54,028 nucleotides of DNA from a virus, in IMG/VR virus record IMGVR_UViG_3300021137_000021, positions 1 to 54,028 of that record, one strand, 5' to 3'. The position numbers and the translations under genes are program-made. Below the pieces are notes generated by a model. That model worked only from the letters and a program-made list of their open reading frames with translations, made no database searches and was not told where the DNA came from. Positions 1-54,028 of this stretch are shown here, in pieces; position 1 is the stretch's first letter; each line of letters starts with the position of its first letter.

Positions 1-395
1 GGGATCTCTTCCCAACCTAAGTCAGTAAAGCTAGATGATGATGACCAGAAAGGTGCTAGCTTTGGCGTAGACCACTTACCATAGAGAACGCCCATCTCTC
101 TAAACCAGTTCTGCCACTTAGCATGGATGACGTGTCCTTCTGCAAAGATGGAAGCTAACCTAGCGGTAGGCTTATCACGGGTCTCAACATAGTTACCCTT
201 GATAGCGTGGTACTGTGCTAATGCACACCAATCGTCCTTGATGATATCTGAGGGATGAATGTAACTCATATCACGATCATCGAAAGGACGTGACAATACA
301 TGGCGCTCTACTGCGCCCATGAGTCTAGTCTCCCGCTTGTTAGCTGTAAGAAATGCTTTTAAATCTTTACTGGCAATAGTCTTAGGTTTGCCCAT
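1..395 (-). CDS. Cas4/RecB-like PD-(D/E)XK exonuclease, N-terminal part (runs off left edge)
   Basis: The ATG is at 395-393 and the frame stays open to base 1, giving about 131 residues, so the gene is cut by the window. The visible part contains 'YIHPSDIIKDDWCALAQY' followed by 'FAEGHVIHAKWQNWFREMG'. This is the arrangement of phage Cas4-family exonucleases: a cysteine near the N-terminus and an EGxxxHxxWQ helix carrying the first nuclease motif. The catalytic D/E-x-K motif would lie beyond the edge. Family members degrade DNA ends and in phages sit with recombination genes. Here it follows RecA and a resolvase-like gene, which fits end processing for recombination. Its start overlaps the end of the upstream WhiB gene by 14 bases, indicating translational coupling. 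Family assignment is fairly sure; the Fe-S ligands cannot be checked. Confidence 0.7.
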   Translation of the reverse strand, partial: MGKPKTIASKDLKAFLTANKRETRLMGAVERHVLSRPFDDRDMSYIHPSDIIKDDWCALAQYHAIKGNYVETRDKPTARLASIFAEGHVIHAKWQNWFREMGVLYGKWSTPKLAPFWSSSSSFTDLGWEEI

Positions 396-720
396 ACTTT
401 CTGCCCTCTTTCTCAAACCACTCTTCTAGAGTGATCCCCAGTTTTTTAATCCTGCGCTCTACAGCATTTCGCTCTCGGTGAGACATGCCACCAAATATTC
501 CATGCTGTTCCGATTTTAGTATAGCCTCTTTTAGGCACTCTTGTCTAACCGGGCATGGAGGCTGACCGTCTTTACCCCAGCATATTGCTTTCGCTTTGTC
601 TGCGATAGGTTTGTATAGCGCCTTATCACGTGGAGGAAAGAAAATTTCTGTGTCTTCTCCTTGACACTTTGCGTCGTAACGCCATGTCCATGAGGGGTCG
701 TCAGAGTAACGTAAAACCAA
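382..720 (-). CDS. WhiB-like Fe-S transcription factor with atypical cysteine spacing
   Basis: 112 residues. Four cysteines at about 19, 47, 56 and 62 precede 'GIFGG' (74-78) and a basic tail 'SHRERNAVERRIKK', the WhiB (Wbl) layout: 4Fe-4S ligands, the G-[VI]-W-G-G turn and a basic DNA-contact segment. Two departures are visible. The canonical C-x2-C is C-x8-C, through an insertion 'WGKDGQPP', and the turn has Phe in place of Trp. Wbl proteins bind the primary sigma factor and redirect host transcription; phage copies such as WhiBTM4 are known to interfere with host WhiB2. The start is a TTG directly after the TAA of the upstream gene, with AAGGTG five bases before it; no in-frame ATG near the N-terminus is better placed. 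Family call is confident; function as a host or phage gene regulator is inferred. Confidence 0.82.
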   Translation of the reverse strand: MVLRYSDDPSWTWRYDAKCQGEDTEIFFPPRDKALYKPIADKAKAICWGKDGQPPCPVRQECLKEAILKSEQHGIFGGMSHRERNAVERRIKKLGITLEEWFEKEGRKYGQT

Positions 721-1068
721 TTATTCACCTTGTTCATCGTGGCCCCCCACTCCCTTATTGTACATTGCATCAGTCAATTCATGAAAATGGTGCTCAAGGA
801 TGATGACATAGTCTTCCCCGTCTAAGTGGAAAGCTAGCACCGGTTCACGGCTATCTAGGATCGCCTCTGTGGTGATCTTATCTAGGATAGTTGACTGGAT
901 GCTGAAAGATTTCTTGCTAGTCCACTTGTGCTCAAAGAGATAGTGGTCATTCCGCACATCGCCCTTCCGGGACCAGAAGGCCCCAGAAGCAGCGCTGCGT
1001 GCCCCGTCAGTTAACTTAGCCAGCCTCTTCTCATGCTTGAGAGACTGCTTTTGACCCTCACTCTTCAT
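721..1068 (-). CDS. PD-(D/E)XK Holliday-junction-resolvase-like protein
   Basis: 115 residues. The core 'AASGAFWSRKGDVRND' followed by 'FEHKWTSKKSFSIQ' looks like the restriction-nuclease fold used by small archaeal and phage resolvases: an acidic residue after K-G-D, then E-x-K about twelve residues on, then a Lys/Ser patch. A second helix ends in 'REPVLAFHLDGEDYVII', as expected for the last strands of the fold. The start overlaps the RecA stop by about 11 bases, so the two are translationally coupled. The neighbours (RecA before, WhiB and a Cas4-like nuclease after) place it in a recombination module, where it could cut branched intermediates before packaging. The catalytic motif is visible; the substrate is inferred. 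A VRR-NUC-type nuclease of other specificity is the alternative. Confidence 0.6.
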   Translation of the reverse strand: MKSEGQKQSLKHEKRLAKLTDGARSAASGAFWSRKGDVRNDHYLFEHKWTSKKSFSIQSTILDKITTEAILDSREPVLAFHLDGEDYVIILEHHFHELTDAMYNKGVGGHDEQGE

Positions 1069-2119
1069 CTGGGGCTTCCAGCATTAATGCCGGACTATTC
1101 TTAAGAGTATCCATAACAGCTGCACTGATCTCATCCCTGAGGTCAATCTCTTCTCTTAGAGAATCAATAAGAGCCTGAGAGCCCTGCCACTTACGGTCTT
1201 TGTAATACATCCAGCCGCCACGACGGTCTACGATACCATTGAGGATAGCCAGAGCAATGATCTCTTTGCCGGTGTCATAGCCTCCGCCGTTAACCGGACC
1301 ACCCTCTGCAAAGTAGAAGTCTAGGTAAGCAGTCTGCTGTGGGGGATAGGTCTTGTTCTTAATAGTACGGACACGGATGGTCTGCCCCACACGCCTCTTC
1401 TCCTGTCCGGTGCCTACCTCAAGCCAATCGTCACGCTTTACTTCGCAACGAACGCTGTAGGCGTAGTCTTTGCCAAGACCTCCAGGCGTAGTACGAGGAT
1501 CGCCGTGCATGACGCCAATCTTCATACGGTATTGGTTGATCATGATGCCCAAGACTGGGCGCTCTGATTCAATCAAATCACGCTTTGTAGCTGATGAAAC
1601 TTTACGGAAGAACTTGTTGGTGATTAATGCTCCTCGCCCCACAGTAAATTCTTCCATGTGCTTCTCATCTTCCGCACTAGGAACCAAAGCAGGAAGGGAA
1701 TCAATAACAACCATATCCACCGCTTTGCTTTCCATGAACTGAATAACTGCGTCAAATGCATCCTCCATACCATTAGTCTCTACAATGATTACACGCTCAG
1801 TATCAACCCCGCATAGTTCTGCGTACTCAGGGTCAAAGTCCTCGGCAGCAATCCAGACAGCTGTGAACTCTGGGTTCTTAGCCTGGTTGGCTGCGATTGT
1901 CTTAAGTGCTAGAGCTGTCTTGCCGTGAGATGCCTCACCTACAAGCTCAACCCATCGGTTCATAGGCCAACCCCCACCAAGAACTACGTCTAGGGTGAGT
2001 GAGCCTGTTGGGATACGGTTAGGAAGATTGACTTCGCTAGCACGTACGACTGTGCCAGCACCAAGCTTCTTGTTGATATTAGCTACTACCTTTAATGCTT
2101 CTGCATTTAGAACTGCCAT
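1058..2119 (-). CDS. recA: RecA-family recombinase
   Basis: 353 residues, the normal length for RecA. The Walker A loop 'GEASHGKTA' is at 61-69 and Walker B 'VDMVVIDSLPAL' has its Asp near residue 140. The segment after it ('TNKFFRKVSS', 'VLGIMINQYRMKIG') corresponds to RecA loop L1 and the motif carrying the conserved Gln-Asn pair. It forms ATP-dependent filaments on ssDNA and promotes strand exchange; in phages this supports recombination-dependent replication and repair. Walker A has His where cellular RecA usually has Ser, a common phage variation. The start follows the upstream zinc-ribbon gene with a one-base overlap. Together with the resolvase-like and Cas4-like genes downstream and polymerase and SSB-like genes upstream it forms a replication-recombination operon. 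Confidence 0.93.
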   Translation of the reverse strand: MAVLNAEALKVVANINKKLGAGTVVRASEVNLPNRIPTGSLTLDVVLGGGWPMNRWVELVGEASHGKTALALKTIAANQAKNPEFTAVWIAAEDFDPEYAELCGVDTERVIIVETNGMEDAFDAVIQFMESKAVDMVVIDSLPALVPSAEDEKHMEEFTVGRGALITNKFFRKVSSATKRDLIESERPVLGIMINQYRMKIGVMHGDPRTTPGGLGKDYAYSVRCEVKRDDWLEVGTGQEKRRVGQTIRVRTIKNKTYPPQQTAYLDFYFAEGGPVNGGGYDTGKEIIALAILNGIVDRRGGWMYYKDRKWQGSQALIDSLREEIDLRDEISAAVMDTLKNSPALMLEAPDEE

Positions 2120-2505
2120 TAACCGATCCTATCTACGATAATATTTGGATTAAATCCTGCACCTTGACCTACTTGTTTAGCCGGAGTAGCATTACCTCCA
2201 CCACTTCCTCCCGGCATTCCTGCACCGGAACCTTGCTGCAACAACGGGTAACCACAGTCGTAGCATCTAGCACGCTGTGAACCTTGTGGGGCAAAGTAAT
2301 TGCCTGAATAACAATTAGGACAGTTATCAGCTTGCCTCTGGCTCTGAGCCTTAGTCAAGGTCTGATCTGTCTTAGGATCATAGGTAACTGGTGCATTGCC
2401 TTGTGAAGGCCTGTATACAGTTCCAGGATTAGGAGTTACTGGAGGAGTACTGCTGGGAGCAGGTGCTCCGCCTCCAAGCTTACTTGCCCACCAATCATTC
2501 GCCAC
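2119..2505 (-). CDS. Zinc-ribbon protein with Pro/Gly-rich flanks
   Basis: 128 residues starting at a GTG with AAAGGAAC seven bases upstream. The N-terminus 'MANDWWASKLGG' is followed by a proline- and threonine-rich linker. A four-cysteine ribbon C62-x2-C65...C81-x2-C84 ('NCPNCYSGNY', 'RCYDCGYPLL') comes next, then a glycine-rich tail. The protein has little predicted order outside the ribbon, suggesting an adaptor that binds DNA, RNA or another protein through the zinc site. Similar WW-start ribbon proteins are recalled from actinophage replication regions, but I know of no tested function. It lies between an unknown gene and recA with overlapping ends, so it is co-translated with the recombination genes. 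Confidence 0.6.
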   Translation of the reverse strand: MANDWWASKLGGGAPAPSSTPPVTPNPGTVYRPSQGNAPVTYDPKTDQTLTKAQSQRQADNCPNCYSGNYFAPQGSQRARCYDCGYPLLQQGSGAGMPGGSGGGNATPAKQVGQGAGFNPNIIVDRIG

Positions 2506-2935
2506 GTTTTGTTCCTTTCTCCTCTATGAGACCTAAGTTAAATAATGTAGAGACGCAAGATAATGTTGAGGATAGAGCTACTAACCTAAAGAGCTTAGTT
2601 AGGTTCTCTAAATCTTCTAGCCCAAACTTCTCTAGCTCGTAGTCATCTTCTAATGCGTATGCTGATACAGCAATCTTTGATGAGATCTCTGCATGTGAAT
2701 CTATAAACGGAATAAGTTGAGAGAACCTTTCCAACCTATCCTGGCTGGCACGCTCCTCCATCTCAGCTACTTCGTCTGAGATAGGTGGAAGTCCCATAGC
2801 CTCTGCAATCTCTTCTGCAGGCATAAGCATAGAGTCATAGATGACCTGCCTAATGAGTACAGGAAGAGGAGTATGTGTTACCCGGTTGTCCTCAAAGACA
2901 ACCCTCTTCTGCTTCTTCTTGAAACGATCAAACAT
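2495..2935 (-). CDS. Conserved phage hypothetical, mainly alpha-helical
   Basis: 146 residues. A basic N-terminus 'MFDRFKKKQKRVVF' is followed by an acidic, helix-rich body ('AEEIAEAMGLPPISDEVAEM', 'EDLENLTKLFRLVAL'). There is no transmembrane segment, no metal motif and no enzyme motif I recognise. It starts one base inside the polA stop and ends overlapping the zinc-ribbon start, so it belongs to the polymerase-recombinase operon. The basic head and acidic helical body could suit a small replication or regulatory factor, but that is only a guess from position. Confidence 0.5.
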   Translation of the reverse strand: MFDRFKKKQKRVVFEDNRVTHTPLPVLIRQVIYDSMLMPAEEIAEAMGLPPISDEVAEMEERASQDRLERFSQLIPFIDSHAEISSKIAVSAYALEDDYELEKFGLEDLENLTKLFRLVALSSTLSCVSTLFNLGLIEEKGTKRGE

Positions 2936-4911
2936 TACTTGGCCTCTCCCCAGCGCTGTACAGTCTTCACATCTGCAATCATAGGGATGTCAAGAGCTTT
3001 AATACCTTCCATAGCCTCACGAATTGCTGCCTCTGTTTCCTCTGCCAAACTATCAGGAGTAACAGTAACTAGTTCATCATGGATAGTAAGAATTAAGCTA
3101 GCCTCATCCGGAATCATCTTGTGAGCTCTGATCATAGCAAGCTTAATCAAGTCTGCTGAAGAGCCCTGGATAACTGTGTTAAACGCCTGACGTTCTGCTC
3201 TAGAGCGTTCCCATTGAACACCAGAGCGTAGATCAGGAAGGTAGCGGCGACGTCCCATGTAGGTAATTGCATAAGGAACCGGACCACGGTTACGGCTTTC
3301 AGTGATGATCTGCTTCTTGTACCTAGATACTGATGGGAACTTCTTCATAAAGGAGTCCAGCAGATCTCTAGCTTCGTTAACAGATACGCCAATGGATGTG
3401 GCGATCTTGTCAGGTCCCACACCGTACATCATGGCTAGGACTAAAGTTTTGGCAGCAGATCGGTCTACCCCTACGGTGCTGCCGATGGTGGTATAAATGT
3501 CCACACCATCCATATATGAGCCACACAAGATTCTGTCTTTACTGAACGACGCAAGTACACGTGGTTCAATCTGAGAGTAGTCAGCTACCACTAGCTTGTA
3601 GCCCTCAGGTGCAATAAACAAGTTACGGATAGCCTTACCGTTCTTAGTACGTGGGTTAGGCACGTTTTGAAGATTAGGGTTACGACTTGAGAAACGACCG
3701 GTCTCTGCACCATACTGAATGAAGTCAGTGTGGATACGGTTCTTGATCATAATAGACTTCTTAGCAACGGTCTTAGACTTACCCGCAGTTGTGCGTGTAA
3801 TGTCTCCACCCAAGTAAGGAATCACATAAGTGGTTAGAAGTTTATTAAGATCTGAATACTGTAAGAGAGCATCTACCAAAGCATCCTTGCCCTCAAACAT
3901 CTTGATAGCAGGCTCAGCTACGGAGTATTCATTGACCGTAGGGTTCTTACCCTCATCCACCCGCTTCTGTCCTGCAGGAGTTAGGAGCTTAGGACGTAGA
4001 CCACGCCCACCCTCTGCCTTCTTAGAAAAGAGAATAGACTGTTTCTCAGGCACGCTATTAATGTTAAAAGCTTTGCCAGCAAACTTATAGATGTTTGCCT
4101 TACAGACCTCAAGCTGAAGTTCTAGATCTGCTTTGAGGGTAGCCAAGGAATCCACGTCAATATCTGCGCCACGTAGTTCCATGTTACAGATAACCTCAAG
4201 TACATCCATCTCAAGATGGAAGATACCGGAGAGCTTGTCGTTGCCTAGGTCTTGCTCGTACTTCTTGTAGAGCTTCCAAGTCCACTCAGCATCTAGGCCG
4301 GCATACGTAGCCACCTCATCAAAGGAATACTTCTCTACCTCTTTACCAACGCCCTTAACCATTTCATATCCAAGCTCACGCTTCAAGCAGTCAGCAAGAC
4401 CTAGGTGTAGGCTGTTACGGGTATTGAGAACAAACGCAGCATTGAGCGTACAGAAGTATGGCTGTGCTGGCAGCTCCTTAAGATACTTTGTAACGCTCTG
4501 TAAATCAAACTTTAGGTTGTGGCCGATCTTAAGCTTATCGCCTGTGAACAAAGGCTTAAGTTTTTTAAATACCTCTGCAGGAGTTAGCTGATCAGGAGCC
4601 TCTGTAAAAATCTTTGTAGCCTTACGCTCATCCTTACTATAATCAGAAGGACGGATAGGCAACCCCTTTAGAATACGCTCTTTAACTGAGGGAAGCAATG
4701 GAAATTCAGTGCGTACGTAATCACCGTTTGGATGTCCCATAGGGATAACATCTACACGGCCTTCTGTAGCCATGGCGATCCATGTAACAATATTAAGACG
4801 TGGATCTCCACGGTGATCGCCTACTGTTTCAACGTCAAATACAAAAGAGTCTTGTGCCATATAGGCATCAAATACCTCGTTGAGTTGTTCAGTGGTTGTA
4901 ACTATATTCAT
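2935..4911 (-). CDS. polA: DNA polymerase I (family A) with 3'-5' exonuclease domain
   Basis: 658 residues. The N-terminal proofreading domain shows exo I 'FDVETVGD' (D26, E28), exo II 'IGHNLKFDLQSV' (D136) and exo III 'YAGLDAEW' (Y203, D207). The polymerase domain carries motif A 'VVADYSQIEPR' (D444), motif B R484-x3-K488 to Y496-G497 and motif C 'TIHDELV' (H611, D612). There is no 5'-3' exonuclease domain, as in other phage family A enzymes. The residue equivalent to Phe762 of E. coli Pol I is Leu492. This is the main replicative polymerase candidate, since no family B or C polymerase is seen. The gene follows the SSB-like gene after a 76-base gap holding a hairpin, and precedes the recombination genes. 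Confidence 0.96.
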   Translation of the reverse strand: MNIVTTTEQLNEVFDAYMAQDSFVFDVETVGDHRGDPRLNIVTWIAMATEGRVDVIPMGHPNGDYVRTEFPLLPSVKERILKGLPIRPSDYSKDERKATKIFTEAPDQLTPAEVFKKLKPLFTGDKLKIGHNLKFDLQSVTKYLKELPAQPYFCTLNAAFVLNTRNSLHLGLADCLKRELGYEMVKGVGKEVEKYSFDEVATYAGLDAEWTWKLYKKYEQDLGNDKLSGIFHLEMDVLEVICNMELRGADIDVDSLATLKADLELQLEVCKANIYKFAGKAFNINSVPEKQSILFSKKAEGGRGLRPKLLTPAGQKRVDEGKNPTVNEYSVAEPAIKMFEGKDALVDALLQYSDLNKLLTTYVIPYLGGDITRTTAGKSKTVAKKSIMIKNRIHTDFIQYGAETGRFSSRNPNLQNVPNPRTKNGKAIRNLFIAPEGYKLVVADYSQIEPRVLASFSKDRILCGSYMDGVDIYTTIGSTVGVDRSAAKTLVLAMMYGVGPDKIATSIGVSVNEARDLLDSFMKKFPSVSRYKKQIITESRNRGPVPYAITYMGRRRYLPDLRSGVQWERSRAERQAFNTVIQGSSADLIKLAMIRAHKMIPDEASLILTIHDELVTVTPDSLAEETEAAIREAMEGIKALDIPMIADVKTVQRWGEAK

Positions 4912-4932
4912 TGCTCTCCCTCAGTTGTGTTA

Positions 4933-4968
4933 AGGGCCCGGAAAGAAAGGAGGTAAAAACCAGGCCCT
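4933..4968 (-). promoter_or_regulatory. Hairpin in the SSB-polA intergenic gap
   Basis: Arms 4933-4941 (AGGGCCCGG) and 4960-4968 (CCAGGCCCT) pair over nine positions with one mismatch and enclose an 18-base loop. The hairpin lies in the 76-base gap before polA, one of the longer gaps in the replication operon. On the transcribed strand it is not followed by a U-run, so it is not a classical terminator. An RNA processing site, or an element that lowers polymerase relative to SSB expression, would fit. Role is inferred. Confidence 0.35.
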
Positions 4969-4987
4969 CAACATTTAATGGACTAGA

Positions 4988-5686
4988 TTAGTTAGCTGAT
5001 GCAATCTCACGAGCGATCTCAGCCAATTCAGCCTTAGTGGACGTGTGGAGAGCTTCAGGTCCAAGAGGTTTCATTGTCTTAATCAACTCAGCACAAGCGA
5101 CTGGGTCTAGTTGCCATTCCTCAGCAAGGTCACGTTCCTTCACAGGAACAACCGAATAAGTAGTCTTCTGACCTGTGCCAGACTTGCTTACAGCCCAGTA
5201 AAGATCTGGACGGTTAAGTGGGCCTGTCTTAGGATTAGAAGCAAGCTTCTCAAGTTGACCACAAAGACGAACACCAATGGTCATAAGTTGGACCTGTGGA
5301 TCTTCATCTGAGAGGTTGAGAACAGTGAATGCAAACTTTTGATCTGGCTTACTGCCAACTGCAATTAGTGGATCATCTTCACCGATGCTGATAAATGACT
5401 TCTTACCAGGACGGTTGATCCAGTGCTGCATGAAGACCATAGGTTCGTCTGAGATAAACTTAATTAGTTGTACATCTTCATCAAAACGGAAGTCTGTAGC
5501 AAATGTACGAGTAGGCTTAGCTGCCGCCTTTTTAGCTGCTTCCCAACCTGTTTGAATAACAGATGAGTGTGCAGGTACTTCGTTTTCGTCTTCTTCAATA
5601 AACAATTCAGCAACTTCTTCAGCTGTCTCGGTTGCGTATTGATCAACGTTTGGAACGTCTGACTTGATTTTAAGTGAGCTGGTCAT
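4988..5686 (-). CDS. Probable single-stranded DNA-binding protein (phage gp32/OB-fold-like)
   Basis: 232 residues. An acidic N-terminal third leads into a beta-rich core with 'FRFDEDVQLIKFISDEP', 'MQHWINRPGKKSFISIGEDD' and 'KFAFTVLNLSDEDPQVQLMT', a pattern I associate with ssDNA-binding proteins next to polymerases in actinophages. The aromatic and basic residues of the 'HWINRPGKKSF' strand would suit ssDNA stacking. Unlike T4 gp32 and many relatives it has no zinc-binding Cys cluster; the equivalent position reads 'GEDDPLIAVGSKPDQKF'. It would coat template strands for the Pol I and RecA encoded just downstream. AAAGGG stands before the ATG. The fold is inferred from pattern, not proven. Confidence 0.6.
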   Translation of the reverse strand: MTSSLKIKSDVPNVDQYATETAEEVAELFIEEDENEVPAHSSVIQTGWEAAKKAAAKPTRTFATDFRFDEDVQLIKFISDEPMVFMQHWINRPGKKSFISIGEDDPLIAVGSKPDQKFAFTVLNLSDEDPQVQLMTIGVRLCGQLEKLASNPKTGPLNRPDLYWAVSKSGTGQKTTYSVVPVKERDLAEEWQLDPVACAELIKTMKPLGPEALHTSTKAELAEIAREIASAN

Positions 5687-5717
5687 GTTGACCCTTTCGG
5701 TAGTTGGTTGATATCTG

Positions 5718-5729
5718 GGACTATAGTCC
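5718..5729. promoter_or_regulatory. 12-bp perfect palindrome upstream of the SSB-like gene
   Basis: GGACTATAGTCC is self-complementary and lies in the 56-base gap between the MerR-like gene and the SSB-like gene. A dimeric regulator could bind it, and a MerR-like and a ribbon-helix-helix regulator are both encoded within about 1.2 kb. The link to either protein is speculation. Confidence 0.3.
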
Positions 5730-5742
5730 GTACGATAGGTTG

Positions 5743-6210
5743 TTAGTTTGTTTCTTGATCATGAATCTTCTTCCAGGTTTCTGCTAACTCAATAGACAGA
5801 TCTGGGTGACGATTCCAATCAACTCTCGGAGACCCAATGAGACCCCGATCTTGGAAGCTTTTAATAGTTGCCTCAATCATTACTTTGGAATACATACGCC
5901 AACCTGGCTTCTTTACTCCATCAACGATCATAGACTTAAGACGATAGGGTGCACGTGGAATGTATCCTTTGCGTTCCCAAAGTCTTACTGTAACTACTGG
6001 CCTTCCCAGTGCTTGGCACAATGACCCTACACTGTAAAGTTCTACCGACTTTCCATTCGGTAATGTTTTTACCTGTGGATTTGCATCCCAGGAATCTAGT
6101 ATTGCCGGCTTCTTTGCTGCCACACCTGGCTCTAAAGGACGGCGTTTCCTTTTAGACCCTGGATAAAACTCTTCTAAGTCCTCAAAGAACTTATCAACAT
6201 TGTCTTCCAT
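5743..6210 (-). CDS. MerR-like helix-turn-helix protein
   Basis: 155 residues. After a charged 55-residue N-terminus the segment 'LYSVGSLCQALGRPVVTVRL' (59-78), followed by 'WERKGYIPRAPYR' (78-90) and 'RMYSKVMIEATIKSF', matches a MerR-type winged helix: the helix-turn-helix, the R-x-W-E-x-x-G wing and the R-x-Y segment. No effector-binding domain follows, so it resembles the short MerR or excisionase-like proteins of phages. It could regulate transcription or act as a DNA-bending accessory factor in replication. It sits between an unknown gene and the SSB-like gene. No recombinase is present in the window to pair with an excisionase role, so a regulatory role is favoured. Confidence 0.65.
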   Translation of the reverse strand: MEDNVDKFFEDLEEFYPGSKRKRRPLEPGVAAKKPAILDSWDANPQVKTLPNGKSVELYSVGSLCQALGRPVVTVRLWERKGYIPRAPYRLKSMIVDGVKKPGWRMYSKVMIEATIKSFQDRGLIGSPRVDWNRHPDLSIELAETWKKIHDQETN

Positions 6211-6211
6211 G

Positions 6212-6649
6212 CTATTCCTCTACGATATAAAAAGCATATGAGACACTCTTAGGGAACATCTCATCAATCTCCTCTTCTGTGAGAAGACCATCGTAGAGAC
6301 AAGCCATTACTTCTGACTCATCTAGTACTGGAATCATCTTAAAGCAGCGGTCATAGATATCCTTTTTCTTTAGGATATCTTCTGCTACGGCTTGGTTTAA
6401 GGATTGCGATACACGGCGCTGACGTTTAAGAGCTGTTACGCCTGCAACATTCTCAGGCAGCTCATAGATAAGGTGTCCCTTTTCATCAGGCTCTCCATCA
6501 GTGTCTACGATATCAGACAGTTCTGACTTGAGTTTGCCCACATCTTTAGACATATCGTCAATACGACGCTTAATAGTAATATACTCAGCAACCTTAGCTA
6601 ACAAGGGGTTGGCTGGCTTTGGACTTTCTTTTTCAATAACCTTTGGCAT
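6212..6649 (-). CDS. Hypothetical protein, helical/coiled-coil N-terminus
   Basis: 145 residues. A coiled-coil-like stretch ('ITIKRRIDDMSKDVGKLKSE') is followed by a short beta region with 'GHLIYELPENVAGVTALKRQ' and an acidic helical end ('LTEEEIDEMF'). There is no catalytic motif I recognise. Proteins with this coiled-coil/beta/helix layout are frequent in phage DNA-metabolism regions. It sits between the RHH gene and the MerR-like gene and has its own ribosome-binding stretch (GGAGGAGAG). Confidence 0.45.
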   Translation of the reverse strand: MPKVIEKESPKPANPLLAKVAEYITIKRRIDDMSKDVGKLKSELSDIVDTDGEPDEKGHLIYELPENVAGVTALKRQRRVSQSLNQAVAEDILKKKDIYDRCFKMIPVLDESEVMACLYDGLLTEEEIDEMFPKSVSYAFYIVEE

Positions 6650-6680
6650 GAGTCTCTCCTCCTGCCTTTAGGATACCCGA

Positions 6681-6842
6681 TTATTTTAGGGATTGCAAAT
6701 CGGTATCTAAATAGGCTCTAAGAGCCTCAATAATTACGTCCGTAACGGTACGCTTGTCTTCGGCTGCCTTGGTCTTGACAGCAGACCAGAGCTCATCTGA
6801 TACCCGGATGGTGCGGGTTGGGGTCTTCGGTGCGTTCGGCAT
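6681..6842 (-). CDS. Ribbon-helix-helix DNA-binding protein (53 aa)
   Basis: A short gene read directly from the gap between the Snf2 helicase and the 145-residue protein: ATG at 6842, TAA at 6681, 53 residues. 'PTRTIRVSDELWSAVKTKAA' followed by 'DKRTVTDVIIEALRAYL' is the ribbon-helix-helix pattern: a basic beta strand (T-R-T-I-R-V), a helix, a turn, then a second helix. Such proteins bind operators as dimers through the strand. It could autoregulate the operon or act as a small repressor of early genes. No good Shine-Dalgarno sequence is visible before the ATG, so it may be translated by coupling or weakly. Confidence 0.72.
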   Translation of the reverse strand: MPNAPKTPTRTIRVSDELWSAVKTKAAEDKRTVTDVIIEALRAYLDTDLQSLK

Positions 6843-6854
6843 AGTGGTACAAGT

Positions 6855-8405
6855 CTAAACCGAAATGTTCTCCAAAAAAGCCCTAAGTGTTCCCACAGTT
6901 AAGTTCACCCCACCGGCCTCATTGATACCCTCACCATCAATAATGGCATTGGCTACAGACATCTTCTGTACTAACATAGAATGCTGCCGTTCTTCAATAG
7001 AACCTTCCATAAGAAAGTCCTGAATAACTATTGACGGCCATGTACTAGACGCTCTACGAATGCGCCCATTACGCTGGAGTGCGAGGCCCGCATTCCACGG
7101 GAGATCATAGTTAATGAGTAGATTAGCCTGAGGAAGATCCACGCCATAGCCACCGGCATCACTAGACACAAGAATACGACAATCTGGATCAGTTTGAAAC
7201 CAGACCTTAGATTCTTCTTTTTGTTTTGCATCCATCTCTCCAGTATATTTTGCTGACATATATCCTAAGTGCTCCATGATAAGCCAGACCATATGTACAT
7301 AGCTTGTAAAGATGACAACTTTGTTATCATCATTTTGATTTAAGAAGTCATCTACATATTGTTTGAGTGCAGCTAGCTTAGGAAACTTTGTAACCTTATC
7401 TAACAATCCGGCTTCCTTCAGCTGTCCTACATAACCGGATGTAGTGCTGGACTCCATTAGGAGATCAGGGTGATCGCACAACATTCTAAGTGCTGTTAGC
7501 TTAGACATGACCTTACCTTTTAGAGCATCCATAACATCGTTAGTCTTCTCACCGGTGTAATGAGAGAACAGATCAAAAGATGTGCCAAAAGAATCTACGG
7601 CCTCATCCAAATCGTTAAGAAGTTCCCTGGCGATATGCTTATACAGTTTAGCTCCGGCGCTATCAAAACCTACAAGAACAGGCTCAGCAAAGATGGTATC
7701 CGGTAGATATGGGGCTACATCAGGGTCTTGTTGACGCTTTCGTACTGACGCTGTGGCCATAGTCTTGCTGAGGGTTGCTAGGTTCCGGTAACGCTCTACT
7801 CCACCAAATTGGTTGCGAACAATAAAGGTCTTATCAAATAGATCAAAGCGACCAAGAACCTTGCTATCTACAAACTGCATGATGCTATAGAGCTCTTCCG
7901 GCTTACCGTTTTCAATAGGGGTTCCGGTAAGGGCAAACTTAACTGGGCTCTTTATATCCTTTACGTGCTTGGAACGCTTAGACTTAAAAGACTTAATAGC
8001 TGTTGCCTCATCGCAGATAACAAATCCACGGGATAGTAAGGAGACATAGTCCCAGTCATTTACAATCTGTTCGTAGTTTAGGATAACGTAATCAACGCCA
8101 ATGCCACTAATAGCTTCAGCGTATTGCTTTGCTCTTTGTGACCTACTTCCATCAATAACTAAAGGGATAGCAGCTCCACCGGTAAACTTTTTAATCTGCT
8201 CAGCCCACTGATACTTCAATGAAGATAAGCAGATTACTATCCCTGCGTCCTGGATCTCTCCCAGATCTTTAAGCTTTTCAATGGCAGCAATTGTCAGGAC
8301 AGTTTTACCCAGGCCAAGGTCGTAGGCCACAAGCATCTTCTTGCGATCTACCATGGCCTCTACGGCCTCAACCTGATACGGTAAAAGTGTTCCTGTAAAA
8401 CTCAT
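6855..8405 (-). CDS. Snf2/SWI2-family DEAD-like helicase
   Basis: 516 residues. Motif I 'DLGLGKT' (29-35), motif II 'CDEATAIKS' (131-139), motif III 'LTGTPIENG' (159-167), and in the second RecA domain 'VIFTSYVHM', 'ILVSSDAGGYGVDL', 'INYDLPWNAGLALQRNGRIR' (motif VI). This is a compact Snf2-type ATPase with no extra nuclease or DNA-reading domain. Phage Snf2-like proteins probably remodel protein-DNA complexes or move branched DNA; the exact job is unknown. The C-terminus overlaps nothing, and the RHH gene follows 12 bases later. The start overlaps the HNH gene stop by four bases, so translation is coupled. Confidence 0.92.
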   Translation of the reverse strand: MSFTGTLLPYQVEAVEAMVDRKKMLVAYDLGLGKTVLTIAAIEKLKDLGEIQDAGIVICLSSLKYQWAEQIKKFTGGAAIPLVIDGSRSQRAKQYAEAISGIGVDYVILNYEQIVNDWDYVSLLSRGFVICDEATAIKSFKSKRSKHVKDIKSPVKFALTGTPIENGKPEELYSIMQFVDSKVLGRFDLFDKTFIVRNQFGGVERYRNLATLSKTMATASVRKRQQDPDVAPYLPDTIFAEPVLVGFDSAGAKLYKHIARELLNDLDEAVDSFGTSFDLFSHYTGEKTNDVMDALKGKVMSKLTALRMLCDHPDLLMESSTTSGYVGQLKEAGLLDKVTKFPKLAALKQYVDDFLNQNDDNKVVIFTSYVHMVWLIMEHLGYMSAKYTGEMDAKQKEESKVWFQTDPDCRILVSSDAGGYGVDLPQANLLINYDLPWNAGLALQRNGRIRRASSTWPSIVIQDFLMEGSIEERQHSMLVQKMSVANAIIDGEGINEAGGVNLTVGTLRAFLENISV

Positions 8406-8851
8406 ACCAATTGCTCAGATTTCTTTTGTTTTCTTTCTAGATACTTTTCTTTACGACAAGTAGTACAGTACTTTATTAATGTTCCTGCCTTAGAAGGTTT
8501 TTCTACATCGTACTCATGCCCTCTAGGACAAAGAGAAAGGTCTGTGTTGTATACCCTTGAAATACCTCTACGAATATTTTCTTTCTTAGAGACTTCTTCA
8601 AGGTGATCTGGATTAACACAGGTCTTTACTCTACACAGATGATCTATTTGAGTGTTATCACCAAGCTTTTGTTTAAGTACTGCATAGGCCATACGGTGTA
8701 CTAGATACAACTTGCGATTGATAGCATACCTACCATAACCATCCCAAAGAGACCCTTTCCATAACCAGCAAGAGTCCGTCTTCTCAATCTTATTCCAAAA
8801 TCTATCTGGAAGTTCTTCAATTGAGTTATAGTCTAAAGAGTTATCAGCCAT
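8402..8851 (-). CDS. HNH endonuclease (probable homing-type)
   Basis: 149 residues. An N-terminal 'CWLWKGSLWDGYGRYAI' block leads to H52 in 'LVHRMAYAVL', then 'QIDHLCRVKTCVNPDHLEEV' with D70-H71, C73, C78, N80 and H83: the HNH_3-type active site. A C-terminal zinc module follows: C108-x2-GHEY-x16-C129-x2-C132. Genes of this type are selfish endonucleases scattered in phage genomes. It is wedged exactly between the dNMP kinase (shared base 8851) and the Snf2 gene, and no interrupted intron is visible. It would therefore be a free-standing mobile endonuclease, not an intron-encoded one. Confidence 0.85.
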   Translation of the reverse strand: MADNSLDYNSIEELPDRFWNKIEKTDSCWLWKGSLWDGYGRYAINRKLYLVHRMAYAVLKQKLGDNTQIDHLCRVKTCVNPDHLEEVSKKENIRRGISRVYNTDLSLCPRGHEYDVEKPSKAGTLIKYCTTCRKEKYLERKQKKSEQLV

Positions 8852-9405
8852 TAGATCCTCGCCATCAAAGTAGTCTTTACTGCAAACTCCAGATCTTCAA
8901 TAGAAGAATTGTTATGCACATAGGCATCAAACTCCCAAGCATCTAGATCATGCTCTGAGACGTGATCATTGACTGCCTTTACCCCATTACGCTCTACACG
9001 CCATATCTGTGCGTTGCCTTCTCTAAAAGGGGACTTAAGTACTACAGCCTCATTTTGAAAGCGCACATCAGTTACAACGTAGTTACCGTCTCCTGACATA
9101 GTACGAATGGCTTTAATAATCCAAATATCTTCATCAATAATAGTTCTAGCACCTACTCCCAATGCCTGGAGTAAACGACGGACTTCAGGTTCTTGTTTAG
9201 CAACATCCCAACCATCTCGGTCTACAACAGTTTTTAAATCCCATCCCCCACCGTCAAACTCAAACCCAACTATGGGATTCATTTTGTATAGAAGTTCACG
9301 AATAGGGTCAGCAAAAGCTACACGCTCAAACCCATGGTTCTCTACTAGATACTTAGCTACAGTGTCTTTACCTGACTGGGCGTACCCAGATAGTCCAATG
9401 ATCAT
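8851..9405 (-). CDS. Deoxynucleoside monophosphate kinase
   Basis: 184 residues. P-loop 'GLSGYAQSGKDT' is at 4-15, followed by 'FERVAFADPIRELLYKMNP', the substrate-binding helix typical of T4 gp1-type dNMP kinases. The lid 'EVRRLLQALGVGAR' and 'YVVTDVRFQNEA' also match. The enzyme phosphorylates dNMPs to dNDPs, feeding nucleotides into phage DNA synthesis, and phage members accept several bases. The start overlaps the primase stop by four bases, so it belongs to the replication operon. Confidence 0.88.
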   Translation of the reverse strand: MIIGLSGYAQSGKDTVAKYLVENHGFERVAFADPIRELLYKMNPIVGFEFDGGGWDLKTVVDRDGWDVAKQEPEVRRLLQALGVGARTIIDEDIWIIKAIRTMSGDGNYVVTDVRFQNEAVVLKSPFREGNAQIWRVERNGVKAVNDHVSEHDLDAWEFDAYVHNNSSIEDLEFAVKTTLMARI

Positions 9406-10370
9406 ACAAATGCCCTTTCTCCAAATACTGAATGTTTAGCCTTATCCACTCCTAGTATAACCTCATCTACCCCCATATCGCCAATATCTTTGGCATCTGT
9501 GGTGTAGTTAAAGAACTTACACTCCAACCCATTTTCTTTTAGCTTTGCTAGCATCTCTTTAGATGCCTTCAATCCAGCTGCGTCTACCTTTGGATTATCA
9601 AAGGCAACGATTAAACTATCAGCAGACCTCATAAGGTTTAACTGATCCTTGCTGAAGGATGCGCCGTAAGTTGCAACCCCTCCTTGTATTCCCAATGACC
9701 ATAGCTTTACGCAATCAAGCGGAGACTCAACTATGATCATAGGGCCGCCCTTATATTGACCAAAGCCAAAAAGAGTTTGAGACTTCTTAACTCCTGTAGG
9801 ACGGTTACGAAACAGCCGGGTCTTCTGACCCTTCTCCTGCCAACCCATAAGCTTTCCTGAATACGGGTCACGTATAGGAAGAACCCAGGCGTCCTGTCTT
9901 GTATCCCAAACTACTCCGTAGGCATCAACGGCCTCCGTAGACAATCCTCGGGCTTCTAAAGCCCATTGTGGAGGAGATGTGTAGACTGCTAAACGGGCTT
10001 CTGACATCTCAAGTACACGGGGAATTGGGACATAAGAGTTCTTAGCCTCCTCAAGCTGCTTTACCAACAGCTCAAAGTTGACCTCAATATTTTGTCGTAG
10101 CCAATCCTTAGCAGCGTCAAAATCAAGACGGCCCCACTGAGTCTCAAACTCATTGATCTCAGCTACAAGCGTAAAGAGGTTGCCCTTATACCCGCAAGAA
10201 AAGCAGTGGTGCACACCGGTCTCTACATTAACAGACCAAGACGGATTAGAGTCTTGACGACCGGTACGCTCCAAGTGCATTGGGCATAGGCCGATAAGCT
10301 CATCGCCTCGCTGGGATACCTCAATACCCATACGAAGCAAAGCTGTTTCTACATCGCCCTCACGATACAT
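9402..10370 (-). CDS. DnaG-like DNA primase (CHC2 zinc finger + TOPRIM)
   Basis: 322 residues. The N-terminal zinc finger has C29-P-x-H32 and C56-x2-C59 ('LCPMHLERTG', 'HHCFSCGYKG'), the CHC2 pattern. The TOPRIM core shows 'MIIVESPLDCVKLWSLGI' with its catalytic Glu, and 'SLIVAFDNPKVDAAGLKASK' with the D-x-D-type metal site. Primases of this type lay down RNA primers for the lagging strand. The helicase-interacting C-terminal domain of cellular DnaG is absent, giving a compact 322-residue form. It lies between the zinc-ribbon membrane protein and dNMP kinase, downstream of the helicase. Confidence 0.9.
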   Translation of the reverse strand: MYREGDVETALLRMGIEVSQRGDELIGLCPMHLERTGRQDSNPSWSVNVETGVHHCFSCGYKGNLFTLVAEINEFETQWGRLDFDAAKDWLRQNIEVNFELLVKQLEEAKNSYVPIPRVLEMSEARLAVYTSPPQWALEARGLSTEAVDAYGVVWDTRQDAWVLPIRDPYSGKLMGWQEKGQKTRLFRNRPTGVKKSQTLFGFGQYKGGPMIIVESPLDCVKLWSLGIQGGVATYGASFSKDQLNLMRSADSLIVAFDNPKVDAAGLKASKEMLAKLKENGLECKFFNYTTDAKDIGDMGVDEVILGVDKAKHSVFGERAFV

Positions 10371-10376
10371 ACTTAC

Positions 10377-10574
10377 CTACTTACATTCGTTACAATAGTT
10401 AGCGGTCCTTACATTGCCATACGCTGTTCTATACATACGGCCACAATGAGAGCAAAGTACGTCTACTCCAGCTTTTTTGTTTTCCTTACGGGCATAAGGT
10501 GAGCCTTGAGTTAACCAAATCCACATTATAAACATGCCCGAAAAGAAACCTAGGTATCCTACAAACATAACCAT
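10377..10574 (-). CDS. Small membrane-anchored zinc-ribbon protein
   Basis: 65 residues. An N-terminal hydrophobic helix (about 3-22, 'FVGYLGFFSGMFIMWIWL') is followed by a basic linker and a zinc ribbon C41-x2-C44...C61-x2-C64 ('LCSHCGRMYR', 'NYCNECK'). The protein would be anchored in the host membrane with the ribbon in the cytoplasm. Function unknown. The ATG overlaps the TAA of the preceding gene (TAATG), so it is translationally coupled. A membrane-tethered zinc protein inside a replication operon is unusual; tethering the replisome or inhibiting a host membrane process are both conceivable. Confidence 0.6.
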   Translation of the reverse strand: MVMFVGYLGFFSGMFIMWIWLTQGSPYARKENKKAGVDVLCSHCGRMYRTAYGNVRTANYCNECK

Positions 10575-10756
10575 TAGTCATCCAATCCGATATTTACTCC
10601 AGGCATTGGGGCGGTAGCTAATGTGCCACACTCAATGCATTCCATAGCTTCAAAGTACGCTGCGACGTATCCTTCCTCATCCCAGCTAACCTTTAAGTTC
10701 CATACATAACATCCACAGGGACAGACCATTGTTGGAAAGTCCCCACGAATATCCAT
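10574..10756 (-). CDS. Small cysteine-rich zinc-binding protein
   Basis: From the ATG at 10756 this gives 60 residues with C12-x-C14-x-C16 ('VCPCGCYVWNL') and C40-x2-C43 ('ECIECGTLA'). This is a likely zinc ribbon between beta strands, the look of many phage 'CxCxC' proteins of unknown role. The frame can be extended to an ATG at 10882, but that would overlap the WhiB gene by 106 bases and the extra residues read like a shadow of it. The start at 10756 leaves a 20-base gap after the WhiB stop. It is co-translated with the membrane zinc protein through TAATG. The start choice is uncertain. Confidence 0.55.
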   Translation of the reverse strand: MDIRGDFPTMVCPCGCYVWNLKVSWDEEGYVAAYFEAMECIECGTLATAPMPGVNIGLDD

Positions 10757-10776
10757 AGCCTGCGTGTAGTCAGGCT

Positions 10777-11052
10777 TTACATCAATGATGTTTTTAATTT
10801 CTTTAACCTCTTCCGGTCCCTCGGAGTTGTTCCTCCCCATATACCGTCTAAGTTTGAGGATTGCATTGCGTAGTCTAAACATTTTTCCCTAATCCAACAA
10901 TCGTTACAAATTGCTTTGGCCTTGTTGACCGCTTCTAGATCTGTATAGAATTCTGGAAAGAATAGATTTGGATCTTCCTCTACGCAGAGTTGTGTGCCGT
11001 TAAAGATACTAGATTTGCTGCCCAAAACTTCCGTACTCCTCAAATCGTCCAC
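10777..11052 (-). CDS. WhiB-like Fe-S transcription factor (canonical)
   Basis: 91 residues. Four cysteines C23, C49, C52 and C58 give the canonical C-x25-C-x2-C-x5-C spacing ('AICNDCWIREKCLDYA'), followed by 'GIWGGTTPRDRKRLKKLK', the G-[VI]-W-G-G turn and basic tail. Wbl proteins carry a 4Fe-4S cluster and bind region 4 of the primary sigma factor, so this is a strong marker of an actinobacterial host. It lies just after the helicase gene, overlapping it by 44 bases if the GTG at 11052 is used. A TTG ten codons further in has GAGGAG ten bases upstream and may be the real start; all cysteines survive either way. Confidence 0.9.
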   Translation of the reverse strand: MDDLRSTEVLGSKSSIFNGTQLCVEEDPNLFFPEFYTDLEAVNKAKAICNDCWIREKCLDYAMQSSNLDGIWGGTTPRDRKRLKKLKTSLM

Positions 11053-12244
11053 CCTCCCAATCCCAAAGTAGGTCGCTGCTTGCTGGGCCAGAGTTACGGC
11101 TAGCTACAATACGAAGTTCACGGGATGAGTCATCATCTTCATCTTGCTTCTGTAGACCCAAAATAACATCTGAGTCCTGGAAGAATGAGGATGAGTAACC
11201 AATAGAGTCGGCACTGACTTGGCGCTTCTTCATCTTCCAAAGAAGTACCTGAGTAGATACAACCAACGGAATCTCATAGCGCTGCGCTAGACGCTTTAAG
11301 TCACGAGTAATGGATGTCAAAGCCTGTGGAGTACCAGCCTCACCAGACCTCTCATCAATCATAAGATAGACACCATCTACAAAAACAATCTCCGGCCTGA
11401 TCTTCTCAATCTTTGCCTGAAGACCTGAGACTGTCATAGCAGAAGCAGAATCTGTTAGATAGAACTTTTGCATGTTTTCCATGCGCTTCAAAGATTCTTT
11501 ATAACGCTTCTCTTCATCAAGGTTAAGCTTTCCACGTGTGAGACGTGAGTGTGCAATGTTGGCACGCATAGCATCATGACGATGTTGCTGCTCAACGTTA
11601 GTCATTTCAAATGACTGGAACATAGGAACATGCCCACGCTCATGAACGTTTACAGCAATCTGCATAGCAAGAACAGACTTACCTGTCTTAGGTGGGGCAA
11701 TGATCGTGATCAACTGACCGGCCTGTAGCCCAGCAGTCGCCTCATCAATAGTGCGGAAGCCTGTTGGGTATCCAAGTAGACCACCATCACGTGTCTTAAC
11801 ATCAAGGTACTCTTGATAACGCTGTTCAGGATTATCAGTCAGATCAAGATCAGAGCTTTGAGAGACGCCCTCTTCGTATAGCTGAGCAACACCCTTAGAC
11901 ATCTCAACGATAGCAGCGCTGTGATCGCCTGCAGCAATATAATCTGCAGCGTTCTGAACAATCTCAATAGCATGCTGACGCTTGCGGTAATCAATAAGCT
12001 GGTCTACTAGGTACTCTAATGAGTCCTCAACAGCAAGTAGGCGGTAAGTAGGAAAGTTATCCTTTACCGTTACTGCAGTAGGAACCTCTTCGTACTTAGT
12101 CCAGTGCTGACGGATAAACTTCCACACAGCCTTGTTCTCTGCAACAAAGAACCAATCATCTTCAATACCAGCTTCCATAGCCGGTACGATCTCCCTAGAG
12201 TAAACTACTTTAGAGATCAGCCTCTCTTCATTATCTGCCGCCAT
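11009..12244 (-). CDS. dnaB: Replicative DNA helicase (DnaB-like)
   Basis: 411 residues from the ATG at 12244 ('MAADNEERLISKVVYSREIV'). The N-terminal domain resembles the DnaB helical domain. The RecA core has 'GYPTGFRTIDEATAGLQAGQ', then P-loop 'APPKTGKS' (183-190), 'FQSFEMTNVEQQHR' (motif with the catalytic Glu), 'EIVFVDGVYLMI' (Walker B) and 'VVSTQVLLW' (sensor Gln). It unwinds the fork as a hexamer. A 20-residue upstream extension to 12304 exists but would overlap the preceding gene by 74 bases and reads hydrophobic, so I use 12244, where GGGGCAAG precedes the ATG. It acts with the loader, initiator and primase encoded nearby. Confidence 0.9.
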   Translation of the reverse strand: MAADNEERLISKVVYSREIVPAMEAGIEDDWFFVAENKAVWKFIRQHWTKYEEVPTAVTVKDNFPTYRLLAVEDSLEYLVDQLIDYRKRQHAIEIVQNAADYIAAGDHSAAIVEMSKGVAQLYEEGVSQSSDLDLTDNPEQRYQEYLDVKTRDGGLLGYPTGFRTIDEATAGLQAGQLITIIAPPKTGKSVLAMQIAVNVHERGHVPMFQSFEMTNVEQQHRHDAMRANIAHSRLTRGKLNLDEEKRYKESLKRMENMQKFYLTDSASAMTVSGLQAKIEKIRPEIVFVDGVYLMIDERSGEAGTPQALTSITRDLKRLAQRYEIPLVVSTQVLLWKMKKRQVSADSIGYSSSFFQDSDVILGLQKQDEDDDSSRELRIVASRNSGPASSDLLWDWEGGRFEEYGSFGQQI

Positions 12245-12647
12245 TGTCTTGCCCCAAATCCATATACCAATGCCCATAACGCAAACCACGTTCGGGTATA
12301 TCAATTACATGCTTAACCTCTGGCCTATAAGGTAGTTCTGCCACGAGGTCTGCCACAACGTAATACGCTGTCGCATAGTTAAATGGATTAGTCCCTAGAT
12401 TATCTAGGTCCTCAAGTACCTCATCCATCTCTTGCTGTGTGTAATCAAAACCTACAAGCTCTAACGAGTACTCATAGGTATCCCTAAATCTCCAAAAGGT
12501 TGCTAGCGCTAACCGATTGTAGGAAACTTCTTCTTCGGGTATCGTAATCCCGAATACTTTTTTAAGAGACGGGCGACGATCTATAATGCAGTCAAGAGTT
12601 ACGATAACTCTTTTGGGAACTTCATTTGAAATATCGCCCCCACGCAT
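12231..12647 (-). CDS. Hypothetical protein of the replication operon
   Basis: 138 residues. It begins 'MRGGDISNEVPKRVIVTLDC', a beta strand ending in Asp, continues with 'SYNRLALATFWRFRDTYEYS' and ends 'RGLRYGHWYMDLGQDNGGR'. The strand-Asp start faintly recalls HAD-type phosphatases, but the remaining HAD motifs are not visible, so I do not assign that. It overlaps the helicase start by 14 bases and follows the SWIM-type gene by two bases, so it is co-translated with replication proteins. Confidence 0.45.
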   Translation of the reverse strand: MRGGDISNEVPKRVIVTLDCIIDRRPSLKKVFGITIPEEEVSYNRLALATFWRFRDTYEYSLELVGFDYTQQEMDEVLEDLDNLGTNPFNYATAYYVVADLVAELPYRPEVKHVIDIPERGLRYGHWYMDLGQDNGGR

Positions 12648-12649
12648 AG

Positions 12650-12946
12650 TTAAAGTACTTCTACTCTGCCATACTTACAAAGAAACTTTCTGAACTCTGA
12701 TGGATCTGTTCTAGCTACTTCACTCTCTTCGGGTGTTGCAGCTTTAGAAACTTCTACTGGATACACCCCATCGTTATCCATCATGCGACTCTGTACAAAC
12801 TTTGTGTGTTTGCACATAGACCTAGAAGAATAACCGAGACAGTTGCAACGCAACCTTGCGCTCTGTAGATTGATCTCTACCTCGTGTACTCCAGTATCAG
12901 ATAGGAAGATCTGGGTTGCTTGCCATTCGCTCAATGTCTTATCCAT
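12650..12946 (-). CDS. SWIM-type zinc finger protein
   Basis: 98 residues. 'ARLRCNCLGYSSRSMCKHTK' contains C34-x-C36-x8-C45-x-H47, the C-x-C-x(n)-C-x-H signature of SWIM zinc fingers. The preceding strands 'HEVEINLQSARLRCNC' supply the usual short beta hairpin. SWIM domains bind DNA or proteins and occur in recombination and helicase partners such as Sws1 and in Snf2-associated proteins. It lies between the helicase loader (8-base overlap) and the 138-residue protein, so it probably works in replication or recombination. The Snf2 helicase in the same operon is a possible partner, though only by analogy. Confidence 0.65.
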   Translation of the reverse strand: MDKTLSEWQATQIFLSDTGVHEVEINLQSARLRCNCLGYSSRSMCKHTKFVQSRMMDNDGVYPVEVSKAATPEESEVARTDPSEFRKFLCKYGRVEVL

Positions 12947-13601
12947 TCTTTCTGCGATCCCCTCCAGGTGCTTTAACTAAGACCAATCCAAAAGCTTCGT
13001 TGATGAAGCTCTCCATCGGATCACCGTATTTGTTCCACTCTTCTATCGCAGTGTTTGATGTAACTAGCGTAGGTAGTCCTCGGTTGAACCTTGCACGAAG
13101 CAACTCGTCCAGAACATTTTCAGCCCACTGGCTCTGTGTTCGGTACTCCTTGCCCACATCATCCAATACAAGTACATCCAAATTCAGTGTACCCGCATTG
13201 CCATAGATCCTGTCAAGTTTGAGTTGGTTCTCCATCTTGTCATCGTCATCTGACCAGCTAGCCTTCTTGAGCCTTAGGAAGCTTGGGTAGTCTATAAACT
13301 CCCCCACCGGTTTTCTTAGATCTCCCGGCATAGTCTTAATTAGCTCTTGAAGGGCTACAGAGGCCAATGTGGTCTTGCCATGACCTGGAGACCCTATGTA
13401 TAGGAGTCCGAGGCCTGAGAGGCGGCTTCCAGGGCTTCTAATGACCCCTCCAGCTTGGACTGTACTGACCCACTCCATAGTTGCCTTTTTAGCCGGGGTA
13501 TCCTCAAGGTCTGAGAACTCCATCCCCATTGACTTGAATGGTACTCCTGAGTTCATGATCTGTTTACGGATACTCGGACCTAACGTATCAAGCTTGATCA
13601 T
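12939..13601 (-). CDS. DnaC-like AAA+ helicase loader
   Basis: 220 residues. P-loop 'GLLYIGSPGHGKTTLA' (65-80), Walker B 'LDVLVLDDVGKEYRTQ' (141-156) and sensor region 'LPTLVTSNTAIEEW' form a compact AAA+ ATPase of the DnaC/IstB type, with a short N-terminal segment that would contact the helicase. It would load the DnaB-like hexamer at the origin. It follows the initiator-like gene directly (stop 13602, start 13601) and precedes the SWIM gene with an 8-base overlap. The order initiator-loader-helicase matches many phage replication modules. Confidence 0.88.
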   Translation of the reverse strand: MIKLDTLGPSIRKQIMNSGVPFKSMGMEFSDLEDTPAKKATMEWVSTVQAGGVIRSPGSRLSGLGLLYIGSPGHGKTTLASVALQELIKTMPGDLRKPVGEFIDYPSFLRLKKASWSDDDDKMENQLKLDRIYGNAGTLNLDVLVLDDVGKEYRTQSQWAENVLDELLRARFNRGLPTLVTSNTAIEEWNKYGDPMESFINEAFGLVLVKAPGGDRRKNG

Positions 13602-14531
13602 TTACTCTCCTCCAAGTAGCCTTAGTAACTTCTCCTGTTGTGCAAGTGCTTCTGGTGTTTCATAATCCACCGACTTCTTTGCAACGATTCCGTGAACCGA
13701 TGGGTAGAACGCAAAGAAGCGTTGGTAGAGCGGCTTACCGATTCCAGCATCTCGGATGAGACGGCTATCGTTAAAGAACATTCTGATAGCTTTTAGAATC
13801 TGTACACGCTGTACGCCTTCGCCTACCTGCTTGTTAATCCAGCCTGCAAGACGTACGTTGTTAACTTGGCTCGGTACATTGGGAACCTTCTCGTGACAGA
13901 GCTGGTAGAACTCTGCAACCAAATCGCCTGTACTCCAGAGTTCCTCTGGTGAATCGTGGCGGTTACGTCCAGCCTTCTCAGTCTTAGTAAGCTTGTACTT
14001 GGCGTTTAGGCGAGTCTGACGGTCATCAACCTGACCTACTGCTCCTGGGGCTGCCTCAATTTCTTCTGCTGCTCTAACACGAGCGGGCTTTACCTGAGGT
14101 TCTTCCCCATCAAGATTCCAAGGCATCTTCTCTCCCTCCCGAGCTTGCTCGGGTATAGATAATAATCCGTTAGGATTATTATCTATATTAGTACTAGTAG
14201 TGTTATCACTAATAGATATATAGTTATCAATATATAGATGCCCTGACTTTCCCTGACCTGAAAACCCGTTGTCGGTAGGAATAAGCTTTAAGGCCTCTTC
14301 TGTAAATTTAAGCTGGGATACCCACTGGCCGTTGTTCTGCATACGGACAGAGCGGATGTATTTTGCTTCCTTCAACTCGTTAATGGCAGTCTGAAGAGCG
14401 TCACGGCCCTCCATGACTTCATTGGATGCTTTTAGCTCATCTGCGGAGATCACACGACCCTTTGCCTCAAAAACGGTAAAGAGTGCACGAGCTCTCAAAG
14501 AAAGCTTTGAATTTAAACTTGGATGAATCAT
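13602..14531 (-). CDS. Replication initiator-like protein, winged-helix N-terminus
   Basis: 309 residues. The N-terminal 85 residues ('LRARALFTVFEAKGRVISAD', 'RDALQTAINELKEAKYIRSV') form a winged-helix domain like those of phage initiators and DnaD-type proteins. The middle (about 95-180) is a Ser/Asn/Thr/Glu-rich linker with low order. The C-terminal domain ('WSTGDLVAEFYQLCHEKVPN' to the end) is helical and probably contacts the loader or helicase. The linker DNA is strikingly AT-rich and palindromic. The gene lies directly before the AAA+ loader, the position of lambda O relative to P. Initiator function is inferred from architecture and context. Confidence 0.65.
   Translation of the reverse strand: MIHPSLNSKLSLRARALFTVFEAKGRVISADELKASNEVMEGRDALQTAINELKEAKYIRSVRMQNNGQWVSQLKFTEEALKLIPTDNGFSGQGKSGHLYIDNYISISDNTTSTNIDNNPNGLLSIPEQAREGEKMPWNLDGEEPQVKPARVRAAEEIEAAPGAVGQVDDRQTRLNAKYKLTKTEKAGRNRHDSPEELWSTGDLVAEFYQLCHEKVPNVPSQVNNVRLAGWINKQVGEGVQRVQILKAIRMFFNDSRLIRDAGIGKPLYQRFFAFYPSVHGIVAKKSVDYETPEALAQQEKLLRLLGGE
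14139..14250. other. AT-rich palindrome cluster inside the initiator gene, candidate replication origin
   Basis: Three inverted repeats sit within about 110 bases of the linker-coding part. A 6-bp stem CCCGAG/CTCGGG lies at 14139-14154. A 15-bp perfect stem with a four-base loop spans 14155-14188 (TATAGATAATAATCC and its complement). A TAGTG/CACTA stem is near 14208-14222, followed by ATATATAG/TATATAGA-like repeats to about 14245. The surrounding bases are almost all A or T. In lambda-like phages the origin lies inside the initiator gene in the same way. Against this, low-complexity coding sequence can yield palindromes. Confidence 0.45.
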
Positions 14532-14551
14532 ATTACCCTCCTGCTTTTAGT

Positions 14552-14827
14552 TTAGCGCCTAGGGATACGGTTTGGCAAACCACGGGCAGTTCTTGGGTTT
14601 ACCCCGGTGAAAAGCTGCTCAACTAGGTATGACAAAGTTAGCCCCACAAAAGTGGCAGCCAATGTGTAAACAGTTAGATACTTAAGTCGGGTATCCAGGT
14701 TTAGACAGAATAGAGTAGAAAGTACAAGGGATGCAAGTCCCCTCCACTTTCCTAGATTAAAGATTAGACCTTCTACCGCCGTTAAAATACAAGCGGTAGC
14801 AAGTCCGGCAATTAATATTGTGGTCAT
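14552..14827 (-). CDS. Small multi-pass membrane protein (possible holin)
   Basis: 91 residues. Hydrophobic segments at about 3-22, 29-44 and 51-73 would cross the membrane two or three times, and the C-terminus is basic ('RTARGLPNRIPRR'). Size, number of helices and charged tail suit a holin, and it is placed at the border between the tail operon and the replication operon. However, no endolysin lies next to it and holins cannot be recognised from sequence alone, so other small membrane roles are as likely. Confidence 0.4.
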   Translation of the reverse strand: MTTILIAGLATACILTAVEGLIFNLGKWRGLASLVLSTLFCLNLDTRLKYLTVYTLAATFVGLTLSYLVEQLFTGVNPRTARGLPNRIPRR

Positions 14828-14836
14828 GCCATCAGT

Positions 14837-17800
14837 TTACTGGCGGAAAACACACCTGTCAACTCCGAAGCTTTGACCGATGCTTGGAGTAGTCGGTGCA
14901 CAGGTTACTGTGTACACAGCGTAAGATGCATTAAGTGTTGTGGCAGATGAGAATGTGTTGCCAAGATATGCCCAACGATTAGTCTGTGTAACCGATGCGC
15001 TAACAGTTCTTGTTCCTGTTGTTGCAGGGATTAAGTTGTTGTTAGCGTCATAGAAGTTAACAGTCAATGTGTATGTTCCAACCGATGCTGCTGTAGGAAG
15101 GATCGCTACAGACGCATAGTAACCTTGACCTGGAACTACAGGCACATTAGCTGATGTGATTCCGTATGTTCCTGAAGCAGTAGAAGTAACCGCACAATAT
15201 GCTGACCCGTGACTTACGTTATCACCGAACAACGCTCCACGAGAAACTTTACGGGCAAGTGTTGCAGATGTTCCCGACCATGTTCCTAAGTTAACTTCAA
15301 AGGATGCTGCTGGCAACAATGAGGTTGTTAGCTCTGGAATAGGGTCTGTTGGGTAACCAAGCTTAATAGCCCATGTACTTCCTTGAGGCATATAGGTTCC
15401 CAAAGTATTTGTAAGACGAGACTGCTTTACAAATAGGTTATTAAACCAGCTGCTCTTACCACCATAGATAGAGGGGACTTGTCCTACCCACATATTGGTC
15501 GCATTGTTTCCTGGATTAGGCATTGAAGTTACAACATAGTTAGAGTTGTTTGCATCTAAGAACCCACTAGGAGTATTTCCATACTCTGCTTGAATACCGT
15601 CAATGTTAAAGAACTGAGTTGTGGCAATTGTATAACCAGGACCCCCAGTTGGGTAGAGCTGTGGAGGAAGCGCAATAGAGATCGTAACTGTAAAGGATGT
15701 TTCACCAGGTTGCAGTTGACGCAAGTTCCAGATACGAATCCACTGATACTGATCGTGTTGGTAAACTTCCATATTATTACTTGTAGTTAATCCATTACCG
15801 GAAGTACCAATAGTATATGTTCCTTCAGCTGCACGAACATCTGCAGATACTACAAAATCCTCACCACCAACAGCCGGAGCTGAAAGGTATACGGTGGTGC
15901 TTATGGACGCCCCGTTAATCTGTGCTTGACCAAATGTTGTGGCTGTACCTGTAGCAGTACTTGCAATAGTAAATGAGTAGACAGATCCAGAGGTAACTGT
16001 AGCAACAGAAGTAATTGTTGCTCCGGTCCAACCAGTAGGAGTAGTTGTATTAAAGGTAGGAGTAGATCCAACCATGTTGCCCCAAATAGCAACTGACTGA
16101 CCTACAGCAAATACTTGCAAGGTTCCAGAATAACGGTAGGTTACAGCTGATCCAGTAGAGCTAATTGCCGTAATAGTTACGGCAGGATATGAGACCTTAC
16201 CCATATATGTTCCATAGGCTGGGCCATATGTTGTAGGAACAATTCCTGTTGGAGGGTTTTGATAAGTTCCATCAGGATTAGTAAGACGAATAGCTGCTGG
16301 TTCTGGACCAGCATCTTGAGTAATAGTTGTTCCTGTAGCCGGTGTCCAAGTAGAAGTTCCCGACTCAAATGATGGGTTTTGAATATAATTAACTAGGTCT
16401 TTATATTCCCAAGTCGTATCTTGGCTGCTAATAAAATAGTTATTAATTGGATCAGCAGGAGCAGGAGCACCAGAACCAGAGAAGTATGTATTGAGAAATG
16501 GAGAGCTTTCAAACATCAAACCATCCATCCAAACAGTAGTTCCATTTCCTGTAAGGTCTGGAAATACAATAGAAACTTTAGCTAGAGGTTGCCCAGAATC
16601 TTTTTGTTGGTCTGGAGCAATAGCTGAAACAGATAGACGAGAAAGAGTAGGAACATACTGGATTGGGTAGCCATTATATGTTCCAGGACCAGTACCTTGA
16701 GAGTACTGTGGTACGGCGGTATCCACAATAGGATTGCCGCTTGTATCTAGTCGGTCAGTAGCTACAAGAGTTGTAGTAGCAGACTGAACGCTATAGATTG
16801 TTGGATCGTAATACTGTCCGTTTGAATCTGAAAGGATCTTTGTCTGAAGGGCATCTGTCTCACGATTTGAATACTCAATCTGAAGATAAGCACGGCCAGC
16901 ATTAGGATACTCAGAGCTTACATATGCACTAAAGGTATAGTTTTGTCCAGGTGTTACTGCAAACCATGTAGAAGATACCCATACCCCAGTACCAGACTGA
17001 ACAGTCAATTCACCCAAAGAATTTCCGTCCCAAAGACCGGAGTTGTATACAGTAGGGTCTTGGGCAAAAGATGCATTAGGAGAGGCAATCCATCCACCTA
17101 CACCATTTTCAAAGCTTGGGTTAGGAAGAAGATTTTCACGCTGTCCCTTTAGATAAAGGCGAATACGACGTGCGTCTTCAAATTCAAGACTGTTTTGATA
17201 CTCAGCAAGCTGACACATATCAATAGCGTAGCCGCATGTCTGTCCTGTATATGAACCTATATAAGAACCACTTATAGCAATTCCTGCATAGGCAGCATTA
17301 GATGGGGATAGTCTTCCATTTCTTCCTGAATCAGATTGACTAGTTGTTTCTAACCAAGAAGTACTATTTGCATAAACATATGTGGTTCCGCTTGTAGTAC
17401 CGTATGAAATAAATTTACCGTTTTGATCATACCAAATAATATTTATTGATACTGCTGATGGAGAAACAAACCCATTTAAACCCCGTACCCAAGCAGAAAA
17501 AAGATATCTAGTATTAGGTTTAATAGGTATTCCATATTTAATTACATCTGTAGGATCAGAATATCCTGTAGGAGAGCTTAAAGCTTTAGGTAAAAATATT
17601 GTGTCAGCGCCACCAGTAAACACGTGATAACCAAACCCTAATGAACGAGGTTTAAATAATGGGTCTGTAATCCAAGGAGTTGGTGGTGTAATACTAAAAC
17701 CAAATTCAGTTACAGCATTAGCATAAAGATGCTGAGTTATGCTAGATGCCCCACCATTTTGTGAAGTCCAACGACCAATACCTTCTTCAAATGAAGAGTC

Positions 17801-18583
17801 GTTATAATCAAGCATAAGGTTAGTTCCAATAACAACTTTGCTTGTGAGGTGAGTTAGGGCACCCGTATAGATTGTAAGGCCTGATGGAGTACCTTTATAC
17901 TTTTGAACTAAAAATCCTGCGGCTGAAAGGGAGCGATGGTATGTGTCGCCTAGAGCAGGCTCATAGTCAAAGCTATAGTCTCCCATCCTAGCCTTTGTAA
18001 TTTGGTTAGGGGTTAAGGAGTGATTAAATACGTTTCCAAGAAGCTGCGTCTCGCTTCTAAACAAGTCGTACTGAAATGATAATGCTGACAACATATTAAC
18101 AAAGTCATTGGTGTCTACTTCACCAGTAGCATCGCCTACACCATTTTGTGGATTAGTCCATGCCCTAGGAATCCAACGACTTACTGTAGTAAGGGTATCT
18201 TTATCTCCAACAATCATTGCATAGTCAGAGCCACAAAAGATCCAGTTACTTCCATTATAAAGCCAGATAGAGTAGGCAGCTTCTACATCAGAAGTACCTA
18301 GATTAATATCCGTATAGGCGGTAGTAAATCCAACGCTATATTTTTGCCCAGCTAGAATAATACCGTCGTAAGGATTATCTACAACACCCTTGTAGCTTTT
18401 TACAAGCATCCAAGCAATAGGCAATGGGTCCGTAGGGGTAGGGGTAATCTGTCCCCAAGTTAACTGAACAGTTCCGTAAGCAGAAGACTGAGCCTTTAAT
18501 TGGGCATTGTAATAGACAGCGTTAGGTGAAGCCTCACCATATTTAAATCCATTGTCATATAAACTTTGGCCATATGTTGCCAT
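14837..18583 (-). CDS. Large baseplate/receptor-type protein with four carbohydrate-binding-like modules
   Basis: 1248 residues, directly after baseplate J. The first 230 residues ('DNGFKYGEASPNAVYYNAQL', 'SALSFQYDLFRSETQLLG', then 'LGDTYHRSLSAAGFLVQKYK') resemble the tail protein found beside J in contractile tails, so it likely attaches to the baseplate. The rest is beta-rich and repeats the 'NPSFE..G...W' opening of CBM4/9-like modules four times, near residues 262, 485, 735 and 1090. A separate module near 799-889 belongs to the FCCH-like family seen in three other virion proteins. It would bind host-surface sugars. N-terminal assignment is moderate. Confidence 0.65.
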   Translation of the reverse strand: MATYGQSLYDNGFKYGEASPNAVYYNAQLKAQSSAYGTVQLTWGQITPTPTDPLPIAWMLVKSYKGVVDNPYDGIILAGQKYSVGFTTAYTDINLGTSDVEAAYSIWLYNGSNWIFCGSDYAMIVGDKDTLTTVSRWIPRAWTNPQNGVGDATGEVDTNDFVNMLSALSFQYDLFRSETQLLGNVFNHSLTPNQITKARMGDYSFDYEPALGDTYHRSLSAAGFLVQKYKGTPSGLTIYTGALTHLTSKVVIGTNLMLDYNDSSFEEGIGRWTSQNGGASSITQHLYANAVTEFGFSITPPTPWITDPLFKPRSLGFGYHVFTGGADTIFLPKALSSPTGYSDPTDVIKYGIPIKPNTRYLFSAWVRGLNGFVSPSAVSINIIWYDQNGKFISYGTTSGTTYVYANSTSWLETTSQSDSGRNGRLSPSNAAYAGIAISGSYIGSYTGQTCGYAIDMCQLAEYQNSLEFEDARRIRLYLKGQRENLLPNPSFENGVGGWIASPNASFAQDPTVYNSGLWDGNSLGELTVQSGTGVWVSSTWFAVTPGQNYTFSAYVSSEYPNAGRAYLQIEYSNRETDALQTKILSDSNGQYYDPTIYSVQSATTTLVATDRLDTSGNPIVDTAVPQYSQGTGPGTYNGYPIQYVPTLSRLSVSAIAPDQQKDSGQPLAKVSIVFPDLTGNGTTVWMDGLMFESSPFLNTYFSGSGAPAPADPINNYFISSQDTTWEYKDLVNYIQNPSFESGTSTWTPATGTTITQDAGPEPAAIRLTNPDGTYQNPPTGIVPTTYGPAYGTYMGKVSYPAVTITAISSTGSAVTYRYSGTLQVFAVGQSVAIWGNMVGSTPTFNTTTPTGWTGATITSVATVTSGSVYSFTIASTATGTATTFGQAQINGASISTTVYLSAPAVGGEDFVVSADVRAAEGTYTIGTSGNGLTTSNNMEVYQHDQYQWIRIWNLRQLQPGETSFTVTISIALPPQLYPTGGPGYTIATTQFFNIDGIQAEYGNTPSGFLDANNSNYVVTSMPNPGNNATNMWVGQVPSIYGGKSSWFNNLFVKQSRLTNTLGTYMPQGSTWAIKLGYPTDPIPELTTSLLPAASFEVNLGTWSGTSATLARKVSRGALFGDNVSHGSAYCAVTSTASGTYGITSANVPVVPGQGYYASVAILPTAASVGTYTLTVNFYDANNNLIPATTGTRTVSASVTQTNRWAYLGNTFSSATTLNASYAVYTVTCAPTTPSIGQSFGVDRCVFRQ

Positions 18584-18593
18584 TTATTATCCC

Positions 18594-20348
18594 TTACATT
18601 CCGCCTGATACTGTTACGTTTAGGTTAGCCGCTGTTAAGTATGCAATTTGATTTGCACTTAGTAAGATAGTTGCAGCACTTGCTGCACCTGTAGTGTTAA
18701 GCACGGTTACGTTAGCTGAGATAACTCCGTTAATTCCCTGCAGTGCTGAGGTTACTGCAGACAAAGCAATAGTCTCACCAAAAGTATTGTTGTCATAGCT
18801 AAACATGCCGCCCGTACCTAGCATAGCCTCATAGGCTGCTAGCTTTACATCTGAATTCTTATAGGCAGATGATACGTTTAGGGTTGCTGAGATATACACA
18901 GGGACATACTGTGGAGGCAAGATAGTAGTTGTTGATCCTACTAAAGTATTGTTAGCTAAAGCATTTGCAACATTTGTCTGTAGCGTTGTCCAAGCAGGGG
19001 TAACTGTTTGGTCAATGGCGTATCCTCCAGCAATAAGAGATGCTGTAGTGGTGTTAGCAATGGTAAAGCTAAATGGTGCTGTAGTAGTTACCCCAGTAAT
19101 TACTGAGCCTGTGGTGTTATATCCAGAAGGATTCATGCCCGTAATAACTACAGTATCTCCAGTTGAGAACTGATGTGCGTACAAGGTGTAGTAAGTTACC
19201 GCAGAACCAGTAGTAGCAACTGAGACAATAGTGGCTTGTGGGAATCCAGGGGCAGCGCTATTATCATTCATAGGTTGAATGTAAAGACGAACAGAAGAAT
19301 AGACGCTTGCCATAGCGCTAGCTTTTCCTACACCAGGGACAGTCAATGCAAGGTTTGCATAGTCAGCCAGTGTAACGGCTCTTCCTTGAGCCGCTAGTGC
19401 TGCTTTAATCTTTTTCTTAATCTGAGTAGAATCATCACCATCAGTTCCGCCAGTTGCTGGACCAGAATTGATTACTGTGAAGTATGTTGTAACTTGTGGG
19501 TCCAAGTTTCCAGGTACAAAGGTTAATGCATTGATTGCGCCGGAGTTAATATTTCCTGCAGCTCCTACGCTTGACTTGTAGAGGCAGCTTACAATCTGTC
19601 CGGCAGGAGGAATATAACCATTAACGTTATCTCCAAAGACAATGTCTACAGACCCATCTGCATTTCTTGCTGTAGTAAATACTGTGTCTGTTGGGCCCCA
19701 CTCAAGAAGGTTATCTACATATGTCCACGTGGTAAACGCAACACCTTGTCCAACGTATACGTTAATAGAGGAGTCAACTACTCCCAGATCAATAATAGAA
19801 AACAGTTGGTTCTCTAAACCAGACGAGGTTCCTAGATTTGCAGGCAGAGGCTTGTTGTATGTTGGATCAATAAGGTCAGGACGATCTGTATTAACCGTCT
19901 TTCCTTCTTGAGCTGGAAGAGTAATACTGGCTCCGCCAGAAACTGCAGTTGCTCCAGTAGTTACTTCAAAGTAAACCTGTGAGTATGGCCCAAATGATAG
20001 GGGAGCCATAACCTGCGTGCCTACGGGAATATCTATGGCATTAGAGGTGTTGTTAGTAAAGGTTACGTTAACTACTGCAGGCGTTGGTCCAGAGACGTGG
20101 TAGTCATATAGGCCAGCTAGGCTAAGAAGGGTAGAGGACTGGACTGCGGTATCAATGCTTGCCTCATTAGCAATGCGGTCTAGATAGTGAGACATGACAT
20201 CGCCCATATACGCAAAAGCTTCAATAAGCACGTTGCCTAGGTCTGAATAATCTGTAGGATCCCAAGAGGTGTTAGTCCTCTGACCAATCAAAGTAATTAG
20301 GTCATTCTTTAGAGAAGCAAAGTCCCTAGAGGTATAGTCAATTTGCAT
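18594..20348 (-). CDS. Baseplate J-like wedge protein
   Basis: 584 residues. The start 'MQIDYTSRDFASLKNDLITL' then 'DLGNVLIEAFAYMGDVMSHY' and 'LDRIANEASIDTAVQSSTLL' is the hallmark of the baseplate J/gp6 family, and 'KAALAAQGRAVTLADYANLA' is the conserved C-terminal-half motif. It forms the ring around the hub in contractile tails. Residues about 373-446 are an inserted FCCH-like module ('HQFSTGDTVVITGMNPSGYN'), which splits the usual J domain from its C-terminal beta-strand region. It follows gp25 by two bases, the canonical wedge order. Confidence 0.9.
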   Translation of the reverse strand: MQIDYTSRDFASLKNDLITLIGQRTNTSWDPTDYSDLGNVLIEAFAYMGDVMSHYLDRIANEASIDTAVQSSTLLSLAGLYDYHVSGPTPAVVNVTFTNNTSNAIDIPVGTQVMAPLSFGPYSQVYFEVTTGATAVSGGASITLPAQEGKTVNTDRPDLIDPTYNKPLPANLGTSSGLENQLFSIIDLGVVDSSINVYVGQGVAFTTWTYVDNLLEWGPTDTVFTTARNADGSVDIVFGDNVNGYIPPAGQIVSCLYKSSVGAAGNINSGAINALTFVPGNLDPQVTTYFTVINSGPATGGTDGDDSTQIKKKIKAALAAQGRAVTLADYANLALTVPGVGKASAMASVYSSVRLYIQPMNDNSAAPGFPQATIVSVATTGSAVTYYTLYAHQFSTGDTVVITGMNPSGYNTTGSVITGVTTTAPFSFTIANTTTASLIAGGYAIDQTVTPAWTTLQTNVANALANNTLVGSTTTILPPQYVPVYISATLNVSSAYKNSDVKLAAYEAMLGTGGMFSYDNNTFGETIALSAVTSALQGINGVISANVTVLNTTGAASAATILLSANQIAYLTAANLNVTVSGGM

Positions 20349-20350
20349 CG

Positions 20351-20740
20351 TTATCCCGCAATCGTTCCGTTGTAGTTAAGTAGATTACTGTTAACAGTAA
20401 CATTGGTAGTGGTATCGTCTGGCAAAGTAAGTTCTAAAGTTACGTATTCAATACCTTGTCCAGAACCTATGCCAAACAGAACATTGTTAACCTTGACCTC
20501 TGGAATCCAGGTAGCGATTGCTGACCGGATAGCTGCAGAGATTGCTGGCTGTGCCTGATTGTCATTTTCAAAGAGTGATGTACTCCAGTCTACGCCATAG
20601 GTAGGAAGCATAGGGCGCTGTCCAACACTAGTTGATAGAAGGGTCAAAACTCTATCCAAGTATATCTTAGGCGCATTACTTGTAGACCCTACAACCCCAG
20701 AGGTGTCTAGGGTATATGGGTAGTTAATACTAACACTCAT
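20351..20740 (-). CDS. Baseplate wedge protein, gp25/GPW family
   Basis: 129 residues from the ATG at 20740, which has GGAG eight bases upstream; a start six codons earlier overlaps the spike gene more and lacks this. The 'KIYLDRVLTLLSTSVGQRPM' helix, 'LPTYGVDWSTSLFENDNQAQ' and the helix 'ISAAIRSAIATWIPEVKVNN' are the gp25/W fold, shared with type VI secretion TssE. The usual E-P-R motif near the centre reads 'GQRPMLPTYG', keeping R-P. It joins wedge to sheath and triggers contraction. Confidence 0.9.
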   Translation of the reverse strand: MSVSINYPYTLDTSGVVGSTSNAPKIYLDRVLTLLSTSVGQRPMLPTYGVDWSTSLFENDNQAQPAISAAIRSAIATWIPEVKVNNVLFGIGSGQGIEYVTLELTLPDDTTTNVTVNSNLLNYNGTIAG

Positions 20741-21132
20741 GGTTGTACTCCGATCCATACAGGGTATTCAGGATCCCCAGCTTGAAACATTACCCAAACG
20801 TTTTGTCCAACTTTAGGTAGTACTGGAAGAACCGGCGTGCTCTTAGGAACAATAGTTAGGGCAGGAATAGATACTGAACCGCCTTGTGGATCTGCTGCAG
20901 TAGTGGCTGTAGTTGTTAGGGAAGCAGCTACTTGCGAAGCTAGATGTGTCATTGGTATACAGGCCGGAATCCAGTTTGTAATCTGTGTGCCATGAATCTG
21001 TGGGATCTGGACCTGAATCCTATATTTATTAATAGGGTCTGAAATGCTAGTTACAACAGCTGAGTATATTCCGTAGAATCGGTGGCGGCCCTGAGCATCA
21101 AGACCGTACTCTGTATCTTTTGGCAAAGTCAT
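20737..21132 (-). CDS. Baseplate spike/OB-fold protein (gp5/gpV-like)
   Basis: 131 residues. After 'LDAQGRHRFYGIYSAVVTSI' comes the OB-fold strand 'KYRIQVQIPQIHGTQITNWI' and the ending 'LPKVGQNVWVMFQAGDPEYP', which are the conserved ends of the gpV/gp5/VgrG OB domain ('G..V.V.F..GD...PV..G'). The protein is short: it has no lysozyme domain and no long beta-helix after the OB-fold, so the needle tip must be provided by another protein or by a short spike. An Ala/Thr-rich loop lies in the middle. It overlaps gp25 at its end and the hub C-part at its start. Confidence 0.82.
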   Translation of the reverse strand: MTLPKDTEYGLDAQGRHRFYGIYSAVVTSISDPINKYRIQVQIPQIHGTQITNWIPACIPMTHLASQVAASLTTTATTAADPQGGSVSIPALTIVPKSTPVLPVLPKVGQNVWVMFQAGDPEYPVWIGVQP

Positions 21133-21737
21133 CGCAGAACCTTTCCATTGCTCTTAGAGACCCATTGTACAGTTCTTTTCACGTTCTTTAGATTAGGTGC
21201 CTTACCTTTGCTAGTTCCTGAGACAGCAGGCACGGCAACCGGAGAAGTTGAGACTATAGCAGTAGGCTCACTAGCACTGCTTACTGGATCTAAGCTATTA
21301 GCATTGGGAGACAAAGAGTACTGAGAAAGCTGAGCACCGGAAGAGGTTAAGGACTGTCCAGCTAGGTCGCTTTGAATATCCCGAACCTGAGAATTCTTTG
21401 CTGCATTCGGGTTAGTATCTCCTATAACATCTGTGCCTACTTCAACCTTCATGGTGTACTTGGCTGGGGCACCACCAAAAATATGTCGAACAGATAGAAC
21501 AGTCCAATAACCTGACATACCATTTGGTAGACCATCTAAATAGATAGGGTCATATGGGCGAAGGTCTGCGTTACCTACAAGGATTACTTCCGCCCTATGC
21601 TGGTAACGATGAGCCTCAGAATAATTCTCAGCAATTAACTTAGACTCAGTAAGGCTAGTAGATACCTCATAAACATGGTGCTTTTGATAGCTAGCTTTTG
21701 GGGTTGAATTAGGAGTGTTGTTTGAAAAGTTGCTCAT
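21129..21737 (-). CDS. Tail hub C-terminal part (gpD-like)
   Basis: 202 residues. 'YQHRAEVILVGNADLRPYDP' followed by 'IYLDGLPNGMSGYWTVLSVR' and 'HIFGGAPAKYTMKVEVGTDV' matches the last domain of the gpD/gp27 hub family, which normally follows the earlier domains in one chain. Here those are encoded by the preceding gene (21734-22597) and the two overlap by four bases. After the domain is a Ser/Asn-rich tail ending 'KGKAPNLKNVKRTVQWVSKS'. It helps form the trimeric hub that carries the spike. Confidence 0.65.
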   Translation of the reverse strand: MSNFSNNTPNSTPKASYQKHHVYEVSTSLTESKLIAENYSEAHRYQHRAEVILVGNADLRPYDPIYLDGLPNGMSGYWTVLSVRHIFGGAPAKYTMKVEVGTDVIGDTNPNAAKNSQVRDIQSDLAGQSLTSSGAQLSQYSLSPNANSLDPVSSASEPTAIVSTSPVAVPAVSGTSKGKAPNLKNVKRTVQWVSKSNGKVLR

Positions 21738-22597
21738 TTTTTAAAGTAACTTTCATTAGGAATAACAATGCCTGGGTTAGTAGGAAGAGGTCCTTTATGA
21801 GGATGCTTAGACTTAATAAGCTTACCACTTTGCTTATCTGTTCCCGCAATAACTCTATCAACACGTATTCCCATCTCAGGGGATTGATCAGAAATTATAG
21901 GCTGGAATGCTAGGACTGTTCCAGTCATACGAAGTTCTCTTGGGGTTACACCAGTAGTCTCACTATCAACATATTTAAAGTAAGGTGCGCTGTTCTTTTT
22001 ATTCTGAAAGATTTTATCTTTAGATACAAAAAAGATTGTGGTATTTTCAACTAAGAAAGCAAACCCACTGACCTTAGCTAAACGAATAAACCATTGCCAG
22101 TAGCTCTCACCGGTATGGGCAATGCTGTCTTTTACACGGCCATGCTTTTGAGTAATTACCTCAAAGCCTTTTGACTTTCCTGCTGCAGTAACTGCCTGGT
22201 CAAAGGTCATGTTCTTATAGATCTTTTGATCAGTGTCTTTAAGAATAGCCGATGCCCCAACGCACACAATGTCTGTATTACCACCCTGGTGTGTATTATC
22301 CTGGCTTACGTGATTTACATACCCATGCCAAGTAGATGTTAACTTACCTGAACTAAAAGAAAAAATAACAGGGTCGTTAGAAACAATCGCCCCTCTTTTA
22401 AGCAAAGGCTTACCCTTAAAGTGCAGGACAAGACGATCATGTTGTTCAATATCTTGATGTAATTCTGCACCAATAAGTAAAAGATCCATATCAGGTGCTT
22501 TAGGAAAGTTAACAAAGAATGAACTATCGGCAGCATTAGAATGCCAAACAAAGTTTTGCTGTGCAGAAGTGTCTTGAGTAAAATTATTAGTTGCCAT
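21734..22597 (-). CDS. Tail hub N-terminal part (gpD/gp27-like)
   Basis: 287 residues. 'APDMDLLLIGAELHQDIEQH', 'DRLVLHFKGKPLLKRGAIVS', 'DPVIFSFSSGKLTSTWHGYV' and 'YKNMTFDQAVTAAGKSKGFE', then 'GESYWQWFIRLAKVSGFAFL' and 'VENTTIFFVSKDKIF', follow the domain order of the late-control D/hub family, including the conserved Q-x(n)-W-x-F-L-x-R-L-A-x-x-x-G helix. The chain ends 'TVLAFQPIISDQ' with a basic tail. The remaining hub domain is on the next gene. It lies between the LysM protein and the spike, as in other contractile tails. Confidence 0.75.
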   Translation of the reverse strand: MATNNFTQDTSAQQNFVWHSNAADSSFFVNFPKAPDMDLLLIGAELHQDIEQHDRLVLHFKGKPLLKRGAIVSNDPVIFSFSSGKLTSTWHGYVNHVSQDNTHQGGNTDIVCVGASAILKDTDQKIYKNMTFDQAVTAAGKSKGFEVITQKHGRVKDSIAHTGESYWQWFIRLAKVSGFAFLVENTTIFFVSKDKIFQNKKNSAPYFKYVDSETTGVTPRELRMTGTVLAFQPIISDQSPEMGIRVDRVIAGTDKQSGKLIKSKHPHKGPLPTNPGIVIPNESYFKK

Positions 22598-22868
22598 ATG
22601 GAACCCTTATAACTGTTCCCGGCAATATAGAGAATGGATCAGAGATCTCCGGATTGATGTCCATAATCTCCCACCAGTATTTAGATCCACCACAATAGAC
22701 AGCCGCTAAGTTTGCAAGACTATCCCCATCTTTCCAGGAGTATGTAAGATAGTTAACTGCTTTAGAACTTGGAAAAGCCCTGTATACAGAGATCTCATAA
22801 ACCCCTGTGTACTTATTAGGGGTTTGTCCAAGAGGACCATCATAGTATCTAGATACACGCTCAATCAT
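22587..22868 (-). CDS. LysM-domain baseplate protein (gp53-like)
   Basis: 93 residues. The C-terminal half 'YSWKDGDSLANLAAVYCGGS', 'KYWWEIMDINPEISDPFSIL', 'PGTVIRVPYGN' is a LysM domain (G-D-S-L..A..Y.G....W..I...N.....P..L.PG..I.VP), as in T4 gp53 and its relatives in contractile injection systems. It bridges hub and wedge by binding the J ring. The short N-terminal part 'SRYYDGPLGQTPNKYTG' is a tail-specific arm. It starts inside the stop of the CIS-tube-like protein (ATGA). Confidence 0.85.
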   Translation of the reverse strand: MIERVSRYYDGPLGQTPNKYTGVYEISVYRAFPSSKAVNYLTYSWKDGDSLANLAAVYCGGSKYWWEIMDINPEISDPFSILPGTVIRVPYGN

Positions 22869-24763
22869 GGCTTTGTTCCTGTCGAAGAAGTTGCGCTTGT
22901 AACAGCATTGATAAACGCTGTTTCAGATACAGTCTTAACACTTCCAGTAGTATTAGTGCTATTCCAAATAGCAGGGTACCTACTAAAGGTAATGTTTACT
23001 ACGCTCAATACAGGAACCATACGTAGATCAAAGATCATATGGTTTACTGTAAGGTTAGCTACAGATCCAAAGTACCTTAGGTTATCGTTAAGCTGAAGCC
23101 AGCAAGGCATACCAGTAGTATATCCAAAATCTGCTGTAACTCCAGAACCACGATAGCTTTCGTCAAGCAGTAGGGCATTCTTACGTGGGTCGCCATTTAA
23201 TACCCGGTACAAAAACTCAACGTCATATTCAGTACCACGGTTTAAAATACCTTGAACATGCTCTTCTGAAAGTCCCCCGGTATTTGGATATGCTCCAGCA
23301 AGATCACTTCCGCCTTGTGGATAGTCTCTTAAGTAGGACATATCAATAATGCGGTTTAAATAAAGCTCAAAGGTTACTGACTGATTGCCCTGTAGAAGAA
23401 CAGACGGATCAGAAGAACCAAGGGTCCAATCTACGTTATTGCTTGCAGCAGTGCTATAAGAAAAGGTAGTGGGGTTATACATAAATCTAAATCCCCATTG
23501 AGGAGCGGTCTCACCTTTTCCAACAGCCAGGTTTTTAATATTATCTGGGTTGGTATTCAAAGCAGCGGCACCCTTAGGATCTTGAAATATCTTTCCCTGA
23601 TTCCCTGCAGTATATTTAGAAACTACATCTCTAGCAGTAACTGCATCAAGCTGCGAACCATTATATGCATAGCCTGTAATTAGGTTAGAAATATAAGGTT
23701 GATTTCTACTAAAAATGTGAGGATATGGATTAAACCTAGCAGAAGGAAGATTGGAAGTATTAGTGTTTGTAGGTATGTTTGCATTTGATGGCTTTGTAGG
23801 TGCGGGGACTCTACCCGTAGTTTGGCCTTGACAGTCTGCAAGAATAATGTCGTGTATCTTTGTCTTAGCATCCGTAATGCCTTTAGTGTCTGTCTGCTTG
23901 ACATTAAGATATGGGCCACTGAAGTACCTATATGTTGAGGAGTCGCCGCTCACGCCTGCAGTATACGTAGCCCAGTTATATGTTCCTGCGCCAGTCTTTT
24001 GATCATAGGTAGTTGATCCAATAAACAAAGCAAACCATTGTTTTTGACACTTGTCAAATACTACGCTTAGAGATCCACCGCCCCCACCATTTCCAGCAGT
24101 AGTCCATTCTTTCTTGCTTTCAATAAAGGTAGTAAAACCATTAGGGTAGGTAGGAATAGGTACGGCAGTGCCTACGGTTACAGTAGGTATTTGATTAAGA
24201 GCAGTAAGAGAAGTAATGTTTCCTACGCTGGTGTCCCCACCGTAAGTTCCTTGAAAGTTGTTTGGACTGAAGCTACAGTATAAGTTTACATAGTTAGTAA
24301 TAGCCGTATTAGGTTGAAGAAGGCGGGTGCTAAACCAGTAGACTGCCCCACTAGATGGGCTACTTACAATATTGCTTGACCCACTATTTGTGTGAGCACC
24401 AATGTATGTTCCGCTTCCACCCGTATCAAAATACTTACTATCGGAACCAAAATCCATATGCAAACCGGTACCGACATCATTTCCTGTTAACCAGTAGTAG
24501 GTTTTGACGCCGCTTACATTTTTAATTTGATATACACGAACTAAATAATGAACAGTAAACCCTACCTGAACCTCAAACTTTGTTACAGTAGGGGTAGCTA
24601 GCTGAGAAACTGTTGGCTCAGCTTGAATCTGAATAAGGTTAGGATAAATTGATGGATCAAAAGTAGCACCACCTAGACTTACAGCCAAAGGTTCAGTGGT
24701 AGCAGATTGCTTCCAATCAACATAGGTCTGTACTGTATACCCATAAGAATATGTGGTTGCCAT
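22865..24763 (-). CDS. Baseplate/tail protein with CIS-tube-like C-terminal half
   Basis: 632 residues. The C-terminal half starts 'WGFRFMYNPTTFSYST' and includes 'SDPSVLLQGNQSVTFELYLN', 'DVEFLYRVLNGDPRKNALLL' and 'YFGSVANLTVNHMIFDLRMV', the pattern of the CIS tube/LysM-associated tail protein found just before LysM baseplate genes. The N-terminal 330 residues are beta-rich with polar Ser/Thr/Gly runs and look like an added domain that might decorate the baseplate or bind cells. It starts at the tape measure stop (shared base), consistent with the initiator complex of tail assembly. Confidence 0.65.
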   Translation of the reverse strand: MATTYSYGYTVQTYVDWKQSATTEPLAVSLGGATFDPSIYPNLIQIQAEPTVSQLATPTVTKFEVQVGFTVHYLVRVYQIKNVSGVKTYYWLTGNDVGTGLHMDFGSDSKYFDTGGSGTYIGAHTNSGSSNIVSSPSSGAVYWFSTRLLQPNTAITNYVNLYCSFSPNNFQGTYGGDTSVGNITSLTALNQIPTVTVGTAVPIPTYPNGFTTFIESKKEWTTAGNGGGGGSLSVVFDKCQKQWFALFIGSTTYDQKTGAGTYNWATYTAGVSGDSSTYRYFSGPYLNVKQTDTKGITDAKTKIHDIILADCQGQTTGRVPAPTKPSNANIPTNTNTSNLPSARFNPYPHIFSRNQPYISNLITGYAYNGSQLDAVTARDVVSKYTAGNQGKIFQDPKGAAALNTNPDNIKNLAVGKGETAPQWGFRFMYNPTTFSYSTAASNNVDWTLGSSDPSVLLQGNQSVTFELYLNRIIDMSYLRDYPQGGSDLAGAYPNTGGLSEEHVQGILNRGTEYDVEFLYRVLNGDPRKNALLLDESYRGSGVTADFGYTTGMPCWLQLNDNLRYFGSVANLTVNHMIFDLRMVPVLSVVNITFSRYPAIWNSTNTTGSVKTVSETAFINAVTSATSSTGTKP

Positions 24764-27435
24764 TAGATAGCTCCTCCAAGGCTCTTAAGCACTGCGCTGT
24801 TCTTCAATTCTTGACCCACCATACTTACTAGCCGCTTAGCTTCAGCTACGCTTGATTGAGCAATCTGTACCTTCATATTTAGGTTTACAACTACTGCCCC
24901 ACCATGAGCAGAAGAGGTTACCACAGAAGGACCACCTACACCAGTAGGCAGTCTAGAAGCAATAGAGGCTGTTCCTAGATCTCCAGTAGGTCCACCGTAA
25001 CCTGGGATGTGTGTTCCCCAAGGCGATTGGTCTACCGCAGTAAGAACTGCTGCCGTATTGTTACCTGCAGTAAGCGCAGAAAGAATGCTCTTATAGAGCC
25101 CATTATTTAAAGTCTGGATAGTTGCTTGGTAGCCTTGATCCCAGCTGGTGTAGGACTTAACACCTTCGGAGTTCATGTTAGTTGCGCCCTTTTCACCCTG
25201 GGTAGTATTAAGTGGGTTGTAGTGTGCAGAGTTATGCCACTGGCCACCTTCCCAAGCAGACCAAGTTGTAAGGGCTGTAATATTATCTTTTGTTACAGGC
25301 TTTCCTAGCTTTGTGAGAAGAGTCTTAGCCCAATCTTGTTGGCTACCTGTTCCCAAAATAGTTCCCGCAGTAACAGAAGTCTTTCCCTTAATAAAGGATA
25401 GTGACCTTCCATCACCCAAGTTGTGTCCGGCATTCTGTCCAAACATATTATCCAAAGCTGTGCTTCCTGGTGTAGAGGCAAGGCTGCTAATGAGAGAGTT
25501 TATATCTTGGCTAGATAAACCAGATCCTGTAGGAGTTGTTGTCTTTGAACCAGGTGTGCCCGATGTAGCCCCCTGTAGATATGGGGCTGGGTTAACCTTC
25601 TTGCCATTAACAAGAACTTCAAAGTGAAGGTGTGGGCCAGTTGAGTTACCTGTGTTACCGGATAGACCAATAACTGTTCCACCAGAAACTTTTTGACCTC
25701 TTGATACTGAGATCTGCTTTAAGTGTGCATAGCGGGTTCTGTATGAGCCATGGTCAATTTCAATATAGTTACCGTAACCTCCGCCGTTACCAACAATGGT
25801 TACAACACCATCATCGTGAGCGTAAACCTTAGTACCCAACTTAGCGCCAAAGTCAAGACCTGCGTGGAATCCTTTAGTCTTTGCTCCACCACCACGTTGT
25901 CCGTAAGGAGATGTTACAGGTGTTCCTCTAGGAACAGGGGTGACATTTTGGTGTCCTCCGCTTATTGGCCCACCAATACCTGTATGACCCATGTTACCGT
26001 GGTCATAAGCTCCTCCTGCAGCAGCAGCTACTGCAGCTGTTTCACCAACAGCTAAAGCGTCTTCTGCACCCAAAGCAAGATCTTCTAAAATACTGCTACC
26101 CTTAAATGGGTTATGGAACTGGCCTTTAACAAAGTTAAATGCTTTTCCTAAGAAAGACTCACCCTTTTTTACAAACTTTCCGTTTGACATTACTGGGCCA
26201 ATTGCTTTTTCTGCTGGTTTACCAAGCACACCTTTTAACGCACGCTTAGTAGCATATGCATTAATGCCTGCAGAGGCCGCTGCGCTTCCAATACCTGAAA
26301 GAGTACCTCCAACGTTACCTGCTCCTGGGAACGTGTCTAAGATTCCTTTGAGGCCCATTAAAGCACTAGTGACGCCTTTAGCAGCATTAGCTACGCTAGT
26401 AAAATCATTGGTTAAAGCGGCATTGGTATTTAAGGCAGTGTTGTATCCGCCAACTAATCCCTGCTCTGTTGCGGCAAGGGCTCCAGCTTGAGCAGTGTTG
26501 TTTGTGAAGTTGGAGTACATAGGGCTTGACTTATCAACATTCATAGCTCCAAGCATGGTCTTAGCATTGCCCATTTGAGAGGAAGTAATGTCGCTTCCAA
26601 TTTGAGCACGGGCCATGATGCCCGACTGAAGAGTCTGCATCAAGGCCTGGTTGCCGCCAGCTACTTGCTGAAGTACTTGATAACCTTTACCGCCAGGATT
26701 AAGAACTGCTGTTGAAGCCTGCTGTGCAGAAATCTTTTGTCCACGGAAGAGGGCGTTGTAGACAGAGTTAACAATCTGATTAGGTGGGAGCAAGTTACCT
26801 TGACTATCACGAACACGGATACCAAGACGCAGAAAGTTCATTCCATTAACGCCACCCATAGCACCGGCAACTTGTTCGTTGCTCATGCCAGTCATGGCAC
26901 TCAAGCCTGCAATCTGAGTCATGACATTCTGAGAGCTCATTGAGTTAGCTGTGTAACCCATGTTAGATAAAGTCATAGCAGCCATGGTTGGACCCATAGC
27001 GCTTGTGGCACCCATACCAACTTGAGAGTTGGCCATTCGGGTTGCCTGCATATTTGACATGCCAGCAAAACCGGCATAAGTTGATGCACCCATAGCTTGA
27101 GTTACTGCAGCCATGGTGCTTGGTGCCATTGACATAGCTGTGGCACCTACAGCTACAACGCCTAGTCCTAGACCGGTTGCAGCTTGAGCTGGGCTAAATG
27201 AACCTAGCCCTAGTCTTCCTGAACCCACATTCTGTGAGCCAACAAGACCGGAAGTCTTTTTAATATCGGCAGATGTGCTCTTCCAGTCGTCACTGATTCG
27301 CTTGACAACTTTTTCTACTTCTGTAAAGAGCTTAAGAAGTTCTTTAGGCATGTCGTCAAAAGATGTACTGCCAACAGTACCTAGACCCTCAGGTGTATCT
27401 GAGGCTCCGACCATATTGCCAAAAGCATCTGCCAT
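24763..27435 (-). CDS. Tape measure protein with M23 peptidase and lysozyme-like domains
   Basis: 890 residues. The N-terminal half is Ala/Gly/Met-rich and helical with hydrophobic stretches ('TGLGLGVVAVGATAMSMAPS'), as expected for a tape measure. Residues about 505-620 are an M23 zinc endopeptidase: 'FHAGLDFGAK' supplies H-x3-D near 521-525 and 'GPHLHFEVLVNGK' supplies H-x-H near 599. Residues about 695-810 ('WSAWEGGQWHNSAHYNPLNT', 'YTSWDQGYQATIQTL') resemble the lysozyme-like domain with the F/Y-N-P-L-N-T motif seen in actinophage tails. Tape measure length sets tail length; the two lytic domains would help cross peptidoglycan at infection. Confidence 0.88.
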   Translation of the reverse strand: MADAFGNMVGASDTPEGLGTVGSTSFDDMPKELLKLFTEVEKVVKRISDDWKSTSADIKKTSGLVGSQNVGSGRLGLGSFSPAQAATGLGLGVVAVGATAMSMAPSTMAAVTQAMGASTYAGFAGMSNMQATRMANSQVGMGATSAMGPTMAAMTLSNMGYTANSMSSQNVMTQIAGLSAMTGMSNEQVAGAMGGVNGMNFLRLGIRVRDSQGNLLPPNQIVNSVYNALFRGQKISAQQASTAVLNPGGKGYQVLQQVAGGNQALMQTLQSGIMARAQIGSDITSSQMGNAKTMLGAMNVDKSSPMYSNFTNNTAQAGALAATEQGLVGGYNTALNTNAALTNDFTSVANAAKGVTSALMGLKGILDTFPGAGNVGGTLSGIGSAAASAGINAYATKRALKGVLGKPAEKAIGPVMSNGKFVKKGESFLGKAFNFVKGQFHNPFKGSSILEDLALGAEDALAVGETAAVAAAAGGAYDHGNMGHTGIGGPISGGHQNVTPVPRGTPVTSPYGQRGGGAKTKGFHAGLDFGAKLGTKVYAHDDGVVTIVGNGGGYGNYIEIDHGSYRTRYAHLKQISVSRGQKVSGGTVIGLSGNTGNSTGPHLHFEVLVNGKKVNPAPYLQGATSGTPGSKTTTPTGSGLSSQDINSLISSLASTPGSTALDNMFGQNAGHNLGDGRSLSFIKGKTSVTAGTILGTGSQQDWAKTLLTKLGKPVTKDNITALTTWSAWEGGQWHNSAHYNPLNTTQGEKGATNMNSEGVKSYTSWDQGYQATIQTLNNGLYKSILSALTAGNNTAAVLTAVDQSPWGTHIPGYGGPTGDLGTASIASRLPTGVGGPSVVTSSAHGGAVVVNLNMKVQIAQSSVAEAKRLVSMVGQELKNSAVLKSLGGAI

Positions 27436-27440
27436 TTAAA

Positions 27441-27587
27441 TCACCGCCTTCTTCCTGTAGCTCTATTCAACCAGTTAAGACGTTCCCTTAAACTTAGAGA
27501 ACGTAGTTCCGTAAGAGACCATCCAGGATAGTATTGACTTATTAAGTCATACATCTCTATGAGAGTCTCATAGTTTATTTCGTTAGC
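27441..27587 (-). CDS. Tail assembly chaperone extension, probable +1 frameshift product (gpGT-like)
   Basis: The chaperone frame ends TTT-CGC-TAA at 27591-27583. In the +1 frame, reading continues from GCT (27587) for 48 residues to TGA at 27441, stopping five bases before the tape measure ATG. The segment 'NEINYETLIEMYDLISQYYP' followed by 'GWSLTELRSLSLRERLNWLN' looks like a real domain, not noise. The junction TTT-C lets Phe-tRNA slip from TTT to TTC. Tail chaperones of many phages produce a longer frameshifted form from this same position between tube and tape measure genes. A separate start at the internal ATG (Met12) is the alternative. Confidence 0.6.
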   Translation of the reverse strand, partial: ANEINYETLIEMYDLISQYYPGWSLTELRSLSLRERLNWLNRATGRRR

Positions 27588-28398
27588 GAAACAACTCCGC
27601 CAAGGTTAGCGGAAGCGGTACCTCCGTGCCGCAGGCACTGCAAGGTACTTTAATTTCACTGAGTTGTGGGCCAGGGTTGCGGTTTGTAATCTCTTCTAAA
27701 ATATCTCTGCGATCCTTAATGCTTAGGTTTCTAACCACGCTAGGATCAATCACAGGAGCATCATTGATAGATACTACACAGTGACTTAAGATAATTGTAT
27801 CTAATTCTGCAGTAGTTTTGTTGTTTGAAGCTACGATTGCTTTCTGAGCTGAGCCCTTTGGCAGTGTAACTACAACCTTTCCTACCTTACAATCTAGTAC
27901 AAATTCTCCAGGACCTTCTAGGGTCTTTACTGGAACATCTTTGTCTAGATCAATATCAAAGACCTGCTCTTCACCACAGTGTGGGCAGTTAGCAGGGCCA
28001 AGCTTTACATCTGACCCAAAGGTTACCTTCCTAATAGCTAGGAGAATAGCCTCACGGTCTCCTGCATATAGGGAGTCAAGAAGACCTTCAGTAGATGCTT
28101 CTTCACCGATCTTTACAGTTCCCCGGCTTAAAATAGTAAGAAGAGCCTTACCTGTGTCTGTGATTTTAGAGATTGCCTCTTCATCAATACCGGTAAGCTC
28201 CCTTACTTCTGCTGCGGTAATCAATCCGGTAAACGGATCAAGTAGTCCAGCAGGCAATGTAACATCTGTTGCAGGAGGCAACTTGGTTTCAGGCTTTAGT
28301 GCCTTTACGGTTGCCTCCTGAGCAGACATTGCATCTGCAGCAAGTTTATTTGCTACTTGTGGATCTTGTGCCGCATTAATAGTCTTATTAGTAGTCAT
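27583..28398 (-). CDS. Tail assembly chaperone-like protein with zinc-ribbon pairs
   Basis: 271 residues between the tube and tape measure genes, the place of tail assembly chaperones. It carries two cysteine pairs, C138-x2-C141 ('NCPHCGEEQVF') and C253-x2-C256 ('VPCSACGTEV'), which could form a ribbon from two separated knuckles. The central part 'REAILLAIRKVTFGSDVKLG' resembles the small domain of T4-type baseplate-hub assembly/chaperone proteins. The start has AAGGTATATAAA before the ATG. The 3' end 'LTLAELFR' coincides with the frameshift site described separately. It would bind the tape measure protein before tube polymerisation. Confidence 0.65.
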   Translation of the reverse strand: MTTNKTINAAQDPQVANKLAADAMSAQEATVKALKPETKLPPATDVTLPAGLLDPFTGLITAAEVRELTGIDEEAISKITDTGKALLTILSRGTVKIGEEASTEGLLDSLYAGDREAILLAIRKVTFGSDVKLGPANCPHCGEEQVFDIDLDKDVPVKTLEGPGEFVLDCKVGKVVVTLPKGSAQKAIVASNNKTTAELDTIILSHCVVSINDAPVIDPSVVRNLSIKDRRDILEEITNRNPGPQLSEIKVPCSACGTEVPLPLTLAELFR

Positions 28399-28422
28399 TT
28401 TATATACCTTTAGTTAGTTTGA

Positions 28423-29085
28423 TTACTGGCCGGTAACAGCTGGTGCAGTTCCTGCCTTTGTGTATCCTGTTGCGTATGTTACGTCAAAGCCTTCATGTAC
28501 AAGCTGAATCTCTTCAACCATGAGGGTATTAGCTCCTGCATCCAAGTTGCTATATGACAAGGAAGTAATCCAGGCATTGTAGACCTTGAAACGCATTGAG
28601 GTATGTTGTCCATAAGGTGTTGAAGCTGCGACTGTATCGTCGCTTCCTGCTGAACCTGTTGGGTTAGGATGTGTAAGAACCTGGATATCCAAGTTAACAC
28701 GGAATTGAGAACCTGCTGCGGTTGTCACACCTGGTGTAACAACTGTAAACAAGCGCTTCATCCAATCAGCATTTCCCATCTGTCCCAACATAACACCCTT
28801 AGAAAGAGTGATAGGTGTGAACGAAGATTGTCCAGGAATCTGGTGGACGTTGGTGTTGTATCCGCCTTCACGGTAAGCAATTGACTCTGTCGCTACGCTT
28901 AGACCTGAAAGAGATACGAAGCCCATAGTACCAAATGCATTTGATCCACCTTGAGCAGCACTGGTTCCCCAGTATGTGTCAGGTGTAGCACCATCTGGAG
29001 CTACAGGTGTAAATTGCACAAGGAACTTAAAATTACGGACTGGATCCGTAAGTAAGGTACTTAGAACATTTAGGTTAGTTGCCAT
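28423..29085 (-). CDS. Tail tube protein (T4 gp19/CIS tube type)
   Basis: 220 residues. The start 'TDPVRNFKFLVQFTPV' and 'FGTMGFVSLSGLSVATESIA', 'YREGGYNTNVHQIPGQSSFT', 'PITLSKGVMLG', then 'FKVYNAWITSLSYSNLDAGA' and 'TLMVEEIQLVHEGF', follow the gp19 fold in order: the N-terminal strand, the Y-R-E-G-G loop, the P-G-x-x-x-x-x-P-I-T-L-x-x-G turn and the N-A-W-x-x-x-x-x-x-x-x-L-D-A-x motif. It polymerises as hexameric rings inside the sheath. It follows the sheath gene by 14 bases, the usual order. Confidence 0.93.
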   Translation of the reverse strand: MATNLNVLSTLLTDPVRNFKFLVQFTPVAPDGATPDTYWGTSAAQGGSNAFGTMGFVSLSGLSVATESIAYREGGYNTNVHQIPGQSSFTPITLSKGVMLGQMGNADWMKRLFTVVTPGVTTAAGSQFRVNLDIQVLTHPNPTGSAGSDDTVAASTPYGQHTSMRFKVYNAWITSLSYSNLDAGANTLMVEEIQLVHEGFDVTYATGYTKAGTAPAVTGQ

Positions 29086-29099
29086 TTGTCATTATCTCC

Positions 29100-30866
29100 T
29101 TACGCCGTAGCGTTTCCTGTTAGTTGTCCGATCTGAATGACAACGAACTCTGCTGGATATTCTAGTGCGACGCCAACTGTGATATTTACCTTACCGTTTT
29201 GGATATCAGTAAATGAGTTGTTACGTCCGTCACAGATTACGTAGTAAGCCTGAGCGGAAGTATTTCCACGCAAGTTTCCAGTATTCCAATATGAGAATAG
29301 GAAGCTGCTTACTGCTGTATTGATTTGATTCCATAGACGCTCGTCATTGTTCTCAAATAGAGCGAACGATGTTAGATCAGTAAGGCGCTTTTCGATGTAA
29401 ATCAAAGAACGGCGGATATTGATATAACGGTTGTTAGGAGTGTTATCAAGAGTACGAGCACCCATAACTACAATACCTGCGCCAGGTACCTGACGGATAG
29501 TGTTGATTGGGTCTGATGATGTGTTGAGTGTATCAAGCTCAGCATTTGTGAAGTTGTGTTCAGTAGATACTGCAAGAGCAATACGGTTCTGAAGACCTGC
29601 TGGAGCTTTTGCTGGACCACGGTTTGCATCTGTAAATGTGTACTGTCCAACTACTGCAGCACCTGGAGCCTGTAGACGAACTGCTCCTGGGATCTTTGTT
29701 GGATCTGGGATGTTAACCCAAGGCCAGTAAGCAGCTGCAATTCCGCCTGAAGTTGCTGCGGCAAAGATTGCAGATGTTGCTGTGACCTGCTGTTGTGCAG
29801 CAGCGGCATTTGCTAGTCCTGATGGAGTATCAATAACTGCAAAGCAGTCTGTACGAGTAGCTGCATAAGCTACTGCGTCTCCATGGATCTGTGCGGTCAA
29901 TGTAGCTGTAGAAGCATATGGAGCATCAGCTGCATAGATAACCAAGCTTGTAGCAACTGCATCGTATGTTGTCCATCCAGCTGCATAATCTGTACGTGCT
30001 GGGGCGGCTCCGTCAACACCTGAAGTTAGGCTAACGTTTGAGCTAGTAACTCCTGGGAACTTAGCAGAGTTGATTGTTCCAACGCTTACTAGGTTAGATT
30101 GAGCAGCAATAACTGCGCCAATGTAGTTAGAGTCTGTTGAGGACATGCTCAAATCTGAGTAGGATTCAACCAAAGTAGATGATGTGATTCCGTTTACGAT
30201 TGAAGATGCGTAGATGTTTAGACCAAAGCGGTTAGAAACACCTGCTGAAGTTACCTGTACTGCATAGTTATTTCCCCATGAACCTGGGTTAAGAGCAGTC
30301 AAAGTAAAGACGTTTGATGGTGTCAAAGTTACTGTAGCTGTAGCTGAAGCACCTGTTACTGCTGTGCCTGTAGCTGCATTTGTTACAGTGAACTGTGAGC
30401 TTGTAGCTGATGCGATTGTTACACCGCTCAAGTTAAAAGCTGAGGTAGAGAGGCCAGTAATTGTTACTGTCTGACCTGCTGAGAATGTATTGTTAGCTGT
30501 ATATGTGACAGTACCTGTTGCGGCGCTAGCTGCTGTTACTGTAGCTGTAAGTGTTCCTGACAAGCCATCAGTAATAGCTGTTGACGCTGAGGTTGATCCT
30601 GATCCTACTACACGCTTTACATACAAACCACGACCGCCATTAGAAAAATAGTTATAGGCAGCCCAAGTGGTTGGGTAAGAGTCTGATAGTCCACCGAATG
30701 TGTTCTTGAAGTCGTTCCAGGTACTTACGTATGCTGGAGCGGCTGTTGGACCTTGAGCAAGAGCACCAACAAATGCAGCAACTGCTGTTGAAGTATTTGC
30801 AGGTGTAATCGCCTGAGGTAGAGCCACTTCTTGGATATAGACTCCGGGGCGGGCAAATGTTGCCAT
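29100..30866 (-). CDS. Contractile tail sheath protein
   Basis: 588 residues. 'FARPGVYIQEVALPQAI' at the start and 'STAVAAFVGALAQGPTAAP' are the standard N-terminal sheath motifs. The C-terminal end contains 'IRRSLIYIEKRLTDLTSFAL', 'FENNDERLWNQINTAVSSFL' and 'GVALEYPAEFVVIQIGQLT', the part that forms the handshake strands of contracted sheath. Residues about 118-180 ('TYTANNTFSAGQTVTITGLS' onward) are an FCCH-like module inserted after the first domain and probably exposed on the tail surface. This gene establishes the myovirus morphology. Confidence 0.96.
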   Translation of the reverse strand: MATFARPGVYIQEVALPQAITPANTSTAVAAFVGALAQGPTAAPAYVSTWNDFKNTFGGLSDSYPTTWAAYNYFSNGGRGLYVKRVVGSGSTSASTAITDGLSGTLTATVTAASAATGTVTYTANNTFSAGQTVTITGLSTSAFNLSGVTIASATSSQFTVTNAATGTAVTGASATATVTLTPSNVFTLTALNPGSWGNNYAVQVTSAGVSNRFGLNIYASSIVNGITSSTLVESYSDLSMSSTDSNYIGAVIAAQSNLVSVGTINSAKFPGVTSSNVSLTSGVDGAAPARTDYAAGWTTYDAVATSLVIYAADAPYASTATLTAQIHGDAVAYAATRTDCFAVIDTPSGLANAAAAQQQVTATSAIFAAATSGGIAAAYWPWVNIPDPTKIPGAVRLQAPGAAVVGQYTFTDANRGPAKAPAGLQNRIALAVSTEHNFTNAELDTLNTSSDPINTIRQVPGAGIVVMGARTLDNTPNNRYINIRRSLIYIEKRLTDLTSFALFENNDERLWNQINTAVSSFLFSYWNTGNLRGNTSAQAYYVICDGRNNSFTDIQNGKVNITVGVALEYPAEFVVIQIGQLTGNATA

Positions 30867-30910
30867 TCCGGTTACTCCTTAGGGTTAGGTTGTTATCTTA
30901 AATATACGAT

Positions 30911-31516
30911 TTATAGCGGGGCGGTAAAGGATACCGTTTGGTTTGTGAACGTGATTGTAGGATTTTGTGTTACTTCGTACAACTGAACAAGTACATCTTC
31001 AAAGATTTCTGCACTTATCCGGATGTTATAGACGTTACTGAATAGACGCTTTTCGCCCTCAGTAGTATCTCTTTTTGAGAATCCCAACATATCCAAACGG
31101 CGTCTTGTTCCGTCTTGAGGTATGTTGAGATACCCAAATCTAAATGGTAGTCTACCAGAAGAAAGCAGCTGTGCGATGATCTGGCGATCATGGCGAGGCT
31201 GACGAGACCACGTAGTTACTTGATAAAGAAGCTGAACAGGGATAGGGTAGTTAACCACGGTATTAGAGCTGGTAACACCTTCTGGGGTATACATAGTATC
31301 TGTTGGGATAACTACAGCGCCACGGTGTGCACGGTCAACCTCTTCAGAGATTCCTACAAGATCAATAGTGATGTAGGGATAAGACTGCTGACGGATTTCC
31401 TTATCAGGCTGTCCATAGAATACACCTACAGGGCGAGCAGAGTTTCCACCATCCGATACTGTCATGCCAGAGAGCAGGGTCTTTAGGGCAGCTTCTTCAT
31501 TAAGAATGAAAGGCAT
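30911..31516 (-). CDS. Tail completion/sheath terminator-like protein
   Basis: 201 residues just upstream of the sheath. The pattern 'RQQSYPYITIDLVGISEEVD', 'VNYPIPVQLLYQVTTWSRQP', 'RHDRQIIAQLLSSGRLPFRF' and 'RRRLDMLGFSKRDTTEGEKR' with an alpha/beta fold (strand-helix-strand with the terminal 'YNIRISAEIF') resembles phage tail terminators and stabilisers of the gp15/gpU type. It would cap the tube and sheath at the head-proximal end. I cannot distinguish a terminator from a tail-to-head connector by sequence alone. Confidence 0.55.
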   Translation of the reverse strand: MPFILNEEAALKTLLSGMTVSDGGNSARPVGVFYGQPDKEIRQQSYPYITIDLVGISEEVDRAHRGAVVIPTDTMYTPEGVTSSNTVVNYPIPVQLLYQVTTWSRQPRHDRQIIAQLLSSGRLPFRFGYLNIPQDGTRRRLDMLGFSKRDTTEGEKRLFSNVYNIRISAEIFEDVLVQLYEVTQNPTITFTNQTVSFTAPL

Positions 31517-31785
31517 TACATTCCCCCGATCATAAATGTGCGAAGGGCAGGAGAAGCAGGGGTTTCTTGGGTGCCATACTCAAGAGTCATGATCTGATCT
31601 TCAAGATGCTCAGGGTATGTGATGTGGTGGTTATCACCATCATGTCCCATAGAAAGTTTAGAGACAATGTGCTCAGGCCAGCCATAAGTTGCGGCATGTT
31701 CACGAAGCTTAGAGGTGTAGCCAACTGTGGCTGCCTTCTCCGCACGCTTGATTGCTAGGTTAAATACTGATGAGATACTAGCCAT
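31516..31785 (-). CDS. Small virion-associated hypothetical protein
   Basis: 89 residues between the tail completion gene (shared base) and the short helical gene. A helical N-terminus 'VFNLAIKRAEKAATVGYTSK' leads to 'HIVSKLSMGHDGDNHHITYP', then 'EHLEDQIMTLEYGTQETPAS' and 'PALRTFMIGGM'. The ending resembles small neck proteins in phages of this type, where a conserved T-x-x-x-P-x-x-x-L-R-x-F pattern closes the chain, but I recall no function. Overlapping starts and stops with both neighbours place it in the tail operon. Confidence 0.45.
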   Translation of the reverse strand: MASISSVFNLAIKRAEKAATVGYTSKLREHAATYGWPEHIVSKLSMGHDGDNHHITYPEHLEDQIMTLEYGTQETPASPALRTFMIGGM

Positions 31786-31942
31786 TCTTCTTGAGAACTT
31801 TCGCTAGCAGAAGACCTGTGATCGCACCGAAGACAATTTTCTTATCGGCGGATTTAGCATTAAGGTTTGCTGCTCCACGAATGAACTCAATACGATCGGC
31901 ATCAGTCTCCTGATTTGCCAATCGTTGGGCAAGGTTTATCAT
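31778..31942 (-). CDS. Small hypothetical protein (54 aa)
   Basis: 54 residues from the ATG at 31942. The GGAGG five bases upstream fixes this start; the frame stays open to 32095, but the longer form would run through the terminator at 32020-32040. The chain is 'MINLAQRLANQETDADRIEF' followed by a moderately hydrophobic helix 'KIVFGAITGLLLAKVLKKNG'. That helix could be a membrane or amphipathic segment. It is the first gene after the second terminator and heads the tail operon. Confidence 0.6.
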   Translation of the reverse strand: MINLAQRLANQETDADRIEFIRGAANLNAKSADKKIVFGAITGLLLAKVLKKNG

Positions 31943-32019
31943 AGTATCCTCCATAGGAAGGCGCAGGGGGTAAAGCAGCAGGGTTCCAGATTTCTCTGGC
32001 GTCAGGGTAATCATAAATG

Positions 32020-32040
32020 AAAACCCCCTCGAAAGGGGGT
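32020..32040 (-). terminator. Rho-independent terminator after the mini-gene cluster
   Basis: On the transcribed strand, ACCCCCT at 32040-32034 pairs with AGGGGGT at 32029-32023 around a four-base TTCG-type loop, followed by TTTT. It is a compact seven-pair G-C-rich stem with a short U-run and lies just after the stop of the 48-residue lysine-rich gene. It separates the neck and mini-gene transcript from the tail operon. Confidence 0.75.
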
Positions 32041-32048
32041 CTAAGTCA

Positions 32049-32195
32049 TTACTTCTTTTTAGCTGCCTTCTTCTTGGCTGTCTTTTTCTTAACATCCTTG
32101 GCTAGCTTGGCATCATTCTTTTCATCCTGAGCCTCAAACTTTTTCTTTTGAGCTGGGGTCATACCCTTCTCAAACTTACTGTCCTTATGAGCCAT
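32049..32195 (-). CDS. Lysine-rich mini-protein (48 aa)
   Basis: ATG at 32195, TAA at 32049. 'MAHKDSKFEKGMTPAQKKKF' is followed by 'DVKKKTAKKKAAKKK'; more than a third of its residues are Lys. The alternating K/A tail resembles histone H1-like tails and would bind nucleic acid nonspecifically. It starts directly after the Cys-rich mini-gene, with one base between stop and start overlapped by the Shine-Dalgarno-bearing end of that gene. The first terminator downstream follows within ten bases, so it closes the transcript. Confidence 0.55.
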   Translation of the reverse strand: MAHKDSKFEKGMTPAQKKKFEAQDEKNDAKLAKDVKKKTAKKKAAKKK

Positions 32196-32291
32196 TTACT
32201 TGCCCTTCTTTGTTGTTGGTTTGCTAGCCTTTTTCTTGCAGGCGCCTTTGCAGTTTGGCTTAGAGCAGCCACATCCACATGCTTTGCACAT
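32196..32291 (-). CDS. Cysteine- and lysine-rich mini-protein (31 aa)
   Basis: ATG at 32291, TAA at 32196. The sequence begins 'MCKACGCGCSKPNCKGACKK' with six cysteines in the first 18 residues, then a lysine tail ending 'TTKKGK'. Spaced as C-x2-C-x-C-x-C-x4-C-x3-C it could hold a metal cluster, metallothionein-like in density. The gene abuts the 63-residue gene on one side and the 48-residue gene on the other. Length is minimal, but the coupled position and clean composition support it as real. Confidence 0.5.
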   Translation of the reverse strand: MCKACGCGCSKPNCKGACKKKASKPTTKKGK

Positions 32292-32292
32292 A

Positions 32293-32484
32293 TTACTTTC
32301 CCTTCTTATGAGTCTTATGCCATTGTTGGCCAGCAGCTATTCCGTCTGCCACGGTCTTAATCTTAGCATCTTTTTTGGTCAGGTCCATTGTCGGACCTCC
32401 TCCATTGGGGTGACTCACGATAACATCGCCCTTTTTGTTCTTAACAAACTTGTGGACTTTACCGTCAATCTTTACCTTAGCCAT
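32293..32484 (-). CDS. Small basic hypothetical protein (63 aa)
   Basis: 63 residues. A beta hairpin-like start 'MAKVKIDGKVHKFVKNKKGD' and 'VIVSHPNGGGPTMDLTKKDA' is followed by a helix ending 'QQWHKTHKKGK'. Net charge is strongly positive. It begins at the stop of the preceding gene (TAATG). No known domain is seen; repeated Lys/Gly ends ('KKGK') are shared with two neighbours. Confidence 0.5.
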   Translation of the reverse strand: MAKVKIDGKVHKFVKNKKGDVIVSHPNGGGPTMDLTKKDAKIKTVADGIAAGQQWHKTHKKGK

Positions 32485-32660
32485 TAGCCCTTAACTTTCT
32501 TAAGTTTAGGGTTAGCCTTCTTAGCGCCTTTAGATGCCCCACGAGAAGATGCGGCTAGGATACGGTCAGCTGCCTCCTGAGAGACGCCTTCCTTCTTAGC
32601 AATCTTAGATGAGGCTTTGTCAAAGCCTGGGTGTTTCTTACTTGCCTTTTTTGCTGCCAT
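32484..32660 (-). CDS. Small basic conserved phage protein (58 aa)
   Basis: ATG at 32660, TAA at 32484. 'KKHPGFDKASSKIAKKEGVS' then 'QEAADRILAASSRGASKGAK' and 'KANPKLKKVKG'. The K-H-P-G-F...KIA.K.GVS...A..ILA..SR.AS..AKKANP.LKKV pattern recurs in small proteins of many environmental phages, but no function is known. Basic and helical, it may bind phage DNA. It overlaps the preceding mini-gene by 23 bases. Confidence 0.6.
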   Translation of the reverse strand: MAAKKASKKHPGFDKASSKIAKKEGVSQEAADRILAASSRGASKGAKKANPKLKKVKG

Positions 32661-32778
32661 GTTGTGTTACCTTTTCTGGTAGTTTCTTATCTTTTGGTGT
32701 CTCTTCTTCCCACCTTTTAGCTATATCGGGATGGGTAGCGTACAAGAATTCCCGTTGACGCTGAGATTCAAAAGGCAT
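32638..32778 (-). CDS. Small hypothetical protein of the 'MPFxSxxQR' type (46 aa)
   Basis: ATG at 32778, TAA at 32638. 'MPFESQRQREFLYATHPDIA' followed by 'KRWEEETPKDKKLPEKVTQH' and 'GSKKGK'. The start M-P-F-x-S-x-x-Q-R-x-F-x-x-A-x-H-P-x-I-A-x-R-W-E is a family I recall from many phages, always small and near structural genes, with no tested role. It follows the 31-residue gene with two bases between. Confidence 0.6.
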   Translation of the reverse strand: MPFESQRQREFLYATHPDIAKRWEEETPKDKKLPEKVTQHGSKKGK

Positions 32779-32780
32779 TA

Positions 32781-32876
32781 TTACTTCTTAACTACAATAG
32801 TAGAGGCTTTCTTTGAAGAAGACGCTGAACTAGAGATGGTAATGTTCTGACCGTTCTTACGAATGCGGATGGTCAT
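32781..32876 (-). CDS. Small basic mini-protein (31 aa)
   Basis: ATG at 32876 overlaps the TGA of the 103-residue gene (ATGA) and TAA is at 32781. The product 'MTIRIRKNGQNITISSSASS' then 'SKKASTIVVKK' could form a beta hairpin with a basic end. Support is limited to coupling, position and a sensible composition. Confidence 0.4.
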   Translation of the reverse strand: MTIRIRKNGQNITISSSASSSKKASTIVVKK

Positions 32877-33184
32877 GCTGAAGTGACCTTGAGGATTGCA
32901 ATGTTGGTGCTACCTGTAGAGATTGCGTAAACGTTCTCTTCATTGGTAAGCCCGTCAATTGTTGCCGAGGCACCAGGTGCCAAAGAGATCCCATAAGAAG
33001 AAGAGGTTACGGTTGATCCGCCGACATAGACGGTAGCAGAGCCATCAATGTTTTGGATAGAAAGCGTAGTAAATGTGTAGGTAGGGTATGTCTCGCCTGT
33101 AACAGAGTTTGTGATACTTGCGTCTGTATTTAGCGCAACAGCTGTTGAGCTGTTAAGAGCAACGATTGCGTGAGATAGTGCCAT
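32873..33184 (-). CDS. Small beta-rich virion protein
   Basis: 103 residues. 'MALSHAIVALNSSTAVALNT' then 'TYTFTTLSIQNIDGSATVYV', 'GGSTVTSSSYGISLAPGASA' and 'EENVYAISTGSTNIAILKVT' has the pattern of small immunoglobulin-like or jelly-roll virion proteins (strand, N-I-D-x-S-A-x-V-Y-V-G, S-x-S-x-G-x-x-L-x-P-G, V-Y-A-I). Proteins of this look decorate heads or fibres in many phages. It lies between the neck protein and the mini-gene cluster. Confidence 0.55.
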   Translation of the reverse strand: MALSHAIVALNSSTAVALNTDASITNSVTGETYPTYTFTTLSIQNIDGSATVYVGGSTVTSSSYGISLAPGASATIDGLTNEENVYAISTGSTNIAILKVTSA

Positions 33185-33193
33185 TATGTTTCC

Positions 33194-33772
33194 TTAGTAG
33201 GTCGTAGGGTCAAACGCAGAGTAGTTTGCGTAGTGCTGGAACTGTGAGTCATTCACCATTTCTTCTGCGTTTACCTGGTTGCAGGTAACCTGAAGCAATG
33301 TGTACTTGTCCCCAATAATACCTTGAGGGGAGACTCGGATAGGGGTAAAAACTTCATCCCGAAATACGATGCGGTCACGCATGTACTCAATAGGGTTCTT
33401 TTCTACAAGGGAAAGCTCTGGAACATTGTTGGCATTAGCCCCATAGAAATTGAGGTTGTCCTCCACAATGTCCACATTAAGGGTGATTGTGAGCTGGTTG
33501 GTGTTGTAGAAACCACGGTCAGATTGGGTAGTAACACCACGTTCTACGTGGGCATTGACCACAGGAATAATAAGGGGAGTCTTCCACATACGACCTGTGC
33601 CAGTGCTGGCGCCTGTATCGTAGATAGGGTCTACGACAGTATTGACTTGGTCAAAGAGCCACCAAGCCACAGTTGTACCCACAGTGTTAACAAGCTCAGT
33701 CGTAGTTCCAGATACAAAAGAGGAACGTTCGAACTGTATGTCAAACCGGCCTTGTCTATTTTCTCCACGCAT
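33194..33772 (-). CDS. Neck/virion structural protein
   Basis: 192 residues. It is beta-rich: 'GRFDIQFERSSFVSGTTTEL', 'VAWWLFDQVNTVVDPIYDTG', 'NTNQLTITLNVDIVEDNLNF' and 'DRIVFRDEVFTPIRVSPQGI', then 'DKYTLLQVTCNQVNAEEMVN'. The strand 'W-x-x-P-L-I-I-P-V-V-N-A' followed by 'FRDEVFTPIRV...G.....Y..L.V' is found in a family of head-tail connector proteins that lie upstream of tail completion genes. The start could be displaced by a few codons, since only a weak AGGA is upstream. A neck role is inferred from place. Confidence 0.5.
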   Translation of the reverse strand: MRGENRQGRFDIQFERSSFVSGTTTELVNTVGTTVAWWLFDQVNTVVDPIYDTGASTGTGRMWKTPLIIPVVNAHVERGVTTQSDRGFYNTNQLTITLNVDIVEDNLNFYGANANNVPELSLVEKNPIEYMRDRIVFRDEVFTPIRVSPQGIIGDKYTLLQVTCNQVNAEEMVNDSQFQHYANYSAFDPTTY

Positions 33773-33797
33773 GGGGCAAGTGTATCCTAACTAGGTC

Positions 33798-34052
33798 TTA
33801 TTGTTCTTCTGTAAAGCTTACCTTTGAGGTGTCAATCTGCCCCCACTTACCCAAAGGACATTCAGCATTAGGTAGCTTTGTCTTAGCAGCCATAAAGCAC
33901 CCGCACTTTTTACACTGTTGGGTTATCTTAATAAGCTCTGGACAAGCCTTGCAAATCTTCATACGCTCTTCATACTGAAGGCCTGCAACCTTCTCAAGGT
34001 TCTTATTGAATAGATCCCAAGGCCTAGCTGGGCGATCAAATGGATCTGTCAT
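33798..34052 (-). CDS. Cysteine-rich zinc-binding phage protein
   Basis: 84 residues. 'MKICKACPELIKITQQCKKC' supplies C34-x2-C37 and C47-x2-C50, with C52 and C65 in 'GCFMAAKTKLPNAECPLGKW'. This pattern (C-x2-C-P-x-L...C-K-K-C-G-C-F-M-x-x-K-x-x-L-x-x-A-x-C-P-L-x-K-W) is conserved in short proteins across many myoviruses, usually in the structural region, and likely folds round one or two zinc ions. No function known. The start overlaps the His-rich gene (ATGA). Confidence 0.6.
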   Translation of the reverse strand: MTDPFDRPARPWDLFNKNLEKVAGLQYEERMKICKACPELIKITQQCKKCGCFMAAKTKLPNAECPLGKWGQIDTSKVSFTEEQ

Positions 34053-34390
34053 TTAGACTCCTCAGGAGCGATAAACTTTTCATCAACATATGTCCAACCA
34101 ATAGTTGGGCGGGTAGGGTATTCGCTCTCATTAATGAGAACCATCTTAGGCTGTTCTAATAGGATGTCTTTTAGAATGCCGCCGACATTTACTACTTCTT
34201 TTACCTCATTACCTATGATCATAGCAATGTAGGAATGGTTATGCTCATGGTCATGCTCGTGATCATGGTTATGGCCGTTAACGCCAGGCTTATCTTTATT
34301 GCCAAAGGTAACTAGCTTATGACCAATAAACTCTAGTAGACCAGGTGTCTTAGGAGAGTTAAGCTTTTCTTTCTTCTTTTTCTTACTCAT
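34049..34390 (-). CDS. Hypothetical protein with histidine/acidic tract
   Basis: 113 residues. After a lysine-rich start comes 'GVNGHNHDHEHDHEHNHSYI', with eight His within 15 positions alternating with D/E/N. It is followed by 'IAMIIGNEVKEVVNVGGILK' and 'DILLEQPKMVLINESEYPTR'. The last part parallels the 77-residue protein at 35108-35341 ('IAIVIDDVAQQVMNIDGQTA', 'AMFLSNPKFIQCDG'), so the two share a domain of about 55 residues. The His tract could bind Zn, Ni or Co. The start overlaps the DUF-type gene upstream. Confidence 0.55.
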   Translation of the reverse strand: MSKKKKKEKLNSPKTPGLLEFIGHKLVTFGNKDKPGVNGHNHDHEHDHEHNHSYIAMIIGNEVKEVVNVGGILKDILLEQPKMVLINESEYPTRPTIGWTYVDEKFIAPEESK

Positions 34391-35072
34391 AGATCTTCCT
34401 CACCCAATACTTCTTTTTATATCCGTGGTCATTTGCTCTGACTTTTGCGCCCATGTATAAGCCAAGCTTAGTAAGACTGTAGGCAAAGTTGTGGGTCCAT
34501 GATGCCCGCTTAATAGGAATTACTTGGGCGAAAGGAGTGCCCGCAGGGATAACGCCCTCAAATCCTTCTCTAAGAAAGAAAGGGATGTTCCCGTTAGAAA
34601 AGTACTTATCACTCTCTACAAATGCGGAGAGCGTAGTGAATGGGAGATCATGCCTGTTATATGGGTGGGTGACTATTGAGCTCCATCCACGAGGGGTTTT
34701 CCAACCCCACTTAGAAGACCAGACTAATCCATTTGGTGAATGCCCTGCAGGCCTAGGAATAGTTTCACCTAGAGCCTTAGGGCGTTCCCCGATTAAATCT
34801 TTATAGTGCTCGTTCTCTGTAGCCCAGGTTACGTGCTGCTTATCTCCCTCTAAAGTTACCGTAATATCTACCGGTGTAACTAGCATGTAGCCTGAAATCA
34901 TTACATCTAAGAATGGGATGCATGCTTTCATTGCAGCGTGTTGAACGCCGTTAGCATCTTTAAAGTATGCCTCACCCTTTTTGTACCATTCAGGTACAGC
35001 AGTCTTTGCAGGCTGTGGGTGCCCTAGGGCATACTCCTCAGGAGAATCAGGAACAAATTGTATGGTCTTCAT
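34383..35072 (-). CDS. Conserved phage protein of unknown function (229 aa)
   Basis: 229 residues. The pattern 'PEWYKKGEAYFKDANGVQHA', 'MKACIPFLDVMISGYMLVTP', 'NRHDLPFTTLSAFVESDKYF', 'NIPFFLREGFEGVIPAGTPF', 'AQVIPIKRASWTH' is one I recall from many environmental and cyanobacterial phages, always as a stand-alone protein of about 220-250 residues. Conserved elements are K-x-C-x-P-F-x-D, the N-x-x-x-L-P-F-x-T-L and the G-x-x-I-x-x-G-x-P-x-x-Q-V-I-P. These look like a cupin-type beta fold, with I-P-x-G-T-P binding something, but the function is not known to me. Confidence 0.65.
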   Translation of the reverse strand: MKTIQFVPDSPEEYALGHPQPAKTAVPEWYKKGEAYFKDANGVQHAAMKACIPFLDVMISGYMLVTPVDITVTLEGDKQHVTWATENEHYKDLIGERPKALGETIPRPAGHSPNGLVWSSKWGWKTPRGWSSIVTHPYNRHDLPFTTLSAFVESDKYFSNGNIPFFLREGFEGVIPAGTPFAQVIPIKRASWTHNFAYSLTKLGLYMGAKVRANDHGYKKKYWVRKIYE

Positions 35073-35107
35073 TTAGTAGTCCTAGTTAGTAGTCGGAAAG
35101 GTAAAGC

Positions 35108-35341
35108 TTATTTAGTTGGAAGACTCCATGTGCCGGCATTTTGGTTATAGACCATGCCTGCAGATACTGTTCCGTCGCATTGGATAAACTTAGGATTAGA
35201 CAAGAACATTGCGGCAGTCTGGCCATCAATATTCATGACTTGCTGTGCTACATCGTCAATGACAATAGCAATGAAATAAGGCTGTACAGGGTTTACGCCA
35301 GAGATAGGTTGTAGAGGCGGTACTGAAGGTAGTGAGCTCAT
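35108..35341 (-). CDS. Small hypothetical protein, paralogous to the His-rich protein's C-terminus
   Basis: 77 residues. A proline-rich start leads to 'PYFIAIVIDDVAQQVMNIDG', then 'QTAAMFLSNPKFIQCDGTVS' and 'AGMVYNQNAGTWSLPTK'. The middle matches the C-terminal part of the 113-residue protein at 34049-34390, including I-A-x-x-I-x-x-x-V-x-x-V-x-N and the following P-K. It may be a virion or assembly factor. CTAAGGAACCTC precedes the ATG. Confidence 0.5.
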   Translation of the reverse strand: MSSLPSVPPLQPISGVNPVQPYFIAIVIDDVAQQVMNIDGQTAAMFLSNPKFIQCDGTVSAGMVYNQNAGTWSLPTK

Positions 35342-35355
35342 GAGGTTCCTTAGGG

Positions 35356-36375
35356 CTAGTTGTTCTGGGACTGGTAGTTATCTAGAGTACTACCTTGGTT
35401 GTACTGAGAAGGTGAAAGAAGTATACCAAACTGTGTGGCAGTCTGGGTACTGGAGGCTGTATAGGTAATTGGGCTTCCTATAGGGGTTGTAAGGGAGTCA
35501 GAGTACGGGGTGACCGTAATTGTATTCCCGCCCGATGTAACGACCTTTAAGCTGGCAGCAACGGCTGATATGGCGGTACGTAGTACCGTTGTTACGGCAT
35601 TTGCTACAGACTGATAAACATAGACAAAGGCTGGGTAGCTGACGCTACCTCCCTGGCATGTTGAACAGCCACAGGTATGGGTATATGAGGAAGTACACTG
35701 CGTGTAATAGTAATAGTACGCACAGGAATAAGAGCATGGGGTGTAGGTAGAGCATACCCCATAATGGTTGTAGCAATATGCGACGTAGTATAGGTAAGAA
35801 CCTCCGCCGTATGTAGCGTAATAGTTACATATGGTACCTGTAATACATACGTAATATGAGGTTCCTCCACCCGTACATCCACAGCCAGCACCTACAGGTC
35901 CAACTGTCTGAGATGAAGCACAGGCGCTACATGTTTGACATCCACAGGTGTAGTAGTAGACCGTGTTAACTACCTCTTGGCCAGCTGCTACGCCAAACCA
36001 GTTACCGCTATCGGTAATCCACTGAGCAGCTCCAGTGCCGTTAGTTGTGGCACCAACAGTCTGGATATTGCTAGCGCTACCAGTATCAATAGCGGCAATA
36101 GAGTAGTTAGAGGCAGAGTCATTGGATTGAGCCTGGGATCCATTGGCAAACCAAGTACCTCGGGTAGCACTCCAAGCTTGCCCGCTATCGGCTGTGCCTA
36201 GATTGCCTGAGGTTGTACGGTTAAAGGAGTCAATGACAGAGGCCTTAAACCATTGCTTCCATTGACCGCCAACTTTAATAAAGGCTGAAGTAGCCCCATG
36301 CCATGCTCCGCTTACCTTTACAAGGATACCAATGCTTGTACCCTGTCCGCCATTTACATTAACTTTACCTGGCAT
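35356..36375 (-). CDS. LamG-like adhesin interrupted by a Cys/Tyr-rich insertion
   Basis: 339 residues from the ATG at 36375 (overlapping the TAA of the upstream fibre gene); an upstream in-frame start would overlap that gene by 150 bases. Residues about 45-130 ('VIDSFNRTTSGNLGTADSGQ' then 'AWSATRGTWFANGSQAQSND') begin a concanavalin/LamG-like fold. The last 75 residues ('VTTVLRTAISAVAASLKVVT', 'FGILLSPSQYN') finish it. Between them lies about 115 residues with 16 Cys and many Tyr and Gly, including 'YYYTCGCQTCSACASSQ' and 'HTCGCSTCQGG'. The insertion would be an exposed, disulfide- or metal-stabilised loop on the tail. Confidence 0.6.
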   Translation of the reverse strand: MPGKVNVNGGQGTSIGILVKVSGAWHGATSAFIKVGGQWKQWFKASVIDSFNRTTSGNLGTADSGQAWSATRGTWFANGSQAQSNDSASNYSIAAIDTGSASNIQTVGATTNGTGAAQWITDSGNWFGVAAGQEVVNTVYYYTCGCQTCSACASSQTVGPVGAGCGCTGGGTSYYVCITGTICNYYATYGGGSYLYYVAYCYNHYGVCSTYTPCSYSCAYYYYYTQCTSSYTHTCGCSTCQGGSVSYPAFVYVYQSVANAVTTVLRTAISAVAASLKVVTSGGNTITVTPYSDSLTTPIGSPITYTASSTQTATQFGILLSPSQYNQGSTLDNYQSQNN

Positions 36376-37307
36376 TACTGATACACAATCCAGATGTCTC
36401 CATCGTTGCCCTGGCCTGTTGTTGGTGCTGTTGTAGAGACCCATGTATTGCGGACAACGCCTAGAGAAGTTGAGGCGGCTGTTACTGAAGCATTTGCTGT
36501 TGCAAGATAAACTGTTGGGGTCTGCCATGAAAGGGCAGAACCATTGCTGCTAAGAACTGTACCAGCTCCACCAATACCCAAGCGACCTACAGCTGAGGCG
36601 CCCGTTCCCACCACAAGATCACCAGCAGCACTAACTGTGCTTAGTGGAATCTTTGTAGTATCTGTTGGGGTACCCCAAGCAACTGAGGTGCCGTTCATAA
36701 TAAGAGACTGACCGGCAGCCCCTTTAGCAAGGTTAGTTACGGTGGCATTACCTGAACCAATAAGAAGATCTCCCGCAGCTGTTACAGTTGAAAGAGGGAT
36801 CTTGGTATTGGCGTTATTATTGGCGGCAGTCGTAGCAGCCGTAAGGGTATTGTAGTCAGTGCTATTAACATAGAGAACGTTACTAGAACCCACAGCTGGA
36901 ATACCAGAGGAGTTAACATTGAATCCCAATACAGAGCCAGAGGTGTAGGTCTCAATAAGGTTAGCTGTTCCTGAGCCTACCTTTAATACAAGGCCTTTTG
37001 TAGAGCTAGTGGTAATAGTGCTTCCACCGGTAATGCTGACATATGGACTATTAGCCACACCATTTACCAAGCCATACTCAATGTTATTGAGGCGATCGCC
37101 CAAGGTAGACCAACCGGTAGTCTTAGCAAAAGTTCCTGAGTAGGTAGAAATCAGGGGGCTTTGATTGGTCAGGGCAGAACCAAGGGTTGTCTCAATAGCA
37201 GTAATCTCAACCTGTAGTGAGTTTACGTTATCAGCCAAAACGGTGCTGACAAGGTCAACCTCTGGTTGGTAGGTTTTAACCTGATTTGGATATGAAGCTG
37301 TTGCCAT
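36375..37307 (-). CDS. Tail fibre-like protein
   Basis: 310 residues. It starts 'MATASYPNQVKTYQPEVDLV' and a helical section 'LADNVNSLQVEITAIETTLG', typical of fibre bases that attach to the baseplate. It continues with 'GDRLNNIEYGL' and repeats of the type 'IPLSTVTAAGDLLIGSGNAT' and 'IPLSTVSAAGDLVVGTGASA', which are also present in the neighbouring fibres ('TAKGD', 'GTGAS'). The C-terminal ending 'TAPTTGQGNDGDIWIVYQ' is common in phage fibres. AAGGAG lies five bases upstream. It is distinct from the five-copy family because it lacks its 'SAEL' terminus. Confidence 0.65.
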   Translation of the reverse strand: MATASYPNQVKTYQPEVDLVSTVLADNVNSLQVEITAIETTLGSALTNQSPLISTYSGTFAKTTGWSTLGDRLNNIEYGLVNGVANSPYVSITGGSTITTSSTKGLVLKVGSGTANLIETYTSGSVLGFNVNSSGIPAVGSSNVLYVNSTDYNTLTAATTAANNNANTKIPLSTVTAAGDLLIGSGNATVTNLAKGAAGQSLIMNGTSVAWGTPTDTTKIPLSTVSAAGDLVVGTGASAVGRLGIGGAGTVLSSNGSALSWQTPTVYLATANASVTAASTSLGVVRNTWVSTTAPTTGQGNDGDIWIVYQ

Positions 37308-37338
37308 GGGACTCCTTCGTTATGGCCCTAACTATAGC

Positions 37339-37500
37339 CTAAGCTGTGGGGGTTTGTGGGGCTGAGTTGGCTGCAAGTAAGGCTTCGTAATCAGCCTTGA
37401 GCATGGAGGTATATTCCCCGTTGCCTCGGTCAATAATCGCGTAAGTTATTGCTACATTAGTCAAAGGGTCGGTTATATCTTGAAAGGTTACATTGTCCAT
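37339..37500 (-). CDS. Small fibre-partner protein, copy 5 (53 aa)
   Basis: ATG at 37500, TAG at 37339. 'MDNVTFQDITDPLTNVAITY' then 'AIIDRGNGEYTSMLKADYEA' and 'LLAANSAPQTPTA'. Most similar to the copy at 43055-43222 ('TYQDI', 'YAFINRADGTFTSM'); the three other copies share the NG/DG turn and the 'A-N-S-x-P-Q' end. It follows fibre gene copy 5 by one base, so it is coupled to it. Its likely role is folding or trimerisation of that fibre, or a capping subunit; inferred from the one-to-one pairing. Confidence 0.6.
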   Translation of the reverse strand: MDNVTFQDITDPLTNVAITYAIIDRGNGEYTSMLKADYEALLAANSAPQTPTA

Positions 37501-37501
37501 A

Positions 37502-38707
37502 TTACAACTCCGCACTAAATGCTAGGTATCCGCCAGCAACATTGTTATTTAGCAATGTATAAGGGCGATACTGGGTCAAACCGCTGGCAACTGGTGCGTA
37601 TAATCTTGCACCGTCTATACCGCTTCCACCGCCAGGAATGGTCGGAGCAGCGTTGAGTGCAGTAAGCGTTACACCATCCCATAAAGCAAGATATGAAACT
37701 GTTGTTGGTGATTCAACCGCTGTTGGGCCTACACGCATTGGAACTGGGAAGAATATAGTTACTTCTGCCTGAGTTGTTGAATAAGCACTTCCTTGAGCCA
37801 AAGGTGGGTATAGGCCATTCAAAGAAGTTCCATTGCGCTTGTAGTAGTACCTCTGACAGGCATTTAACTCCCCCTGAAGTGTTCCGCCAGCGCGGGAGAA
37901 GGCAGTTGCTACTGAGCCTAATTCCAACTGAACCTGAGCAACCGTCAATGTTGCACTAGCCGACATTGCAGCCGTTGTTGTGAAATAAACACGAACTGTT
38001 TTGGCATTTGAAGGAATAGTTGTTGTCGCGGTTTTTTTCACAAGCGAGGATGTTGTTGATACTGTTTGTGTAAGCCCACTATAAGTTCCAGCATTCCAAG
38101 CAGCATCAACTGTTGTTGAATATTCAATGTGAATATCTACGCTTTGAGCAGCCGATGTAGCCAAATATGCGGAAACTGTAACTGTTTGACCAGCCAAGTA
38201 AATTGAGTTGAGCGTTTCAATTGCTTGTAAGATGATTGGGTTTCCGCTTGTTGCGCAAGTATAAGTTATTGAGTTTTGCGCGTTGCTAGGAACAAGGGAA
38301 GTATTTTGAGAAAATGTGCCGCCGCCAGAAAATGTGGCTACAACCCATCGGTCAGCCAAATAAACTCCAAGGCTTGAGGTAGAAGTTCCTCGTTGCCAAA
38401 TGTCAAAGTTTCCGTTGATGAGCCAGTTCTTGCCACCAGCCAAAGAAGGCCCTGCCCAAGCAACGCCTGTGCTGGCAGAAGAGTTTGCAACGAGTGTTGT
38501 GCCGTCAGCGCCTACGTTTAAAGTGCCTACGGTGCTAGCACCAGTGCCTAGAGCTAGATCGCCTTTGGCGGTATAGGTAGTTACTGTTGCAGCGTTAGCT
38601 ACATCGGCTACTGAGTGGGTATGTGGGCCTACGCCAACAGGTACCCATTGGTTATTGACCCCATCCCAAACGTAAGCGGGACGACTGGTATTACTAAAAT
38701 TTGCCAT
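37502..38707 (-). CDS. Tail fibre protein, family copy 5
   Basis: 401 residues. N-terminus 'MANFSNTSRPAYVWDGVNNQ' then 'GPHTHSVADV' with 'TYTAKGDLALGTGASTVGTL' and 'NVGADGTTLVANSSASTGVA', shared with other copies. The central part begins 'LINGNFDIWQRGTSTSSLGV' and ends 'QLELGSVATAFSRAGGTLQG' with 'ELNACQRYYYKR', a CBM-like receptor-binding domain common in phage fibres. The C-terminus ends 'GGYLAFSAEL'. Its partner gene follows directly. The D-I-W-Q-R-G-T and S-x-A-E-L motifs define the family. Confidence 0.75.
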   Translation of the reverse strand: MANFSNTSRPAYVWDGVNNQWVPVGVGPHTHSVADVANAATVTTYTAKGDLALGTGASTVGTLNVGADGTTLVANSSASTGVAWAGPSLAGGKNWLINGNFDIWQRGTSTSSLGVYLADRWVVATFSGGGTFSQNTSLVPSNAQNSITYTCATSGNPIILQAIETLNSIYLAGQTVTVSAYLATSAAQSVDIHIEYSTTVDAAWNAGTYSGLTQTVSTTSSLVKKTATTTIPSNAKTVRVYFTTTAAMSASATLTVAQVQLELGSVATAFSRAGGTLQGELNACQRYYYKRNGTSLNGLYPPLAQGSAYSTTQAEVTIFFPVPMRVGPTAVESPTTVSYLALWDGVTLTALNAAPTIPGGGSGIDGARLYAPVASGLTQYRPYTLLNNNVAGGYLAFSAEL

Positions 38708-38880
38708 TATTCACCTGCCTGTGGTGTAGAAGAGTTGGCTGCAAGTGTGGCTAGATAAGCTTGATACATAGAATTAGAAGGGTCGGTGGGAATTTGCCAA
38801 CCATCTGAGCGAATGATTAACGATGTTGATGGCTGACCTGTCATTGGGTCAGTTGGGATTGTGTATGTGTATTCGTTCAT
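38707..38880 (-). CDS. Small fibre-partner protein, copy 4 (57 aa)
   Basis: ATG at 38880 overlaps the TAA of fibre copy 4, and TAA at 38707 overlaps the ATG of copy 5 (TAATG both sides). 'MNEYTYTIPTDPMTGQPSTS' then 'LIIRSDGWQIPTDPSNSMYQ' and 'AYLATLAANSSTPQAGE'. The W-x-I-P-x-D-P-x-N-x-x-Y-Q-x-Y-L core is widespread in short phage tail-region proteins. Part of its DNA is nearly identical to the copy at 41923-42093. Confidence 0.65.
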   Translation of the reverse strand: MNEYTYTIPTDPMTGQPSTSLIIRSDGWQIPTDPSNSMYQAYLATLAANSSTPQAGE

Positions 38881-39959
38881 TATAACTCCGCACTAAACTC
38901 TAAGTATGCTGATGTTGAGTTTTCGGTTCGCAGATAGCAACCATAAGCAACTGTTGCTCCCGATACTCCCGCAATTAAACCTGCTGAATCAGCAGTTGTT
39001 CCATCACCTTGTAAAATTGGAGCAGAAGTACCGATTGCAGAATCTCCTTGGCGAACTGTAAATGAACCAGAAGCGTTGTAAGCAGGTACGCCTCTCATCG
39101 TTGTTCTCAAGGGAAACACAAATTGACTTTGAGTTGTATTCAAATTTTGCCCAATAGCAATACGCCAGTATGCAGCCGCACTTCCAGCGGTAAAGCGTTG
39201 ATAGTACCTCTGGCAGAGGCTTAACTCTCCTTGGAGTGTGCCTGATGCTGTGGTGAAAGGTGTGGCTACCGAACCTGCTTCTAACTGCACGCCCCAAAAA
39301 TCTACATTTACGCCAGTTGTAGGCGTGTACAAGAGTAAACCTATTGAACTTCCTGCGCCAATAGTTTTTCCAACTACAGATGGCAAAGTTGTTGTATAAG
39401 TAATTCTTTGCCAAGAAGTTGTCAGGTTGTAATTTATATTTGTTGCCAAGACATTTGCGGACCCGCCTGAACCAAAGTATTGGTAAATCTGTGCTTGCGC
39501 TCCTGAAACTGCACTTGCGGCTTTAGCCCAAAATGAATAAGTAACCGTTTGCCCCGAAAATGTGCGCACATCCTCAACTGGTTGTTCAAAATATGTAGCA
39601 GATGTTGTGGCATTTACTCTTGCAAAATATGGAGCGGAGTATCCTGTGATTGGTGCTTGAGCGGCAGAGGGGGATGATGAGTAATCAAAGGCAATTTGTG
39701 TAACAGTCGTTGATGCTGAACCATAGTTATACACACGCCAGCGGTCTAATGTGTAATTCAAGCCCGTTCCACTTGGATTGACTGTTCCCCCACGTTGCGC
39801 CAAAGCAAAATCGCCATTGATGATCTTATTCTTGCCAGCAGCATACTGAGCGGGGTTCTCAAAAGCATAACCGTTACTTTGGTTGGTATCAACAGTAAGT
39901 ACTTGACCATTAGTACCTGAAGTACCTAAGATATTTGAGTTGTCTCTAGCTCTAGTCAT
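38880..39959 (-). CDS. Tail fibre protein, family copy 4
   Basis: 359 residues. The N-terminus 'MTRARDNSNILGTSGTNGQV' is short and differs from the other copies; then 'IINGDFALAQRGGTVNPSGT', 'QTVTYSFWAKAASAVSGAQA' and 'VQLEAGSVATPFTTASGTLQ' with 'GELSLCQRYYQRF', ending 'TSAYLEFSAEL'. The W-A-x-x-x-x-x-S strand and L-E-A-G-S-V-A-T-P-F end are those of CBM-like fibre domains. The variable tip between 'CQRYYQ' and 'SAEL' is where receptor specificity would be expected. Confidence 0.75.
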   Translation of the reverse strand: MTRARDNSNILGTSGTNGQVLTVDTNQSNGYAFENPAQYAAGKNKIINGDFALAQRGGTVNPSGTGLNYTLDRWRVYNYGSASTTVTQIAFDYSSSPSAAQAPITGYSAPYFARVNATTSATYFEQPVEDVRTFSGQTVTYSFWAKAASAVSGAQAQIYQYFGSGGSANVLATNINYNLTTSWQRITYTTTLPSVVGKTIGAGSSIGLLLYTPTTGVNVDFWGVQLEAGSVATPFTTASGTLQGELSLCQRYYQRFTAGSAAAYWRIAIGQNLNTTQSQFVFPLRTTMRGVPAYNASGSFTVRQGDSAIGTSAPILQGDGTTADSAGLIAGVSGATVAYGCYLRTENSTSAYLEFSAEL

Positions 39960-40139
39960 TTATGCACCTGCCTGTGGTGTAGAAGAGTTGGATACGAGTG
40001 TGTCTTTATTGAGGTATGCCTGATAATCGGCATTTGATGGGTCGGTTGGTATCCAAGCACCATCTGAGCGAACAATAACTTCCGTAGAAGGCTGACCAGT
40101 AAAAGGGTCAGTTGGGATTGTGTATGTGTAAGTTTCCAT
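39960..40139 (-). CDS. Small fibre-partner protein, copy 3 (59 aa)
   Basis: ATG at 40139 overlaps the TAA of fibre copy 3 (TAATG), and its TAA abuts the ATG of copy 4. 'METYTYTIPTDPFTGQPSTE' then 'VIVRSDGAWIPTDPSNADYQ' and 'AYLNKDTLVSNSSTPQAGA'. It aligns along its whole length with the copies at 38707 and 41923, so partner genes duplicated together with the fibre genes. Confidence 0.65.
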   Translation of the reverse strand: METYTYTIPTDPFTGQPSTEVIVRSDGAWIPTDPSNADYQAYLNKDTLVSNSSTPQAGA

Positions 40140-41866
40140 TACAACTCCGCACTTGCAACAAAGGATGCTTGAATGTTATATCCTGGGGTAGACCAGTTGC
40201 CAGAAGCATTGTAAAAATTATAACTTCCCGTACTAATGATAGAAGCACCAAAGGTTCCATTGCTTCCTGACGATGCAGTAAATGAACCGTTAGTAAATGT
40301 TGGCGCAGTTCGCATTGTTACAGGAAAATAAAACGCTCCGCCAGTAATACCAGCAGTGATTGTGTTTCCTGCCATCTGGTTTGTTGCTACATAGCAATAC
40401 CTCTGACAAGCGGCTAACTCTCCTTGGAGTGTGCCACCTGCTCGGCTGAATGGGGTGGCTACTGAGCCAGCCTCAAGTTGCAATCCCCAAAGTTGAATTG
40501 TTACCGCAGCCGATGTTCCGCAGTATCCATAAATTTGAACTTTGCTGCTAGGGCCGAGTGTCTTACCTGAAATAGATGGCATCGCTCCTGTGTAGGTAAA
40601 ACGCTGCCAAGTGGTAGTCAAGTTAAATGCTGGTTGTGGGCCAGCAACTTGAGTTGAGCCACCTGTTCCAAAGTTTTGATTGAAACCAAAGCCGTAACCA
40701 ATAGTTCCAGAAGTTACTCTTCCCCAGAATGAGAAAGTAAAAGTTTGTCCAGCGAGTGTACGCACATCTTCTATGGAGTGTGCCATATCGGTATATGAAC
40801 CGCCTGAGCTTTTGGCAATCTGCAAATAGTAAGCAGGTTCATATCCAGAAATCGGATTGCCAGGAGTAAATGCTTGCTGGCTTATCGTCATTGTTGAATC
40901 AGTACCGTTGAAGAATCTATCTGCTACCGCACCATAAGTTCCTGTGTAGGTAGTTCCACGCTGCCAAATATCCATACCACCGTTGATGACAAAGTTCTTT
41001 CCAGCCGCTACTGAAGGCCCTGCCCAAGATAAACCTGTGCTGGCAGAAGAGTTTGCCACGAGTGTTGAACCGTCAGCTCCGACATTGAGTGCTGTTTCAC
41101 TTCCGGATCCGGTTCCAACCAGGATGTCGCCCTTGGCTGTGAACTGAGAAAGCGGGATATATCTAGCATCAGATTGGGATTGGGTATATGTATTAGTAAC
41201 GCCCATAGTGATGGTGTTAAATACTTCTACGGTATCTCCAGTTACTGTGGCTTGAGTTAATGTGATTGAGGTACCGTTAGTGGCGGTGTAGTCAACACCC
41301 TTAACAATCAAGATACCATTGACATAGACTTCTTCATAACCCGCTGTATAGGCAAGAGTAGTTGTGCCATCATCTGCTAGGCCTGAGAGAACGGTAGTTC
41401 CTCCTGTAGGAGTTTTCTTCCAGCGTACTAGCTGTAGACCTTGAGTGTTTCCCGCCGTATTAACCCAGACCATACCAGGGGTATAGGTTGTTGGTTCTGT
41501 AGTCTGAGCAATGTTATTGCTAGACATCTGAACAGCTGGATAAGAGACCACTGTGAGGATATCTGAAACGGCAAGTGGGTTAGCTAAAACAATGGTAGAG
41601 CCGGTAGTGGCTGTATAGTCAGATCCACGTACTAGTAGAACACCATTGAGGTAGACATTCTCCCCGCCTAGTGGATAGGTAAGGGTAGTTCCATTATCGG
41701 AAGCTCCAGAGAGGGTAGTCTCCCCACCTGTCCCTGTGTGGGTCCAGTAGAGTTCATAGGCTCCGCCCAATACTAAGTTCCAAGTAGTACCGTCATAGGT
41801 CCATTGCCTACCGCCCTGGTAGATGGACGTGCCAGCTACTGGGGACGAGGGGAACGAAATGGCCAC
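40139..41866 (-). CDS. Tail fibre protein, family copy 3 (longest)
   Basis: 575 residues starting at a GTG with GAAGGAG upstream. The N-terminal half has two repeats of a fibre-shaft domain ('GGETTLSGASDNGTTLTYPL', 'ENVYLNGVLLVRGSDYTATT' and 'TVLSGLADDGTTTLAYTAGY', 'EEVYVNGILIVKGVDYTATN'). It is followed by 'TAKGDILVGTGSGSETALNV', the CBM-like 'VINGGMDIWQRGTTYTGTYG', 'LQLEAGSVATPFSRAGGTLQ', and an ending '...SFVASAEL'. One fewer or one more shaft repeat makes the difference in length between family members, which would place tips at different distances from the baseplate. Confidence 0.75.
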   Translation of the reverse strand: MAISFPSSPVAGTSIYQGGRQWTYDGTTWNLVLGGAYELYWTHTGTGGETTLSGASDNGTTLTYPLGGENVYLNGVLLVRGSDYTATTGSTIVLANPLAVSDILTVVSYPAVQMSSNNIAQTTEPTTYTPGMVWVNTAGNTQGLQLVRWKKTPTGGTTVLSGLADDGTTTLAYTAGYEEVYVNGILIVKGVDYTATNGTSITLTQATVTGDTVEVFNTITMGVTNTYTQSQSDARYIPLSQFTAKGDILVGTGSGSETALNVGADGSTLVANSSASTGLSWAGPSVAAGKNFVINGGMDIWQRGTTYTGTYGAVADRFFNGTDSTMTISQQAFTPGNPISGYEPAYYLQIAKSSGGSYTDMAHSIEDVRTLAGQTFTFSFWGRVTSGTIGYGFGFNQNFGTGGSTQVAGPQPAFNLTTTWQRFTYTGAMPSISGKTLGPSSKVQIYGYCGTSAAVTIQLWGLQLEAGSVATPFSRAGGTLQGELAACQRYCYVATNQMAGNTITAGITGGAFYFPVTMRTAPTFTNGSFTASSGSNGTFGASIISTGSYNFYNASGNWSTPGYNIQASFVASAEL

Positions 41867-42440
41867 GGTTTACTCCTTCGGGAACTGCCTAATAATATCA
41901 GAAAGTAGGTGTATTACAGGTCTTAAGCTTGTGGCTGTGGGGCTGAGTTGGCTGCAAGTGTGGCTAGATAGGCTTGGTAGTCTGAGTTGGCAGGGTCGGA
42001 AGGAATGAACCAGCCATCTGAGCGCTGGATTACTGTGGTTGAAGGCTGACCTGTCATTGGGTTAGTTGGGATTGTGTAGGTATATTCGTTCATTATAACT
42101 CCGCACTAGCCGTTACATTGCTTCCAAAGTAAGCGCCATTAGTGCTGCTATTAGCAGTTCGCGCTTCATAAAATCCAGTTGGTGTTAAATCTGAAGCAGT
42201 ACCAGAGGATGCAGGAAAACCATTGTTATTAGTGCTTGTAAAAGTAACTGCTGGAGTGCCTCTCATTGTTACTGGCAATCTGCACCAAGCATAATAAGTT
42301 ACACCTGAAGTAACATTTCCCGAGAAAAAGATATTGTCATAAGCAGAATATCCATTTGCTCCGCTGAACCAGTAATACCGCTGGCACAAGGCTAACTCTC
42401 CTTGGAGTGTGCCACCTGCTCGGCTGAATGGGGTGGCTAC
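40412..42440. repeat. 51-bp identical repeat in fibre copies 3 and 2
   Basis: The stretch 40412-40462 is identical to 42390-42440. It codes for the conserved 'ATPFSRAGGTLQGELA' segment of both fibres. The three other fibre copies keep diverged forms near 37845-37918, 39205-39277 and 43557-43630. Identity at the DNA level, including third positions, suggests recent duplication or gene conversion. Confidence 0.85.
41923..42093 (-). CDS. Small fibre-partner protein, copy 2 (56 aa)
   Basis: ATG at 42093 overlaps the TAA of fibre copy 2 (TAATG), TAA at 41923. 'MNEYTYTIPTNPMTGQPSTT' then 'VIQRSDGWFIPSDPANSDYQ' and 'AYLATLAANSAPQPQA'. The DNA at its start, with the end of its fibre gene, is nearly identical to the 38831-38896 junction. 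It is followed by a 56-base gap before copy 3, one of few spaces in the cassette. Confidence 0.65.
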   Translation of the reverse strand: MNEYTYTIPTNPMTGQPSTTVIQRSDGWFIPSDPANSDYQAYLATLAANSAPQPQA

Positions 42441-43055
42441 CTTGCCCTGCTCTAGTTGTATTCCCGTAATTCGGACTGTAACGCCTGAGCCTTGAGCAGT
42501 GTCAGGAATAAAACCTACGCGCAATCCAACTGCATCTGATGGAACTGTAAATGTTCCTGTAAATCTTGTCCATCCAGAAGCGTTTGAGGCATTGCCAAAA
42601 GCGTTAATTGCCACATTGGTTGTTTGTGAGCCTAAAGCATCTGTGCTGTTTGAGTAATCAATGTAAGAATAAAGAATGCCAGCATATCCACCTGTTAATT
42701 TTACATAAGCAGATATAGTAAATGTTTGCCCACGCATAGGCTTTACAACTGCTTGCTCTAATGCTTGATAATACTGAGCAAACGCAGAAGCGCCACTTGT
42801 CACATATTTCAGCGCATACTGCACACCAATCGCAGATGGCAAATCAGAAGTTTCTTGAGAAATTGTTGTTGTTCCAATAAGATTTGCATACCATCTATCA
42901 GCCGTTGAATATGTCGCTTGAACAGTTGATGTTGTTGTGGCTCTCTGCCAAATGTCAAACCCACCGTTAGCCACATAATTTTTGCCAGCCACAAACGGAG
43001 CTACTGCCCCACCTGTGTTCTGCTCAACCGTTGAGGTTAATTGCGCTCTGCTCAT
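42093..43055 (-). CDS. Tail fibre protein, family copy 2
   Basis: 320 residues, the shortest copy. After 'MSRAQLTSTVEQNTGGAVAP' it goes straight into 'VANGGFDIWQRATTTSTVQA', 'QTFTISAYVKLTGGYAGILY', 'IQLEQGKVATPFSRAGGTLQ', 'GELALCQRYYWFSG', then ends 'GAYFGSNVTASAEL'. It has no shaft repeats, so its tip would sit close to its attachment point. A 51-base stretch near 42390-42440 is identical to one in copy 3. Confidence 0.75.
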   Translation of the reverse strand: MSRAQLTSTVEQNTGGAVAPFVAGKNYVANGGFDIWQRATTTSTVQATYSTADRWYANLIGTTTISQETSDLPSAIGVQYALKYVTSGASAFAQYYQALEQAVVKPMRGQTFTISAYVKLTGGYAGILYSYIDYSNSTDALGSQTTNVAINAFGNASNASGWTRFTGTFTVPSDAVGLRVGFIPDTAQGSGVTVRITGIQLEQGKVATPFSRAGGTLQGELALCQRYYWFSGANGYSAYDNIFFSGNVTSGVTYYAWCRLPVTMRGTPAVTFTSTNNNGFPASSGTASDLTPTGFYEARTANSSTNGAYFGSNVTASAEL

Positions 43056-43222
43056 TATTCACCTGCCTGTGGGATAGAAGATTGGAGTGTGCTTGCAGCT
43101 TGCATAGCATCGTAAATGCTTTTTGGCATTGAAGTAAATGTGCCGTCAGCCCGATTGATAAATGCGTATGAAACGGTTGTTCCGTCTGGTTGAGGAATAT
43201 CTTGATAAGTAATTGTGTCCAC
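43055..43222 (-). CDS. Small fibre-partner protein, copy 1 (55 aa)
   Basis: A GTG at 43222 shares one base with the TAG of fibre copy 1 (TAGTG) and the TAA overlaps the ATG of copy 2 (TAATG). 'DTITYQDIPQPDGTTVSYAF' then 'INRADGTFTSMPKSIYDAMQ' and 'AASTLQSSIPQAGE'. It differs from copies 2-4 in the centre and is closest to copy 5, so there are two subtypes of partner. Confidence 0.6.
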   Translation of the reverse strand: MDTITYQDIPQPDGTTVSYAFINRADGTFTSMPKSIYDAMQAASTLQSSIPQAGE

Positions 43223-44592
43223 TATAACTCCGCACTAAATCCTAGGTAAGCGCCAGAACTTGTATTTGTTATGTTGCCAATCTGACCTTGGCTCCAAGCG
43301 GAATCTGAACCGCCCTTTCCATATGTAACTCCTACGGCATTTGAATTGCCATAATATGAAGCACTCCAAGTTCCAGACGAATAAGAATTTACACCATAAG
43401 TTTGAACTTGCAAGCCTGAACTACCGCCATCAAGAACTAATGCAGTAGTCCTCATTGGTACTGGCGTTGGGATAGTAAAGAACCAGTTTGTTGTGCTAAC
43501 TGCGGGGGCAAATGCAAGAATAGAACCAGAAGAACCAGCAGCCGTATAACGGGTGTAATACCTCTGGCAAGCGGCTAACTCCCCCTGAAGTGTGCCACCA
43601 GCGCGGGAGAAGGTTGTAGCGGCTGCGCCTAGTTCAAGTTGCGCCCTTGACCAAGTGATGTAATCGCCATTGTTCATACCGTTTGCATAAAGAGCAATAC
43701 GCAAAGTTTTGGCAGTTGATGGGATTGAAAAAGTATAAACAATTTGCTGGAAAGAACCTGATGTAGTTACGGATTTGATTGCCGTTCCTGTCAAGGTTGT
43801 ATAAGTTCCAAGAAAAATATCGTCAGTATTGGTTGAATAGTCAATACCAATCGTAGGGGATTTGCCTGAAGTACCAGCAACCCAAGCAGACAAAGTAACA
43901 GTCTGACCCGCAAGCGGTAATGTGTTGAAAGTTTCAACCACTTGATACATTGTATTTCCAACTGAGTTGGCAGAAGCAGTTACGCGCAAGCCGTACTTCT
44001 GACCAGCCTGAACCAATGATGTATCTTGAGTGACTGTTCCAGCCGCATTGAAGTAGTTAGTCCAACGGTCTGCGGTGTATTGAGGTACACCTGCTGAGAT
44101 GCTGAAAGAAGTTCCTCTTTGCCAAATATCCATTACGCCATTGATGAGAGTGTTTTTGCCAGCAGCCTGATTGCCAGTCCAAGACACCCCACCACCAGCA
44201 GAAGAGTTTGCAACGAGTGTTGTGCCGTCAGCGCCTACGCCGAGGTTGGTAACGGATCCAGATCCGGTCGCAACGATTGTGTCGCCCTTAGCTGTAACAG
44301 TTGAGAGAGGAATTGCATTAGCAATAGCAAAAGTGTTTTGGGAATTGATAGTGACCAAATCACCAACTACCAGCGCATTGCTGAGTGTTACTGAGGTTCC
44401 ATTAGCGGCGGTGTAGTCTACACCACGTTCTAATAGAACCCCATTAACGAATAACTGCTCCCCACCTACAGCGTAGGAGAGGGTGACTGAAAAGCCATCC
44501 ACGCCTGAAAGCGTGGTCTCTCCACCCACGGCGGTATAGCGCCATGTACGAGGGCTATTCTGCGTGGAAGCTGTAGTGTAGGAACGAGTCAT
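43222..44592 (-). CDS. Tail fibre protein, family copy 1
   Basis: 456 residues. 'MTRSYTTASTQNSPRTWRYT' leads to a shaft repeat ('GGETTLSGVDGFSVTLSYAV', 'EQLFVNGVLLERGVDYTAAN'), then 'TAKGDTIVATGSGSVTNLGV', 'LINGVMDIWQRGTSFSISAG', 'QLELGAAATTFSRAGGTLQG', 'ELAACQRYYTRYT' and the ending 'GAYLGFSAEL'. It is preceded by the Ala-rich 80-residue gene with four bases between. First gene of the five-unit cassette in transcription order. Confidence 0.75.
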   Translation of the reverse strand: MTRSYTTASTQNSPRTWRYTAVGGETTLSGVDGFSVTLSYAVGGEQLFVNGVLLERGVDYTAANGTSVTLSNALVVGDLVTINSQNTFAIANAIPLSTVTAKGDTIVATGSGSVTNLGVGADGTTLVANSSAGGGVSWTGNQAAGKNTLINGVMDIWQRGTSFSISAGVPQYTADRWTNYFNAAGTVTQDTSLVQAGQKYGLRVTASANSVGNTMYQVVETFNTLPLAGQTVTLSAWVAGTSGKSPTIGIDYSTNTDDIFLGTYTTLTGTAIKSVTTSGSFQQIVYTFSIPSTAKTLRIALYANGMNNGDYITWSRAQLELGAAATTFSRAGGTLQGELAACQRYYTRYTAAGSSGSILAFAPAVSTTNWFFTIPTPVPMRTTALVLDGGSSGLQVQTYGVNSYSSGTWSASYYGNSNAVGVTYGKGGSDSAWSQGQIGNITNTSSGAYLGFSAEL

Positions 44593-44596
44593 TTAA

Positions 44597-44839
44597 TTAT
44601 CCCTTGAGGGCTGCGATTTCTTCTGGGGTAAGGCCAAGCTTTGCAAGCTTGTCTGCTGCTGAAGCGGCTGCTGCTGCCTTAGCCGCATCTGCCTCTGCCT
44701 GAGCTGCTTGCTGAGCTGCAAATGCTTCAGATTGAGCCTTCTGAGCTGCAATCTCATCTGCTGTCATATCACGTGTAGTAGAGATGCTGGTTGAGCAATC
44801 TACTTCCACGACTTGTGGAACTGTGGCTGTATCTGCCAT
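44597..44839 (-). CDS. Alanine-rich coiled-coil protein (80 aa)
   Basis: 80 residues with a strong AAGGAG seven bases before the ATG. A short head 'PQVVEVDCSTSISTTRDMTA' is followed by a nearly pure helix 'DEIAAQKAQSEAFAAQQAAQ' and 'AEADAAKAAAAASAADKLAK', ending 'LGLTPEEIAALKG'. The heptads of Ala suggest an oligomer. Such small proteins occur ahead of phage fibre genes. It heads the fibre cassette and may be a chaperone or linker; inferred from place and shape. Confidence 0.6.
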   Translation of the reverse strand: MADTATVPQVVEVDCSTSISTTRDMTADEIAAQKAQSEAFAAQQAAQAEADAAKAAAAASAADKLAKLGLTPEEIAALKG

Positions 44840-44868
44840 TTTGTATCTCCTTCGTACGTTGGATTAAA

Positions 44869-44888
44869 TTATACCACGTCTGGTATAA
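44869..44888 (-). terminator. Small hairpin between the adhesin array and the fibre cassette
   Basis: TTATACCA (44869-44876) and TGGTATAA (44881-44888) form a perfect eight-pair stem with a four-base loop in the 54-base gap after the gene at 44894-45391. On the transcribed strand it is followed by TTTAAT. A-T-rich with only a three-base U-run, it is at best a weak terminator or an RNA processing site that separates two adhesin groups. Confidence 0.4.
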
Positions 44889-44893
44889 AGCTG

Positions 44894-45391
44894 TTAGATT
44901 CCGTAGAGAGTGAATACAGAATATTGAGCAATATTTTGCCCCGATGTTGCCGTATCAAAACTAAGGGTTGTAATGGCAGCGGTACTAGACCAAAGTTCAG
45001 CAGAAAAAGATGGATATGCGGTGCTTGAATTGGCTTCTGCCACTACATCTATTAAAACTTGTTTGTAAGTTGAGATTGTATAATTAGGAATGTAAATACT
45101 GCAAGCGGTGAAAATATTTGCAGTATTAGTTCCATTTATTGTTGCTATGGCGCGATTGGTGCTTCGGTTTGAGCTTGTGCTTGAACCTGTTCCATTCCCA
45201 AAAGTATTAGAAATATTGGCTTGACTGCCATTAAAATACATACCTAAAGAATCATAAGTGCTATATGTGCTGGCAGCAGATATATCTATTTTTAAATCTG
45301 TGTATGTTTGAGGGATTGAAGAAAAAGTTATTGTTCCCAATCCACCTGAACCAACAACGACAGATGCAATTTTAGTTAGTGTATTAGCCAT
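44894..45391 (-). CDS. Adhesin-array protein, family copy (165 aa)
   Basis: 165 residues. 'KIASVVVGSGGLGTITFSSI' and 'PQTYTDLKIDISAASTYSTY', 'GNGTGSSTSSNRS', 'SIYIPNYTISTYKQVLIDVV', 'ISFDTATS'-type strands and the ending 'YSVFTLYGI' define the family: G-S-G-G-x-x-x-I-x-F-S-x-I-P-Q-x-Y-T-D-L, G-N-G-x, and a final [AT]-L-Y-G-[IV]. The fold looks like an all-beta jelly roll. It is the last of five tandem genes; paralogy suggests receptor binding or decoration of the tail. No known biochemical function. Confidence 0.65.
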   Translation of the reverse strand: MANTLTKIASVVVGSGGLGTITFSSIPQTYTDLKIDISAASTYSTYDSLGMYFNGSQANISNTFGNGTGSSTSSNRSTNRAIATINGTNTANIFTACSIYIPNYTISTYKQVLIDVVAEANSSTAYPSFSAELWSSTAAITTLSFDTATSGQNIAQYSVFTLYGI

Positions 45392-45392
45392 T

Positions 45393-45920
45393 TTATGCCG
45401 CCGTTATTCCGTAGAGGGTTGCTGTTGTTCCTGCAACATAAACTGTTCCATAAGATTGACCGAAAGATATTGCGTTAATGGCGGCGGTATTTCTCCATGT
45501 AGAAACTGCCATATCTACAAATCCGCCGCTACTATAATCTGCTCCGCCCCTGCCAAGCATAGTTTTATATCCGATTGTGTTAGCGTAATTTAATACAGTG
45601 AAAACTACGCTACCGAAAATATTTGCTCCGTCTGACCCTCCGGAAGTTGAACCAGCCCAACCAAAGTTTGCATTGTTTGTGCGAGATGAACCTACGCCCG
45701 AACCATTGCCAAAAATGTATGTATAAGAATAACTGCTAGTGCCATCATTGTTGAATTGCGGAATGATTTGGCTATATGGAGTGCTGTAAGAATTGCGTCC
45801 ATAAACAACACACACTAAATCAGTATATGTTTGAGGAATTGAAGAAAATGTAATAGTTGATGTGCTTGACCCGCTAACGGTATATGTCGCAATAGGTGTA
45901 TATGTTGATTGAGCAGCCAT
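45393..45920 (-). CDS. Adhesin-array protein, family copy (175 aa)
   Basis: 175 residues with GGAG seven bases before its ATG. It shows 'STSTITFSSIPQTYTDLVCV', 'VYGRNSYSTPYSQIIPQFNN', 'YIFGNGSGVGSSRTNNANFG', 'FTVLNYANTIGYKTMLGRGG' and the ending 'GTTATLYGITAA'. Compared with its neighbours, the strand edges and the closing motif are kept while the loops differ, which is what one expects if loops contact variable receptors. Confidence 0.65.
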   Translation of the reverse strand: MAAQSTYTPIATYTVSGSSTSTITFSSIPQTYTDLVCVVYGRNSYSTPYSQIIPQFNNDGTSSYSYTYIFGNGSGVGSSRTNNANFGWAGSTSGGSDGANIFGSVVFTVLNYANTIGYKTMLGRGGADYSSGGFVDMAVSTWRNTAAINAISFGQSYGTVYVAGTTATLYGITAA

Positions 45921-45929
45921 GATTTTCTC

Positions 45930-47225
45930 CTATGCAATTCCGTAAAGGGCAATTACCGAACCGGCAGCGAATCCTGTTTGAGATGTGCCGCCGAATTGAC
46001 TAATCGTAGCAATAGGATCATTTGTTAGCATTACAGTAGAAGATAAACCTACTGCGCCAATGCTGTTGGAATCGTAACCACCGAACATTCTGACAGTTTT
46101 ATTTTTATTTGGATTTGAATAATCTAAGATATCGATAACATAAGCACCGAATACATTTGATGAGAGATAAGCATTTGCAAATCCTATAGATAAATCTCCG
46201 TAGTTAATGCCGGTGTAAGATTGAGAATAACCTGTGCCATTGCCAAAAAGTGAATGCCCTGCAAATTGATATGCGGTGCTGCCGTTGAATCTAAAGAATG
46301 GATTTTCATTTACGCCACCGCTGCCGGTGTATGTACCTCGCACATAAACTCGTAATTGCAAATGAGTGTAGTTTTGGGGAATATTGGTAAATGAAATTGT
46401 GCCGCCCGATGGCGAAGTTACTGTTGCAATACTTGCATAAGAATTGGCACTTGTTACCGCGCTTGATGTAGCCGATGAAGCTGTGCCAAGAGAGTTGATT
46501 GCTTTAGCTGTGAAAGTAGTTGAGTTACCTAGAGTCAATGGAGCAACAATGGGACTGCCGCTTCCATAAGTCGTATTACTACTGTTATCTGTAACAGCGT
46601 AAGTTATTGCATTATCAGAGCTAGTAGGAGTGAAAGATACTGCCGCAAACCCTGCTTGATCTGTTACAGCTCCGATTGTAGGAGCTACCGGAGAAGTAGT
46701 TGAATATTGCGGGGCAACTCCATAAAGCGTAATAGTTGTATATTGCGCAAAAGTACCAAATGTTCCAATAGTTAATTGAGTGATAGGTGCAGTAGTGCGA
46801 ATAAGCCCTGCCCCCAATGTTTGAACAGAAAATGCTGCATTTTGTTCCGCAACGATATCACTTACTATTTGCTTGAAATTACTAGATGTGTAGTTAGCAA
46901 TTTTAATCGTAGCAATACTGAATGAATTTGCAGTTGAATTGGCTTCATTTATTTGACCAGCATAATAAAAATCACCACTACTGCTGTATGCTTGATCGGA
47001 ATAAACACCTGAGCCGTTACCATATAAACGAATGCTTGCGTAAGAGTTGAAACCGCTTAAACCGCCTACTTGCATATACATTTGATTAGTAACTGTTGAG
47101 TCCAAACCTCTGCCAGACACAACTATTTTTAAATCAGTAAATCCTTGCGGAATATTATTAAAGACGACATTACCGCCACCGCTGCCGACAGTTTGTGTGA
47201 AAATGGGTTGCATAAATACAGACAT
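45930..47225 (-). CDS. Two-domain adhesin-array protein with FN3-like linker
   Basis: 431 residues. Residues 1-170 ('GNVVFNNIPQGFTDLKIVVS' to 'QYTTITLYGV') and 262-431 ('GTISFTNIPQNYTHLQLRVY' to 'AGSVIALYGIA') are two copies of the array domain. Between them (about 178-260) 'APTIGAVTDQAGFAAVSFTP', 'NAITYAVTDNSSNTTYGS' and 'TTFTAKAINSLGTASSA' form a fibronectin-III-like linker with the P-x-I-x-x-V and A-x-N-x-x-G-x-x-S motifs. It is thus a fusion of two family members and the clearest evidence of duplication within the array. Confidence 0.7.
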   Translation of the reverse strand: MSVFMQPIFTQTVGSGGGNVVFNNIPQGFTDLKIVVSGRGLDSTVTNQMYMQVGGLSGFNSYASIRLYGNGSGVYSDQAYSSSGDFYYAGQINEANSTANSFSIATIKIANYTSSNFKQIVSDIVAEQNAAFSVQTLGAGLIRTTAPITQLTIGTFGTFAQYTTITLYGVAPQYSTTSPVAPTIGAVTDQAGFAAVSFTPTSSDNAITYAVTDNSSNTTYGSGSPIVAPLTLGNSTTFTAKAINSLGTASSATSSAVTSANSYASIATVTSPSGGTISFTNIPQNYTHLQLRVYVRGTYTGSGGVNENPFFRFNGSTAYQFAGHSLFGNGTGYSQSYTGINYGDLSIGFANAYLSSNVFGAYVIDILDYSNPNKNKTVRMFGGYDSNSIGAVGLSSTVMLTNDPIATISQFGGTSQTGFAAGSVIALYGIA

Positions 47226-47227
47226 TG

Positions 47228-47761
47228 TTATGCCCCTGTCGTATTAGAAACAGAGACCCCATAAAGGTCAATTCTAGAATATTGAACGAATGAACCGGCT
47301 GAAGGAGTAATAGTTAAACTAGTAATCGCTGCTGTACTTAACCATATTCCTGACCATAAGCCAAGCAAACCTGCACTTGTATTGAAATCTGCTCCGTTAA
47401 TTGCTTGAACAGTTTTATATTTGTGAGTGTTTGTATAATCTAAAATATCACCAACGCTTATGCCATAAGTATTTGCGGTATCCGTATTTCCGCCAACCCA
47501 GCCAAGGTCAGTAGACCCTGTAAAACTTGATGAAAATGGGCTTCCCGAATTAGTGCCATTACCGCCTATGTAATGTGTATAGTAATTTCCTACCGTGAAA
47601 TCACTATTGAAATTGAGTGGCATATTTGTTCCGGAAGAACCTGATGATCTTCCAAAAGCGCGAATATGTAAATGGGTGAATGTTTGAGGAATTGAAGAAA
47701 ATGTAATGGAAGCTGCTCCACCTGAACCGACAGTAGAACTAGCAATAGGGTACATACTCAT
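47228..47761 (-). CDS. Adhesin-array protein, family copy (177 aa)
   Basis: 177 residues. 'ASSTVGSGGAASITFSSIPQ' then 'TFTHLHIRAFGRSSGSSGTN', 'GGNGTNSGSPFSSSFTGSTD', 'GDILDYTNTHKYKTVQAING' and 'FVQYSRIDLYGVSVSNTTGA'. The same G-S-G-G..I.F.[SN].I-P-Q and Y-G-V ends as the family. It overlaps the gene upstream by four bases (ATGA), so the array is translated in a chain. Confidence 0.65.
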   Translation of the reverse strand: MSMYPIASSTVGSGGAASITFSSIPQTFTHLHIRAFGRSSGSSGTNMPLNFNSDFTVGNYYTHYIGGNGTNSGSPFSSSFTGSTDLGWVGGNTDTANTYGISVGDILDYTNTHKYKTVQAINGADFNTSAGLLGLWSGIWLSTAAITSLTITPSAGSFVQYSRIDLYGVSVSNTTGA

Positions 47762-48333
47762 TGACCTACGCTCCTAACGCCATATAGAGCCGCACTTGAA
47801 CCTGCTACAAAATTGCCATAAGTGGCTACTTGCAAAGTAGTAATTGCAGATGTTTGCGCCCAAAGACCAATAGTTAAAGCAGATACCCCTGAACCATTGA
47901 CATTTCCGGCGCTTTGGATTAAGCAACTTTTATTTGTCGTAGTGCTGGCATAATTTAATAAATGTGCTTCGCTCATGCCATATAAATTGCTAGGCGCGCC
48001 CGAACTTGGAAATACTGCAACTGTTGATTGGAAGCCGTATGTAGGGCTTGATGTTGTGAATCTATTTGATGCGTAAGAAGAACCATTGCCATACAAACCT
48101 GTTGCGCTAAAATTAGCAGTTCCTGACGCCTGTTGCGTGTATAAAGATAATCCTGAAGGCAGCACTCCACCGATATCTGATCTGCCATATACAACCAAAT
48201 ATAAATCTTGATAGATTTGCGGAATGTTATTGAAATAAATAACAGCCGTAGTGGTAGTTAAAGATTGATATCCAAGAGGAACATAAGCGCCATGAGCGCT
48301 AGCATTAAGAGAAGGAATAAGAGCAGGACTCAT
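47758..48333 (-). CDS. Adhesin-array protein, family copy (191 aa)
   Basis: 191 residues from the ATG at 48333, which overlaps the TGA of the preceding gene (ATGA); the frame opens nine codons earlier without better support. 'MSPALIPSLNASAHGAYVPL' is a short attachment leader; then 'TTAVIYFNNIPQIYQDLYLV', 'VYGRSDIGGVLPSGLSLYTQ', 'YGNGSSYASNRFTTSSPTYG', 'AHLLNYASTTTNKSCLIQSA' and 'AGSSAALYGVRSVGQ'. Most divergent family member. Confidence 0.65.
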   Translation of the reverse strand: MSPALIPSLNASAHGAYVPLGYQSLTTTTAVIYFNNIPQIYQDLYLVVYGRSDIGGVLPSGLSLYTQQASGTANFSATGLYGNGSSYASNRFTTSSPTYGFQSTVAVFPSSGAPSNLYGMSEAHLLNYASTTTNKSCLIQSAGNVNGSGVSALTIGLWAQTSAITTLQVATYGNFVAGSSAALYGVRSVGQ

Positions 48334-48815
48334 GCGGTGATATCTCCTACCAAGACCCACGTATCTGTGGCTCTCTTAATAAGAGTTGCTGCTGACCACT
48401 GGGCACGAAGCTTTAGCCCAGGGTTTGAATTTAATGTCACCCCGCTTGTTGCTGCTACAGTCACCTGACCAGTGTTTGTTTGAAGTAACTGGATTTGTGT
48501 ACCGATTGGGAAAGCCACTGTAGCGTTTACTGGGATTGTGAGAGTAATAGGTGAGGTGTTGCTAAGCTCAATGTTCTTAGAAACATCTGTCAAAACCAAG
48601 GTATACGATGTTCCTGTTTGGGCGTTTGTCACCATAGTTGGAAATGCGATTTGGTTGACGTATGCGAGAGCTGTCCAGGTAGAAGTACCGTTGCCGATCT
48701 TCATATAACCAGTATCGGTCTCAACGCCTGGCTCACCAGCTGCAAGAATTGGGTTTGTGGAAGTCCAAAGAGCCGCTGTACCACGGCGTAGTTGAATCTG
48801 TGTTTGTACAGCCAT
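48330..48815 (-). CDS. Tail tip protein with Mtd-N-like domain
   Basis: 161 residues. 'MAVQTQIQLRRGTAALWTST' then 'NPILAAGEPGVETDTGYMKI' and 'GNGTSTWTALAYVNQ' is the small beta domain of phage major tropism determinants and other fibre tips (R-R-G-T-A-A-x-W-T-x-x-N-P-x-L-x-x-G-E-x-G-x-E-x-D-T-G-x-x-K-I-G-x-G). The remaining residues form a beta-rich part with 'YTLVLTDVSKNIELSNTSPI' and 'IQLLQTNTGQVTVAATSGVT', typical of fibre ends. It starts in the stop of the 135-residue gene (TAATG). Confidence 0.75.
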   Translation of the reverse strand: MAVQTQIQLRRGTAALWTSTNPILAAGEPGVETDTGYMKIGNGTSTWTALAYVNQIAFPTMVTNAQTGTSYTLVLTDVSKNIELSNTSPITLTIPVNATVAFPIGTQIQLLQTNTGQVTVAATSGVTLNSNPGLKLRAQWSAATLIKRATDTWVLVGDITA

Positions 48816-49222
48816 TATGGCGTTCCTCCGTTAAACGTATTAGCCCAACTTGCGGTGGTTGGATCGCCACCGTTATATGCAGCAATACTATCATAAGTTC
48901 CGCCATCTACGGCTGTGATAATAGAGCTTGCTGCGCCACTGCCTCCGGCACCTACTTCTAACCAGTAGCTAGAGTAGTAGATAAACAGCTGACCGGTATT
49001 AGAGTCAAACCACAAAGCTCCCGTAGTTGGGGTTGGCGTGGTTGGGGCTGTTGCCGAAACTGTGATGCTTCCGCCACCGCCTGCAATGGTTGTCCATGCT
49101 GTGCCGTTATAGACCTTTACGGTATTGCTGGTGGTATTGAAATATAGGTCGCCTACTGTACCCGTAGCTGGGTCAGCTGCCTCATTTAAGAGGTTTATAG
49201 GGGTCAGGAATGGGCGTGACAC
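48815..49222 (-). CDS. Fibre-associated protein (135 aa)
   Basis: 135 residues. The N-terminus 'MSRPFLTPINLLNEA' parallels the next fibre gene upstream ('MARSFLTPINLNQNE'), so both probably dock to the same site. Then 'GTVGDLYFNTTSNTVKVYNG', 'TAWTTIAGGGGSITVSATAP', 'TGALWFDSNTGQLFIYYSSY' and 'VDGGTYDSI' repeat the Y-F-N-T-x-x-N-x-x-x-V-Y-N-G-T-A-W fibre motif. Glycine-rich ending 'GGTYDSIAAYNGGDPTT' is found at the ends of many tail fibre proteins. Confidence 0.65.
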   Translation of the reverse strand: MSRPFLTPINLLNEAADPATGTVGDLYFNTTSNTVKVYNGTAWTTIAGGGGSITVSATAPTTPTPTTGALWFDSNTGQLFIYYSSYWLEVGAGGSGAASSIITAVDGGTYDSIAAYNGGDPTTASWANTFNGGTP

Positions 49223-49231
49223 CTAAGCCTC

Positions 49232-50989
49232 CTATGCGTGGACTACTACTCGGATTTGGTTCGTTGTAGGGGCGTTTGCAAAGGCTACTGTAATTGTGTT
49301 CGTAGTAGAGTGCGTAACGTCCGCAACATACTCAACAAAAGTTGAGTTATCGTACAATGTTACCATGACATCTTGTGTTCCGAGATTGTGGGTGACTGTG
49401 AAGGATGTGCTTGAACCGTTACCGATTGATGTAGCGTACTTACGTACTACCACAGTGCTGTCTACGGCCACTGTATTGGCTGTAGCGGCTCCGGATCCTG
49501 TAAGGGTAATACCAAGACCAGCGGTTACTGTTAGGCCGCTAGAAGAGGTTGCAAGGCCTGAATTGGTGGCAAGGAGGATCAAGGCACCAGAGGAGTTTGT
49601 TGTCAAACCACCTGTGCTTGTTGGGTTAAAGGTTAAGCCACTGCTTGAGGTAGCAAGACCTGAAGTAGATGGGAGAAGGATGTACCCGCCAGTAGATCCT
49701 GTAGCCAAACCGCCAGTTGATAGTGGGGCAAAGGTGAAGTTAGATCCGGTTAGGGATACGCCGTTAGAAGCTGTGTAAGTTCCAGCACCAGAGAACTGAG
49801 TAAAGTTAAGTCCGTCTGTACCAAACTTGATACCGTCATATGGAGTTGTTGAGGTACCAACTACTGTCTGTACCCAACCAGTCTTTCCATATACTGTTCC
49901 GTATGATACGTAGATAAAGTCACCAGCAACTACCTGAGCCTGAATATGGTTGTCATAGTCAGTAGCACGGGTGAGAACAGTTGCTACGCCTGAAGATCCG
50001 TTTGTTGTTACGGTATAGATACCGTTAGCAATAGAGGTTGATCCCGCATAAGCAGTAACACCGCCTGTTACAAGAACACGGTCACCAAGTTGAAGTGGAT
50101 CTGGACCAGTATCAATTGTTAGCTGACCTGTTGCAGCATAAGTAATTGTTGCACCAACACCTGTACCACCATCAGCACCAGTTGTACCGGCTGCGTAGGT
50201 ACCCGCAATAGTTCCTGCAATTAAGAATTCAACAGAACCGTGAACGTTAAGTGAGCTTGCAGCTGCATCAGCGTATGCCTTGTTAACTGCATCTCCAGCG
50301 TTAACTGGTGTTGCAAGATTTGTGATGCTGTATCCGCCCATAGAGAATGAAGCGGTTGGTGTACCAAAGGTATTAAGTGGGAAGTTAGCAGTAGTGAGGC
50401 CGTGGCTGTGACCTGAGTCAGAAGCTGTTCCTACTGAACCTGCAGTGCTAGATGTAGAAGATACTGCGTTAGCTGCTGTAGCAGAAAGTGATGGGGTTCC
50501 GTGTGTGTGGTCTGAGTGAGCCACTGTTGTAGCAGAACCTGTTGAAGCTGAGATGCCGTATGTAATAGCGGCTGTTACTGAACCAAACCCCGGACCAGCA
50601 TGTGTGTGGTCTGCACGAGCGTAGTTAGTTGATGTTCCATCAGCAGATGTGCCCGCAATAGTAAGAGCGGTAGATTGACCAGAACCAAAAGCCTGAGTCT
50701 GTTGCCAAACAGTTCCGTTTGACTCATAGATCAAATAGTTATCGGTTGCGTAGTAGAACGTACCGGCAGAAACTGACGATGCTGTTGGACGAGCTGAGAG
50801 TGTACCAGCAGAGATTGCTCCTGCTTCAGCCCATGCGGTACCGTTGTAGATGTAAAGATTGTTAGTGCTGGTGTTGTAGTAAACCTGACCTGTTACAGGC
50901 GTTGACGGTGCTGTAGCTAGGTTTTGAATACGAGCATTCTGAAGTTCATTCTGATTCAGATTGATCGGGGTTAGAAAACTACGGGCCAT
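49232..50989 (-). CDS. Long tail fibre protein
   Basis: 585 residues, with AAGGAG twelve bases before the ATG. The base 'MARSFLTPINLNQNELQNAR' is followed by 'GQVYYNTSTNNLYIYNGTAW', 'NYARADHTHAG', 'VAHSDHTHGTPSLS' and 'SDSGHSHGLTTANFPL', giving three H-x-H motifs as in metal-binding fibre shafts. 'MGGYSITNLATPVNAGDAVN' then 'KAYADA' is the standard fibre hinge. Further on is a 'LGDRVLVTGGVTAYAGSTSI' beta domain, Ser/Gly/Thr-rich repeats ('TGGLATGSTGGYILLPSTSG') and a closing domain 'SFTVTHNLGTQDVMVTLYDN' that resembles the 119-residue protein upstream. Confidence 0.85.
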   Translation of the reverse strand: MARSFLTPINLNQNELQNARIQNLATAPSTPVTGQVYYNTSTNNLYIYNGTAWAEAGAISAGTLSARPTASSVSAGTFYYATDNYLIYESNGTVWQQTQAFGSGQSTALTIAGTSADGTSTNYARADHTHAGPGFGSVTAAITYGISASTGSATTVAHSDHTHGTPSLSATAANAVSSTSSTAGSVGTASDSGHSHGLTTANFPLNTFGTPTASFSMGGYSITNLATPVNAGDAVNKAYADAAASSLNVHGSVEFLIAGTIAGTYAAGTTGADGGTGVGATITYAATGQLTIDTGPDPLQLGDRVLVTGGVTAYAGSTSIANGIYTVTTNGSSGVATVLTRATDYDNHIQAQVVAGDFIYVSYGTVYGKTGWVQTVVGTSTTPYDGIKFGTDGLNFTQFSGAGTYTASNGVSLTGSNFTFAPLSTGGLATGSTGGYILLPSTSGLATSSSGLTFNPTSTGGLTTNSSGALILLATNSGLATSSSGLTVTAGLGITLTGSGAATANTVAVDSTVVVRKYATSIGNGSSTSFTVTHNLGTQDVMVTLYDNSTFVEYVADVTHSTTNTITVAFANAPTTNQIRVVVHA

Positions 50990-51001
50990 TTATTCTTCTC
51001 C

Positions 51002-51361
51002 TTAAGAAAGGTAAGCGTTTCCACTAAAAGCCGAGGTGAACGTGACAGTCAGGTTGTTCGTATCGGTGTAGTGGATCTCACCTTCTACTATGGTACCTGC
51101 TGAGTCTACAACAGTTACGTTCGGATAAAAGTTTAAATTATGCTGAATTACCCAGGTATTGTTTGGAACCATCTGGGTATAGTTAAAGGCAATAGCTGGA
51201 ATAGCTAGTGTCTGGCTAGTTAAAACAATAGGAGCCGGCTCATTGATTGTTACGGCTTCTTGGTTGCAATTCCCGCAGGTACAGGTTCCTGTGCCACTGC
51301 AAGAATAGGTTATATTAGTTGTGGCTGATGTGCCAGAAGGGGTCCAGACTGTAGGGCTCAT
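51002..51361 (-). CDS. Small virion protein with Cys-rich N-terminus (119 aa)
   Basis: 119 residues. 'TYSCSGTGTCTCGNCNQEAV' has four Cys in C-x5-C-x-C-x2-C. The C-terminal half 'NNTWVIQHNLNFYPNVTVVD', 'SAGTIVEGEIHYTDTNNLTV' and 'TFTSAFSGNAYLS' is the H-N-L-x-x-x-P-x-V-x-V-x-D-S-x-G-x-x-V-x-G-x-I-x-Y module common at phage tail ends. The same module closes the 585-residue fibre. It starts in the stop of the connector gene (ATGA). Perhaps a short fibre or baseplate decoration. Confidence 0.6.
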   Translation of the reverse strand: MSPTVWTPSGTSATTNITYSCSGTGTCTCGNCNQEAVTINEPAPIVLTSQTLAIPAIAFNYTQMVPNNTWVIQHNLNFYPNVTVVDSAGTIVEGEIHYTDTNNLTVTFTSAFSGNAYLS

Positions 51362-52701
51362 ACGACACCATATCCTGAAGAGTTAGTGACCGATGGGAAG
51401 GTGTGGACTTTACCGCCAAAGTATGTCTTTATTAGGCCGTTTTGGTCAGTCAACCTTAGGTCATAGTACGAAGTTCTTGGAAGTCTTTCCGTGACACTGC
51501 TTGGAAGAGTCATCTTTAATAGGCTTGGGTAAGACCCGCCCAAAGGAGTTACCTTTGTAATACTAAAGGTGCCTAGTACAACAGGACCAACTTGTGAGAA
51601 GTCGCTGTTCTGGTATAGGACAATCTCTGAAGCTGGGGTGTAATTGGTAAGATCAAAGGTAAAGCCGAATTCCATAGCAAAGTCGTCTCCAGAGTACATC
51701 TCCAGATCCTGTACCATAATTGGCTCTGGGGGTGTAACATCCCCGTATGTAGGCATTGGTAGCATGACACGCTGTGGTAGGGACCAATCGTCAACCTCTT
51801 GTGGCCTATAGATAGGGACATAACGATTTGTAAGGCGGCTGATACGGCGCAAGCTAGCAACCTCAATACGGTAAAGACCGACATTGAGCATAGCACAGAG
51901 TTCTTTGTACTGTTCTTTACGGGTTTGTACAATCTCCATCAACTGACGATAGCGTTCAGTTCTAGGGATATTTACTCCATCAGGAGAAAGAATGTCAATA
52001 TCAAATGCCGCATCAGTTGCCAAGGTATATAGGGCCAAGGTTGACGCCAAAATAGTTAGTGGGTACTCTTCAATAGGCGGCAAGAAAGCAAGTTGAGTAA
52101 TACTACTGCCCAAACTTGTGGTTTCTGTACCGGCATGTTGAGTAAAAGCTGTGTTGATAAAGTAAGCAATGTCAGAGTCTGTAAAGTAGCGATATGCCTG
52201 ACCTGAGATATTAATGATGGCGCCATTAACTGGGGCCACTGCCAAGGTAAGAACTCCTGTGCCCTCTTCAATAATAGCTGTAGAAGATACGCTCTGAGTA
52301 TTTATTGAGGCTACTGCCTGAGCTGAAGGGGCATTGGTGATTGCTGTACCTGTGGCACTGCTGGCCACTGTAAAACCTGTTGCTGTAACCCCGGTAATAA
52401 GAACATTTGTTAGGTTAAAGGCTGTGGTAGAAAGGCCTGTAATAGTTACTTGTTGTCCCACTACAAAGTTGTTGCTTGGAGTTACATATGTAATAACGCC
52501 TAAAGAGGCTGAAGCTCCTGTGACAACCGCTGTTGAGGCTGGAGTTGTTATGTTAACTGAAAGGGTAGAACCTTGAACTGGAGCCTGAGAAAGTTGAAAA
52601 CGGGCCGTAGAGCCATCTCCGGTTAGTACGTCTACGAAGGATCGTGCAGTATCGCCAAGTTCTGAGCGTAAACTGCTGGAAAGCGCACTTAATGTTGCCA
52701 C
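51358..52701 (-). CDS. Probable neck/connector protein with inserted FCCH-like module
   Basis: 447 residues starting at GTG with GGAGG four bases before. The N-terminus 'LSSSLRSELGDTARSFVDVL' and the core 'DSDIAYFINTAFTQHAGTET' then 'YPLTILASTLALYTLATDAA' and 'ERYRQLMEIVQTRKEQYKEL' resemble head-tail connector or neck proteins with a helical adaptor. Residues about 68-131 ('TYVTPSNNFVVGQQVTITGL' to 'AQAVASI') are an inserted beta module shared with three other virion proteins. The C-terminal part ('LEMYSGDDFAMEFGFTFDLT', 'YYDLRLTDQNGLIKTYFGGK') is a beta domain typical of tail-end proteins. Assignment is by pattern. Confidence 0.5.
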   Translation of the reverse strand: MATLSALSSSLRSELGDTARSFVDVLTGDGSTARFQLSQAPVQGSTLSVNITTPASTAVVTGASASLGVITYVTPSNNFVVGQQVTITGLSTTAFNLTNVLITGVTATGFTVASSATGTAITNAPSAQAVASINTQSVSSTAIIEEGTGVLTLAVAPVNGAIINISGQAYRYFTDSDIAYFINTAFTQHAGTETTSLGSSITQLAFLPPIEEYPLTILASTLALYTLATDAAFDIDILSPDGVNIPRTERYRQLMEIVQTRKEQYKELCAMLNVGLYRIEVASLRRISRLTNRYVPIYRPQEVDDWSLPQRVMLPMPTYGDVTPPEPIMVQDLEMYSGDDFAMEFGFTFDLTNYTPASEIVLYQNSDFSQVGPVVLGTFSITKVTPLGGSYPSLLKMTLPSSVTERLPRTSYYDLRLTDQNGLIKTYFGGKVHTFPSVTNSSGYGVV

Positions 52702-52759
52702 AAATCCTCCATCGGAATAGTAGGTAAATCATCCAACAAAACAAGCAATTAGTCTTGCT

Positions 52760-52804
52760 AAAAAAAGGGCTCTCATAGACAGGAGGGCGGTTGTCTATGA
52801 GAGC
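52760..52804 (-). terminator. Strong rho-independent terminator after the capsid genes
   Basis: Perfect 13-bp inverted repeat, arms 52769-52781 and 52792-52804, with a ten-base loop. On the transcribed strand the stem is followed by CC and a run of seven T (52766-52760). This is a textbook intrinsic terminator ten to fifteen bases after the stop of the 122-residue gene and separates capsid genes from the connector and fibre genes. Confidence 0.93.
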
Positions 52805-52820
52805 GATCTAGGGGTGCAGC

Positions 52821-53189
52821 TTACATACGGTCGTACAAGTAACCCTTTTCCTGAAGGTGTGCTGCGACATGCTTCGGTACCTTGTACTTCTTACCTGCTT
52901 GGAAAGAATAATGATTACCAGAGCCAATTGTGACCATATCTAGGTTCTCAGCTACTCGGATGATGACCTGGTCATCTGCAAGGCTTACGCCTACGCTTTC
53001 AACTTCATCAAGAACTGTTGGTGCTTCTGGCTTCTGTGTAAGATCAACGACTTCAGTCTCATCTTTGTGAGCCTTAGTCTGTGTAGCTAATGAAATCTCA
53101 TTAGCACGCTCTGCTAGCGCTTCTGCGTTTGCCTCTAGTAGGGCCTCACGCTGACGTCCTGTAACATCTGTAACTTTTGCTTTTGCCAC
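52821..53189 (-). CDS. Small capsid-proximal hypothetical protein (122 aa)
   Basis: 122 residues. A helical, charged N-terminal part ('GRQREALLEANAEALAERAN') is followed by an acidic linker and a small beta domain 'QVIIRVAENLDMVTIGSGNH', 'YSFQAGKKYKVPKHVAAHLQ' and 'EKGYLYDRM'. The Y-K-V-P-x-x-V-A-x-H-L-x-x-K-G-Y ending occurs in small proteins just downstream of capsid genes in various actinophages, where they may stabilise the head or serve in head completion. A strong terminator follows, so it is the last gene of the capsid transcript. Confidence 0.55.
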   Translation of the reverse strand: MAKAKVTDVTGRQREALLEANAEALAERANEISLATQTKAHKDETEVVDLTQKPEAPTVLDEVESVGVSLADDQVIIRVAENLDMVTIGSGNHYSFQAGKKYKVPKHVAAHLQEKGYLYDRM

Positions 53190-53205
53190 GATATATATTC
53201 TCCTG

Positions 53206-53739
53206 TTAGTTAGATTGTTTAATGTACTTAATTGCGGCCTTTAGAAGTTCTATATTGTCCATAAACCTACCTAAGCCATTATTGCACTGATTACAAAGAA
53301 GTCCCCTTACTTCACCGGTATCGTGGGAATGATCCACACAAGCCTCTGAAGTATCAGAAAACGGAGTTTTGCAGATGGCACAGGATTCCTCCTGATCTTT
53401 CCACATCTCCTGAAACTGTTCCCACTCAATACCGTATTTACTTCTACGATTATGTGTAGATATGCATTTTCTACAGCTTCTAGAGCCATCCGATTTAATT
53501 CTAGTGTTCTCTTCGTTGTATTCATGACCATTTGCACAATGGGTCTTATTCTTATTCCAAGTTCCTATAGTATCTGATTCAGGTATTCCTTTACGCTTTC
53601 TTTGCCAATTCATTCGGCAAATCTTGCAAATTACCTTACCAGCTAATCTAGCCCCTTTGGGATATGTATAAGCAGTTTCTTCTGTAACCATATGTCCGTT
53701 AGAACATATACTGCCAATATTCAATTTTATTCTTGCCAT
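53206..53739 (-). CDS. Endonuclease VII-like protein (probable homing endonuclease)
   Basis: 177 residues from the ATG at 53739 with GGAGG five bases upstream; the frame opens 13 codons earlier inside a hairpin. The C-terminal domain has C120-x2-C123, D136-H137-x-H139, C149-x2-C152 and 'LGRFMDNIELLKAAIKYI', the recombination endonuclease VII zinc and catalytic layout. Before it lies a zinc module C68-x2-GHEY-x15-C89-x2-C92, and C12-x-x-x-H and C38-x2-C41 form another. It sits directly after the capsid gene, a common insertion site for free-standing endonucleases, and may be selfish or may resolve branched DNA for packaging. Confidence 0.82.
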   Translation of the reverse strand: MARIKLNIGSICSNGHMVTEETAYTYPKGARLAGKVICKICRMNWQRKRKGIPESDTIGTWNKNKTHCANGHEYNEENTRIKSDGSRSCRKCISTHNRRSKYGIEWEQFQEMWKDQEESCAICKTPFSDTSEACVDHSHDTGEVRGLLCNQCNNGLGRFMDNIELLKAAIKYIKQSN

Positions 53740-53753
53740 GTTGCCTCCGATAC

Positions 53754-53784
53754 CTAAGAGTGAAGGTTTACCCCTCACCCTTAG
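53754..53784 (-). promoter_or_regulatory. Hairpin between the capsid gene and the endonuclease gene
   Basis: CTAAGAGTGAAGG (53754-53766) pairs with CCTCACCCTTAG (53773-53784) over about 12 positions with two imperfections. No U-run follows on the transcribed strand. The stem ends six bases before the endonuclease Shine-Dalgarno, so it could protect the capsid mRNA 3' end or hold down endonuclease translation. Role inferred. Confidence 0.4.
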
Positions 53785-53823
53785 TATATCAGAGTTCAGA
53801 CTTATTACAGACCAGTTTGGGTC

Positions 53824-54028
53824 CTAATTCGTCTCGGCTATGACCACACTTTGGTCAGTTATGAGCCCTAGACCGTAAATTGCGTACCAAGCAAGTGCAT
53901 GCTCACGACCGAAGTCCAAGATACCACCATCACGAAGCTCAACTGGAAGTGAGATAGCGTGACCGAATGCGTTGTCTCCAATGAAGATAGCTGAGTAGCG
54001 ATCGTTTGAACCGTTACCTGTAGCTGTT
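53824..54028 (-). CDS. Major capsid protein, C-terminal part (runs off right edge)
   Basis: The last 67 residues before TAG at 53824 are visible. 'RYSAIFIGDNAFGHAISLPV' then 'ELRDGGILDFGREHALAWYA' and 'IYGLGLITDQSVVIAETN' resemble the end of phage major capsid proteins, where an I-x-I-G-x-x-A-F strand is followed by a G-x-x-D-F-G-R-E-H-x-L-A-W-Y-x-x-x-G-x-x-x-I motif and a closing V-V-x-A-E-T strand. Position ahead of the small capsid-proximal gene and terminator fits. Since only a third to a fifth is visible, the family (HK97-type) is inferred. Confidence 0.6.
   Translation of the reverse strand, partial: TATGNGSNDRYSAIFIGDNAFGHAISLPVELRDGGILDFGREHALAWYAIYGLGLITDQSVVIAETN

Follow-up and report, generated by a model that had tools for sequence, protein, structure and literature searches.

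Paralogous beta domains encoded in sets of three in a myophage, and a proposed heterotrimeric tail tip

The array and its immediate neighbours

The window analysed here, the whole 54,028-nucleotide stretch of IMG/VR record IMGVR_UViG_3300021137_000021, belongs to a myophage, with tail sheath and baseplate wedge genes present. On the minus strand, between positions 44894 and 48333, five adjacent genes (A to E) carry six homologous copies of one beta domain, about 165-190 residues long in the window copies. The copies belong to three classes (a, b and c, described below) and form two triplets, ordered b-a-c and then a-b-c, with the two-domain gene C as the joint between both sets. In the direction of transcription, the features are:

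48330-48815, minus strand: upstream neighbour, 161 aa; Mtd_N (PF18454, E 4e-16) and a C-terminal region common to tail and virion structural PHROGs (phrog_21510, phrog_8780)
47758-48333, minus strand: gene E, class b, first gene of triplet 1
47228-47761, minus strand: gene D, class a, triplet 1
45930-47225, minus strand: gene C as a whole, holding C1, linker and C2
46698-47225, minus strand: N-terminal domain C1 of gene C, class c, triplet 1
46452-46697, minus strand: FN3-like linker of gene C, tying triplet 1 (class c) to triplet 2 (class a)
45933-46451, minus strand: C-terminal domain C2 of gene C, class a, triplet 2
45393-45920, minus strand: gene B, class b, triplet 2
44894-45391, minus strand: gene A, class c, triplet 2, last gene of the array
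44597-44839, minus strand: small gene, 80 aa, directly after the array

Every pair of window copies proved homologous by BLASTP (identity 27-39%, E 1e-5 to 1e-24). When the whole 54-kb record was searched with a profile, exactly six copies came up, all in genes A-E. Both agree with the first-pass annotation of this DNA, which had described a tandem array of six copies in five genes, and had rightly seen two copies joined by a fibronectin-like linker (about 82 residues) in the 431-residue gene C. The linker had no Pfam match in the window, and its equivalent in contig L246 falls short of the Pfam cut-off in its match to PF00041 (E 0.0024). The same fusion of class c to class a through an FN3-like linker recurs in contigs L043, L004, L036, L246 and L363. 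Gene E starts with ATG at 48333, overlapping the upstream gene by 4 nt (a GTG at 48360 is also open), and has an N-terminal extension, MSPALIPSLNASAHGA, of the kind typical of a first gene.

Among the copies, invariant residues include F..IPQ, L, GNG, N, Y, K, I and LYG, and the conserved residues are mostly housed in turn motifs. The start motif proposed earlier needs correction, since its GSGG part is not conserved in every copy and the motif actually common to them is F-x-x-IPQ-x-[YF]-x-x-L. Nor do loops differ while strand edges are conserved, as had been proposed: across relatives, column entropy is equal in predicted strands and non-strands (p 0.07-0.54). We also carried out the profile search in phage databases suggested at that stage. 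At E<=1 the five window genes matched neither Pfam nor PHROG families, bar a chance-level Lep_receptor_Ig at 0.034, and hundreds of relatives were found in the viral collection. Among these, phrog_2295 matches one, the b subunit of L005, over residues 34-451, mostly in its glycine-rich part. The domain itself is without Pfam family coverage.

The C-terminal region of the upstream neighbour ends in TDTWxxxGDI. At roughly half of the loci, the gene immediately upstream of the triplet has a similar C-terminal sequence (a single similarity cluster takes in 110 of 212 upstream genes), which makes this product a candidate shaft or docking partner. A small gene similar to the one that follows the array is also found after the triplet of L330 (4932-5270).

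Copies occur in equal numbers of three classes

Relatives from the IMG/VR viral collection were merged into 282 distinct contigs; of 599 stretches found by one short motif, at least 551-576 encode relatives. A scan of genome contigs returned zero relatives. We considered arrays to have intact flanks when at least 1.3 kb was present on both sides. In all 157 such arrays a, b and c are equally numerous, with three consecutive paralogues, one per positional class, in every one, although contigs were gathered by similarity and rare incomplete arrays may be under-sampled. Array size was three copies in 133 cases, six in 21 and nine in 3. Across contigs the arrays read abc, abcabc, abcabcabc, bac, bacabc or bacbac, so that order within a set is a-b-c or b-a-c and class c is last in every case; incomplete sets were seen near contig ends only. 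Phage ct2KA10, a 39-kb record, has one a-b-c set. The nine-copy arrays, in L274, L311 and L249, give three triplets per genome.

Phylogeny supports the same classes. In a tree of 72 domains we obtained three clades of exactly 24 each, one domain per triplet, with SH values of 95-99 and regardless of gene order. For 306 domains, 8 changes suffice to explain the position label on the tree, versus 145 after shuffling. Identity is 42-43% inside a class and about 32% between classes, and between-class identity is hardly greater inside a triplet than across triplets, which indicates that the classes are unblurred by gene conversion. On sequence grounds, a, b and c are ancient paralogue classes. In the window, class c profiles give C1 147 bits versus 96 and 89, gene D scores 193 bits for a, 94 for b and 128 for c, the tree groups gene E with class b, and C2, B and A were assigned by both class profiles and tree.

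Two apparent exceptions were rejected. An a-a-c reading of 24 triplets became b-a-c, that is, a swapped order, after retraining on clean triplets and inspection of the tree. Apparent extra copies in L330, L351 and L016 do not represent broken triplets: they are single-gene homologues, weak at 53-64 bits, carried by other fibre genes.

The array had previously been read as a row of independent adhesin domains, a picture that finds no support. Because the copies instead make up two sets of three classes at strict 1:1:1, a heterotrimer is the likeliest natural unit, and the six window copies most likely represent two tips, not six adhesins.

Subunit asymmetry, coupling between classes and predicted fold

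An N-terminal extension is found on the first gene of the triplet, which belongs to class a when the order is a-b-c and to class b when it is b-a-c. The profile of one extension type matches 71 first-position a subunits, 4 first-position b, 1 second-position b and 0 c; it also picks up glycine-rich proteins that stand alone upstream in related contigs. Such stand-alone glycine-rich adhesins (L165:4815-5702, L223:4115-5080 and 5084-5986, L122:2682-3620) carry an N-terminal module, SxKTxxxxxxLxGNxxYxP-like, resembling that of first subunits. The module looks like a shared tail-docking module, suggesting that stand-alone adhesins and first subunits have a common docking site. Most first subunits have a short N-terminal peptide only; subunit a of L028 and L038 begins with a long fibre-like region that includes FN3 domains. 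The opposite end is asymmetric too, with long C-terminal additions on 25 b and 45 c subunits and on 0 a subunits. Two glycine-rich additions examined match PF21722, and 61 additions cluster with them. For c of the window and of a few relatives, this addition consists of the FN3 linker leading to the next triplet.

Residue coupling was analysed by mean-field direct coupling analysis (DCA) of 301 distinct triplets (effective number 292), with permuted and nearest-neighbour-swapped pairings as nulls. The method recovers within-domain ladders, as antiparallel sheets should give. Between classes, the top-20 z was 8.3, versus 4.4-5.7 in the nulls, and pooling over the three pseudo-equivalent class pairs gave 8.9 versus 4.4-4.7. 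Column pair (4,146) recurs in a-b, b-c and c-a (z 4.1, 14.2 and 4.4), as does (141,1) (z 5.5, 5.6 and 8.6); same-column pairs such as (1,1) and (2,2) are also prominent. Recurrence at equal columns in all three class pairs is what a pseudo-threefold ring would predict. The (4,146) residues lie about 1 kilobase apart in the DNA, and their coupling is hence unexplained by overlapping reading frames of neighbours. Pair (141,1) lies near the gene junction for a-b and b-c, and away from it for c-a, where it is strongest. Trimming the ends left the real set above all 16 null runs.

In a matched-genome test we used the 35 contigs with several triplets and couplings learned on the other contigs. Within the same genome, the partner from the same set was preferred over that from another set in 31/41 cases for a-b, 28/41 for b-c and 27/41 for a-c. 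Away from the termini the test was significant for b-c only, so the terminal strands hold most of the specificity signal. Between-class distance correlations are 0.56-0.62, and shared ancestry may contribute part of the coupling.

Structure prediction and fold search had also been proposed for the domain. AlphaFold2, run on the in-frame a-b-c chain of L324 with stops read through and a balanced 35-row alignment, yielded three well-folded beta sandwiches (pLDDT 81.6). The mutual arrangement of the domains was not confidently predicted (pTM 0.44), but this is not a strong negative, because the three domains were modelled as one monomeric chain in which about 10 residues link neighbours. Fold matches (VIA-align) are jelly-roll-type sandwiches with Z at most 7.6, in which GH32 enzyme domains, galectins and C1q heads are mixed; values below 8 may mean a mere common arrangement. 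Of the predicted viral proteins, those that match best are uncharacterised and come from phages, and a PDB sequence search with the family profile gave zero matches. The predicted fold is a jelly-roll-like sandwich. An earlier six-sequence model (pLDDT 68) was set aside, its fold matches being too weak to use.

A proposed heterotrimeric tip and its alternatives

We propose, with a probability of roughly four in five, that the array encodes two obligate 1:1:1 heterotrimeric jelly-roll attachment tips on the tail, each of one a, one b and one c. Triplet 1 would be E(b)-D(a)-C1(c) and triplet 2 C2(a)-B(b)-A(c), with the C1-FN3-C2 fusion tying both. Each would form a pseudo-threefold tip, docked to the tail by the first-encoded subunit through its N-terminal peptide or, where present, the longer fibre-like region. 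The N- and C-terminal strands would pack close to the pseudo-threefold axis, leaving the other surfaces to face the host, together with, in many relatives, C-terminal glycine-rich adhesins on b and c only.

Three other explanations deserve consideration. A heteromer of a, b and c may be real but larger, for example a3b3c3, as subunit a's long fibre-like region could be trimeric in some relatives (L028 and L038) and ordinary tail fibres are trimers. We regard this as unlikely, if the most plausible of the three, since most first subunits have the short peptide only, FN3 strings need not trimerise, and recurrent coupling of three class pairs is the prediction of a simple three-subunit ring. Alternatively, the three genes could encode separate homotrimeric adhesins, or monomeric decorations, maintained as a repertoire for different receptors. 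A repertoire is expected to vary in size and to lose members, yet a = b = c holds in every complete array; it would leave b and c without an anchor of their own, the docking module being on the first gene alone, and it sits poorly with inter-class couplings that exceed the nulls and recur at equivalent positions. Single-gene relatives on fibre-type N-terminal regions do exist and could be homotrimers, and the low pTM also speaks for separate proteins, but taken together this explanation is very improbable.

The heterotrimer could also have a structural role, capping or decorating the baseplate or capsid and making no contact with the host. The match of the upstream neighbour to PHROGs annotated as virion structural proteins fits such a role. 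Against it stand the position of the genes in the fibre region, the PF21722 glycine-rich domains on b and c, the single-gene homologues at the C-terminus of fibre-type genes, and the weak structural matches, which are jelly-roll lectin-like folds; we consider a cap improbable, somewhat less so than a repertoire. The adhesin-like character that the first-pass annotation attributed to the domain stands on indirect grounds: the myophage tail and fibre region, the fibre-type C-terminal homologues in Streptomyces phages and the PF21722 domains often carried by b and c of relatives.

Those Streptomyces phages (Intolerant gp29, Crosby gp30, Microdon gp29 and Araceli gp30, annotated as hypothetical proteins) have a single C-terminal homologue scoring about 47-91 bits against the family profile. 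The domain is homologous and its gene lies in the tail module before the endolysin, but there is one gene with one copy and its own N-terminal region, which, if trimeric, would be a homotrimer. Erythrobacter phage XM05 has a weak homologue inside a tail protein, and some fibre genes of related contigs end in a single weak homologue. The simplest history would be triplication of a homotrimeric tip gene followed by specialisation, with the heterotrimer deriving from the single-gene tip found on Streptomyces phage fibres. Since single-gene, three-, six- and nine-copy forms all exist, the family offers a clear test of the transition from homo- to hetero-oligomer. We think it probable, though less so than the reading of the window itself, that an undescribed large group of tailed phages attaches by an obligate heterotrimeric jelly-roll tip derived from a triplicated homotrimeric one, with one subunit docking, two carrying adhesins and one to three tips stacked per genome.

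The closest precedent is Dishui Lake virophage 2 (DSLV2), whose three tail proteins, encoded consecutively, bind Synechococcus and purify together as a heterotrimer; they are paralogous, of about 200-250 aa, form position-specific clades, assemble 1:1:1 after co-expression and were proposed in 2025 as a receptor-binding tip (PMC12724248). All three have the collar domain PF07484, T4 gp37 needle-like, in a virophage without a tail tube (PMC12724248). Both systems share three consecutive paralogous genes in positional classes. The principle is the same and the family different: here a jelly-roll-like sandwich is predicted, in a tailed phage, with arrays of up to nine copies and a docking module on one subunit. 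PF07484 went undetected at E<=1 in the five window genes and at E<=0.1 in the relatives tested. In the literature searched, no heterotrimeric tip of this kind turned up for tailed phages.

Outside viruses, three different paralogous jelly-roll subunits form one asymmetric recognition head in C1q. This head is among the weak fold matches (Z about 5.8-6.0) and is a possible working analogue, but sequence homology is not detectable and Z is below 8. T4-like gp38 and other PF21722 tail adhesins share the glycine-rich domain found C-terminally on many b and c subunits, and the stand-alone glycine-rich proteins of related contigs have the same N-terminal docking module; in contrast, the beta domain described here is not glycine-rich and would serve as carrier. 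Well-studied phage fibres and spikes are homotrimers, and therefore their three faces must change together. A heterotrimer would let the faces evolve separately, and a single subunit has to fit the tail. If true, the tip would mirror the C1q head in viruses and offer a natural example of broken symmetry in the evolution of fibres. The family appears abundant, has no Pfam entry and is a possible source of asymmetric binding scaffolds.

As for the wider fibre region, the earlier count of about 11 adhesin-like domains in a row is borne out by the six copies plus five paralogous CBM_4_9-like fibre genes adjoining the array (window 37502-44592, starts at 37502, 38880, 40139, 42093 and 43222). These have a common C-terminal region with GGTLQGELxxCQRYY, ending in SAEL, and the gene at 43222 matches CBM_4_9 (PF02018). 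Two further ORFs of the fibre region, at 35356-36528 and 51002-51361, have Cys/Tyr-rich stretches (YYYYTCGCQTCSACASS... and CSGTGTCTCGNC), unusual in a phage tail protein.
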